From IMG/VR virus record IMGVR_UViG_3300021405_000030, positions 1 to 39,407 of that record: 39,407 bases of DNA; one strand, 5' to 3'. Source of the stretch: a virus. A program made the position numbers and the translations under genes. A model generated the notes under the pieces. That model was not told the origin of the DNA. It ran no database searches and worked only from the letters and a program-made list of their open reading frames with translations. Positions 1-39,407 of this stretch are shown piece after piece; the first letter of the stretch is position 1, and each line of letters opens with the position of its first letter.

Positions 1-165
1 CTCGACAAATCCTCGAAAGAGGAAGGCGACACGTACCGCGCGACGAAGTGGACCCCGATGGAGGTGAGTTCGGTCGGCGTCCCCGCCGATCCGACTGTGG
101 GCAACGACCGCAAGGCCGGGGACAGGCTGTACCCGCTTTCGATTCGCAGTGCAGTAGTAGCAGAA
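1..165. repeat. Left copy of the 165-base terminal repeat (circular junction)
   Basis: These bases recur as the last 165 bases of the window (39243-39407). The only difference is C at 39 here against T at 39281. The change falls in the third position of an Arg codon (CGC/CGT), so it is silent. The repeat lies inside the protease-capsid coding frame and joins the two window ends in phase, so it marks circular assembly rather than a physical phage terminus. Confidence 0.97.
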
Positions 166-1587
166 CCAAATCCGGCTTCCGAGCCGAATCTAAGGGAGGT
201 CACCGTGGAACCAGTAATCACAGTGGAACAGCATCAGAAAAATGCACGGGCCGCCGCCGCTGAAATCTTTCGGCTCGGCAAGGTCCACAACATCGAGCAC
301 GACGTGGTCGCGAAAGCCGTCGAAGAAGGGAGATCAGTCGACGAGTTCTCGCGCATCTGTCTCGACGAAGTTGCGAAACGCAACGGCGCCGGTAAGCCGG
401 GCACGCCCGCAGCGGCCGAAAATCAGGACCGCCTCGAGCTCACCGACAAAGAGCAGCGGAACTACAACCTCGCGCGCGGGATCATGACCGCGATTTCGAA
501 CGATGAAGCTTCGAAGTCCGGCAGCGCGAAGCGCTTCAACTCCTTCGAGACGGAAGTCTCGCAGGAGATCGAGAAGAACTGGCGCGGCTCGCGTCACGGC
601 GGTTTGTTCGTGCCGTGGTCTCTGCGCCATGCATGGACCGCCGATCTCACGAAGCGATTCGGCGAGCACGGCGGCGTGCAGCAAACCCGCGCGGGTCTGG
701 ACTCGGGAAACGCGACGGCCGGTCAAACGCTGAAGTTCACCGAGCCCGGCGAGTTCATTCAGTTCCTGTACAACCAGATGCGCGTGAAGCAGCTCGGCGC
801 TCGCACCATCGCAGGACTGAAGGACAACGTCTCCTACCCGAAACAAACCGGGCGCGCGACTGGCTCGTGGGTGGGTGAAAATCCTGGCACCGACGTCGCC
901 GATTCCGCGCTGACGCTCGGGTCAATCGCCAGCTCGCCGAAGACCTACCAGAGCTCCAGCTCGTATTCGCGGCAGTTGCTGGCGCAGGCGGTCATCGACG
1001 TCGACACCCTCGTGCGAGAAGACCTCGCGCGCGATCAGGCGCTGGCCATCGACTCCGTCGCGATTGTGGGCGGAGGCTCGAATCAGCCCGTCGGAATCGT
1101 TTCGACTTCCGGCATTCAGTCCTACGTCGTCGAGTCCGACAGCGGAAACGGCGGGGTTCTTGCCTGGGATGACATCGTCATCATGAGCGAGAAACTCGAA
1201 GACGCCAACGCCGACCAGCTCGGCGAAGGCGCGTGGCTCACCACGCCCGGCGTGAAGTCCTCGCTGAAGCGCACCGCTCGTTTGGGGAACACCATCGGTC
1301 TGCCGATCTGGGCGGATGACAACACGGTCGACGGATTCAAGGCCGCGTCATCGAACCAGGTCGCAAGCAACGGCACGAAGGGCAGCGGCTCGAGCCTCCA
1401 CACGCTCATCCGTGGAATCTTCGAGACGATGGTCATCGGCATGTGGGGCAGCGGGTTCGAGCTAGTCGTGGACCCGTACCGCCTGAAGAAGCAGGGCATG
1501 ATCGAACTCACCACGTTCATGCTCACCGACGTCACGCTGAAGTACCCCACGGCGTTCGTCGTGGCCACGGCAGTAGCGACCGTCTAA
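1..1587 (+). CDS. Protease-major capsid fusion, capsid part (5' end lies at 38658)
   Basis: This frame is open from the first base and continues the protease frame that starts at 38658; across the junction the whole product is 723 residues. The first residues here finish the protease domain (EVSSVGVPADP motif). From about fusion residue 260 onward it is an HK97-fold major capsid protein: a charged helical delta/scaffold-like segment, then a core with the hallmark NQPVGI loop and a C-terminal TLKYPTAFVV strand. It would build the icosahedral shell after the protease removes the N-terminal part. Fused protease-capsid genes are known in siphoviruses. An ATG at 58 is not a credible start because it lies inside the protease motif. 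A GTG at 205 with a strong Shine-Dalgarno could give a free 460-residue capsid precursor. Confidence 0.93.
   Translation, partial: LDKSSKEEGDTYRATKWTPMEVSSVGVPADPTVGNDRKAGDRLYPLSIRSAVVAEPNPASEPNLREVTVEPVITVEQHQKNARAAAAEIFRLGKVHNIEHDVVAKAVEEGRSVDEFSRICLDEVAKRNGAGKPGTPAAAENQDRLELTDKEQRNYNLARGIMTAISNDEASKSGSAKRFNSFETEVSQEIEKNWRGSRHGGLFVPWSLRHAWTADLTKRFGEHGGVQQTRAGLDSGNATAGQTLKFTEPGEFIQFLYNQMRVKQLGARTIAGLKDNVSYPKQTGRATGSWVGENPGTDVADSALTLGSIASSPKTYQSSSSYSRQLLAQAVIDVDTLVREDLARDQALAIDSVAIVGGGSNQPVGIVSTSGIQSYVVESDSGNGGVLAWDDIVIMSEKLEDANADQLGEGAWLTTPGVKSSLKRTARLGNTIGLPIWADDNTVDGFKAASSNQVASNGTKGSGSSLHTLIRGIFETMVIGMWGSGFELVVDPYRLKKQGMIELTTFMLTDVTLKYPTAFVVATAVATV
192..207 (+). promoter_or_regulatory. Internal ribosome site and GTG start for a free capsid protein
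   Basis: AAGGGAGGT at 192-200 is followed five bases after the GGGAGG core by GTG at 205, which is in phase with the protease-capsid frame. This is one of the strongest Shine-Dalgarno sequences in the genome, yet it sits inside a coding frame at the boundary between protease and capsid. It would allow an excess of capsid precursor over the fused protease form. That use is inferred. Confidence 0.6.
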
Positions 1588-1629
1588 CCCTTCCCGCGCT
1601 CCGGCGCGGCGCAATGAAAATCTCGGCGA

Positions 1630-1652
1630 GGGCGGGAGCGATCCCGCCCTTT
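1630..1652 (+). terminator. Hairpin after the capsid gene, weak terminator or attenuator
   Basis: A perfect 8-bp stem (GGGCGGGA / TCCCGCCC) closes a GCGA tetraloop and is followed by only three T residues. It lies 42 bases past the capsid stop and 24 before the next start. It could partly terminate or stabilise the abundant capsid message; the short T run argues against complete termination. Confidence 0.5.
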
Positions 1653-1675
1653 GCCGCAAAACGAGAGAGGTTCGT

Positions 1676-1927
1676 ATGACGGAAAGCAAAACCAAAAAGC
1701 TCAGGCTCACCCGTTCGATCATCCTGAATAAAACCCACGCCGAGAAAGGCTCGGTCCACGAAGTGCCGAACGCTCTAGCGCAGCGGCTCGTGGGCGAAGG
1801 TTCCGCGGAGCACATCGACCCGCAGGACGCCGAGACGAGCGTCAACCGGATGGAGTCTCCATCCAATCGCGACCCGGAAACGAAGCAGGTCGCCGGCGCG
1901 CCGCCGAAGGTCAAGGCTGCGAAGTAA
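1676..1927 (+). CDS. Small post-capsid protein, unknown role
   Basis: An 83-residue basic protein directly downstream of the capsid gene, with AGAGAGG ahead of the ATG. The middle reads EKGSVHEVPNALAQRLVGEG, a pattern seen in a widespread small phage family found beside capsid and connector genes (valine-rich strand, then an 'ALA.RL...G' helix). The C-terminal third is Pro/Lys/Asn-rich and probably disordered. Its stop codon abuts the ATG of the head-tail joining gene. No function can be assigned; a head-associated or connector accessory role is inferred from position only. Confidence 0.8.
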   Translation: MTESKTKKLRLTRSIILNKTHAEKGSVHEVPNALAQRLVGEGSAEHIDPQDAETSVNRMESPSNRDPETKQVAGAPPKVKAAK

Positions 1928-2239
1928 ATGCCGCAACCGTCCACGGCTCCGGCGTTCGGCGATGCGGACATTCCCGCTCTGATGGCGGATATGTCCGTCG
2001 CGATCACAGTCGGAGGCGTGGCCGGCGTCGGTTTGCTGGACGAGGCCGATCAGATCCTCGTGCATGACGACCAGCGCGGCGAAGTCGTGGCCACCGCGAC
2101 GACGCTCACCGTGCAGTCCTCCGCTTTTCCAAACGCCGCGATCGGCCAGGCCGTCGTGGTGGGAGCGAAGAACTTCACGGTGCGCGAGCGGCTTCGCGAA
2201 TCGGATGGCGGTCTAACCAAGCTTTTGCTCGGCAGCTAA
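1928..2239 (+). CDS. Head-tail joining protein, lambda gpFII-like
   Basis: This 103-residue protein resembles the lambda FII head-tail attachment family. A GVAGVGLLDEAD turn is followed by a strand ending near TLTVQSSAFPNAAIGQAVVV and then a beta segment with TVRERLRESDGGLTKLLL. FII-type proteins bind the head connector after DNA packaging and form the docking surface for the finished tail. The ATG follows the previous stop codon without a spacer, so translation is probably coupled. Its place between capsid and tail terminator matches lambda order. The match is by motif and context, not by alignment. Confidence 0.68.
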   Translation: MPQPSTAPAFGDADIPALMADMSVAITVGGVAGVGLLDEADQILVHDDQRGEVVATATTLTVQSSAFPNAAIGQAVVVGAKNFTVRERLRESDGGLTKLLLGS

Positions 2240-2260
2240 AAATTTCGGAGGAGGGAACTC

Positions 2261-2737
2261 ATGACAGTCGTTTTGAAAACACCTTTTCTCGGCCTGGTAA
2301 GGCCGCAGCACGGCGAGAACGAAGTGGAAGGCGAGCATGCCGGCGTGCCGAACGAGGCAGCGAACCTCGATGCCATCGACGCGAAGTTGCTCGATCACAA
2401 CAATGAGGACGTGCGTCACTTTTTCCCGGGCGCGCCTGGGAATTCCGCAGTCGTCGCTCAGTTCGTCGCGACGCGCGCGATGGGATTTGCCATCAACGCG
2501 CCGGGTTCGAAGGCCGTCCTCGCGGTCGCTGCGACGGCGTCCACCGTTCTGACGGTCAAGAAAAACGGCACGTCCATCGGCACGATCACCTTTGGCGTGG
2601 CGGGAACGACCGGGACCTTCGCGTTTGCGGCCGCAACTGAACTCGCAGCTGGCGACGTGCTAACTGTTGCGAACCAGGCTTCAGCGGATGCGACTGCAGC
2701 GGGGATTTCGATCACGTTCCAGTTCAACCGAGGCTAG
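2261..2737 (+). CDS. Virion structural protein, head decoration or fibre-like
   Basis: A 158-residue protein preceded by GGAGGAGG. The N-terminal 60 residues are polar (PQHGENEVEGEHAG). The rest is a beta-rich, Ala/Thr-rich domain with the pattern NGTSIGTITF..GTTGTFAF..ELAAGDVLTV..QASADATAAGISITF, which recurs in small phage structural proteins, often head fibres or decoration proteins with jelly-roll-like folds. Position between the FII-like protein and the tail terminator supports a virion role. Which surface it occupies is unknown. Confidence 0.65.
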   Translation: MTVVLKTPFLGLVRPQHGENEVEGEHAGVPNEAANLDAIDAKLLDHNNEDVRHFFPGAPGNSAVVAQFVATRAMGFAINAPGSKAVLAVAATASTVLTVKKNGTSIGTITFGVAGTTGTFAFAAATELAAGDVLTVANQASADATAAGISITFQFNRG

Positions 2738-2773
2738 GCGGCGCGCTGCAACTCTGCAGGGGAGGAGACGTCC

Positions 2774-3073
2774 ATGTCCGACAAAACGCCGGCTGGCGCG
2801 GCTCGCATCGTGAAAACGAAGCGGGTTCAATACGCGATCACGGCGAACGACGTTTCCTCCGGCTTCACCAGCATCGACGTGGTTTGGGATTCGCCGTTTC
2901 TCGACCTGAATTACACCGCGGATCAGAACGTCGAGGTAATCGCGCCGGCGGACCCATCGGTTTACTCCGTCCTCGGATTCACGCGGGACGTGAACAAGGT
3001 GACCGTGGTTATCGCAAACGATGGCGCGGCCGGAGACGTGGTCGTGATCCACGCGCACGCGGAACACGACTAG
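2774..3073 (+). CDS. Small beta-rich structural protein, unknown
   Basis: A 99-residue protein with GGGGAGGAG before the ATG. It has a basic N-terminus and then alternating hydrophobic strands (SIDVVWDSPFLDLNY, VEVIAPADPSVYSVLGF, KVTVVIANDGAAGDVVVIHAHA), suggesting a compact beta-sandwich. It sits in the connector part of the late operon with short spacers on both sides, so a virion or decoration role is likely. No family was recognised. A CTGCA/TGCAG mini-hairpin lies just upstream (2746-2759). Confidence 0.7.
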   Translation: MSDKTPAGAARIVKTKRVQYAITANDVSSGFTSIDVVWDSPFLDLNYTADQNVEVIAPADPSVYSVLGFTRDVNKVTVVIANDGAAGDVVVIHAHAEHD

Positions 3074-3081
3074 GGGGAATT

Positions 3082-3543
3082 TTGGCAGCGTCCATTCGCG
3101 AACAGATCATTTTGGCTCTCGTGGCGGCGCTCACCGACCAGCCGAATCCGCCGGCGGGCCTCACGATCCATCGCGAAAGGACGAGGCCGATCGAGCAGGA
3201 CAGCCTGCCGGCGATCATGGTTTACGCCGACGACGACGTCCCGAAGCCGCTCGCAGCGCAGGTCTACCGATCTCCGCTGACCGAGCGGCAGCTGTCTCTG
3301 GCAATCGAATGCAGGGCACAAGGGTCGAGCACGGTCCCGCCGGACCAGGCGCTCGACCCGGTGCTCGTTTTTGCGGCTCTCGCGGTGTTCGCCGATGAAA
3401 GTTTCGGCGGTCTCGCGAGCGGCGTGGAGGAAGGCAGGACCGTGTGGGTTTCCCGCGAGGGTGACGTTGCGGTCGCTGCAGCGAAGTGGGGAATCACGGT
3501 CAAGTACCGGACGAGCAGGCTCGATCCGACTTCAAAAAGCTAA
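3082..3543 (+). CDS. Tail terminator protein, lambda gpU-like
   Basis: A 153-residue protein beginning at TTG 3082, eight bases after the previous gene's stop and just after AGGGGGAA; no ATG fits. The product reads LAASIREQIILALVAAL, then HRERTRPIEQDSLPAIMVY, then a strand-rich core ending VAVAAAKWGITVKYRTS. This layout (N-terminal helix, Arg-rich strand, 'LPAI.V' strand, C-terminal 'Y.TS') is typical of tail terminator proteins, which cap the growing tail tube and fix its length before joining to the head. It sits immediately upstream of the major tail protein, as in many siphoviruses. The longer upstream frame is shadow. Confidence 0.72.
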   Translation: MAASIREQIILALVAALTDQPNPPAGLTIHRERTRPIEQDSLPAIMVYADDDVPKPLAAQVYRSPLTERQLSLAIECRAQGSSTVPPDQALDPVLVFAALAVFADESFGGLASGVEEGRTVWVSREGDVAVAAAKWGITVKYRTSRLDPTSKS

Positions 3544-3555
3544 GGGAGGACAGTC

Positions 3556-4365
3556 ATGAGCATTAAGTATCAAATTCCGCACATCCCGATGCTCGGGAAG
3601 GGTTCGATTCTGCTCGACCAGTTCGATGTGAACGGGAACCCGACCGGAGTGTTTAAGCATCTCGGCAACTGCACAAAGTTTGAAATTGATTTGAAAGACG
3701 ATATTGCTGAGCTCTACCAGAGCCTCAACAAAAACGTCACGCTCATCGCGACTGCGGTGAAAAAGCGCCAGCCGAAAGTCACCATCACCGGCACTGACTT
3801 CTCGTCCGACCACATCGCCATCGCGCAGATGTCGGCGGGGAAAACAACTCTGGCGACGACGGCGACGACGTTCACGGCCGAGACGCTGATCTCAGCGGCG
3901 CAGGCTCCGAACGCGATCGGCCGCTACTTCAAAACGTTGAACATGAACATCGACAACGTGGGCACGCCTCCGGTGCTGATGTCGAATTCCGTCACGCTCG
4001 TGCTCGGCACGGACTATCTCGTCCTCGATCCCGTCCAGGGAATTTTCTACATCCCGGCCGGCTCGACCATCGCCAGCCACGCGGTCACGATCACGTACCA
4101 CACCCTCGTCGGTAGCTTCGACCAGGTTGCGGCGGCGACGATCCCGTTCGTGCAGGGCCATATTTATTTTTCGCCGGACCCCGTAGACGGCCAGTCCATC
4201 GCGTGCGACATCTGGCGCGTGAACCTGAACCCGAACGGGCAACTCGGTCTCATCGCCGACGACTACGGCAACTGGTCGCTCGACGGGAACATTCTCGACG
4301 ACACGGCCAACCATCCGAACGCGAATTTCTACCAGTACACATTCATCGGGGTGGGCATCGCGTAA
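3556..4365 (+). CDS. Major tail (tube) protein
   Basis: A 269-residue protein with AAGGGAGGA before the ATG. It contains the family pattern GNCTKFEIDLKDDIAELYQS followed by TITGTDFSSDHIA, seen in siphovirus tube proteins where these strands form the inner barrel. The middle (about residues 90-190) holds an extra beta-rich stretch. It should polymerise around the tape measure to make the tail tube. A strong intrinsic terminator follows, as expected for a highly expressed gene at the end of a transcriptional segment. Confidence 0.87.
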   Translation: MSIKYQIPHIPMLGKGSILLDQFDVNGNPTGVFKHLGNCTKFEIDLKDDIAELYQSLNKNVTLIATAVKKRQPKVTITGTDFSSDHIAIAQMSAGKTTLATTATTFTAETLISAAQAPNAIGRYFKTLNMNIDNVGTPPVLMSNSVTLVLGTDYLVLDPVQGIFYIPAGSTIASHAVTITYHTLVGSFDQVAAATIPFVQGHIYFSPDPVDGQSIACDIWRVNLNPNGQLGLIADDYGNWSLDGNILDDTANHPNANFYQYTFIGVGIA

Positions 4366-4437
4366 GGACGGACTTCCCGGGGCAGGCGGGACCAGGCGCA
4401 AAGCGGCGTTCCGGTGCTCGGGAGGAATGGGAGGTTT

Positions 4438-4470
4438 GGGGGAGCCGCCGCGAAGCGGCTCTCCCTTTTT
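4438..4470 (+). terminator. Strong intrinsic terminator after the major tail gene
   Basis: An 11-bp stem with one G-U pair (4438-4448 with 4455-4465) encloses a six-base loop, followed by five T residues. It lies in the 141-base gap between the major tail protein and the tail assembly chaperone. It should lower expression of the chaperones and tape measure relative to head and tube proteins, assuming partial read-through. Confidence 0.85.
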
Positions 4471-4506
4471 GTTTCGAAGTCAGCGGGTCCGAACCCGGAG
4501 GAATGA

Positions 4507-4968
4507 ATGGAAGAGCTCACGCTCGCAGGCCGCAAGTTTGTAGGCATCTCGCAGTCCCTCACCGCAAATCAGGACGATTACATCATCGGCCACATGCGTC
4601 GAGCCGGCGTCCTTGACGTGCTCGTCGCGTCGAAGGGCAAAAAATTCACGCAGGAGCAGGAGGCCGAGGAACTGCTCACCGCCATCCTGCTCTCCGGGCG
4701 CACGCAGCAAATTCTCGCCGGCTGTCTCACCGAAGAGGGCAAGGCCTGGACGCGTGAGGAGGCCGACCGCAATGCAACCTGCTTCGCCGCGATCACCGAC
4801 GAAAAAGAGAAGGCTCAGATGCGTACGGCGATCGTGGGGTTCGTCATCGGTTTTTTTTCATCCGGGGAACGATCACAGGAGAGTTCCCCGAAATCTTCGA
4901 GCCCGAACGGAAGGGGCCGCCGCACAAAGAGCGCGGCGCAGTCGACCTCGGGGACTTCACGCAACTGA
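4507..4968 (+). CDS. Tail assembly chaperone G (unshifted product)
   Basis: A 153-residue protein with CGGAGG ahead of the ATG. The first 117 residues are helical (EELLTAILLSGRTQQILAG, EEADRNATCFAAITDEKEK) and resemble the lambda gpG class of chaperone that holds the tape measure soluble during tail assembly. After the T8 run at 4851-4858 the zero frame gives only a Ser/Arg-rich tail (RSQESSPKSSSP...), typical of an unshifted end. It stands directly between the major tail protein and the tape measure, the universal place for these genes. Confidence 0.85.
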   Translation: MEELTLAGRKFVGISQSLTANQDDYIIGHMRRAGVLDVLVASKGKKFTQEQEAEELLTAILLSGRTQQILAGCLTEEGKAWTREEADRNATCFAAITDEKEKAQMRTAIVGFVIGFFSSGERSQESSPKSSSPNGRGRRTKSAAQSTSGTSRN

Positions 4969-5174
4969 TTCGAGTGGTCGCGAAGTTCGACCGCGATCGG
5001 ATGTTTCAGGTTTTTGATTGGCCGCTCCGGGACTTGTTTCTCGCATACCTGGAGGCGATGCGCGACGCGGCGCTGGCGAATTACAACCGCGATGTGCTCG
5101 TGTGGGCCACGCTCGCGCCGCACCAGCGGCGCCAGACGAAGCCGCCGGATGTGCCGCGGGTCCTGAGAGGGTGA
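4507..5174 (+). CDS. Tail assembly chaperone GT made by -1 frameshift
   Basis: The zero frame is read to 4857, then reading slips back one base on a T run. The -1 frame is open without a stop to TGA at 5172-5174, adding 105 residues for a total of 222. The added part reads EFPEIFEPERKGPPHKERG, then LIRVVAKFDRDRMFQVFDWP and LATLAPHQRRQ-like helices, resembling gpT-type extensions that contact the tail tube protein. The -1 frame ends one base before the tape measure ATG. The T-part has no convincing start or ribosome site of its own, which favours frameshift expression. Confidence 0.85.
4851..4857 (+). promoter_or_regulatory. Slippery heptamer for -1 ribosomal frameshifting
   Basis: In the zero frame the codons are GGT TTT TTT TCA, so the heptamer T TTT TTT fits the canonical X XXY YYZ arrangement and permits complete re-pairing of both tRNAs after a one-base slip. 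It lies at the end of the G domain, the expected position in tail chaperone genes. No stimulatory RNA structure was worked out. Confidence 0.85.
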
Positions 5175-5175
5175 G

Positions 5176-7881
5176 ATGGCTGACGCTCCCGAAATCAAAG
5201 TAAAGCTCACAGCGGAGGACACGGGTGTCGCCGCTGCGATTAAGGAACTGGGCGCGCAGCTGAAGAACCTCAAAAAGCAGGAGGACGAGACCGCGGCGTC
5301 CGGCCTGTCGCTCGCGCGAGCCTTCGAGGGAATCGCCTCCGCCGGCGCGCTGCTCGGTCTCGCGAAAATCGGGAAGGACGCGTTCGACTCCGCCGTTGGG
5401 ATCAGCAAGATGGCGGACAAGACCGGCCTAACGACACAAACCCTCAGCGTGTTCCACAAGGTCGCGGGCGACGTGGGAGTCTCGACCGAGGCGGTCGATA
5501 AGGGCCTGGTCAAAGCAGCGAAATCGATCACCGAATTCCAGCAGGGCAACCAGAAGGCGGCGCAGGCTTTCGCTCTGCTCAACATCGCGCAGAAGGACTT
5601 CATCGGCCTGTCTCCCGACCAGAAAATTCAGCTGGTCACCTCACGCCTCGGCGGAATGGCTGCCGGCTTTCAGAAGTCCACCGCCGCGCAGCTGATTTTT
5701 TCGAAGGGCGGCTCGGAGCTCATCCCGGTGATGAACGCTCTGGCCGCGCAGGGTTTCGACAAGGCGACCGAGGCGACGTCTAAGCTCGGACTCCTGCTCG
5801 ACCGCAGTGCGACCGATTCCTTCATCGCGGCGAAGGCTTCGATTCAGGAACTTACAGACACCGGGAAGGGAATGGCCACGCAGTTCGAGGCAGGTCTGCT
5901 TCCGGCTGTTTCCGACGTCGGGGAAGCTCTGGCCGAATCGCTGCAGCAGGGCGGCGTGAATTTTCAGGAAATCGGCAAGTACGCCGGCGACGTTGTGCGC
6001 GGCATCGCGCTCGCTTTCCTCACGCTCGGCCAGACGCTCGGCACGGTTGCGGCCAGCATCGAGACTCTTTTCGAGGACGCGTTCGATGCGATCAAAACCC
6101 ACACCGCCAAAACATTCATCGCGCTCGGGCAGGCCGGCACGGGTGATCTGATTGGCGCGTATCAGACGCTGAACGCAGCGACGAAGGGACAGACCGGCAT
6201 CGTGGACCAGGAGGTCGCGAAACAGAAGGCGATCTATGCGACGCTGCGCGATTCGATCAAGGCGGACGTCGCGAACCTGTTTCCATCGGCGGAGGAAGAG
6301 GAGAAGAGGAAAAAAGCGCGCATCGCGAATCTGCGGCCGGACGAGGGCGACACGACCGCGGAGAAGCCGATCATCGCCGAGCCGCGCGACGCCGCGGGGA
6401 AGGCTCAGGTCTCGCTCGAGGAAAAAATCCTGCAGGACCAGCTCGCGATTCACCGCGCGTTCGCGAAGCAGGAGGAGGCCATCGACAAGGAGCGCTACGA
6501 CGACGGTCTGATTTCATCGAAGGAGTTTTACGAAAAGCGCAAAGCCCAGGCTGCGGCTGACTCCGAGGAGGAAATCGCGATCTTGCAGAAAGAGCGCGCC
6601 ATCGCGCTCGCTGCCTCGGATAAAGCCGGAGCGGATGCGGGGAAACAGATCCCGGGTTCTCCGCAGCAGGACAAGCTTCTCGCCGAGCAAATCGCGGGGA
6701 AGGAAAAAGTCGCGGACCTCGACGCGCGGATCAGCGAGGCGCAGATCAACGCCTCAACGAAAATCCACGCGCTGAACACCGAGGAAAACAAGGCGCAGCG
6801 CGAGAGCCAGCAGCAGACGCTCGACTTCGAGAAGCAGCTGGCCGAACTGCAGGGCAAGCGCAGCGAAACCGCGCGCGCCGAAATCGAGGCCGAGGCGCAG
6901 AAGCGCCAGAAGCAGATCGAGCAGGCCGGCGGAAACGACGCGCAGAGGACCCAGCTGCTCGCCGAACTCGAGCAGTGGAAGCAGCTGAAGCTCGCGGTCG
7001 CGGCCTACGACGACGCGAAGAAAAAAACCGAGCAGGACCTGAAGGCGTTCGAGACGCAGCGGCAGGGAATCCAGATTCAGCAAAAGACCGGCCAGATTGC
7101 GCCGCTCGAGGCCGAGAGGCAAATCAACGAACTCATAAAGCAGCGGCTGCCGTTGCTGCAGGCGGACGCCCAGGCCGAACTCGCCGGCGCGCAGAAGACC
7201 GGGAACCTGGACAACGTCGCCGCCGCGCAGCAGACCGTCGTGGGCATAAACAACATCAGCGAGTCCGCCGGAAAATTGCAGGAGCAGATCGGCTCGAGCC
7301 TCGCTTCCAGTTTCACCACTTTTTTTGAAACCGTCGGGCGCGGCACAAACACCGTCGCGCGATCCTTCGAGAAGCTCGCCGCGAGCGTCATCCAGTCCAT
7401 CGAGCAGATGCTCATCAAGCTCCTGCTCCTGAAAATCGCCAAGGCTGCAGCGGGCGCGTCCGACGACGGCGGAGGCAGCGGATTTTTCGCGGGTCTCGCC
7501 GGCGGCCACGCCGAGGGCGGACTGATTAAAGGCCCGGGCGGACCGAAGGCCGATGCGATCCCCGCGCGCCTGTCCGACGGCGAGTACGTCATGAAGGCCG
7601 AGGCCGTCTCGCGTTTCGGAGTTCAGGGCCTGGATGCGATCAACCGCGGTCTGCAGCCGCCGTCATTCGCGAGTCTAGCTCTCCCGAAATTCTCCGAGGG
7701 CGGACTGGTGGGATCAGTTGGCGCGCCTGGTGCGAGCGGCACGGCGCATGTCGCCATCAGTCTCGACAAGGGTTTGATCCTGCAGCACCTGCAGAGCAAA
7801 GACGCCGGCCGCATCGTGCTCGACCACATCACCAACAATCCGAAGGCCGCGAGTAAAGCGCTCGGAAGGAGCCAGGGATGA
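5176..7881 (+). CDS. Tail tape measure protein
   Basis: A 901-residue protein and the second longest gene in the genome. The N-terminus (KVKLTAEDTGVAAAIKELGA) is the usual tape measure opening. Residues about 40-260 carry the 'TGLTTQTLS' region and hydrophobic helices. Residues about 380-700 are a very long charged coiled coil rich in Ala, Gln, Lys and Glu. The C-terminus has the GG-rich AEGGLIKGPGGPKADAIPAR / DGEYVMKAEAV motif of lambda H-like proteins. It sets tail length and helps DNA entry through the host envelope. The ATG begins one base after the GT stop codon. Confidence 0.93.
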   Translation: MADAPEIKVKLTAEDTGVAAAIKELGAQLKNLKKQEDETAASGLSLARAFEGIASAGALLGLAKIGKDAFDSAVGISKMADKTGLTTQTLSVFHKVAGDVGVSTEAVDKGLVKAAKSITEFQQGNQKAAQAFALLNIAQKDFIGLSPDQKIQLVTSRLGGMAAGFQKSTAAQLIFSKGGSELIPVMNALAAQGFDKATEATSKLGLLLDRSATDSFIAAKASIQELTDTGKGMATQFEAGLLPAVSDVGEALAESLQQGGVNFQEIGKYAGDVVRGIALAFLTLGQTLGTVAASIETLFEDAFDAIKTHTAKTFIALGQAGTGDLIGAYQTLNAATKGQTGIVDQEVAKQKAIYATLRDSIKADVANLFPSAEEEEKRKKARIANLRPDEGDTTAEKPIIAEPRDAAGKAQVSLEEKILQDQLAIHRAFAKQEEAIDKERYDDGLISSKEFYEKRKAQAAADSEEEIAILQKERAIALAASDKAGADAGKQIPGSPQQDKLLAEQIAGKEKVADLDARISEAQINASTKIHALNTEENKAQRESQQQTLDFEKQLAELQGKRSETARAEIEAEAQKRQKQIEQAGGNDAQRTQLLAELEQWKQLKLAVAAYDDAKKKTEQDLKAFETQRQGIQIQQKTGQIAPLEAERQINELIKQRLPLLQADAQAELAGAQKTGNLDNVAAAQQTVVGINNISESAGKLQEQIGSSLASSFTTFFETVGRGTNTVARSFEKLAASVIQSIEQMLIKLLLLKIAKAAAGASDDGGGSGFFAGLAGGHAEGGLIKGPGGPKADAIPARLSDGEYVMKAEAVSRFGVQGLDAINRGLQPPSFASLALPKFSEGGLVGSVGAPGASGTAHVAISLDKGLILQHLQSKDAGRIVLDHITNNPKAASKALGRSQG

Positions 7882-9068
7882 GCCTGCAAACCGGAACGGC
7901 ATCGAGCTACACCGATCTGCTGAATCAGCTCGACACGTTCCTGACCACGAACGGCATGGCGCTCGTGCCCACTTTTGTTGGCACCGGCAACGGCACCATC
8001 GCCGCGCAGGGCGGCTCCGCATCGGTCGCCGAGACGATCACCGTCACGTTCACCAGCTCGACGGCGTTCGGCGTCGTGGGTTCTGTCTCGGGGTCACTCG
8101 GCACCGGCACAGTCGGCACGGCGTTCACTTCGACCAAGACGAACTTCACGATCACTGCAGGCGGGACGGCGTTCGTCGCGACCGACGCGTTCACCTTCGC
8201 GGTCTGTCCGCCGTGGACTTCGCTCCGCCGCACCAGCGGCTTCGAGATGATTTGGCAGGCTCCCGGCAATGGAGGACTCGACGCCATCATCGTGGGCGCG
8301 CAGGTGTTTTCGAACGTCACCGGCGATTACTTCGACTGGCGGCTCGGCGGATTTCAGGCGTTCGATTCCGCGCTAACGTTCCAGAATCAGCCGGGCTATG
8401 TGGGCGGGCCTGGTCAGACGAAGTGTTCGCCGATCCTTCCGCTCTGGAATTCCACGATCCCGTATTGGTTCGTCGCGAATGGGCGCCGGGTGATCGTGGT
8501 CGCTCAGGTCTCGAGCGTTTTCACCGTCGCCTACCTCGGATTCATGAGCTCCTACCAGGCTCCGGGCGCTTTTCCGTATCCGCTCGTGGTGGGCGGCTCG
8601 CTCGCTTTCCACGGCGGAACATTTTCGAGCGAGCCAGTGGCGACGTCGCCGAATTTCCGCTGGAGCTATGCGGGCGATGAGATGCGCGCGTTCCCCGTTT
8701 GCGATCCGAACGCGATGAGCAACGATTCCGATTCTCCCCTTCGTCTGCGGCAGGTGACCGGGAACTGGCGAGGATTTTCAGCGTCAGCGGCCGACGCGAC
8801 GTTCGGCAAGGTCTGGCCCTACGACGGCGTCACGCCGACGAACTGGGACTGGCGGCCGAATCTCGACGGCAGCTATCCGCTCCTGCCCATCGTGCTGCAT
8901 GACAACACGCCGAACGTCTACGGCGAACTCGAGGGAGTGAAGGCGATAACCGGATTTTCGCAGGGCGCGACGAACACCATCACCGATGCCGCCGGCGTCA
9001 CCTATCTCGTGATGCAGAACGTCTTCCGCAACACCAAGGCGGATTTTTTCGCGGTCCGACTCAGCTAG
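7878..9068 (+). CDS. Tail protein A with beta-sandwich insert, paralogue of next gene
   Basis: A 396-residue protein overlapping the tape measure stop (ATGA). The N-terminus TGTASSYTDLLNQLDTFLT and the C-terminal portion resemble the following gene. Residues about 36-109 are an inserted beta domain (GNGTIAAQGG..AETITV..FGVVGSVSG..NFTITAGG..DAFTF) that also occurs in the hub protein encoded at 12622. This N-terminal type ('TG.A....DLL..L..FL..NG') is common in phage proteins encoded near the tail tip. An assembly or tip structural role is inferred from the neighbours. Confidence 0.75.
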   Translation: MSLQTGTASSYTDLLNQLDTFLTTNGMALVPTFVGTGNGTIAAQGGSASVAETITVTFTSSTAFGVVGSVSGSLGTGTVGTAFTSTKTNFTITAGGTAFVATDAFTFAVCPPWTSLRRTSGFEMIWQAPGNGGLDAIIVGAQVFSNVTGDYFDWRLGGFQAFDSALTFQNQPGYVGGPGQTKCSPILPLWNSTIPYWFVANGRRVIVVAQVSSVFTVAYLGFMSSYQAPGAFPYPLVVGGSLAFHGGTFSSEPVATSPNFRWSYAGDEMRAFPVCDPNAMSNDSDSPLRLRQVTGNWRGFSASAADATFGKVWPYDGVTPTNWDWRPNLDGSYPLLPIVLHDNTPNVYGELEGVKAITGFSQGATNTITDAAGVTYLVMQNVFRNTKADFFAVRLS

Positions 9069-9077
9069 GAGAGCCTG

Positions 9078-10076
9078 ATGCCTTACCAAAACGGAAGCGC
9101 GACCTCCACGACCGACCTGCTGCAGCAGCTCGTCACTTTTCTCGCGGCGAACGGCTGGACGACGGACCTGTCCGCTAGCGAGGGCCTAGGCTGGCGCGCG
9201 CACCTCCACAAGAGCGCGAACTACGTGCATCTGCGCGCCGCGGAGAACGAAGCGGTGTGGCAGTCGCATTTTGGGAGTACCGCGTACTCACTCGCGATCT
9301 ACACCGGGACGTCCTTCAACTCCGGGCAGCCCTGGAACAATCAGATCACCGGCGCTCCGATCCAATCGGGCGGCTCTGCTCCCGTGGGCGCGGCCGCCTA
9401 CACTTCAGCTGGCCCGTTCACGAATTACTACTTCATGACCGACTCGGCGGCGAACAACGTCGTGGTGGTCATCGAGGTCACTCCAGGACTTTTCGCCTAT
9501 GTGGGATGGGGAAGCTCACTGGTCACTGCCGGCACGATCACCGGCGGCGCTTATTTTTTCGGGAGCGCGAACGGATTCCAGGCGAGCGATCCGACTCCGG
9601 GAGCCAATGTTCCAGGCTACTCCGCGACGGCCGCGTGTCCCGGCACCAACGCGGATTCACTCGCCGGGAACAACGTCTGCTACGTCCGCGCGGACGTGGA
9701 CTCGTTCACCGGAAAGTGGATCAGCATCGGGCCGAACACAGCAGGGACGACTGGATACACCGGGAAGGCTGGCGCGAGTTCCGTTCGCGCTCATTCGATC
9801 ACATCGACGTCGCCGATCCCGTCTTACGCGCAATCCGACGGCCCGTCCGAGTTTCAGTTTCTGCAGACCAGCGCGCAGGACGGCCGCGCGAATCTTCTCC
9901 CGGTTTATCTCTGGGCGCTGCGCGACGGAACGACGACGGGTTTCTCGATGCTCGGCTCGCTGCCCACGGTGTTTTGCACGAACGGCGTCGGGAACGGTTT
10001 TTCCAACGCCAGCGAGTATTCGATCGGCGGGCAGACCTACAAAATGTTTCCGAATTTCGCGGTGCTCAAGGCCTAG
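9078..10076 (+). CDS. Tail protein B, paralogue of previous gene
   Basis: A 332-residue protein with AGGAGAG before the ATG. The N-terminus NGSATSTTDLLQQLVTFLAANGW aligns by eye with the previous gene, and both end in short aromatic strands, but this copy lacks the beta insert. The body is rich in Gly, Ser, Thr, Asn and aromatic residues, like exposed virion proteins. Tandem paralogues at this point suggest duplication with divergence, perhaps two related tail-tip or side-fibre subunits. Its stop codon directly abuts the next ATG. Confidence 0.75.
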   Translation: MPYQNGSATSTTDLLQQLVTFLAANGWTTDLSASEGLGWRAHLHKSANYVHLRAAENEAVWQSHFGSTAYSLAIYTGTSFNSGQPWNNQITGAPIQSGGSAPVGAAAYTSAGPFTNYYFMTDSAANNVVVVIEVTPGLFAYVGWGSSLVTAGTITGGAYFFGSANGFQASDPTPGANVPGYSATAACPGTNADSLAGNNVCYVRADVDSFTGKWISIGPNTAGTTGYTGKAGASSVRAHSITSTSPIPSYAQSDGPSEFQFLQTSAQDGRANLLPVYLWALRDGTTTGFSMLGSLPTVFCTNGVGNGFSNASEYSIGGQTYKMFPNFAVLKA

Positions 10077-11795
10077 ATGTCAACCTTTGCGGGTCAACTT
10101 TTGCTCGTCGGTCCGGGGCAGGTCTCCCCGAAGAACTCGAGCAGCGACGTCACCGGGATGACCGAGATCACCGCGCGGTCCGTCAGTCTCTCGACCGCAG
10201 AGCGCAGCGCGCATGGTCCCGCGCAGCCTTCCATCTCGCTCGTATCCAAGGCGAAAGTCGGAGCGCAGGCTTCGGTTTTTGGTGGACTATTGTTCGAGCG
10301 GATCATCGTGCTGCCTCGCACCGAGGCGCTGCAGTTCGTTTTGACCGCGACGCAATTCGCGATCGAGGTGTGGAACACCCGCCAGAATCACGACGACGTC
10401 CTCACGGCGATCAACATCACCGGCTCGGGCGGTCTCACGCTGGCCGATCCGCTGGGCGAGCCGCTGCTTTACGCCGCGCAGGATTCGCGAATCTACCAGG
10501 CGACTGTCCCGTCATCCGGCTCGACGAACATCGACCAGGACGTGGTTTTTGTTTTTGCTTCGGGACTCACTGGCGCCGACTGCGAGGTCACCGGCTCGCG
10601 CATCGTGCTTTTTTCCGTGCAGCCGGACTGGTCCGAGGGGATGGCCGAGTCCATCTCCTACCTCACCGACGTGCTCGCCGCGTATTCGGACAACGAACAG
10701 CGGCGCGGCCTGCGGCAGTTCCCGCGTCGCGCGCTGCGCTTCCGCGCGCTCACGCTCAACGCGCGCAACGCCGCCGGCATGGAGTCGCTGATATGGGGAT
10801 GGCAGGACCAGCCGTACGGCGTCCCGTGGTGGCCGGACGCGACGCCGATCACCGCGAACGTCGCCGCGGGTTCGTTTTCGATCCCGTGCAACACGGTCGA
10901 CCGCCAGTTCGCGGCCGGCGGTTTGTGCTGCATCTTTCAGGATGAGTTCACCTTCGAGGCGCTGACGATCGAGGCGGTCTCGCCCTCCGCGATCACCGTG
11001 CTCTCGCCGACGCAGTTCAACTGGACGGCGAATCCCGCGATTCTGGTGATGCCGGTTTTTCTCGCGCGCATCAGCGACTCCATAGACGTGGCGCGCTACT
11101 CGAGCGAGATAGACCAGATTGACGTGCAGTTCATCGGCGAGGCGATGCAAGCGGCTCCGGCGCCGACGACCACGCTCACGCAGTACAAATCCATCGACGT
11201 TCTCGAAATTCCGCCGAACTGGGCCGGCGCGCCGCTGAAGCGCAATTACAAGCGCTCAATGGTAACCATCGATCCGAAGATCGGTCCGGTCACCGTCGTG
11301 GACAAGGGCGGGACTGCCATCGTGGGCCAGCCGTTTCCCTGGTGGCTCGACGGCCATTCGAACGTCACCACTTTCCGCGCGTTCATCCTTCGGCGCTTTG
11401 GCCGGCTCAATAGTTTCTGGATTCCGACCTGGGATCAGGACCTGGTGCTGAATGGCGACGTCGGGCCGACCGACACCGGCATCGTGATCAAGAGCGAGTT
11501 TTATTCGCGTTTCTTTTTCCCGGATCAGTCGCGCCGTTTCATCTCGTTCATTCCGATCAGCGGCGGTCCGAACGTGTATCGGGAAATCACCGCGGCGGAG
11601 GACAACGGCAACGGCACCGAATCGCTGGTGCTCGACTCGCCGACCGGCACAGCCTTTCCCGCAGCGAGCACCATGATCTCTTTCCTCACGCTCGCGCGGC
11701 TCGGGTCCGATGACGTTGACATCGAGTGGGAGACTGCGGACTTCGCGACCGCGAACCTCGAATTGAAGGAAGTTCCCCGGGAGGTGCCGTCGTGA
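10077..11795 (+). CDS. Tail tip protein, distal-tail-like
   Basis: A 572-residue protein starting at the base after the previous stop. It has beta-rich blocks and a C-terminal region with TTFRAFILRRFGRLNSFWIPTW and a TWDQDLVL-like strand, found in phage proteins encoded just upstream of BR0599-type genes. In the Rhodobacter gene transfer agent the matching slot holds the distal tail protein (gp12-like). It probably forms the ring joining the tail tube to the hub. Assignment is by gene order and style; no catalytic motif is visible. It overlaps the next GTG start by four bases. Confidence 0.6.
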   Translation: MSTFAGQLLLVGPGQVSPKNSSSDVTGMTEITARSVSLSTAERSAHGPAQPSISLVSKAKVGAQASVFGGLLFERIIVLPRTEALQFVLTATQFAIEVWNTRQNHDDVLTAINITGSGGLTLADPLGEPLLYAAQDSRIYQATVPSSGSTNIDQDVVFVFASGLTGADCEVTGSRIVLFSVQPDWSEGMAESISYLTDVLAAYSDNEQRRGLRQFPRRALRFRALTLNARNAAGMESLIWGWQDQPYGVPWWPDATPITANVAAGSFSIPCNTVDRQFAAGGLCCIFQDEFTFEALTIEAVSPSAITVLSPTQFNWTANPAILVMPVFLARISDSIDVARYSSEIDQIDVQFIGEAMQAAPAPTTTLTQYKSIDVLEIPPNWAGAPLKRNYKRSMVTIDPKIGPVTVVDKGGTAIVGQPFPWWLDGHSNVTTFRAFILRRFGRLNSFWIPTWDQDLVLNGDVGPTDTGIVIKSEFYSRFFFPDQSRRFISFIPISGGPNVYREITAAEDNGNGTESLVLDSPTGTAFPAASTMISFLTLARLGSDDVDIEWETADFATANLELKEVPREVPS

Positions 11796-12589
11796 CGTTC
11801 GATGCACAGGAGCAGCTGCCGAGCGGCGCGCAGCCCTACGAACTGTATCTGTTTCAGGGCACCGGGATTTTCTTCGCTCTCACCAACGCGGACGAGGCGA
11901 TCACCTACCTCGGCAACACCTACCAGCCGACGACGATCACGCGTTCGGAAATGGAGCAGTCGAACGAGGTCGTGTCCGGGCAGATGAAAGTTTTTCTCCC
12001 CGACACGCATCCGCTCGCGGCACTCCTGCTCCCGTACCTGCCGACGTCGCCAATTGCGATCACGGTCTACGGCTCGCACTACGGCGACACGCAGACCGTC
12101 GTGCTTTTCACCGGGACGGTAGCGAGCGCGCGCTATACCGACCAGTGCGAGCTCACCTGCAATTCGTCGCAGTACTTGCTGCAGCGGAAGATCCCGCGCC
12201 AGCTCTACCAGTCGCCTTGCGGCCACATCTTCGGCGACAACGGCTGCGGAATTGATCTCGCCGCGCACACCTACTCCGGCACTGTCGCGACCATTGATTC
12301 GACCGGGACTGTGCTGACGGTCACGGGTTTTGCTTCGCTCCCGGACTCGCTGACGGGCGGGTTTCTTCGCTTCGGAAATTTCGTGCGGATGATTGTCTCG
12401 AACTCCGGCTCGAGCGTGACGCTGCTCTCGCCGATCACGGGCCTGCAGGTGGGGAGCGCGGTGCTGGGCACCGCCGGCTGCCAGCTGACGTTCGCGGCAT
12501 GCCAGGCGTACAAAAACAGTTTTAACTTTTTGGGATTCGATCTGATTCCTGAGATCAATCCCTTCGATGGAAGCGCGTCGGTAGGCTAG
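11792..12589 (+). CDS. Tail protein, phage BR0599/DUF2163 family
   Basis: A 265-residue protein starting at GTG 11792 (GTGA overlap, GGGAGG upstream). It carries the BR0599 C-terminal signature: YQSPCGHIFGDNGCGIDLA (Cys143, Cys152), then a beta domain, then AGCQLTFAACQAYKNSFNFLGF and IPEINPF with two further cysteines. The four cysteines likely bind metal or form disulfides. In gene transfer agents the homologue (gp13) is a hub subunit inside the baseplate. The N-terminal half (residues about 10-130) matches the usual DUF2163 beta domain, with a PFDG ending. Confidence 0.85.
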   Translation: MTFDAQEQLPSGAQPYELYLFQGTGIFFALTNADEAITYLGNTYQPTTITRSEMEQSNEVVSGQMKVFLPDTHPLAALLLPYLPTSPIAITVYGSHYGDTQTVVLFTGTVASARYTDQCELTCNSSQYLLQRKIPRQLYQSPCGHIFGDNGCGIDLAAHTYSGTVATIDSTGTVLTVTGFASLPDSLTGGFLRFGNFVRMIVSNSGSSVTLLSPITGLQVGSAVLGTAGCQLTFAACQAYKNSFNFLGFDLIPEINPFDGSASVG

Positions 12590-12621
12590 CGCTTCAGGGG
12601 TGGTGAGTCTTCTTCTGGCTG

Positions 12622-15528
12622 GTGCTCCTGCTTTTCGTCGCAACGACTGTCGTGGGCGCTCTGCTCGCTCCGCATCCGCAGGGGCCTACGCCGGGCGCGC
12701 TCGGAGACTTTTCGATTCCGACGGCGGAGGAAGGGCGCGCGATCCCCGTGGTGTACGGCACGGTGAAGATCGGCGGCGGGAACACGGTGTGGTGGGGTGA
12801 CCTGCTGGTGAAGCCGATCAAGCCTTCGGCGCTGGATGTGATTTTTTCGTTCGGCATGGCGAAGTCGCAGGGTTTCCAGTACTACCTCGGCTGCCAGTTC
12901 GCGCTCTGCCAGGGGCAGGTCGACGAACTCCTCGCGATCGAGGCGGACAAGAAAGACATTCAGTACACCACCAACAACATCCTGAACGGCAACGGGACGC
13001 TCAACTATCTGCAACTGCTCGCGAACTCGCCGAATCTTTTCGGCGGGACAAACGCCGGCGGCGGCGGAGGCATCGCCGGAACCATCGACTTCTACTACGG
13101 CCAGCCGAACCAGCAGCCGAACGACTATCTCTCGCGCGTGCAGGGCCGCGTCGCTCTCGACCAGTCGGGAATCGGCTACACCTACTCCGGCGTGGGGAAC
13201 GGCACGATCACCGCGGAGTCCGGCGGCGCGTTCGCGCGCAACGAGACGATCACCATCACCGCGGTCGGCATTGACAACAACTCCAGCGACTCGACGTTCC
13301 TGAAGATGCGCTTCAGCGTGGTGGGTTCTCTCTCCGGGACGATCACGGCCATCAATCCAAACGCCGACGGCTCGCACAGCTGCTTCGCGGACAATGCGTT
13401 CAGCGCGAACCAGATCAATTTCACCATCGACACCGGCTCCATCCAGTTCAGCGTCGGAGATCAGTTCGTCATCGTGACGCAGCACGCGCAAATCGCGCCG
13501 GCGTACCCGCGGCTCTGCTACTCCGTGTTTGAGCAGCTCTACCAGGGCACATCGAACTATTTGAAGCCGCTCGCGTTCATCATCCGGCGCACGCCGGACC
13601 CGTTCGCGATGGGTTCCTCGTGGGCCAACCTGAACGGCGACGCGAATCCTGCCGCGATGGTTTATGACCTGCTCACCGACGTCGACTTCGGACTCGGAAT
13701 TCCCAGCTCGACCGTGGACATCGCGAACTTTAAGGCCGTGGGCACGGTGCTGCAGGGAGAGGGTCTCGGCCTCTCGATGCAGTTCGACACCCAGGCATCC
13801 GCCGACAATCTCATCGGCGAAATCATGCGGCACATCGATGGCGTGCTCTACACCGACCCGGCGACGGGCCTGTGGACGATCAAGCTCGCGCGCGCGGACT
13901 ACGATCCCACCACGCTGCCCGAACTCACGGTCGACAACGTCCTCGGCACGCCGGACTTTTCCCGCGGCTCGTGGGAAGAGACCACCAACCTGGTCAACAT
14001 CAAATTCCTGTCGCGCCTGAACAACTTCAATTCGCGAATCGTGACTGGCTACGATGCGGCGAACTACGCGATCACCCAGGAAGTGCGGCCGCAGACCATC
14101 GAGTTTCTCGGCATCTCGCAGGAGGCCGCGGCATCGCTGATTCAGACGAGGGTGCTGAAAACCTTCACCTACCCGCTGTCGAAAATAAAACTCGTCTGCA
14201 ATCGCACCGCGTGGCAGTTCCGCCCAGGCGGAGTGTTCCGCTTCACGTGGGCGCCGCTGGAGATCACCAACCAGATTTTCCGCATCACGCGCATCGGCTA
14301 CGGGGAACTCACCGATGGAAAAATCACCATCGACGCGGTCGAGGATATTTTCGGGATCAATGACACCGCCTTCGGTGCGCCGCCAGTTTCTGGATGGGTG
14401 AATCCGCTGACGTCGCCGGCGGCGCCGGATTACCAGCTGGCGATGGAGAGTCCCTACGCGATGTCCACTTCCTCGGACGAGCGCATCTCCGTCGGCTGCG
14501 TGCGCGGCGATTCGATCAGCCGCGGCTTCGAGATGTTCGCGGACGAGACGGGCGGCTCGAGCTACACCTCGTACGGAACGATTGACGGATTCATGCCTTC
14601 CGGCCTCACCGAGGCGGACTACCCGATCAACACCGCAGCCATCGACGCGACCGGCTTCACGCTCTCCGCCACGGGCGCGCGCGATCTCGACCAGCTCGCC
14701 TCGACGACTGCATCCGGTCTTACCAACGGCGCGAATCTTCTGATGTTCGTCGACACCGGAGAAATCTGCTCGTGGCAAACCGTCACGCCGAACAGCGACG
14801 GCAGCTACACGATCTCCGAGGTGATGCGCGGAATCTTCGACACCATCCCGGCCGATCATCCGACGGGCACGCGCATAATTTTCCTCGAGATGGGTTTCGA
14901 TTTCCTGAAACCCGCGACTGTCCCGACCGCCGGCGCTCCTGGTCCGACAGGCGCAACAGGCCCGACGGGTCCAACCGGCGCAACCGGCTCGACGGGTGCC
15001 ACGGGAAGCACGGGCGCAACCGGCTCGGCGGGCGCGACAGGCGCGACGGGTCCTGCGGGTCCGACAGGGCCTACAGGCCCAACGGGTCCGACGGGACCGA
15101 CTGGCGCGACCGGCGCGACGGGTCCGCCAGGAACCATTGCCTCGCGCGGCAACGTCACGGTCACGACAGGCTCGCTCGCGAACGCTGCATCGCAAACCGG
15201 CACAGTCACCATCGGGAAATCCTTCGCGATCACCCAGCTCTCGGCGACGTGCGCGTGCCGCGTGCGGCTCTATTCGACCGCCGCGCAGATGGCCGCGGAT
15301 GCTTCGCGTCCGCCGACGCAGGTGCCGGCGATCGGAACATCGCACGGCGTGATCTGCGATTTCGTTTTGAACGGGATCACCGGCCTAAATTTCATCTGTT
15401 CGCCGGAAGTGTACGGCGCGAACTGCGAGGCGACGGTAGTCTCGCAGATCTCGTATTCCATCGAGAATTTGAGCGGCTCGACGACGACCGTCGGCGTGAC
15501 CATGACCTGCAAAATCGAGGAGGCTTAG
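12622..15528 (+). CDS. Central tail hub/fibre with collagen-like stretch
   Basis: A 968-residue protein, the longest gene, resembling gene-transfer-agent gp15-like hubs ([16 protein letters not shown] near residue 40; a hub body through about residue 590). Residues about 191-287 are an inserted beta domain shared with the 7878 gene. Residues 771-839 are 23 Gly-X-Y triplets, followed by a roughly 130-residue C-terminal head that may bind the host surface. The start is uncertain: GTG 12622 has no good ribosome site, and the frame is open only back to 12607. The N-terminal hydrophobic run ([14 protein letters not shown]) probably inserts in the tail rather than acting as a signal. Translation may be coupled to the upstream gene 32 bases away. 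Confidence 0.82.
14932..15138 (+). repeat. Collagen-like Gly-X-Y repeat in the tail hub
   Basis: Twenty-three consecutive Gly-X-Y triplets (mostly GPT and GAT, with GST, GSA, GPA, GPP) are encoded by near-repeats such as GGTCCGACGGG and GGCGCAACCGG. Such repeats in phage fibres form triple helices that act as rigid spacers and vary in length by slippage or recombination. Codon choice varies between triplets, so the tract is old or under selection against slippage. Confidence 0.93.
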
Positions 15529-16653
15529 ATGTCGACGCAACTGCTTTCGACGTGCGTGCCGGGAACGACTTCCTTCGCGGATTTTAAATCCTGGGCGCAG
15601 GCGATCTCCGCGTGGATGGCCTCCATCGGATGGCTGCAGACGAACGACACCGGCCAGGCAGTGTGGACCGCAACGGTGCTGACCTGCACGCAGGTCGCGA
15701 TGTCCGGCACGACGGCGACGATCAGCTATTCCAGTTTCACGGGGCCCGCTCCGCGCGCGGGAATGAGCGTCACGTTCAGCGGCTTTTCGAACAGCGGAAA
15801 CAACACCGCGCTCACTCTAACCGCTGTCTCGGGAGGAAGCTCCGGCACCGTGACCGCGACGAACGCGAGCGGCGTGAACGAGACGCACGCGGGGTCCGGC
15901 ACGACGACCGCGCAGACGACCGTCCCGACATCAACCAACACGATCTACGAAATTTGGGAATCGCAAGATGCGAGTTCCTCGACGCTGCCGATTTTCCTGC
16001 GACTCGAGTACGGGCAGGGTTCGACGGCGAACTCGGTTTTGTTCAAGATCACGGCGGGTGTCGCATCGAACGGGTCCGGGACGATCACCACAAACACAAC
16101 CTCCACGCTCTCGCACTCGACGACCATCGTAGGCACGACCGGAGTCGGGAACACCTCGATTTTTTCCGGCGACACGTCGCGCGTGATGATCGCGCTGTTC
16201 CTGAACGCGGCGAGCGCATCGAATCCGTTTTTCTTCGCGGTCGAGCGCTCGCACAACAGCTCGGGCGCCGACACCGATTCCTATTTCATGTTGGTCACCA
16301 ACCTTGGAACGAGCGGGACGAGGAACGCCGCGCAGCAGATCATCCAGAAGCCGGCGCTCGGCGGGACGCTGACGGCGGAGACCGCTCACATCACCGCGCT
16401 CACCACGCTGTCGAGCGGAGTCGTGGGGACCAACATCGCGCTCGGTCCGCTTTTCCCGGTCATCGGCAAGCTCGATAACCCGTGCATGGCGATGGCGTTT
16501 GCAAGGGGCGGCGACATCGTGGAGGGCGCGACGGTGATCGTCCCGTACTACGGCTCGAATCACACGATGTACTGCTCGAAGGCCAACACCATGCAGACCA
16601 ACGAGCCGCTCGGCAATTCGTCGGGCAACGGAACGCTGTACCGCTACGAGTGA
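15529..16653 (+). CDS. Tail fibre/receptor-binding candidate
   Basis: A 374-residue protein whose ATG follows the hub stop with no gap; AGGAGG lies just upstream. The N-terminus has TSFADFKSWAQAISAWMASIGW, a pattern shared loosely with the 7878 and 9078 proteins. Residues about 50-128 form an Ig-like beta module (GMSVTFSGFSNSGNN ... VNETHAGSG) repeated in the gpW-like protein at 36233. The rest is Thr/Ser/Asn-rich beta structure, as in adhesins. Placement right after the hub supports a receptor-binding or side-fibre role. Confidence 0.72.
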   Translation: MSTQLLSTCVPGTTSFADFKSWAQAISAWMASIGWLQTNDTGQAVWTATVLTCTQVAMSGTTATISYSSFTGPAPRAGMSVTFSGFSNSGNNTALTLTAVSGGSSGTVTATNASGVNETHAGSGTTTAQTTVPTSTNTIYEIWESQDASSSTLPIFLRLEYGQGSTANSVLFKITAGVASNGSGTITTNTTSTLSHSTTIVGTTGVGNTSIFSGDTSRVMIALFLNAASASNPFFFAVERSHNSSGADTDSYFMLVTNLGTSGTRNAAQQIIQKPALGGTLTAETAHITALTTLSSGVVGTNIALGPLFPVIGKLDNPCMAMAFARGGDIVEGATVIVPYYGSNHTMYCSKANTMQTNEPLGNSSGNGTLYRYE

Positions 16654-16659
16654 GGACGG

Positions 16660-16893
16660 ATGTCGACTTTCAACGCGGACACTCTGAATCATCCGGTCGA
16701 CGGCGGGGAAATTCCCGGCTCCGGCGGATCAGGCCCGACGAACTATTCGATGGGCGTGAGCGCGCCGCCGTCGGGCGGCTTCGTGCAGTTTTTTAATCCG
16801 ACGATCATCTTCTCGCTCGGCTGCGTGAACAACGGTCCGGGCGGTCTCTCGAGCACGGGCCAGGGTCAAATCTTTCCGACGGGGCGATCATGA
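16660..16893 (+). CDS. Small Gly/Pro-rich virion protein, unknown
   Basis: A 77-residue protein, preceded by GAGTGAGGA and overlapping the next gene (ATGA). It is rich in Gly, Pro, Ser and Asn (GGEIPGSGGSGPTNY, NNGPGGLSSTG) with one central hydrophobic stretch (GFVQFFNPTIIFSLG). It resembles no family I can name. Being between two fibre genes, it may be a fibre chaperone or a tip plug. Confidence 0.65.
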   Translation: MSTFNADTLNHPVDGGEIPGSGGSGPTNYSMGVSAPPSGGFVQFFNPTIIFSLGCVNNGPGGLSSTGQGQIFPTGRS

Positions 16894-17342
16894 CCACCAA
16901 CGTAAAGCTCGCGCCGTACACCCTGGGCGCCGAATTCCCGATCACCAGTGAGTCCGACGTCGCGGTCACGCTCGCGCAGCGCGCGCTGCAGCCCTACCCG
17001 CCGGGAAATGTTTTAGTGAACGGCACCGCGTTTCCCTCTACGACCTCGGGGGATGTCACGGTGACGTGGAACCATCGCTATCGCCTCGGTCCCTTCATCG
17101 TGGCGCAGAACGCCGGCGACGTCGCCGGAGGCCCGGAAGGGAACTACACGATTGCGATTTCGATCAACAGCGTTCTGATTCGCACGGTGACGGGGATCAC
17201 CGCGAAGACTTTCACCTACACCCACGCGCAACGCGTCATCGATGACTCGAACCTGGCCCACCTGACGACGATCACGCTCACTCCGGTGAACGGGACTCTC
17301 GCGGGGCAGCCTCGTTCGCTGACGTTCCTGATGAATCCATAA
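16890..17342 (+). CDS. Tail tip/fibre protein with FnIII-like C-terminal domain
   Basis: A 150-residue protein. Residues about 45-145 read TSGDVTVTWNHR, then GNYTIAISINSVLIRTVTG, then TAKTFTYTHAQRVIDDSN and a final ITLTPVNG strand. This pattern matches the small C-terminal FnIII-like domains that close many gene-transfer-agent-type hub proteins; here it is a separate gene. The likely role is a saccharide- or surface-contacting tip subunit. It may have been split from an ancestral hub. Confidence 0.66.
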   Translation: MTTNVKLAPYTLGAEFPITSESDVAVTLAQRALQPYPPGNVLVNGTAFPSTTSGDVTVTWNHRYRLGPFIVAQNAGDVAGGPEGNYTIAISINSVLIRTVTGITAKTFTYTHAQRVIDDSNLAHLTTITLTPVNGTLAGQPRSLTFLMNP

Positions 17343-17359
17343 AACTGCGCGGGGGAAAA

Positions 17360-17641
17360 GTGAACGGACGAATCCACGAAGACCAGACAGCGGAGGGGCG
17401 AATCGCGGCGGTCGCGAAATCGTTCCTGGTGCAGATGCGCGACAAGTACAAGCGGGACCCGGACTACGCGGACTTCCGCGACGTGCTCAGGCCATTCGTG
17501 CAGCGCGAGATGCTGCGCGCGCGCATCGACGAAGCCCGTAAGTCCTACGGCCAGGGGCTGACGACCCGGATGGTCGAGCTCGCCAAGGAACTCGACGCGC
17601 TCGAGTTCCCGGACGAATTCGATCTGAGACAGTTCCAGTGA
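17360..17641 (+). CDS. Small helical protein ahead of lysis genes, unknown
   Basis: A 93-residue charged helical protein starting at GTG 17360 with GGGGGAAAA upstream; its stop overlaps the next GTG. Sequence features are heptad-like Arg/Glu/Leu runs (FVQREMLRARIDEARKSYG, MVELAKELDALEFPDEF). No membrane segment or known motif. It begins the lysis-region operon and may belong to tail or lysis functions. Confidence 0.72.
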   Translation: MNGRIHEDQTAEGRIAAVAKSFLVQMRDKYKRDPDYADFRDVLRPFVQREMLRARIDEARKSYGQGLTTRMVELAKELDALEFPDEFDLRQFQ

Positions 17642-17850
17642 ACCACATCGCGGAAATCGCCTGGGCGCTCATCGGCGCGGTTTTCGCGGCCGGCGCGCTG
17701 TACGCGCGGATCAGCCAGATGCGGAAGGACATAAACGGCATCGGCGCCGGCCGCCGCCGCTTCGAGAAGAACTTCACGCTGGTGCTGATGGTCATGACCG
17801 AGAGCAAAGAGGACCGCGAAATGCTGGCGCGCTACCTGAAGGACCTATGA
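17638..17850 (+). CDS. Small membrane protein, holin candidate
   Basis: A 70-residue protein from GTG 17638 (GTGA overlap). Residues about 5-24 (EIAWALIGAVFAAGALYARI) form one membrane helix, then a basic linker (GAGRRRFEK) and a helical tail. A single N-terminal helix with a charged tail directly upstream of the endolysin fits a class III-like holin or a lysis regulator. It overlaps the endolysin ATG by four bases. Confidence 0.6.
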   Translation: MNHIAEIAWALIGAVFAAGALYARISQMRKDINGIGAGRRRFEKNFTLVLMVMTESKEDREMLARYLKDL

Positions 17851-18434
17851 ATTTTCCTCTGCCCGTCCCGCTCATCTCCGCGATCCTCGGGCCTTACGGT
17901 CCTGTCGCGAACGTCGCGGCGAACTGGCCGCTGGTCGAGGAGGCGCTCGACGGCTGCATGATTTACTCGCCGATGTGCGCCGTCGCCGCGATTGCGACGA
18001 TCTCGGTCGAGACCGGGACGTTCTGCCCGATCAAAGAGCGCGGCGGTCCGGCCTACCTCACGAACCTGTACGAAAACCGCAAGGACCTCGGCAACGACGA
18101 GCCGGGCGACGGCGCGAAATTTCGCGGCCGCGGTTTCGTGCAGATCACCGGGCGATGGGACTACGAGCACTTCGGCGGAGAGATGGGACGCGACCTGGTT
18201 TCGAATCCCGACCTCGCGCTCGACCCCTCGGTCGCCGCCGTGATCCTCGCGCTGTATTTCCGGGAGCGCCAGATCCGCGAGTACGCGGATCAACAAAATT
18301 GGGAGATGGTCCGACGCCGCGTGAACGGCGGTCTCACCGGATGGCCGCGTTACATCGACGCCGTCACGAAGCTCGTGTCCGCTCTCAAAACCCCGCCTCC
18401 GCAGGCGGGAATCCAAACGGAGGTAACAGCATGA
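17847..18434 (+). CDS. Endolysin, GH19 chitinase/lysozyme-like
   Basis: A 195-residue enzyme without a signal peptide, expected to cut the glycan strands of peptidoglycan. GH19 features are clear: SVETGTF with the likely catalytic Glu55, KERGG with Glu64 as the second acid, LYENRKDLGNDEPGDG, then KFRGRGFVQITGR and a late RRVNGGLTG block. Length fits single-domain phage GH19 lysins. It needs a holin for release; membrane proteins are encoded on both sides. It overlaps genes on both sides by four bases, so the lysis cassette is translationally coupled. Confidence 0.92.
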   Translation: MNFPLPVPLISAILGPYGPVANVAANWPLVEEALDGCMIYSPMCAVAAIATISVETGTFCPIKERGGPAYLTNLYENRKDLGNDEPGDGAKFRGRGFVQITGRWDYEHFGGEMGRDLVSNPDLALDPSVAAVILALYFRERQIREYADQQNWEMVRRRVNGGLTGWPRYIDAVTKLVSALKTPPPQAGIQTEVTA

Positions 18435-18688
18435 CGATTCAAAAAGTCGAAGCAGATCTGGCGAAGTACCACATTTTGCACCTGGTCATCGGAATGATCG
18501 TTGCTGCGGTGCTGCTCCCGCTCCCGAAAATAATCGGAGTGTGCGTCGCAGTGTTTTTGCTGGCGATGGTTTTGCCGTCCGTGATCCTAGCCGAATTCGG
18601 AGCGCAGTCGAAGTGGCTCGACCGAATCGCGGTCCTCGCCGGCGCGATCCTCGTCGGAGTGATTTTCCACCTGCTTCACAAACTCTGA
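18431..18688 (+). CDS. Membrane protein, holin candidate with multiple helices
   Basis: An 85-residue protein starting at ATG 18431 (ATGA overlap with the endolysin; GGAGG upstream). Hydrophobic segments at about residues 15-30 (ILHLVIGMIVAAVLLPLP), 33-50 (KIIGVCVAVFLLAMVLPS) and 64-82 (RIAVLAGAILVGVIFHLL) give two or three membrane helices, with a short charged C-terminus. Holins of class I or II have this size and layout and lie beside the endolysin. It is the best holin candidate of the three small membrane proteins here. Confidence 0.68.
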   Translation: MTIQKVEADLAKYHILHLVIGMIVAAVLLPLPKIIGVCVAVFLLAMVLPSVILAEFGAQSKWLDRIAVLAGAILVGVIFHLLHKL

Positions 18689-18695
18689 GGCGCGT

Positions 18696-18953
18696 ATGGA
18701 CTGGCTCCGCAAGACCGCGCAGAAAGTCCTCTCGATCACGCACGGGAGGACTACTGCGTTTTTCATGGCGTTTTTTGTTTCGGGCAACGTGTTCCACGCG
18801 CTGCATCGGCTCGACCACGTGTACGTCGAGTTCATGGTCGGACTCGGCGGTCTCGTGATCGGCCATTCGTGGAAGGAAGATAAAGCGGAGCAGATGCTCG
18901 GGCCGCGTCCGCCGGCGGGACCGGACCCGATGCAAGGAGCACCTCATGCTTAG
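18696..18953 (+). CDS. Small membrane protein of the lysis cassette
   Basis: An 85-residue protein with one or two membrane helices (TTAFFMAFFVSGNVFHAL; FMVGLGGLVIGHSW) and a Pro-rich, polar C-terminus. It may be a second holin, an antiholin or a spanin partner. The 3' end overlaps the next ATG by eight bases. Confidence 0.65.
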   Translation: MDWLRKTAQKVLSITHGRTTAFFMAFFVSGNVFHALHRLDHVYVEFMVGLGGLVIGHSWKEDKAEQMLGPRPPAGPDPMQGAPHA

Positions 18954-19575
18954 TCTCAGAGCCAAGTGGGAAATCGCCGGCGCGGTTATCGGGCTGCTCG
19001 GAATCCTGGTCATCGCCGGCGCGCTCCGCGAGGCGCGGCAGGACGCCGCGAAACTGAAGGCCACGCTCGCTTCGCAGCAGGTGGTGGTCGCCGACGCCAC
19101 AAAACGCGAGACGACCCGGGACGATCAGGCCAAGGCGACCGTCGAGACCATCGAAAAGGCCGAGAAAGCCGTTCAGACGCCCACACAGGCGATTCGGGCG
19201 ATACGTGCGTCTATACCCCTCCCGGTGCCCATTACGGTTGAGCACGCCGTCCCTGGTGCGACGGCTCCGGCGCCAGGCGCGCTCCCGGACGCCCCGGTAG
19301 CGAATCTTCCCACCCAGGACCTGAAGGCGCTCGCCGACTTCGGCGCTGCCTGCCAGGAATGCAAGGTTCAGCTCGCCGCGGCGCAGGCGGACAAGGCTGA
19401 CGATGCGGTCAAGCTCGCTGCGGTCACGAAGGAGCGGGATGCGGCGGTGACGGTTGCGAAGGGCGGATCAAAGTGGCAGCACATCAAGCGCGCGGCGAAG
19501 TGGACGGCGATCGGTCTCGGCATCGGCGCGCTCGGGGGAGTCGCCGCGGTCTGCGGGACGGGTCACTGCAAATAG
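18946..19575 (+). CDS. Spanin-like membrane-anchored coiled-coil protein
   Basis: A 209-residue protein with AAGGAGC before the ATG. An N-terminal membrane helix (residues about 9-26, IAGAVIGLLGILVIAGAL) is followed by a long Ala/Lys/Glu coiled coil, a Pro/Ala-rich linker (about 95-125) and a second coiled coil with CQECKVQLAAAQADKADDA. A second hydrophobic segment lies near the end (WTAIGLGIGALGGVAAVCG). Position last in the lysis cassette and the N-terminal anchor fit an Rz-type inner membrane spanin; the C-terminal hydrophobic segment is unusual for that family. No embedded lipoprotein Rz1 frame was recognised. Confidence 0.55.
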   Translation: MLSLRAKWEIAGAVIGLLGILVIAGALREARQDAAKLKATLASQQVVVADATKRETTRDDQAKATVETIEKAEKAVQTPTQAIRAIRASIPLPVPITVEHAVPGATAPAPGALPDAPVANLPTQDLKALADFGAACQECKVQLAAAQADKADDAVKLAAVTKERDAAVTVAKGGSKWQHIKRAAKWTAIGLGIGALGGVAAVCGTGHCK

Positions 19576-19603
19576 TTTTGCTCACTTTTGCACAGGGCGG
19601 CGC

Positions 19604-19633
19604 TTGACACGTTGTGCGTACGCGGGGTAAGGT
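19604..19633 (+). promoter_or_regulatory. Candidate sigma-70-type promoter for the RHH-like gene
   Basis: A perfect TTGACA at 19604-19609 is followed 18 bases later by TAAGGT at 19628-19633, a poor -10. Transcription would begin only a few bases before the ATG at 19646, giving a nearly leaderless message. The gap after the lysis cassette is where an independent regulatory promoter is expected. Confidence 0.4.
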
Positions 19634-19645
19634 CACGCCATCCAA

Positions 19646-19837
19646 ATGGCAGCCAGCCCAAAAGCGCGCGAGGAACGCATCCATCTGCGCGTCAGCGTGG
19701 GGGAAAAGCGGAAGTTTCAGCGCCTCGCCCGCTTTCTCCGCACCGACGTCAGCGAGGTCGCGCGCCGGCTGCTTCATCAGGAAGCCGATCAGTACTTCCG
19801 CCGGCTCAGAAAATCCCCTCCGCAGGTCGCTGCTTAA
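19646..19837 (+). CDS. Small ribbon-helix-helix-like DNA-binding protein
   Basis: A 63-residue basic protein. The middle (ERIHLRVSVGEKRKFQRLAR, then TDVSEVARRLLHQEADQYF) fits the ribbon-helix-helix layout: a short strand, a helix, a turn beginning 'TDVSE', and a second helix. Such proteins are Arc- or MobC-like repressors that bind as dimers. No strong Shine-Dalgarno is visible; AAGG lies 13 bases upstream. It ends facing the minus-strand gene, so it may regulate the region between 19.8 and 20.6 kb. Fold assignment is by pattern only. Confidence 0.6.
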   Translation: MAASPKAREERIHLRVSVGEKRKFQRLARFLRTDVSEVARRLLHQEADQYFRRLRKSPPQVAA

Positions 19838-19977
19838 ATGCCTCTCGCCGTCCTTCCCACCTGTTTCGTCAGCGCGCACATGCAACATAATATACACACG
19901 TGGGATTCGTTCGTCCCGGATATACAACATAATACCCATTGCAATTTTAGTAACTATCTCGCTACTCCCGTACCCCA
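19838..19977. promoter_or_regulatory. AT-rich junction of convergent genes with a 10-base direct repeat
   Basis: This 140-base gap lies between the stop codons of a + gene and the single - gene. It contains CAACATAATA twice, at 19883-19892 and 19925-19934, exactly 42 bases apart (about four helical turns), each next to ATATA-type sequence. The tract is far more AT-rich than its neighbours. Only a weak hairpin (GGGA/TCCC near 19902-19917) is visible, so it is not an obvious terminator. It could be a protein-binding site or recombination site. Confidence 0.5.
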
Positions 19978-20295
19978 TCAGGCTGATTCCAGTAGGTTTT
20001 TCAGGGATTCGCGGAAATCTTCGAGGCGCTGTGGACCTGGCTTTTCCGGCTCCGCGAGCCGTTGTAACTCGGTTATCGTTTGCGTCCTAGTAACCCTCGC
20101 CATCAGCTCTGGCCCGTGTTTTCCGAACCATTCAAAGAGCAGCGCTTCCGCCCGGACCTCCGCCCAGCGCTCCAGCAACTCGGTGAGTTCCTTCTGCCGA
20201 TTCCGCGCGTCGTTCAATTTGTTGAGCAGGACGTTCTGCATCGAGGTTTCGGAACAGCCGAGCAGGTACTCCAGCAGCAGCGCATCATCCGCCAT
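19978..20295 (-). CDS. Only minus-strand gene: helical protein, unknown
   Basis: A 105-residue protein read from 20295 to 19978, with GGGGGAA about ten bases before its ATG. It is almost entirely helical and charged (LLEYLLGCSETSMQNVLLNK, RQKELTELLERWAEVRAEAL, RLEDFRESLKNLLESA). It resembles no repressor family that I recognise and has no clear helix-turn-helix. Its opposite orientation beside the regulatory genes is the usual place for a lysogeny maintenance gene, so a role in the lysogenic state is possible. This is inferred from orientation only. Confidence 0.7.
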   Translation of the reverse strand: MADDALLLEYLLGCSETSMQNVLLNKLNDARNRQKELTELLERWAEVRAEALLFEWFGKHGPELMARVTRTQTITELQRLAEPEKPGPQRLEDFRESLKNLLESA

Positions 20296-20587
20296 TTTCA
20301 GGTTCCCCCATTCGTTTTGTGGTGTGCGAGGTGGCTCGCAGGTCCGAGGGGAAATTCAGCGGGGTGACGTCTGGACCGAAAGGACTGTACTGTCCGCCTC
20401 GGCTCTGTTGACGCTCTCGACTCGTGAAAGGTTTCCACAGTTTTTGTGCAGTGATCACATGCGGCAGACGCGCTGGTCGACGCAAGTGAAATCCAGAGCA
20501 GCATAAAAAATAGTTTCGAAGTGGGCGAAGTCCGGCAGTCGCAGCGGGAATCGATACCGGGTGTGGGCAGTCGAGGGGAGGAAAAAA
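20296..20587. promoter_or_regulatory. Divergent control region between - and + regulatory genes
   Basis: This 292-base gap separates the minus-strand gene from the helix-turn-helix gene and holds no credible coding frame. Visible sites are the near-palindrome GGACTGTACTGTCC at 20382-20395 (one mismatched pair), the palindrome GTGATCAC at 20451-20458, a CACA/TGTG mini-hairpin just before it, and TTGACG at 20408-20413 without a good -10. An A-rich stretch (20504-20510) precedes the + gene. These are operator and promoter candidates for a lysis-lysogeny switch. Confidence 0.5.
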
Positions 20588-20926
20588 TTGCAAAACGGCG
20601 CACCGGCAGGTGAGTGGTCAACATTCGAGCGCTTCGTTCGCAGCTATGGAGTGGAACTTCTGGCGGCTCGTCTCGAAATAAAACCCTCGGCGATCTACCA
20701 CTGGCTGCGCGGCACGACGTCTCCCCATCCCGCAAACGCGATCAGGATTCAGCGGCTCGCAGCGCGTCGCCACGTGGCGCTCTCGCTCGAGGATATCTAC
20801 GAACACTTCCGCGAACTTCACGGTCTCACCCGCGTCCGGCAAGCCGGCCGCGATCACGAAGGAGGAAACCATGGACTCAAAACCAGAGGAAGTCAGCCTG
20901 TCGAATCTCTGCGGCGGTGCGATTGA
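20588..20926 (+). CDS. Helix-turn-helix regulator, Cro/YdaS-like
   Basis: A 112-residue protein starting at TTG 20588, six bases after GAGGGGAGG; a GTG at 20561 has no ribosome site. Residues about 12-70 form a five-helix DNA-binding domain: FERFVRSYGVELLAARLEIK, then PSAIYHWLRGTTSPHP with the recognition helix, then RIQRLAARRHVALSLEDIYEHF. This matches phage Cro/CI-like and YdaS-like regulators. It is the first gene of the early operon and lies opposite the minus-strand gene. The last 56 bases overlap the next gene in another frame, so the true functional end may be the helix near residue 75. Confidence 0.72.
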   Translation: MQNGAPAGEWSTFERFVRSYGVELLAARLEIKPSAIYHWLRGTTSPHPANAIRIQRLAARRHVALSLEDIYEHFRELHGLTRVRQAGRDHEGGNHGLKTRGSQPVESLRRCD

Positions 20927-21215
20927 GGAAGTTTTTCAGCGGGAGTTCGCGCAGGTGCTCGCCAACATCGCGGACGTCAACACGGACCCCGAGGCCAAAA
21001 GAAAAATCACGCTGGAGTTCACGATCCTGCCGTTCGAGGACCGCTCCGGCGCGCAGGTGACGTTCGCCTGCAAATCGAAGACGGTCCCGGTCGAAGCCGT
21101 GAAGGGGACTGTGTTTCTGGAGCGGCGTGGACTCGTGATGGTCGCGCGTCCGCACGATCCAAAGCAGCAACGGATGTTCGATGGGAAGCTCGCAGCCTCG
21201 AACGACGTGCAGTAG
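20871..21215 (+). CDS. Conserved early phage protein, unknown function
   Basis: A 114-residue protein with GAAGGAGGAAACC before the ATG. It has NLCGGAIEEVFQREFAQVLAN, then a strand block ending KITLEFTILPFEDRSG, then QVTFACKSKTVPV and a C-terminal DPKQQRMFD. Proteins of this style commonly precede DUF2303-type genes in phage early regions. The overlap with the upstream regulator suggests coupling. No catalytic residues are visible. Confidence 0.75.
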   Translation: MDSKPEEVSLSNLCGGAIEEVFQREFAQVLANIADVNTDPEAKRKITLEFTILPFEDRSGAQVTFACKSKTVPVEAVKGTVFLERRGLVMVARPHDPKQQRMFDGKLAASNDVQ

Positions 21216-21247
21216 CAGCAAAAATCCAAAACTGAAGGAGGCTCTCC

Positions 21248-21994
21248 GTGATCAAGGAGGCCATAGATCGGGTGTTGCAACTCGCAGTTCCGAACCAGAT
21301 TGTGTTCGGAGACAAGACGTACGTCGATAAAACCATGCAACTGCTCGCGCCGCCGAAGGCCGACGGCATTCGAGTCTCGACTCTGCAGGGTCTGGTGGAC
21401 CTGCTAGACGGCGAGTTCGAGAACGCAAAAGAGAACGACGACCTGCTCGTTCACATCGAGGACCCGTTCACCGTCTCTCTGCTCGGCCGCGTCTCCGACG
21501 AGTTTGGCCGGCGCACCGAGTACGCGACCGCGAAGTACCCGAAGGAGTGTCCGTCCTTCCTGTTCGGCACCTGGTTCACCACCGAGAATTTCATCATCGC
21601 GGTGCAGCAGGGATTTCAGCGGGTGATGATTCAGAACGACGACGGGAGTTTCGCGAAGGACCTCGACTACGTAATCACCACGGCGTCGAAAATCTCCGCG
21701 GACTCGAGCGTCGCGAATGAGGACGACGGCATCACGCAGCGCGTCAACGTGCAGTCTGGTGTGGTGCTGAAGACCACGCTCCCGCTGCAGCCGCGCGTCT
21801 CGCTCGCTCCCTTCCGCACATTTGCCGAAATCGACCAGATCGTTTGCACCTTCATCTTCCGCGCGCGCGTCGCAAACGGCGCCGTCAATCTCGCTCTGTT
21901 CGAGGGTGACGGCGGTCGCTGGCGTCTCGCCGCAGTCGCCGCGATCAAGGCTTGGCTCGCAACGCAAATCACGAAGTCGCCGATCATCAGCTAA
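21248..21994 (+). CDS. DUF2303-like conserved early phage protein
   Basis: A 248-residue protein starting at GTG 21248, preceded by GAAGGAGG. The C-terminal half has TLPLQPRVSLAPFRTFAEIDQ, a FIFRAR strand and LFEGDGGRWRLAAVAAIKAWL, a layout seen in YfdQ/DUF2303-like phage proteins. The N-terminal third has a 'LL...DG.RV.TLQGL' segment. The family has no firmly known role but often sits with recombination or regulation genes. Assignment is tentative. Confidence 0.55.
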   Translation: MIKEAIDRVLQLAVPNQIVFGDKTYVDKTMQLLAPPKADGIRVSTLQGLVDLLDGEFENAKENDDLLVHIEDPFTVSLLGRVSDEFGRRTEYATAKYPKECPSFLFGTWFTTENFIIAVQQGFQRVMIQNDDGSFAKDLDYVITTASKISADSSVANEDDGITQRVNVQSGVVLKTTLPLQPRVSLAPFRTFAEIDQIVCTFIFRARVANGAVNLALFEGDGGRWRLAAVAAIKAWLATQITKSPIIS

Positions 21995-22000
21995 CGAGAT

Positions 22001-22095
22001 TCCCCGGCAGGAAAGGCCGCGCGTATGGATGCACCACTGGGCGCTCTTGAGACTGGCCCTTCCGACGCTGCGTAAAGTCTCACGCCTGCCGGGGA
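22001..22095. promoter_or_regulatory. Nested inverted repeats upstream of integrase, attP or translational switch candidate
   Basis: An 11-bp perfect inverted repeat (TCCCCGGCAGG at 22001-22011, CCTGCCGGGGA at 22085-22095) encloses a second one of 7 bp (TGAGACT at 22048-22054, AGTCTCA at 22076-22082). The right outer arm overlaps the integrase Shine-Dalgarno region (GGGGAGAAGG, 22091-22100). The gap of 110 bases is free of genes. It may be arm or core sites for integrase (attP), or an RNA fold that hides the ribosome site in read-through message. Confidence 0.5.
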
Positions 22096-22104
22096 GAAGG
22101 TCCC

Positions 22105-23121
22105 ATGCAAAAAGTTCCGGGAGTGTTCGAGCGTCCGCCGAATTCTGGCGTCCACTGGATTTCCTACACCGACTCCGACGGCAACCGCCGGCGCGAGAAG
22201 GCGGGGAAGCTCACGGCGGCGCTCGACCTCATCCGGCAGCGAAAGGCGCAGGTTGCAAAGAACGAATACATCGCGCCGCGCCAGAAGCGCGTCTGGACGT
22301 TCCGAAAACTCGCCGAGGAAAACATCCGGGCGAAAGGCTCCCGCCTGAAGCCGCTCTCGCTCTACACCGACAGATCCCGCCTCGCGATCCTGCTACCGAT
22401 CATGGGTCACATCCGCATGGACAGGCTCACCGGCGCGCGCATCGAGGAACTGCTCGGCGGAATGGCCGAGGGGCGGTCCGGCTCGACCATCAACCGCTAC
22501 CGCTCGTTCATCAGCTCCTGCTTTGCCTACGCGGTGAAAACCAACAAGGCCACGGCGAATCCGTGCCAGCGCGTCGCGCGCTGGAAAGAGAACGAGGCTC
22601 GGGTCCGATGGCTCAGGCCCGAGGAAGAGACGCGACTGCGGAAAGAGTTCGTTTGTGATCAGCACGAGTGGGAGTTCGAACTCGCCGTCTCGACCGGCAT
22701 GCGCCGCGGCGAGCAGTACGGCGCGAAGTGGGCGGAAGTCGACGTCGAGCACGACGTCATGACGGTGCGTGGCAAAACCGGCCGCCGGCACGTGCAACTC
22801 AACGAAGAAGCGAAGGCCGCGCTCGAAAAGCTCCGCGCGATGTCCGGCGAGAAGGAGTTCGTCTGCCCGGATGCGAACTCGGGCGCTGTGCGCGATCTCC
22901 GCCAGTGGTTTCGAACGGCGTGCGATGCGGCCAAGGTCACGAACTTCCGCTGGCACGATCTCCGCCACACGTTCGCGTCGCGCCTGGTGATGGCCGGCGC
23001 CGACATTCGCGTGGTGCAGGAACTGCTCGGTCACGCGAGCATCGTGCAAACCATGAAGTATTCCCACCTGTCCGCCGAGCACCGACGGCGCGCCGTCTCG
23101 AAAAAAGAGGGGAAGGTTTGA
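22105..23121 (+). CDS. int: Tyrosine recombinase (phage integrase)
   Basis: A 338-residue integrase with GGGGAGAAGG before the ATG. An N-terminal arm-type segment (about 1-60) is followed by a core-binding helical domain (about 65-160) and a catalytic domain. Catalytic residues are all present: Arg200 (TGMRRGE), Lys224 (VRGKTG), His284 and Arg287 (HDLRHTF), His310 (LLGHAS), and the nucleophile Tyr319 (TMKYSH). It should integrate the phage at a bacterial attachment site. The gene overlaps the next TTG start. No excisionase was identified by sequence. Confidence 0.94.
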   Translation: MQKVPGVFERPPNSGVHWISYTDSDGNRRREKAGKLTAALDLIRQRKAQVAKNEYIAPRQKRVWTFRKLAEENIRAKGSRLKPLSLYTDRSRLAILLPIMGHIRMDRLTGARIEELLGGMAEGRSGSTINRYRSFISSCFAYAVKTNKATANPCQRVARWKENEARVRWLRPEEETRLRKEFVCDQHEWEFELAVSTGMRRGEQYGAKWAEVDVEHDVMTVRGKTGRRHVQLNEEAKAALEKLRAMSGEKEFVCPDANSGAVRDLRQWFRTACDAAKVTNFRWHDLRHTFASRLVMAGADIRVVQELLGHASIVQTMKYSHLSAEHRRRAVSKKEGKV

Positions 23122-23501
23122 ACGAGCAGGCCACACTTTTCGGTGATCCGCCGAAGAAACGCCGCGCGCGCCGCGATCCGCGTGAACTCCCGAACTGGAA
23201 GCGCGAGCGCGACATCGGGATGGCGCGCGTCGAGGCGAACGCCGAGGAAAAGTGGACGGACATGGCCGAGAAAGTTCTGAGGTTTTTCGCCGAAACGCGC
23301 GACGAGTTTTCCGGGTGGGAGATCACTCGCGAACTCCGCGCGATGAAACTGAAGACTCGGAGCGAGCGGGCGATGGGTCCGGTGCTGGCGCGCGCCGCAA
23401 AGCGCGGTCTCATCGCGAAGACCGACCGTACCGAGCCGAACCCTCTCGCGCACGGCTGTCCGTCTCCGGTGTGGCGCTCCCGGATTCGGAGGGCATCGTG
23501 A
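23118..23501 (+). CDS. Small winged-helix-like early protein
   Basis: A 127-residue protein starting at TTG 23118, overlapping the integrase stop, with GAGGGGAAGG upstream. After a basic N-terminus (KKRRARRDPRELPNWKRERD) it has EFSGWEITRELRAMKLKTRS, then a helix LARAAKRGLIAKTDR and a wing-like end. The layout of helix, turn, recognition-like helix and 'G.I..T' strand suggests a winged helix, as in many small phage proteins near replication genes. No specific family is named. Confidence 0.7.
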   Translation: MNEQATLFGDPPKKRRARRDPRELPNWKRERDIGMARVEANAEEKWTDMAEKVLRFFAETRDEFSGWEITRELRAMKLKTRSERAMGPVLARAAKRGLIAKTDRTEPNPLAHGCPSPVWRSRIRRAS

Positions 23502-23749
23502 AGGAACTCGCGCGCCACAAGCCTGGTCGCTGGTCGCGATGCGCGTGTGCGCGCTGCACCCGGTCACCGACCGCTGACCCGCGGTGGGGTTTCGACACAG
23601 CCCTTGTGCCGGAGGTCGACTGCTACAAATGCGGCGCGCCGATCGGCGGCTCGTCCTGGCGTCCGGTGACGATCCTGGCGCGTTTCGGGCAGATGCTTTT
23701 CGAGCACCAGGTCTGTCCTCCACGCCGGCGGAAAACACCGAGGAGGTGA
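23498..23749 (+). CDS. Small basic Cys-rich protein, probable zinc binder
   Basis: An 83-residue protein starting at GTG 23498 (GTGA overlap). Cysteines are paired: CACARC near residue 16, CYKCGAP near residue 43, and a late VCPP. The middle has a GSSWRPVTILARF strand. It may be a zinc ribbon. The N- and C-termini are Arg/Lys-rich, compatible with nucleic acid binding. Function unknown. Confidence 0.6.
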   Translation: MKELARHKPGRWSRCACARCTRSPTADPRWGFDTALVPEVDCYKCGAPIGGSSWRPVTILARFGQMLFEHQVCPPRRRKTPRR

Positions 23750-23752
23750 GTG

Positions 23753-24019
23753 ATGGCTGAGTTCACGCACACGGTCCGCAAGCTCGACCCGCACGACGCG
23801 ACGCTGACGGTGCTGGTCGACGTCAGCGAACTGCGCGTTCGGATGGCCATCGGGATATGGCTCATCAAGCTCGGCGCTCGAGTGATCGGTCTCGGCGTGA
23901 GGGTGGGACCGCTGGAAGTCGGGCCTGCGCCAGAGGACTGCATCGAGCCGGTCGACGCTCCGGTCGCGCCGAAGCCGCCGGCTCCGCCGCCGGACGGTCG
24001 CGAGGAGCACGGCGGGTAA
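23753..24019 (+). CDS. Small hydrophobic-helix protein, unknown
   Basis: An 88-residue protein; AGGAGG at 23741-23746 sits six bases before ATG 23753, which decides this start over GTG 23750. Residues about 27-51 (VRMAIGIWLIKLGARVIGLG) form an amphipathic or membrane-associated helix, followed by an acidic, Pro-rich C-terminus. It may be peripheral to the membrane. No family recognised. Confidence 0.65.
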   Translation: MAEFTHTVRKLDPHDATLTVLVDVSELRVRMAIGIWLIKLGARVIGLGVRVGPLEVGPAPEDCIEPVDAPVAPKPPAPPPDGREEHGG

Positions 24020-24162
24020 TTTTTGCTCGATTTGCGTTTGGCACCAGATGGCACTCGCTGGACACGGGTTTTTTCGTGCCTTGCAACGTGCTGATGGGGA
24101 GACGGTTAGAAGCGAGCAGTTTCATCATTCAGTTCTACTTGAACTGATAAGGAGGGGCGAAA
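24020..24162 (+). promoter_or_regulatory. Gap with direct repeats and a hairpin next to a ribosome site
   Basis: This 143-base gap breaks an otherwise gap-free operon. TGGCAC occurs at 24039-24044 and 24049-24054, exactly one helical turn apart. A perfect hairpin CAGTTC/GAACTG (24130-24146, loop TACTT) ends two bases before the Shine-Dalgarno AAGGAGGGG of the next gene. It may contain a promoter and operator, or an RNA element controlling the next gene. No clear -35/-10 pair was found. Confidence 0.4.
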
Positions 24163-24726
24163 ATGGCCCTAAAACACGAAGCACAGAGCGGGGAAAGCGC
24201 CGTCGAATCAGCGAATCCGCGAGCCTCCGAGGTCCATTCCCGCGCGCCGCTCAGGGCGGCTCCGGCAGGCGAGAACGTGGCACCTGGTGAGTCGCGATGG
24301 GATGCGCGGGAAGCGTGCAATGGCCCGAACGTTGAGCCGGGAAGGGAAGGCGAGCCGCCGGCAATCGAGCCGCCGGCAATCGAGCCGCCGATCCGTACTC
24401 ACCAGAGTCCGCTGTCCGAACTTCCGCGCTGCATCGTGTGCCGCGAGTTCGTGGGTCCGGTGTTCCGCGTCGTGGACTTCCACGTGGGAATCGTGAACCC
24501 GGACGGTGTGCGCCACGTCGCCGGCCTCGCGATGGCGCACCGGCTCCCGCTCGGTCTCGCGGAAATTTTCGCGACCGAGCCGCCGCCGATCAACATCAGC
24601 GACGATCCCCGCGTCGACGACCGCGCGATCTACTGCCAGGAATGTTTCGCGTACTCCGACATGCCGCAGGTGATGGAGCTCATCCGCAAACGCAAGGCCG
24701 AGGCGAAGAAGGCGGAGCGGTCGTGA
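24163..24726 (+). CDS. Cys-pair protein with disordered N-terminus, unknown
   Basis: A 187-residue protein. Residues 1-85 are polar and Pro/Glu/Ala-rich, ending in a tandem EPPAI repeat. From about residue 85 there is a compact domain with CIVCREF and CQECFAY pairs that could hold one zinc, and a basic helical C-terminus (ELIRKRKAEAKKAERS). The segment between the Cys pairs (GIVNPDGVRHVAGLAMAHRL) looks structured. It overlaps the next gene by four bases. Function unknown. Confidence 0.7.
   Translation: MALKHEAQSGESAVESANPRASEVHSRAPLRAAPAGENVAPGESRWDAREACNGPNVEPGREGEPPAIEPPAIEPPIRTHQSPLSELPRCIVCREFVGPVFRVVDFHVGIVNPDGVRHVAGLAMAHRLPLGLAEIFATEPPPINISDDPRVDDRAIYCQECFAYSDMPQVMELIRKRKAEAKKAERS
24352..24391 (+). 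repeat. Tandem 15-base repeat inside an early gene
   Basis: The unit GAGCCGCCGGCAATC occurs at 24352-24366 and 24367-24381, with a partial third copy from 24382. It encodes EPPAI EPPAI EPP, a flexible proline linker. Exact identity at the DNA level suggests recent slippage. Confidence 0.9.
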
Positions 24727-24908
24727 CGCCCGCGAAGCTCTGGAAGGCCGGCGATCGAGTCCTGTTCGCGCACCAGAAAAAAGGCGAGACCGCGTTCACC
24801 ATCACGAGCTACAAGGCCACGTTTCAGGGTCCGATGGTCGAACTCCGCGAACTCCCGGGCGAATTCGCCGCGCACCTGTTCATCGCGGCCGAGGAGGTCG
24901 AATCGTGA
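24723..24908 (+). CDS. Small SH3-like protein, unknown
   Basis: A 61-residue protein starting at GTG 24723 (GTGA overlap). LWKAGDRVLFAHQKKGETAF, then ITSYKATFQGPMVELRELPG and a final AAHLFIAAEEVE strand give a five-strand pattern like a small SH3-like barrel. It is coupled to both neighbours. Function unknown. Confidence 0.68.
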   Translation: MTPAKLWKAGDRVLFAHQKKGETAFTITSYKATFQGPMVELRELPGEFAAHLFIAAEEVES

Positions 24909-25348
24909 AGCGCGCACAGCGGGCGGAAACAAAACTCGGAGCGGATTTGCGGAAATCCTCATATCCCGCGCTCAATTGGGCCGCTAGAAAAGCCGCTGAG
25001 AACGCCGAGGCGATGCTGGAAGAACGCCTTAAAGCCGAAGAACGATCTCATCAGGAGGTCTGTCATCTCGCGCTCGAAGGTCAGGGATACCTTTTGGCCG
25101 CGACGGTGTGGAAAATCCGGCAGCGAATTGCGAAGCAACACGGCGAGGTTGTAGCCGTCGATGTCGACGAGCTGCTGATGGAGATGTGCTACGACGACCC
25201 CAAGGACATCTCGTTCCTGCATGCATTCGTCGATGCGCTCGATGCGAGGCACGACGTCGCGATGTCCATCGGATGGCTGGCCCACCTCGCAGAGACCGAG
25301 AAGTTCTTTGACGTTGCAAAAGTAAAAGTGCAGGTAAGGCGACCGTGA
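24905..25348 (+). CDS. Helical early protein, unknown
   Basis: A 147-residue protein starting at GTG 24905 (GTGA overlap). It has a charged N-terminal helix (NAEAMLEERLKAEERSHQEV), then HLALEGQGYLLAATVWKIRQ and the acidic VDVDELLMEMCYDDP. No recognised domain. It ends in a GTGA overlap with the next gene. Confidence 0.68.
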   Translation: MKRAQRAETKLGADLRKSSYPALNWAARKAAENAEAMLEERLKAEERSHQEVCHLALEGQGYLLAATVWKIRQRIAKQHGEVVAVDVDELLMEMCYDDPKDISFLHAFVDALDARHDVAMSIGWLAHLAETEKFFDVAKVKVQVRRP

Positions 25349-25563
25349 GGCGGCTTTGGGAGTGGCTCGCGTTCCGGTGGGACGTCCGGCAGACGCGCAG
25401 GTTCGCGCGGCGCCTGGTCGCGCTGAAAAAATCCGCCGACATCGATCCGCCGCCACCGGCTCCCGAACCCACGCGCTCGCAGGTCGACGAGTTCTCGCGC
25501 CGGATCACCGGCAAAAATTCACCGAAGTCAGACGAGGAGGAACCATGCCAGCACCGATCATGA
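25345..25563 (+). CDS. Small basic protein, unknown
   Basis: A 72-residue protein from GTG 25345. The N-terminal half is Arg/Trp-rich and helical (RRLWEWLAFRWDVRQTRRFA); the second half is Pro/Glu/Ser-rich and probably disordered. The last 19 bases overlap the next gene. It may be membrane-peripheral. No family recognised. Confidence 0.6.
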   Translation: MRRLWEWLAFRWDVRQTRRFARRLVALKKSADIDPPPPAPEPTRSQVDEFSRRITGKNSPKSDEEEPCQHRS

Positions 25564-25733
25564 AGTACTTCGAGTTTTCGCATCTGCCGGCGGCTCTGCA
25601 GGAAGTATCGAAGCCGATCTGCGAACTCGCGCAGCAGTTCGACGCGTCGCTCCCCGACGGCGCGGAAAAATCAGCCGGTCTGCGAAAACTGCTCGAGGCG
25701 AAGGATTGCTTCGTTCGCGCGCGGCTCGGCTGA
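25545..25733 (+). CDS. Acb2/Tad1 hairpin-like small protein, candidate anti-defence sponge
   Basis: A 62-residue protein with GAGGAGGAACC before the ATG. The sequence reads KYFEFSHLPAALQEVSKPI, then ELAQQFDASLPDGAEKSAGL, then RKLLEAKDCFVRA. This two-helix hairpin, with 'ELA......PD..EKS..L.KL.EA' at the turn, closely parallels the pattern I associate with the Acb2/Tad1 hairpin family. Known members sequester cyclic nucleotides made by host CBASS or Thoeris systems. The HLP..LQ.vS variant is frequent in phage early operons. Family membership is from memory of motif and topology, and ligand binding is inference. It is tightly coupled to the next gene (TGATG). Confidence 0.6.
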   Translation: MPAPIMKYFEFSHLPAALQEVSKPICELAQQFDASLPDGAEKSAGLRKLLEAKDCFVRARLG

Positions 25734-25993
25734 TGCCGTGCTCGCGAATCAATCTGCCCGGAGGCGGCGTCGCCATCGTGAAGCACGCCGCCGCTCGGCA
25801 TTCGAAGTGCCGTTTTTGCCCGACGCTCCACGACGGCTCCGGCGCTCTGCCGGCGACGCTGCTCTGCGACGCGGTAATCGCGAAAACTCTCGGCGGCGGC
25901 GAGATCACCTGCGACGCGAAAGTCTGCACCGCGTGCGCGCAGCGCATCGGCGACAAGGACTACTGCCCGAAACATCGGAAGGCGACGCCGTGA
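25733..25993 (+). CDS. Small zinc-ribbon-like protein, unknown
   Basis: An 86-residue protein whose ATG overlaps the previous stop by one base. Cys/His pairs are regular: HSKCRFCPTLH, a later LLCDAV, then CDAKVCTACAQR and YCPKHRK. It likely binds one or two zinc ions. Similar small phage proteins are common in early operons; the role is unknown. It is coupled to the next gene by GTGA. Confidence 0.7.
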   Translation: MPCSRINLPGGGVAIVKHAAARHSKCRFCPTLHDGSGALPATLLCDAVIAKTLGGGEITCDAKVCTACAQRIGDKDYCPKHRKATP

Positions 25994-26403
25994 AGATCAA
26001 CCCGAAGCTCTCACCTCGCGAGGCTCTCGCGCTGTTTTTCCGCGCGGGTCTGAAATCGAACGGCACGCTCCGCGAGCGGCGGCTGTACCAGCGATTGTGG
26101 GCACGGGTGAAACGCGCCGAGGACCCGGAATTCCGCGCGCGCGAAGCGGCTCGTATGCGGGAGAAGTCTCGCGACCCCGAAGTGAAAAAGGCGGACGCTG
26201 TGCGCCACGCGAGATGGGTTGCCAATCACCGGCGGAAAGTCGCGCGGTATAACGCGCGCTGGCATCGGGCCAATCGCCGGCGTCACTGTTTTTTCTGTAA
26301 GAGTCCGGCGCCGGTCGGTCGCCACGGGTTGCGTCCGATTCTGAGGGCGGTGCAGGAAGGCGGTCGACTCGTGGAGCGCACCGTGCTCCATTGCGGCTGC
26401 TGA
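25990..26403 (+). CDS. Basic protein with C-terminal Cys cluster, unknown
   Basis: A 137-residue, very Arg-rich protein starting at GTG 25990. After helical repeats (REAARMREKSRDPEVKKADA, RHARWVANHRRKVARYNARW) it has HCFFCKSPAPVGRHG and a final LHCGC, compatible with a zinc site. It looks nucleic-acid binding. It lacks a complete HNH motif. A terminator-like hairpin follows. Confidence 0.66.
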   Translation: MKINPKLSPREALALFFRAGLKSNGTLRERRLYQRLWARVKRAEDPEFRAREAARMREKSRDPEVKKADAVRHARWVANHRRKVARYNARWHRANRRRHCFFCKSPAPVGRHGLRPILRAVQEGGRLVERTVLHCGC

Positions 26404-26409
26404 ATCAGC

Positions 26410-26453
26410 GGAGCCGGCTTACGCTCCGCGCGCCGCCGGCTCCTAGCCTTTTT
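26410..26453 (+). terminator. Hairpin with T run in the early operon
   Basis: A perfect 9-bp stem (GGAGCCGGC at 26410-26418, GCCGGCTCC at 26435-26443) has a 16-base loop and is followed, after TAGCC, by five T residues. It lies in the 103-base gap after the Cys-cluster protein, so it may partly end the upstream early transcript. Confidence 0.6.
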
Positions 26454-26506
26454 GCAGGTCGACCATGAAGTGAATCGTAACACGGCGGAAGGCTCGGGGA
26501 GGGAAC

Positions 26507-26698
26507 GTGCAGAGCAACATCGTGATCGAGGTTTCCAGAGAGATCATCCGCGTCCGCGGCATTCTCGACAAACTGAGCCCGCCGAAGCGCGACGCGGCCG
26601 AGCGCGTGATCCGTTTCGCGGAACTCGCGCAGCAGCAATGCTTCATGGAGAACATGTACGAATCGCTCGACGATCTCCGGGAGATTAAAGCGCCGTGA
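26507..26698 (+). CDS. Small helical protein, unknown
   Basis: A 63-residue protein from GTG 26507 with GGGGAGGG upstream. It is helical throughout (SREIIRVRGILDKLSPPKRD, RVIRFAELAQQQCFMENM). Its stop overlaps a GTG (26695) of the next possible frame. Function unknown. Confidence 0.65.
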   Translation: MQSNIVIEVSREIIRVRGILDKLSPPKRDAAERVIRFAELAQQQCFMENMYESLDDLREIKAP

Positions 26699-26940
26699 GA
26701 GTCGCGCGCGTGCTCGTCGAAACGTGGCTCGGCGGCGAGTCGCTCGTTGTGAAGTGGGGAGTCACCGAAGATGACGGAGCAGCTGTACGTGTATCGCTGG
26801 AAGAGTCCTGGATTCCCCGAGAGGAAGGGCACGCTGTGCCGGGTGATCGTTCGCGGAAAAATGAACTCGTGTCTCGCGGAATTTCTCGACGGGTTTCGCG
26901 CGGTGATCTGCCGCAACGCGCTCAAGCGAGCACCGACTGA
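26695..26940 (+). CDS. Possible small protein overlapping the next gene, uncertain
   Basis: An 81-residue frame begins at GTG 26695 in a GTGA overlap typical of this genome, and its first 25 codons (VARVLVETWLGGESLVVKWG) have normal GC-rich third positions. From 26771 it overlaps a better supported gene in another frame for 170 bases, so at most the first third is independently supported. It may be a short real protein or just leader sequence. Confidence 0.33.
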   Translation: MRVARVLVETWLGGESLVVKWGVTEDDGAAVRVSLEESWIPREEGHAVPGDRSRKNELVSRGISRRVSRGDLPQRAQASTD

Positions 26941-26953
26941 GGTGAACAAATGA
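26771..26953 (+). CDS. Small conserved basic phage protein
   Basis: A 60-residue protein, with GGGGAG eight bases before the ATG. The sequence YVYRWKSPGFPERKGTLCR, then VIVRGKMNSCLAEFLDGFRA and a final RNALKRA matches a small phage family with the conserved core 'RGKMNS...F..G.....RNAL'. It looks like a compact beta barrel. The ATGA overlap couples it to the next gene. Function unknown. Confidence 0.8.
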   Translation: MTEQLYVYRWKSPGFPERKGTLCRVIVRGKMNSCLAEFLDGFRAVICRNALKRAPTEVNK

Positions 26954-27183
26954 CGACCGAACTCGTGGAAGGAAAGTGCCGCGTGTGCGGCTGCACCGAA
27001 CTGACGCCGTGCATCCTCGGCGGCGGCGACGGTGATCCCGCAGATCCGTGCGTCTGGTTCGACGTCGGGGAATCGCTCTGCACCAACCCGCGCTGCATCG
27101 CGGAAATTCCGCTCGAGCAGCTGCTCACGATGATGCGCGAGCGGCGCGCGTTCAGAACGTTCATCGACATCGGGACCCGATGA
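26950..27183 (+). CDS. Small zinc-finger-like protein
   Basis: A 77-residue protein with CRVCGCTELTPC at residues about 10-21, then DPCVWFD and LCTNPRC, the layout of small phage proteins with a C-x2-C ... C ... C-x4-C zinc site. The C-terminal helix is LEQLLTMMRERRAF. It overlaps genes on both sides by four bases. Confidence 0.8.
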   Translation: MTTELVEGKCRVCGCTELTPCILGGGDGDPADPCVWFDVGESLCTNPRCIAEIPLEQLLTMMRERRAFRTFIDIGTR

Positions 27184-27746
27184 GGAAACGAGCCAATCCG
27201 AGACCGCACGTCCACACCGGGCCAAAGACCGGCTGCATTCAGTGCGAGCCCGGCTACCCGTTCCCGTGGCAGTTCAAGCCGACGAATTATTCCGATCTGT
27301 ACCTGATGTCCTGCATCCCGGAGTCGCAGGTGCAGCGCGACATTCTGCAGCTGCTCAAGACCTACCGCATCGATGCGATTCCCGTAGACGCCGGCGGACG
27401 CCGCGCGCGCGGTCGAGTCGCTGCGATGGCTAGCTCGCTCGGCCTGCAGGCTGGCATGCTCGCCGCGGCGAGAACGGGCGGCGAAATTCCGGGCGGATTC
27501 TCCGACCTCGAGGCGACTCTCGCGCCGTCCGGCCGCGCGCTCTACATCGAGGTGAAAGCGCCAGCCTGGTGCGATCAGGGACGGCGATTCCTGCGATCCG
27601 CCGGCGCGCCGTCGAAGGAGCAGCTCGAGTTCCTGCTCGAAAAACACAAACGCGGCGCCGTCGTGCTCGTGGCGTGGAGCGCGCATGACGTGAAGGAATT
27701 TCTCGGGCAGTTGCTCGTTGAAAATCGAAAGGCTCTGGTCGGGTGA
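27180..27746 (+). CDS. VRR-NUC domain nuclease
   Basis: A 188-residue protein starting at ATG 27180 (ATGA overlap). An N-terminal Cys pair (GCIQCEPG) is followed by the VRR-NUC fold: SQVQRDILQLLKTYRIDAIP, GGFSDLEATL with Asp109, LYIEVKAPAW with Glu124 and Lys126, then PSKEQLEFLLEKHKRGA with Gln148, and AVVLVAW. These are the D..E-x-K..Q residues of the PD-(D/E)XK superfamily. Stand-alone phage VRR-NUC proteins probably cleave branched DNA in recombination or replication. It directly precedes the replication-type gene. Confidence 0.87.
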   Translation: MRKRANPRPHVHTGPKTGCIQCEPGYPFPWQFKPTNYSDLYLMSCIPESQVQRDILQLLKTYRIDAIPVDAGGRRARGRVAAMASSLGLQAGMLAAARTGGEIPGGFSDLEATLAPSGRALYIEVKAPAWCDQGRRFLRSAGAPSKEQLEFLLEKHKRGAVVLVAWSAHDVKEFLGQLLVENRKALVG

Positions 27747-28222
27747 GAAAATTTCGATACACAGCCATGAATCCGGCGGCGATCGAGTCGAGAGCACTCG
27801 TGGAATCGGGAGCGGTGCCTCTGCTCATGTTCCTTACCGATCACCAGACCGATGCGTCGGGATTGGTCTATTACGGCCGAGAGTTCGGGTACGCATGGAT
27901 TCGCTCGAATTGGCTCGCTGCTCCATCCGAGCGCACGCTGCAGCGGCACATGGCGATCCTGAAAAAGCTCGGGGAGGTCGAGGTCCGCAGGGAATTCCAC
28001 GGAGGCATTCGCGTTCGCCTGCTCAAATCGGCGAAGTTCGCGAAGGCGATCCCGCCGCCAGCCGTTCAGCTGCCGATGTTTGGGGCGAAAGTGACGCCGA
28101 TTCGACCAGTGGAAAAGCCTGTGGAAAACCTGTGGAAAAGCAGTGAATCTCCGCTTTCCAATACCGCCACGGATGGCGGTAGCGTACCGCCACGGATGGC
28201 GGCAGAAAGAAGTAAGAAGTAG
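27743..28222 (+). CDS. Winged-helix replication-type protein, probable origin binder
   Basis: A 159-residue protein starting at GTG 27743 (GTGA overlap). Residues about 20-95 form a winged helix: LVESGAVPLLMFLTDHQTDA, IRSNWLAAPSERTLQRHMAI with the recognition helix, then LKKLGEVEVRREFHGG as the wing. Phage O-like and other initiator-type proteins have this arrangement. The C-terminal 45 residues are low complexity because the DNA there carries DnaA-like boxes and two iteron-like repeats, as in lambda, where the origin lies inside gene O. No helicase loader gene follows. Confidence 0.7.
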   Translation: MRKFRYTAMNPAAIESRALVESGAVPLLMFLTDHQTDASGLVYYGREFGYAWIRSNWLAAPSERTLQRHMAILKKLGEVEVRREFHGGIRVRLLKSAKFAKAIPPPAVQLPMFGAKVTPIRPVEKPVENLWKSSESPLSNTATDGGSVPPRMAAERSKK

Positions 28223-28280
28223 ACCGAAGAGAAAAACAGCGGCTCGGAGCGGTGCAGTTCGCGCTGGTCGCTGTGGAAAA
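28108..28280. other. Putative replication origin
   Basis: The segment contains TGTGGAAAA at 28120-28128, 28131-28139 and 28272-28280, the reverse complement of TTTTCCACA, which fits the relaxed DnaA-box consensus TT(A/T)TNCACA. A near match (AGTGGAAAA) lies at 28108-28116. Between them are two exact 18-base direct repeats and a purine-rich, GC-poor stretch (28203-28240) that could melt. All lie at the 3' end and just downstream of a replication-type gene. Function is inferred from arrangement. Confidence 0.62.
28162..28202. repeat. Two 18-base iteron-like repeats, each an inverted repeat
   Basis: TACCGCCACGGATGGCGG occurs at 28162-28179 and 28185-28202, with a 23-base period and no mismatch. 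Each copy contains CCGCCA and TGGCGG arms around CGGA, so each can form a 6-bp hairpin or bind a dimer. They fall in the 3' end of the replication-type gene. Confidence 0.93.
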
Positions 28281-28317
28281 CCAGGCGAAGGCTCCTGGTC
28301 AGGCAAAGGCAAAAACG

Positions 28318-28590
28318 ATGGCTGCTGATCCTAGAGTGCCGACAAGTCGCAAGGCCCTGCTCGAATCTGGATATCGAGAGGGATCAGCGGGGAAGTGCCG
28401 AGCCTGCGATGCGCGGATGGAGTGGTGGCAAACGCCGGCGGGCGCAAACATGCCGATGCACGTCGTGCAGGTCGAAGGCTGCGAAATGCTGATTTGCCAC
28501 TTCGTCGATTGCGAGGCGCGTCAGCAGTTTCGTAAAGCAAACCGGATAGGGAAGCCGAAGAAGCCGACGACGGGGAGCCTGTTCGAATGA
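28318..28590 (+). CDS. Small Cys-pair phage protein, unknown
   Basis: A 90-residue protein; ATG 28318 was chosen because AAAGG lies eight bases upstream and the family pattern begins here; GTG 28252 would extend it into the origin region. The core SRKALLESGYREGSAGKCRAC, MEWWQTPAGANMPMHV and a later LICHFVDC suggest a zinc-binding fold common in small phage proteins. It overlaps the next ATG by four bases. Confidence 0.75.
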   Translation: MAADPRVPTSRKALLESGYREGSAGKCRACDARMEWWQTPAGANMPMHVVQVEGCEMLICHFVDCEARQQFRKANRIGKPKKPTTGSLFE

Positions 28591-28868
28591 TGGCGTACTG
28601 GATTGGCGCGCTCTCGATGTTCGTCGTGTGCATCGTGTTTATTTCAAGCTCGAAATCTCGGGAGGTCCAGATGTGGGTAATCGAAGGCGGCGATCTGATG
28701 AGCCGCGCGTGGATCAGACGCATGCCGTATAACCTTCGCGCGCCGTTCAGCGTCACGTTCACGATTCTCGAGGCGCAAACGTTTCTCAGCGAGGAAGACG
28801 CGAAGCACGAAATGCTCCGGCTCGGTTTGAACGGAGCATGGTCTGCTGTGCCAAAGGGAGGCAAGTGA
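28587..28868 (+). CDS. Small membrane-anchored protein, unknown
   Basis: A 93-residue protein beginning in an ATGA overlap. An N-terminal membrane helix (YWIGALSMFVVCIVFISSS) is followed by a soluble domain with MWVIEGGDLMSRAWIRR and FTILEAQTFLSEEDAKHEM. The helix may anchor it in the inner membrane with the domain inside or outside. It is coupled to the next gene by one base (TGATG). Function unknown. Confidence 0.66.
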   Translation: MMAYWIGALSMFVVCIVFISSSKSREVQMWVIEGGDLMSRAWIRRMPYNLRAPFSVTFTILEAQTFLSEEDAKHEMLRLGLNGAWSAVPKGGK

Positions 28869-29035
28869 TGAATCACGATGCTCGGCTGTGGGTAGTTCCG
28901 CTGGTCGCAGCGATTCTAGGATTGCTGCTGTTCGCGACGTCGAAGGACAAGTGGGCAACCATCGGCGGCTATGTTTTCGTCTGCGGATTTTTCATCCTGC
29001 TCTGGTTTTTCGCGACTGCCGGTTTGAAACCGTGA
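28868..29035 (+). CDS. Two-helix small membrane protein
   Basis: A 55-residue protein at ATG 28868, with GGGAGGCAAG upstream. Two membrane helices (LWVVPLVAAILGLLLFATS; TIGGYVFVCGFFILLWFFA) are joined by a short polar turn (KDKWA). It could be a membrane-acting early protein, for example in superinfection exclusion. No family recognised. Confidence 0.65.
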   Translation: MNHDARLWVVPLVAAILGLLLFATSKDKWATIGGYVFVCGFFILLWFFATAGLKP

Positions 29036-29238
29036 CGATCACTGTGAAAACGCGATTCAAGATCACTCACGAGGAGAAGTGGCGTAACGAAGTCGCAGAA
29101 CAGCTAAACGTGCTCCTGGCGCGCGCCGATTATTTTCAGGAGACCTCGAACGACGACTCAGACAAGGAAGCTGAAGCCGCCACGCTCGCGATTGTTGAAC
29201 GTGTCGCGGACTTCGAAGAGATCGAGGCGGAAGAATGA
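29032..29238 (+). CDS. Small acidic protein, unknown
   Basis: A 68-residue protein from GTG 29032 (GTGA overlap). It is helical and acidic (KWRNEVAEQLNVLLARADYF, ending FEEIEAEE). It overlaps the next ATG by four bases. Function unknown. Confidence 0.62.
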   Translation: MTITVKTRFKITHEEKWRNEVAEQLNVLLARADYFQETSNDDSDKEAEAATLAIVERVADFEEIEAEE

Positions 29239-29876
29239 AAATCAGCGTCAACATCGATTCCGAGGAAGTCGTGAAGCTCACAGCGGCCGTGCTCCGGCAG
29301 CTGCCATTTGCGACGAACAACGCGATCACGCGAACTGCGAAAGAAGCGGTCGACGCCGGCAGGAAGGAAGTCGCTGGCGATCTGACGATCCGCAAAAAGT
29401 TCATCCTGAGCAAAATCAAAATCCTGCAGTACTCGAAAGTGTCGAACCTCACAGCGATCGTGGGAATCGACAACACAGTCCAGGGATCACCGCTGATTCT
29501 CTCGTTTCTCGAGGAAGGCGGCGAAAAAACGCCGCAACATGGCGAGTCGATCTCCATCCCACTGACCGGCGAAGCAGCGCGGCCGGAATTCAGCGAATCC
29601 GTTCCATCGGCGCTGCGCTATACGAATCTCCGCTTCGACAAAGGCCGCGGTCGAAAAAAGACTTACATCGTTCCGAACGTCGGCATTTTCCAGCGCATCG
29701 CGTCAGGCGATTCGCCGGAAGCGACTGTGCTCATCTACTCGTTCAAGCCAGCGGCTCGTTTGCCGCAGCACATCCATTTGCGTGCTGCGATGCTGCGAGT
29801 TATCGGTGATCGTTTCAGTCCGATCTTCACTGACGAGTTCACAAAGGAAATTCTGAAGAAGGCGGCGCGAACGTGA
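29235..29876 (+). CDS. Minor tail Z-like or gp10-like protein, displaced
   Basis: A 213-residue protein. The N-terminal half (LTAAVLRQLPFATNNAITRT, AKEAVDAGRKEVA, LTIRKKFILSKIKI) resembles the helical N-terminus of lambda gpZ-type tail completion proteins. The middle has LILSFLEEGGEKTPQHG, and the C-terminus ends in FTDEFTKEILKKA. If correct, it completes the tail for head joining. It lies in the early/packaging part of the genome, away from the tail genes. The assignment is weak; it may be a different conserved phage protein. Confidence 0.45.
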   Translation: MKISVNIDSEEVVKLTAAVLRQLPFATNNAITRTAKEAVDAGRKEVAGDLTIRKKFILSKIKILQYSKVSNLTAIVGIDNTVQGSPLILSFLEEGGEKTPQHGESISIPLTGEAARPEFSESVPSALRYTNLRFDKGRGRKKTYIVPNVGIFQRIASGDSPEATVLIYSFKPAARLPQHIHLRAAMLRVIGDRFSPIFTDEFTKEILKKAART

Positions 29877-30205
29877 GCGATTCGAGCGAATTCGATGTGT
29901 TCGTTGCACCAGATGTTCTCGTTGTGGTTGAGCGTCGCAGGCTCGTTTCTTCGGCGCAGCAATTCGGCATCGACTGGGATGGACCACAAACCACTGCTCT
30001 GCACCAGGCCATCTTCGAACCACTGCCTGAGCCGATCTACGTGGCGTCGCTCGAGAGCGACATGGCTACCGCTGTTGCTGCTCTATCTCTGCGCGAGCGT
30101 GCGTCTCTGGCTGTTGCTCTGCTACGTACTCGTGGTGTGCCGTCGTGGTGTGTGTGGTGTGGTGTGTTCGCCGTGCTCGGTGTGGTCTGGTGGTTCAAGC
30201 GGTGA
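29873..30205 (+). CDS. Small protein with C-terminal membrane helix, unknown
   Basis: A 110-residue protein from GTG 29873 (GTGA overlap). An acidic N-terminus is followed by a helical middle (SDMATAVAALSLRERASLAV) and a C-terminal membrane segment (WCVWCGVFAVLGVVWWF) ending in KR, like a tail-anchored protein. The last 70 bases are an unusual GT-rich tract. Function unknown. Confidence 0.5.
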   Translation: MSDSSEFDVFVAPDVLVVVERRRLVSSAQQFGIDWDGPQTTALHQAIFEPLPEPIYVASLESDMATAVAALSLRERASLAVALLRTRGVPSWCVWCGVFAVLGVVWWFKR

Positions 30206-30363
30206 CCGTGCTTCCTGACAGGGTGGTTTCTTTTTTTGTTCGCCTCGCAGGGTCCTCCCCGTGGGGGTGGTGCGCTGCGGGTGACGGCGCGCGCGGCGGC
30301 GGGCCTGGTACCGAGATTTTTTTACGGACTTCACTTTAGTTTCGAGCAAAAGGGAGCGGGCTG
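30206..30363. other. Non-coding gap before the methyltransferase, GC-rich and structured
   Basis: This 158-base gap has two T runs (30229-30237 and 30316-30322), a CCCC/GGGG hairpin near 30257-30267 and a CG-alternating stretch (30287-30301). No credible gene or promoter pair is visible. It precedes the packaging genes by about 2 kb and could hold a promoter or a packaging site; neither can be shown. Confidence 0.35.
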
Positions 30364-31665
30364 ATGAAGATTCAGATGTGGAGCGTCGACAAGGTGCTCC
30401 CGTACAAGCGGAACCCACGGAAAAACGAGGACGCCGTGGAGAAAGTCGCCGCGTCCATCAGGGAGTTCGGATTTAAGCAGCCCATCGTGGTGGACAAAGA
30501 CTCCGTGATCATCGTAGGGCACACCAGATTGCTCGCGGCGCTCCGGCTCGGAATGAAGGAGGTGCCCGTGCTGGTCGCGACCGATCTTTCGCCGGCACAG
30601 GTGAAGGCATACCGACTGGCCGACAACAGGGTCCACGAAGAAGCAGTGTGGGACGAGGAACTTCTCGCGCTCGAACTCGGCGATTTATCGAAGCTCGGTT
30701 TCAATCTGGAAGCCACCGGCTTCGACGTCGACGAAATTAACGCGCTGCTCAACCTCGAGCAGGGCGGACTGCTCCCGGGCACCGAGGAGGACGTCGTGCC
30801 GGCGACGCCGGAGAAGCCGACCACGCGCAACGGCGACCTGATTTCGCTCGGCAAGCACCGGCTCATCTGCGGCGATTCGACAGATCCGTTCACCATCGAG
30901 AAATTGTTCAGCGGGTCGAAGGCCGACGCGGTGTTCACCGATCCGCCCTACAACGTGAACTACGAAGGCTCCGCCGGAAAAATCAAAAACGACAACATGG
31001 AGGACCTGAAGTTCCGGCAGTTCCTGCTCCGCGCGTACGCGGTGATGTTCCGCGTGCTGCGCGACGGCGCCGCGGTCTACGTTTGCCACGCTGACACCGA
31101 GGGCGAGAATTTTCGCGGCGCGTTTCGCGAGGCCGGCTTCAAGCTCTCCGGCTGCCTGGTGTGGGTCAAAGACGCGCTCGTGCTCGGGCGCTCCGACTAC
31201 CAGTGGCAGCACGAGCCGATTCTCTACGGGTGGAAACCCACGGGCGCGCACCGCTGGTACGGCGATCGGAAGTCCACGACGGTCTCCGAGTTCATGCTCG
31301 AGGCTCCGCTCACCGAGGTCGAGCCCGGCACCTACCGGCTGCGTCTCGGCGAGCAGTGGTTTGTGATCTGCGGCGAGAAGCTCACGATCAAGGAACTGGC
31401 GACGACGATCACGCGCATCCCGCGGCCGAAAAAAAACGAGGACCATCCCACGATGAAGCCCGTCGCGCTCATCGACAAGATGCTCCGCAATTCAACCAAG
31501 CGCGGCGACCTGGTGTTCGATCCCTTCGGCGGCTCAGGGTCCACGATGATCTCCTGCGAGAAGCTCAACCGCGCAGCCTTCCTCTGCGAACTCGAGCCGA
31601 AGTTTTGCGACGTAATAGTCCTCCGGTGGGAACAGGCGACCGGCAAAAAAGCGAGGCGACCATGA
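30364..31665 (+). CDS. ParB-like domain fused to adenine/cytosine-N DNA methyltransferase
   Basis: A 433-residue fusion with AAGGGAGC upstream. Residues 1-90 are a ParB/Srx-like domain (VLPYKRNPRKNEDAVEKVA, FGFKQPIVVDKD, IIVGHTRLLAALRLG). Residues about 160-430 are a beta-class N4/N6 methyltransferase with catalytic TDPPYNVNY (DPPY 193-196) and the later AdoMet-binding DPFGGSGST (386-394). Between YGDRKSTTV and HPTMKP lies an extra segment of about 40 residues (TYRLRLGEQWFVI...). Such fusions are common in phages and may methylate the genome against restriction or control packaging. The ATG of the next gene overlaps its end. Confidence 0.9.
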   Translation: MKIQMWSVDKVLPYKRNPRKNEDAVEKVAASIREFGFKQPIVVDKDSVIIVGHTRLLAALRLGMKEVPVLVATDLSPAQVKAYRLADNRVHEEAVWDEELLALELGDLSKLGFNLEATGFDVDEINALLNLEQGGLLPGTEEDVVPATPEKPTTRNGDLISLGKHRLICGDSTDPFTIEKLFSGSKADAVFTDPPYNVNYEGSAGKIKNDNMEDLKFRQFLLRAYAVMFRVLRDGAAVYVCHADTEGENFRGAFREAGFKLSGCLVWVKDALVLGRSDYQWQHEPILYGWKPTGAHRWYGDRKSTTVSEFMLEAPLTEVEPGTYRLRLGEQWFVICGEKLTIKELATTITRIPRPKKNEDHPTMKPVALIDKMLRNSTKRGDLVFDPFGGSGSTMISCEKLNRAAFLCELEPKFCDVIVLRWEQATGKKARRP

Positions 31666-31961
31666 AGCTCACCGATCTGAATCCGAGATGGTTCGTGCTG
31701 CAGACCGACGGTCAGCGCGTGGGCCTGACGTTCGAGTGCCCGCATTGTCGCGAGACGCGGCTCGGAATTGTTTTCCACCGCCGTGGCTACGAGGCCATCG
31801 ACGACGCGTACGTCCGCGCGCACCATCGCGGCGCTGATGCGGATTTTATTTGGACGCTGGTTTCCGGGGAGGACTTCGACACTCTGACGGTGACGCCATC
31901 CGTCAACGCCGAGGCCGCCGGCCACTGGCACGGCTTCATCACGAACGGAGAAATCCGGTGA
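31662..31961 (+). CDS. DUF6527-like small zinc-type protein
   Basis: A 99-residue protein starting at ATG 31662 (ATGA overlap). LTDLNPRWFVLQTDGQ, then LTFECPHCRE with a CxxC pair, and a final PSVNAEAAGHWHGFITNGEI match the phage/bacterial DUF6527 pattern. The Cys and His residues suggest a metal site. It often sits beside packaging or host-takeover genes; the role is unknown. Confidence 0.78.
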   Translation: MKLTDLNPRWFVLQTDGQRVGLTFECPHCRETRLGIVFHRRGYEAIDDAYVRAHHRGADADFIWTLVSGEDFDTLTVTPSVNAEAAGHWHGFITNGEIR

Positions 31962-32251
31962 GCGACAAGCGAGAAATCGAAATCCCATCGCGCGCGATCA
32001 CGTCCGGCGTCGACGTCCGAATCTTCAACGTCGCGAACCGCGGCAGCAAGCTCGTGAAGTTCAAAGCCGAACGCGGGAAGGGCTACACCGCCGAAGGCGT
32101 GCAGGGCCTGCTCGACGGCATCGTGGAGATGCTCGACAAGCAATTCCCGCGCGAGGAATTCGACATCGTTCGCACCGGACCGTTCAAATACAACGTGGTG
32201 TGGCGATCCACGCGGCCGGCGCCGGCGGGCCTCGACCCGGTCTCGGGCTAG
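31958..32251 (+). CDS. Small conserved protein before terminase, unknown
   Basis: A 97-residue protein from GTG 31958 (GTGA overlap). It has SGVDVRIFNVANRGSKLVKF, a short KGYTAEGVQGLLDGIVEML helix and a final PFKYNVVWRS strand. It lies four bases upstream of the small terminase start, so it probably belongs to the packaging operon. No family recognised. Confidence 0.68.
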   Translation: MSDKREIEIPSRAITSGVDVRIFNVANRGSKLVKFKAERGKGYTAEGVQGLLDGIVEMLDKQFPREEFDIVRTGPFKYNVVWRSTRPAPAGLDPVSG

Positions 32252-32255
32252 GCTC

Positions 32256-32765
32256 ATGGCAACCGTCGGACCGGAAAAAGTCGCGCAGGCGCTGAACCTC
32301 ACCGAGTCGCGCGTCCACCAGCTCGTGAAGGAGGGACTTCCGAAGGAAGGCCGCGGCCAGTTCGATCCCGTCAAATGCATGCTCTGGTACATCCGGTACC
32401 TGCAGGCGGCGATTGAAAAGAAATCGGTCCCGACGCTCGACGGCGGTTTCGTGGGCGAACGCGAGGAACGCGTGCGGCTGCTCCGCGCCGACGCCGACCT
32501 CCGCGAGATGGAGCTCGCGCGCGAGCGGTCGCTCGTGATCTCCATCGCAGATTACGAACGCACGCTGGCCGATCTGATTCTCACCACCAAGGCCCGGGTG
32601 ATGGCGATCCCGTCGCGCGTCGCTCCTGAAGTCGTGGGCCAGACGTCGCGCGTGATGGCGCAGGCGCTCATCGAGAAGGCGTGCAAGGAAGCGCTCGCGT
32701 ACCTCGCGAAGGCGGAAAATTACAAACATGCAGGTCCCGCAGAGTCATCCAAGCGCGCTGGCTAA
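32256..32765 (+). CDS. Terminase small subunit, Nu1-like
   Basis: A 169-residue protein. The N-terminal winged-helix domain (EKVAQALNLTESRVHQLVKE, GRGQFDPVKCMLWYIRYL) matches lambda Nu1 family small terminases that bind the packaging site. The C-terminal half is helical (RLLRADADLREMELARERSL) and should contact the large subunit. It overlaps the large terminase by 38 bases. The Nu1/gpA pairing points to cohesive-end type packaging. Confidence 0.85.
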   Translation: MATVGPEKVAQALNLTESRVHQLVKEGLPKEGRGQFDPVKCMLWYIRYLQAAIEKKSVPTLDGGFVGEREERVRLLRADADLREMELARERSLVISIADYERTLADLILTTKARVMAIPSRVAPEVVGQTSRVMAQALIEKACKEALAYLAKAENYKHAGPAESSKRAG

Positions 32766-34671
32766 CCTCATCGCGATGCTCGGGCGCTCCGTCGCGCTCT
32801 ACGATCCGCCGCCGGACATCACCGTCTCGCAGTGGGCGATCAACAACCGCGTGCTCCCGAAGGGAACGACCTCGCGGCCTGGTCCGTTCAAGCCCGAACT
32901 TTTCCAGATCGAGATGATGGACGTGGTGCTCGACCCGCTCGTTCACGAAGTGGTGATCATGAAGTCGACGCAGGTGGGCTACTCCGACGCGGTGATCAAC
33001 AACATCTGCGGGTACTTCATCGATGCAGATCCGCAGCCGATCATGCTCGTGCAGCCCACCATCGATAACGCGAAGGACTACGGCAAAAAAAGAATCACGC
33101 CGATGATTGAGTCCTGTCCCGCGCTGCGCGAGAAAATCAAACCGCCGACGACCCGGCGCGCCGGCAACACGCTATCCCTGAAGGAATTTCCCGGCGGGTT
33201 CCTGAAGCTCACCGGCGCGAACTCCGGCGCCGGCCTCCGCAGCGATCCCGTGCCCGTGGTGCTGTTTGACGAGGTGGACGGATATCCGCTGGACACCGAT
33301 GGCGAGGGTTCGCCGATCTCCATCGGCACCAGGCGCACCGACGGATTCGCGAACTACAAAATCGTGAAGGGTTCCACGCCGGCGAAGCCCAAAGGTCTCA
33401 GCCCGATCGAGAACGACTTCGAGCGCAGCGACAAGCGGCGCTTCCACGTCCCGTGTCCGTTCTGCCAGACGATGCAGCCGCTGCGCTGGCGTGATCCGGC
33501 GCCGCCGAACGGCACCGGCATCTACCGCCTGCAGTACGCCACGAACGCCGACGGGCAGGTCGACCCGGCCTCGGTCGCCTACCTCTGCAGCTCGAGCGCG
33601 TGCGGAAAAAAAATCCCGGAGCGCTACAAACAGCAAATGCTCAACGCTGGCAAATGGATTGCCGAGTTTCCCGAGCGGCCGGTCGTGGGGTTCCACATCA
33701 ACGCGCTCTACTCGCCGTGGCGCGAAAACTGGCACGCGCTCGCGCAGGAGTGGAGCGAAGCGAACAAGGAAGGGAACCCGGAAAAACTGAAGGCGTTCAT
33801 CAACCTCCGGCTCGGCGAGACGTGGGAAGAGCAGGGCGACGCGATCGAGGCGCTCGCGCTGAAGGCGCGGCTCGAGGAATACCAGGCCGAGGTCCCGGAC
33901 GGCGTCGGCCTGCTCACCGCCGCGGTCGACGTGCAGGCGGACCGCCTCGAGTGCGTCGTGAAGGGTTGGGGCGACAAGGAGGAATCGTGGCTCATCGCCT
34001 ACCAGCAATGCTTCGGCGATCCCGGGCAGGAGGCGGTGTGGAACGAGGTCGATTCGTTCCTGCTCTCGACGTGGGAGACGGCGACCGGCCACAAAGTGAA
34101 AATCGCCTGCACCATGATTGACTCCGGCGGTTTGCACACCGACTCGGTCTACCGTTTCGTGCGCGCGCGCCAGCATCGAAAAATTTTCGCGCTGAAAGGC
34201 TCGAGCGAGTCGGGGAAGGAAATCCTCGGCAAGTTCAGCGTGAACAACCAGTACCGCGTGAAGCTCTGGATCATCGGGACCGACACCGCGAAGGACCGCA
34301 TCTTCGCCCGGATGAAAATTCCAGCGCCTGGTCCGGGCTACATGCACCTGCCCGACTTTGCCGAGGACGAGTACCTCGCGCAGCTGACGTCCGAGAAGGC
34401 GGTCCGGCGTTACCGCCGTGGCAAGGGCACGGTCCGCGAATATCTCAAGACGCGCGCGCGCAACGAGGCGCTCGACCTCGAGGTCTACGCGCTCTCGGCG
34501 CTGTACGTCCTCGGGCAGGCGGCGATCCGCAAGCTCGGCGAACTCGCCGCCGCGCTCCGGCTCCCGCCGGACGAGCCGCCGAAGGGGTCAGGAGGCGGTC
34601 AGCAGGGCGGTGGAGGCGATGGTCCGGGGCGGCCAAGCGGCGGGTCATCGTGGGTTCAGGGGTGGCGATAG
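32728..34671 (+). CDS. Terminase large subunit, gpA family
   Basis: A 647-residue packaging motor. The ATPase domain has a Walker A variant KSTQVGYS (residues 79-86), matching lambda gpA's KSARVGYS, and Walker B VVLFDEVD (177-184). A zinc-like CPFC (243-246) with later cysteines follows. The nuclease domain has AAVDVQADRLE with Asp401, the position of the lambda catalytic aspartate. The C-terminus ends in a Gly-rich tail. It should cut the genome at cos and drive DNA into the prohead through the portal. Start inside the small subunit gene is supported by the family length. Confidence 0.95.
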   Translation: MQVPQSHPSALANLIAMLGRSVALYDPPPDITVSQWAINNRVLPKGTTSRPGPFKPELFQIEMMDVVLDPLVHEVVIMKSTQVGYSDAVINNICGYFIDADPQPIMLVQPTIDNAKDYGKKRITPMIESCPALREKIKPPTTRRAGNTLSLKEFPGGFLKLTGANSGAGLRSDPVPVVLFDEVDGYPLDTDGEGSPISIGTRRTDGFANYKIVKGSTPAKPKGLSPIENDFERSDKRRFHVPCPFCQTMQPLRWRDPAPPNGTGIYRLQYATNADGQVDPASVAYLCSSSACGKKIPERYKQQMLNAGKWIAEFPERPVVGFHINALYSPWRENWHALAQEWSEANKEGNPEKLKAFINLRLGETWEEQGDAIEALALKARLEEYQAEVPDGVGLLTAAVDVQADRLECVVKGWGDKEESWLIAYQQCFGDPGQEAVWNEVDSFLLSTWETATGHKVKIACTMIDSGGLHTDSVYRFVRARQHRKIFALKGSSESGKEILGKFSVNNQYRVKLWIIGTDTAKDRIFARMKIPAPGPGYMHLPDFAEDEYLAQLTSEKAVRRYRRGKGTVREYLKTRARNEALDLEVYALSALYVLGQAAIRKLGELAAALRLPPDEPPKGSGGGQQGGGGDGPGRPSGGSSWVQGWR

Positions 34672-34826
34672 GCAGGCGAAAGGGTAATCATTGAGTACAA
34701 TTATCGAATGGTACTTTAGACCTATTGTGCTCAAACCGGAGTCACGGTACTCTGGCTTTGTAAGCGGGACCCACCAGCGCTTCAACGCCGATGAGTCCCT
34801 AACAAACAAAGCGAGGTCTAGTCGCC
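34672..34826. promoter_or_regulatory. AT-richer gap after terminase, possible promoter/operator
   Basis: This 155-base gap is noticeably less GC-rich than its neighbours. AGTAC and GTACT form a 5-bp inverted repeat at 34693-34697 and 34711-34715, and GAGT/ACTC pairs lie near 34740-34753. TTGAGT at 34691 is a possible -35, but no good -10 follows. It precedes a set of very small genes, so it may drive them. Confidence 0.4.
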
Positions 34827-35006
34827 ATGTCTGCTCCCGAAACCCTACCAGAATCGCTGCTCAAAGCAAAAGCCAGCTACGCCGTCCGCTCCGGCAACAT
34901 CCTGCTCCAGACTTTCGAAAACGCGAACGAGATGTGGAAGTTCCACGACCGCCTGCTCGCCGAAGGCGTGGACGTCCGCGTCGACGTCACTCCGGCGGTG
35001 CTCTAG
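34827..35006 (+). CDS. Very small protein, unknown
   Basis: A 59-residue protein from ATG 34827 to TAG 35006, preceded by GCGAGG. The sequence ESLLKAKASYAVRSGNILLQ, then ENANEMWKFHDRLLAEGVDV and VRVDVTPAVL suggests a compact alpha-beta fold. Its TAG overlaps the next GTG. Good third-position composition supports coding. Function unknown. Confidence 0.62.
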   Translation: MSAPETLPESLLKAKASYAVRSGNILLQTFENANEMWKFHDRLLAEGVDVRVDVTPAVL

Positions 35007-35137
35007 TGTTCGGGCACTCGTTCGAGGAGGTCGCCGCCGAAGCCCGCGCGTGGAACGAACAGCGCGCGGCGTGGCGTCGCGAGTGGCTGCACGAACTCGC
35101 CGTGGAAATGGCGAAGGCATTCGAGGAGAAGCGATGA
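35006..35137 (+). CDS. Very small helical protein, unknown
   Basis: A 43-residue protein from GTG 35006, overlapping the previous stop by one base and the next ATG by four. It is a single charged helix (EEVAAEARAWNEQRAAWRRE, ending MAKAFEEKR). Coupling on both sides supports translation. Confidence 0.5.
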   Translation: MFGHSFEEVAAEARAWNEQRAAWRREWLHELAVEMAKAFEEKR

Positions 35138-35391
35138 CCACATGGACGCGGGCAGAGCACAGTGATCTCGGCGCGGCGATGCGCGCGCGCGGAATCGACC
35201 TCGGGGAGATGCTCGACGGCGAACGCGGGTTCACTTGGGACTCGCCGACCGGCAGCACGGTGTACGCGGTCATTGCCGAGGACGGCATCCACGTCCCGAT
35301 TATCCAAGAGGAAATCGTCTGCTCCGATATCGAAGAGGCGGAAGGCGTGCTCGCGAAGTTCGTTCGGGACGAGTTCGGCGAGGTGTTCTGA
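35134..35391 (+). CDS. Small protein, unknown
   Basis: An 85-residue protein starting at ATG 35134 (ATGA overlap; GAGGAGAAG upstream). DLGAAMRARGIDLGEMLDGE is followed by strands GSTVYAVIAEDGIHVPIIQE and an acidic helix AEGVLAKFVRDEFGEVF. The strand-rich middle suggests a small alpha-beta domain. Function unknown. Confidence 0.65.
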   Translation: MTTWTRAEHSDLGAAMRARGIDLGEMLDGERGFTWDSPTGSTVYAVIAEDGIHVPIIQEEIVCSDIEEAEGVLAKFVRDEFGEVF

Positions 35392-35543
35392 TGACCGTCT
35401 CCGAACTGATTTTCGTTGTCTCGTTTCTCGGGTTCGTCTACTTCCTCCGCGCTGTGCTCCGCGCGTGGCACTCTCCGGAATTCCAGCGCGATCTCGCGCG
35501 GCTCCGCGAGCAGCGACGGCTTCGCAAGGCAGCACGACGGTAA
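35391..35543 (+). CDS. Small membrane protein, unknown
   Basis: A 50-residue protein whose ATG overlaps the previous stop by one base (TGATG). An N-terminal membrane helix (ELIFVVSFLGFVYFLRAVL) is followed by a basic tail (RLREQRRLRKAARR). It may act in the inner membrane. Function unknown. Confidence 0.6.
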   Translation: MTVSELIFVVSFLGFVYFLRAVLRAWHSPEFQRDLARLREQRRLRKAARR

Positions 35544-35568
35544 CGTTGCTCTTTTGGAAATAGTCCTA

Positions 35569-35594
35569 CTGACCCGGGCTGCTTTGCGGGTCAG
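35569..35594 (+). terminator. Hairpin before the secreted-protein gene
   Basis: A perfect 8-bp inverted repeat (CTGACCCG, CGGGTCAG) with a 10-base loop follows the small membrane gene and ends 20 bases before the next ATG. There is no T run, so it may be a stability or regulatory element rather than a terminator. Confidence 0.4.
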
Positions 35595-35614
35595 AATTCT
35601 CTCTGGAGGATGTC

Positions 35615-36112
35615 ATGAGAACACTCGCTGTGGCCCTGCTGGTAATCGCGTCAGCGCTCACCGCGTCCGCGAACAACAAAGATGTAACGGTCACCACCAA
35701 TCGCTTCACTGGCAAAACTACGATCCAGATGAGGCCGATGGAACTTAAATCTCCGGCTCTCGGCTGCTTCCCGTGCCTCGACCTGATGGCGCTAGAGCAG
35801 GACGGACAGATCTCGCTGGTGGTAATCTCCAACAATCCCGAGTGGCTGTTTCTCCACGGCACCGACGTACACGTGCTCGCGGACGGAAAGCCGATTGACC
35901 TCGGCCACTTCGAGCCGGTGGACCGCAAGGTGAACACCTTCGTGATGGTCACGACCACCGAGTACGTGATGAAAGCGGTGGACCGCGCCGCGATCGAGCA
36001 GATGGCCGCGGCCGGCGATCTACAGATCGAAGTGGGTCCGTTCCAGTGCAAGGTCAAAGCGAAAAACGCCGAACGCCTGAAGCATTTCGCAGAAGCTCTC
36101 CCGGCTAAGTAG
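35615..36112 (+). CDS. Secreted protein with signal peptide, moron candidate
   Basis: A 165-residue protein with CTGGAGGA before the ATG. Residues 1-19 (MRTLAVALLVIASALTASA) form a classic signal peptide with an A-S-A cleavage site. The mature part has strands VTVTTNRFTGKTTIQMR, LVVISNNPEWLFLHG, VHVLADGKPIDLGHFEPV and an ending NAERLKHFAEALP, suggesting a periplasmic or exported beta-rich domain. It is flanked by a hairpin upstream and a strong terminator downstream and interrupts the packaging-head operon, which fits a moron expressed independently. It could alter host surface or stress properties. No family is named. Confidence 0.78.
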   Translation: MRTLAVALLVIASALTASANNKDVTVTTNRFTGKTTIQMRPMELKSPALGCFPCLDLMALEQDGQISLVVISNNPEWLFLHGTDVHVLADGKPIDLGHFEPVDRKVNTFVMVTTTEYVMKAVDRAAIEQMAAAGDLQIEVGPFQCKVKAKNAERLKHFAEALPAK

Positions 36113-36136
36113 TTCTCCAGCGCAGTCCGCCCTGGC

Positions 36137-36175
36137 ACGGCTCCCGTCTCCCCCGGCGGGAGCCGTTCTCTTTTA
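36137..36175 (+). terminator. Intrinsic terminator after the secreted-protein gene
   Basis: A perfect 10-bp stem (ACGGCTCCCG at 36137-36146, CGGGAGCCGT at 36157-36166) with a 10-base loop is followed by TCTCTTTTA. It should end the moron transcript and separate it from the head genes. Confidence 0.83.
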
Positions 36176-36232
36176 GGGCAGGTCAGTAACTCTCTTGTTT
36201 TTCCCCGCAGGGCAAATCTCGTACGTTCAGTC

Positions 36233-37087
36233 GTGCCAGCCATCGTCCAGGACCGCGTGCCCGACCACTTCCCGGCCGGCACGACGGTGAAATTCACCCG
36301 AACCTTGGACGACTATCTTCCCTCGGATGGCTGGACGTACACGATCTACCTGAATGGTCTCACGCAAAAATTCAGCAAGGTCGCCAGCGTTTTTTCGAAC
36401 GACTACCTCATCGAGTTCGTCCCCTCCGACACCGCGTCGCTCAACCCAGGCCCGTATCGCTACGCCGAGCGTCTCTCGAATCCCGGCACCGACTTTGTGA
36501 TCACCGGCGTCGAGCCCGACGGTTTTGGAAATGCGATCTACTCGTTTTCTTCGTTCACGAATCTGCCGCCCTTCCTCGGCATGGGAGTCGTGATCAGCGG
36601 CTTCGCGAACGGAGGCAACAACGCGAGCGGCGCGATCTCCGCGATGTCGCTCGACGGACGCTTCGCCGGCTCATTCACGATTCCCAACGGCGCAGCGGTC
36701 GCTGAAACCCACGCGGCCTCGGGCGCCGGCGCCGCGGAGATTCACGACATCCACGGCGACGAACTGGTGATCAATATCGAGCCGAACGTAGCGACCTCCG
36801 CCGCCGGCGCGTTCGCCACGTTCGAAGAGAATCAGCTCGCGGTTGTCGAAGCCGTGCTCGCTGGACGGATCACCACCGGCATCGAGACCTACCAAATCGC
36901 CGGTCGCAGCGTGACGAAAATTCCGATCAAGGAACTGATGCAGCTGCGCGGTCTGCTGCGCGCGGCCGTCTGGCGTCAGGACAATCCGGGCAAGCTCGGC
37001 GTCCCCTACCACGTGGTGTTCCATGCCGAGAACGAGGACATGGATTATCCGCCGACGTGGGTTGACGTCACAGGACTCGAGCGATGA
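36233..37087 (+). CDS. Head completion protein, gpW-like with Ig-like insert
   Basis: A 284-residue protein from GTG 36233; no strong ribosome site is visible. The N-terminal domain (about 1-80) has TVKFTRTLDDYLPSDGWTYT. Residues about 88-170 are an Ig-like beta module (GMGVVISGFANGGNN ... VAETHAASG). The C-terminal part (about 200-260), QLAVVEAVLAGRITTGIETY then GRSVTKIPIKELMQLRGLL, resembles lambda gpW, which closes the portal after packaging. Its place between terminase and portal equals that of W in lambda. The product is about four times longer than gpW. It overlaps the portal ATG by four bases. Confidence 0.65.
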   Translation: MPAIVQDRVPDHFPAGTTVKFTRTLDDYLPSDGWTYTIYLNGLTQKFSKVASVFSNDYLIEFVPSDTASLNPGPYRYAERLSNPGTDFVITGVEPDGFGNAIYSFSSFTNLPPFLGMGVVISGFANGGNNASGAISAMSLDGRFAGSFTIPNGAAVAETHAASGAGAAEIHDIHGDELVINIEPNVATSAAGAFATFEENQLAVVEAVLAGRITTGIETYQIAGRSVTKIPIKELMQLRGLLRAAVWRQDNPGKLGVPYHVVFHAENEDMDYPPTWVDVTGLER

Positions 37088-38658
37088 GAGCGCCGTCCTG
37101 GTCACGCAAAGTTCTCGATCGGATCACTTCGGAGTTCGGTTTTTCCTCGAAACGCTCACTCACCGTGTTCGCCGGCGCGCAGGGCGGACGTCTCACCATG
37201 GACTGGATTGCCGCGATCCTGTCCGCCGATCAGGAAATCAAAGGGAACATGCGGCTCCTCCGCGCGCGCGCGCGCGAGCTCTCCCGCAACAACCCCGTGG
37301 CGAAGTCCTACCTGAAACTGCTCACCGCGAATGTCCTCGGCGAAAACGGCATCGGTTACCAGGCGCAGGTCCGCAACAACGACCAGACGCTGAACGATGC
37401 CTTCAACACCAAAATCGAAACGGCGTGGACCGAGTGGTGCAAAAAAGGGAATTGCACCGTCGACGGGAAGCTTTCCTTCCGCGCGATCCAGAATCTGGTG
37501 CTGAAGAACATCGCGACCGACGGCGAGGTGTTCATCCGCATGGTGCAAGGCTTCGCGAATAAGCACCGCTTCGCGATCCAGCTGTTCGACGCGGACCAGG
37601 TAGACCACCTGTTTTCTCGTTTCGCTTCGAAGGATTCGAACGAGATCAGGATGGGAGTCGAAATCGATGCGTGGGGAAAGCCCGTCGCCTACCACGTGAA
37701 TCTGCAGCACCCGTCCGATCTCGGCGGCTCGCTAATGCGCGTCCGCATCCCTGCCGAGCAGATGCTCCACCTGTACGATCCCGAGCGGATCAACCAGACG
37801 CGCGGGATCACCTGGTACCACCCGTGCATGGTCGAACTCCGCATGCTCGGCGGGTACGTCGAAGCGGAACTCGTCGCCGCGCGCACCGGCGCCGCGAAGA
37901 TGGGTTTCCTGAAGCACACCGACCCGTCCTCCTACGAAACGCCGAACTCCGACGCGAAGTACAAAATCGAAGCGCAGCCCGGTGTGATCGAATCGCTCCC
38001 GCCCGGCATGGACTTCCAGGCGTGGTCTCCCGACCATCCCGCCGGCGCGTTCCCCGCGTTCGTGAAGGCCATGCTCCGTTTCGTCGCAAGCTCACTCGGA
38101 GTTTCCTACAACGGCCTCGCGTCCGATCTCGAAGGCGTCAACTACTCGTCGATGCGCTCCGGCCTGCTTATCGAGCGCGACCAGTGGAAGATGCTGCAGT
38201 CGCTCGTGAAGGAGCAGATGCTCCAGCCGATTTTCGAGGGTTGGATGCCGATGGCGCTGCTCGCCGGCGTGCTGGTCCTCGACTCGAGGGACCCGGCGCG
38301 ATTCATGGCGGGGAAGTGGATGCCGCGCGGCTGGCTGTGGGTTGACCCGCTCAAGGACGTGCAGGCCGCGATCCTCGGCATCGGCGCCGGCCTCACCACG
38401 CGCGACGCGCAGATCTCGCAGCAGGGAGGCGACTACGAGGAAGTGTTCGAGCAGCTCGAGCAGGAAAACACTCTCGCGAAGAAGCTGAACCTCGACCTGC
38501 AAATTCAGGCGAAGGCTCCCGTCGTGGACAAAGGCCCGAAGGACCAGGTGGTCGAAGAGGACGATTCGGACGGCAGCGATCCGAACGTCGATGACGAGGA
38601 AGCGAAGGGCAAGAAATCCGCGGCCGCGAGCCGAATCGTTTCGATTGGAGGCAGGTGA
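37084..38658 (+). CDS. Portal protein, lambda gpB family
   Basis: A 524-residue portal. It has ARELSRNNPVAKSYLKLLTA near residue 60, then NIATDGEVFIRMVQG, a core with LFDADQVDHLF and the conserved PAEQMLHLYDPERINQTRGI loop, then LGVSYNGLASDLEGVNYSS and a Gln-rich helical crown region (DYEEVFEQLEQEN). The C-terminus is acidic and disordered. Portals form the ring through which DNA is packaged and to which connectors attach. The TGATG overlap couples it to the protease-capsid gene. A CG-alternating run lies at 37260-37274. Confidence 0.94.
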   Translation: MRAPSWSRKVLDRITSEFGFSSKRSLTVFAGAQGGRLTMDWIAAILSADQEIKGNMRLLRARARELSRNNPVAKSYLKLLTANVLGENGIGYQAQVRNNDQTLNDAFNTKIETAWTEWCKKGNCTVDGKLSFRAIQNLVLKNIATDGEVFIRMVQGFANKHRFAIQLFDADQVDHLFSRFASKDSNEIRMGVEIDAWGKPVAYHVNLQHPSDLGGSLMRVRIPAEQMLHLYDPERINQTRGITWYHPCMVELRMLGGYVEAELVAARTGAAKMGFLKHTDPSSYETPNSDAKYKIEAQPGVIESLPPGMDFQAWSPDHPAGAFPAFVKAMLRFVASSLGVSYNGLASDLEGVNYSSMRSGLLIERDQWKMLQSLVKEQMLQPIFEGWMPMALLAGVLVLDSRDPARFMAGKWMPRGWLWVDPLKDVQAAILGIGAGLTTRDAQISQQGGDYEEVFEQLEQENTLAKKLNLDLQIQAKAPVVDKGPKDQVVEEDDSDGSDPNVDDEEAKGKKSAAASRIVSIGGR

Positions 38659-39407
38659 TGGCGAACCCACTGGCAGCACGCGAAAAGGAAAAGCTCGGCG
38701 ACTCGCTCCCGATGCTGACGCGCGAATTCGTGATCGAGATGGTTCCGATCAAGCGCCGCACTCCCGAGGAAAAACTGGCTCGCGCCGGCCGGCTCGAGCG
38801 GAAGAAGGCTGCGAAAGCCAAGGGCGAAAAGCCCGCGGCTGCGGACGACGTCGACGACGATGACGACGAGGACCCGGATGAAGAGAACTCCGACGACACC
38901 GGCAACGAGGGGAAGGAAGCCGCCGGCAAGCGGGACAACGACCGCTTCAACATTTCGATTTCGTCGGAGTACCCGGTGCAGCGCTGGTTCGGGAAGGAAA
39001 TCCTCGATCACTCCGCCGATGCGGTCGACCTCTCGCGCGCGAAAAAAGGTCTCTCGTTTCTCGACTCGCACGACGCCAAGAGCGTGATCGGCATCGTCGA
39101 GAACGTCAAAGTCGGCGACGACAAAAAGCTTCGCGGCCAGGCCCGATTCTCCCGCTCTGCTCCGGCGCAGCAGGTCAAGACGGACATTCAGGACGGGATT
39201 CGGCGCTTCATCTCGGTGGGCTACTCGATCAACGAGTACACGCTCGACAAATCCTCGAAAGAGGAAGGCGACACGTACCGTGCGACGAAGTGGACCCCGA
39301 TGGAGGTGAGTTCGGTCGGCGTCCCCGCCGATCCGACTGTGGGCAACGACCGCAAGGCCGGGGACAGGCTGTACCCGCTTTCGATTCGCAGTGCAGTAGT
39401 AGCAGAA
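38658..39407 (+). CDS. Protease-major capsid fusion, protease part (continues at base 1)
   Basis: The frame from ATG 38658 (GGAGGCAGG upstream) runs off the right end and continues at the left end, giving a 723-residue fusion in all. Residues about 20-35 begin the domain (TREFVIEMVP). Residues 45-95 are an acidic, Lys-rich insert. The catalytic region has FLDSHDA with His138 and RFISVGYS with Ser186, the pair of the HK97/U35 prohead protease family, and then MEVSSVGVPADP. It would cut itself and the capsid N-terminus during head maturation. The acidic Asp/Glu-rich insert between about 62 and 82 is unusual. Confidence 0.9.
   Translation, partial: MANPLAAREKEKLGDSLPMLTREFVIEMVPIKRRTPEEKLARAGRLERKKAAKAKGEKPAAADDVDDDDDEDPDEENSDDTGNEGKEAAGKRDNDRFNISISSEYPVQRWFGKEILDHSADAVDLSRAKKGLSFLDSHDAKSVIGIVENVKVGDDKKLRGQARFSRSAPAQQVKTDIQDGIRRFISVGYSINEYTLDKSSKEEGDTYRATKWTPMEVSSVGVPADPTVGNDRKAGDRLYPLSIRSAVVAE
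39243..39407. repeat. Right copy of the 165-base terminal repeat
   Basis: This matches bases 1-165 except T at 39281 against C at 39. Collapsing one copy gives a circle of about 39,242 bases and joins the protease and capsid halves of one gene. Confidence 0.97.

Follow-up and report, generated by a model that had tools for sequence, protein, structure and literature searches.

A widespread 62-residue phage protein as a probable distant branch of the Acb2/Tad1 hairpin superfamily and a candidate sponge of host immune signals

Acb2/Tad1 hairpin proteins soak up bacterial alarm molecules. Profile links place a 62-residue protein (P0001), encoded by a temperate tailed phage, very probably within the superfamily of these hairpins, in which its family would form a distant branch that is not Acb2. 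With function, ligand and oligomeric state read from the superfamily, the protein is best explained as a putative sponge of a nucleotide-type host immune signal, a reading to which we assign a probability of roughly 0.6. The original prediction had called it Acb2/Tad1-like, and this call stands at the level of the superfamily, by way of intermediate sequences, and not as a direct match to Pfam or to canonical Acb2.

The window, that is, the whole stretch of DNA analysed, is a 39.4-kb record with the major head protein at its left end, followed by the tail genes, the integrase (22105-23121), the terminase (32728-34671) and the portal (37084-38658). A single ORF at 30364-31665 (PHROG 498, 1.9e-163) encodes a ParB/methyltransferase fusion, its N-terminal half being ParB-like and its C-terminal half a DNA methyltransferase. 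The hairpin gene belongs to a run of small genes between the integrase and this fusion. It occupies 25545..25733 on the plus strand, as do all parts of it described below, and is supported by the ORF list, PHROG matches, relatives, the structure model and dN/dS. An AGGAGG ribosome binding site (25535..25540) lies four nucleotides upstream of the ATG, in agreement with the "excellent ribosome site" claimed for it. Since hundreds of records contain relatives that share its start region (MPSPIMKYF...) and dN is low against dS in the comparison with the closest relative (0.064 and 0.73, with 7, 2 and 20 differences at the three codon positions), the ORF is a real coding gene under strong purifying selection.

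Most of the small genes around it are coupled by GTGA, ATGA or TGATG overlaps. The upstream plus-strand ORF (25345..25563, 72 amino acids, without a family match) overlaps the hairpin gene by 19 nucleotides, and the stop codon of the latter shares one base with the ATG of the downstream ORF (TGATG, 25731-25735); both ORFs are given as context only. The coupled cluster of very small genes is thus as the original prediction described it; the label "early" derives solely from the location 2.4 kb past the integrase gene. The downstream ORF (25733..25993, plus strand) encodes a Cys-rich, zinc-ribbon-like product (C..C ... C..C) with a weak match to PHROG 26165 (5.7e-4, scored on the ORF from 25706), and three sister intervals without the hairpin gene contain homologues 60-65% identical to it. 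That the small neighbours might also be anti-defence genes is unsupported, because none has an informative Pfam or PHROG match and none is conserved alongside the hairpin gene.

Direct searches gave the following picture. The Pfam model Acb2_Tad1_hairpin (PF24729) scores the protein at 12.6 bits (E 0.17), against a gathering cut-off of 27 bits, and matches 11 of 53 family members weakly (best E 0.011). The protein is an ordinary member of PHROG 1761 (3e-31) and PHROG 5120 (2.4e-23), two catalogue families without a function, whose entries state no Acb2/Tad1 link. Comparison of the family with canonical Acb2 of T4 and of the Pseudomonas phage by hhalign was not significant (0.2-0.4% probability), no direct match of the protein to Tad1 was found, and NCBIfam returned no match. 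In the PDB, phmmer and profile searches started from the protein or its family found nothing beyond chance matches (Gp22, SiaP, designed coils). A Pfam match to Occludin_ELL (E 0.036) was judged spurious; it is probably the source of the label "occludin homology domain protein" on one family member (MZ675741.1), and another (OR565852.1) is misannotated as "endopeptidase Rz". The original prediction had looked to a profile search for a high-confidence match with conserved ligand-contact residues; the Pfam score falls below the cut-off, and other residues stand at the anchor positions of the known branches. Because the Pfam score is sub-threshold, we examined the family link through intermediates, and the resulting placement rests on profile links and does not imply Pfam membership.

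The intermediates are eight phage proteins of the form FxFH...LPxGREKaLAxTkLEEAMmWANAAIAR, which were retrieved with a probe motif; the conclusions rest on the real sequences retrieved. All are undoubted members of PF24729 (E 4e-14 to 2e-27) and of PHROG 1454 (1e-22 to 5e-36), and the latter is also matched by our protein (5e-5), by a family member from a Brevibacterium phage (3.9e-6) and by T4 Acb2 (1e-3). Comparison of the family with progressively deeper sets of intermediates by hhalign gave probabilities of 85.9%, 84.8%, 94.1% (E 1.3e-7, residues 2-52) and 95.7% (E 9e-9), the last with a score of 43.5, whereas none of 200 column shuffles scored above 26.3. Reciprocal HMM scores between the two groups have a median of about 15 bits and reach 24.5, compared with at most 10.9-12.5 in 32,300 shuffles. 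The same intermediates also match canonical Acb2 (81.7%, profile-profile), all six chains of PDB 9ptq, "Acb2 homolog 43" (6e-10), and solved Tad1 (2e-3). It is because these proteins bridge the family to Acb2/Tad1, while its direct comparison with canonical Acb2 is not significant, that we regard it as a distant branch. PHROG 1454 proteins themselves (GREKaLAxTkLEEAMFWANAAIAR; L293-L300 and L301-L380) are extremely conserved, very widespread and mostly labelled "hypothetical", with apparently one relative solved (PDB 9ptq), an entry which indicates that Acb2 homologues are being screened by others.

The predicted structure supports this placement. An AlphaFold2 monomer model built from 91 family sequences (pLDDT 96.8) is all helical, with helices at residues 4-9, 16-35 and 40-60, and the model of a PF24729-positive intermediate has the same layout (3-9, 18-41, 46-68). 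The Acb2 protomer likewise consists of a short N-terminal helix and a two-helix hairpin (PMC12043709). In the hairpin gene, the modelled short helix (PIMKYF, with F9 96% conserved) is encoded at 25554..25571; it is followed by an F/Y-x-H-L-P cap motif identified by conservation and by its alignment to the FxFH motif of PF24729-positive proteins (residues 10-15, 25572..25589; H13 95%, L14 97%, P15 89%), the first long helix of the model (25590..25649), an LPDG turn (residues 36-39, 25650..25661) that is common to PF24729-positive proteins in the form LPxGREK, and the second long helix (25662..25724). The predicted two-helix pattern therefore holds as a hairpin and not in its positions, as the first of the two stretches originally quoted straddles the turn. 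Its HLP..LQ.vS form with a preceding Phe or Tyr is indeed distinct; it represents a coherent and huge separate clade (PHROG 1761/5120) and not a single odd variant.

A Foldseek search of BFVD with the model returned close relatives (42-50% identity) in the first rows, and among the best 50 matches listed, 13 are named "Acb2/Tad1 hairpin domain-containing protein", the first with E 0.026 and probability 1.00; from rank 7 among the matches listed, the named proteins are mostly Acb2/Tad1 hairpins. The search of PDB folds (Foldseek/VIA) produced generic helical hairpins only, a negative that means little because a sure PF24729 member finds T4 Vs.4 only at E 3.9. The combination of no profile match and a non-hairpin fold, which the original prediction had named as contrary evidence, did not occur: profile links were found and a hairpin was modelled.

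The conservation pattern, surveyed in 145 family sequences (effective number 75), suggests that the oligomer core has been kept and the ligand-facing residues rebuilt. The second helix hardly varies (G45 L46 R47 K48 L49 L50 E51 A52 K53 D54 C55 x V57 R58, most at 93-100%), and its near-invariant block GLRKLLEAKDCFVR (residues 45-58, 25677..25718), defined by conservation and alignment, carries R47, K48, E51, K53, D54, C55 and R58 in place of the anchors of the known branches. A gapless alignment with the intermediates places Ala or Pro at position 40 (A40 in our protein) opposite the invariant Arg of GREK, R47 opposite the near-invariant Thr and C55 opposite the invariant Trp; the Arg and Thr of GREK...T, which are consensus in Acb2 too, are replaced in more than 90% of the family. 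The substitution T68M lowers the binding affinity of T4 Acb2 (PMC12657230), and its F82 stacks on the nucleotide base (PMC12657218); neither residue appears to have an equivalent in our protein, which has R47 and L61 there, and the position of the C-terminal stacking aromatic is Leu, Val or Ile. Possible counterparts of T4 Y8 (in KGY) are F9 or F/Y11, in a region where the N-terminal alignment is uncertain. Residues 47, 51, 54 and 58 share a face of the helix, and a heptad stripe of small residues (45, 52 and 59) would favour close packing of helices. Given the replaced anchors, the protein probably differs from Acb2 and Tad1 in its ligand or its binding mode.

Relatives of the protein are broadly distributed. 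By tblastn they occur in 369 of 50,697 phage records and in 25 plasmid records, and the plasmids carrying family genes are prophage-like; a further 85 are found in bacterial contigs (one genome per species) and at least 591 stretches of IMG/VR encode one. The bacterial contigs span Pseudomonadota, Actinomycetota, Chloroflexota, Bacillota, Planctomycetota, Verrucomicrobiota, Myxococcota and others. A survey of gene context reduced 174 loci to 76 independent contexts, 74 of which contain a family protein, and no conserved neighbour emerged, as any other true gene is found in 6 of the 76 at most; what scored higher proved to be antisense shadow ORFs of the family gene itself. Copies adjoin lysis genes in Gordonia phage Jumbo and Brevibacterium phage AGM16 and DNA metabolism genes in N4-like Ruegeria phages, lie in T4-like early DNA in Acinetobacter phage 133, and are located elsewhere at genome ends or, in some cases, next to terminase/portal or endolysin genes. 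All 27 records that share the portal gene of the window lack the hairpin gene, and six of these sisters have the complete homologous interval (from the integrase to the gene at 29235), with several flanking genes in common and the hairpin gene missing; the sole sister that carries it (L001/L421, 89% identical) has it in the same place. Such behaviour is what one expects of an accessory gene that is self-sufficient. Canonical PF24729 genes above the cut-off were found in none of 33 records, a count for which a background rate is lacking and from which no mutual exclusion is claimed.

Several individual copies have unusual structures. Early stops or frameshifts mark some chromosomal copies as decaying prophage genes (L230:6001-6021, L254:6001-6030, L270:5968-6015). 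In Brevibacterium phages AGM9, AGM10, 4C and 1C (24518-24754) an in-frame repeat insertion of about 51 nt splits the family gene; the insertion bears the annotation "repeated sequence in phage genome" and is missing in AGM16. In Rhodococcoides fascians (L285:5974-7848) the hairpin protein is the N-terminus of a long open frame running into prohead-protease-like sequence, possibly a natural fusion, and PF24729 relatives adjoin capsid maturation protease genes in mycobacteriophage DrDrey and Microbacterium phage NoodlelyBoi.

Under the sponge reading, the protein would self-assemble, probably into a hexamer like Acb2 and Tad1, and during infection the oligomer would bind and sequester a negatively charged signalling nucleotide made by the host, thereby keeping an abortive-infection effector (CBASS-, Thoeris- or type III CRISPR-like) switched off; the new invariant charged set, in place of the known anchors, would re-specify ligand recognition. 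A sub-case, whose estimate overlaps with that of the sponge reading as a whole, is that the ligands are the same cyclic di- or trinucleotides as those of Acb2, or gcADPR as in Tad1, held through compensating residues. This is possible but doubtful: the superfamily placement and the retained N-terminal aromatics (F9, F/Y11) are consistent with it, whereas the Arg and Thr anchors common to Acb2 and the intermediates are gone from the great majority of members and an aliphatic residue stands where T4 F82 stacks. The compensation itself, which we consider equally doubtful, would consist of an Arg shifted by two helical turns, from position 40 to 47, and of R58 as the counterpart of R85, which is invariant in Pseudomonas-phage Acb2; the alignment of these two residues speaks for the sub-case. 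Somewhat more tentatively still, the clade (PHROG 1761/5120) could be a large unrecognised sponge family capturing a signal that no known sponge targets, or an undiscovered host signal, which, if true, would have to be widespread, given the reach of the family across phages of many bacterial phyla.

Homology and fold are no proof of ligand binding, as a charged helical hairpin may instead have nucleic acid or a protein as its partner. The alternative to a sponge is a superfamily member recruited elsewhere, as a small regulator or inhibitor whose invariant basic/acidic helix would contact DNA, RNA or a host protein. The replaced anchors, the presence of R47, K48, K53 and R58 in the invariant block and the missing direct match to canonical Acb2 would all fit such a role, which we nevertheless regard as unlikely, since near-identical conservation across phages of many phyla is more readily explained by a conserved small ligand than by a host protein target, no known DNA-binding fold is present in the protein and ligand binding is the precedent in the superfamily. 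Very improbable is a small structural, packaging or lysis-associated protein. A Roseovarius phage relative (L089:2423-2686, FR682616.1) is annotated as "structural protein", and its product may be packaged if that label rests on virion proteomics; the copies beside terminase/portal or endolysin genes point the same way. Against this, the location of the gene varies freely among head, tail, lysis and early regions and far genome ends, it keeps no steady neighbour, and it is absent from sister phages with the same portal. The sponge reading remains the best explanation of the combined data.

The family is catalogued yet unnamed, and its apparent relation to the sponge hairpins lies below the Pfam threshold. 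No mention of it by PF24729 or PHROG number was found in the literature searched, which did not cover subscription papers, including ones on Acb2/Tad1 homologues, so that a prior mention is possible. Hundreds of phages, prophages of many phyla and prophage-like plasmids carry this 62-residue family without an assigned function, for which the sponge-hairpin link offers a concrete and cheap test. As the replaced anchors predict a different ligand or binding mode, the family could be used as bait for the host signal.

Comparison with known systems delimits the branch further. Acb4 (PF13876, SPO1) is likewise a widespread small phage sponge family and a yardstick of breadth and assays, but its fold differs, being a tetramer with dsRBM-like architecture (PMC11722364), and our protein has no Pfam match to PF13876. 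Tad1 (PDB 7uav, 8kbb-8kbh) has in its C-terminal hairpin an "RE..A.T..EEA.MW" helix in common with the intermediates, whereas its N-terminal beta domain is absent from our all-helical, 62-residue protein. With Acb2 (T4 Vs.4, PDB 7uq2; Pseudomonas phage p26, PDB 8h2j/8ixz) the alignment of R58 to the invariant R85 of p26 is shared, and the IKGY motif with its ligand-binding Tyr and the C-terminal Phe/Pro are apparently not, in a protein of 62 as opposed to about 90 residues. The GREK...T..EEAmmW branch of PF24729 (PHROG 1454, with PDB 9ptq among its members) differs in its motif Arg, Thr and Trp, all absent here, and in a loop before the first long helix that is about five residues shorter in our protein; the two have in common the helix-plus-hairpin layout, the F-x-F/Y-(x)-H cap, the LPxG turn and, in the aligned second helix, E41-K42, L49, E51-A52 and the small residues at 45, 52 and 59.
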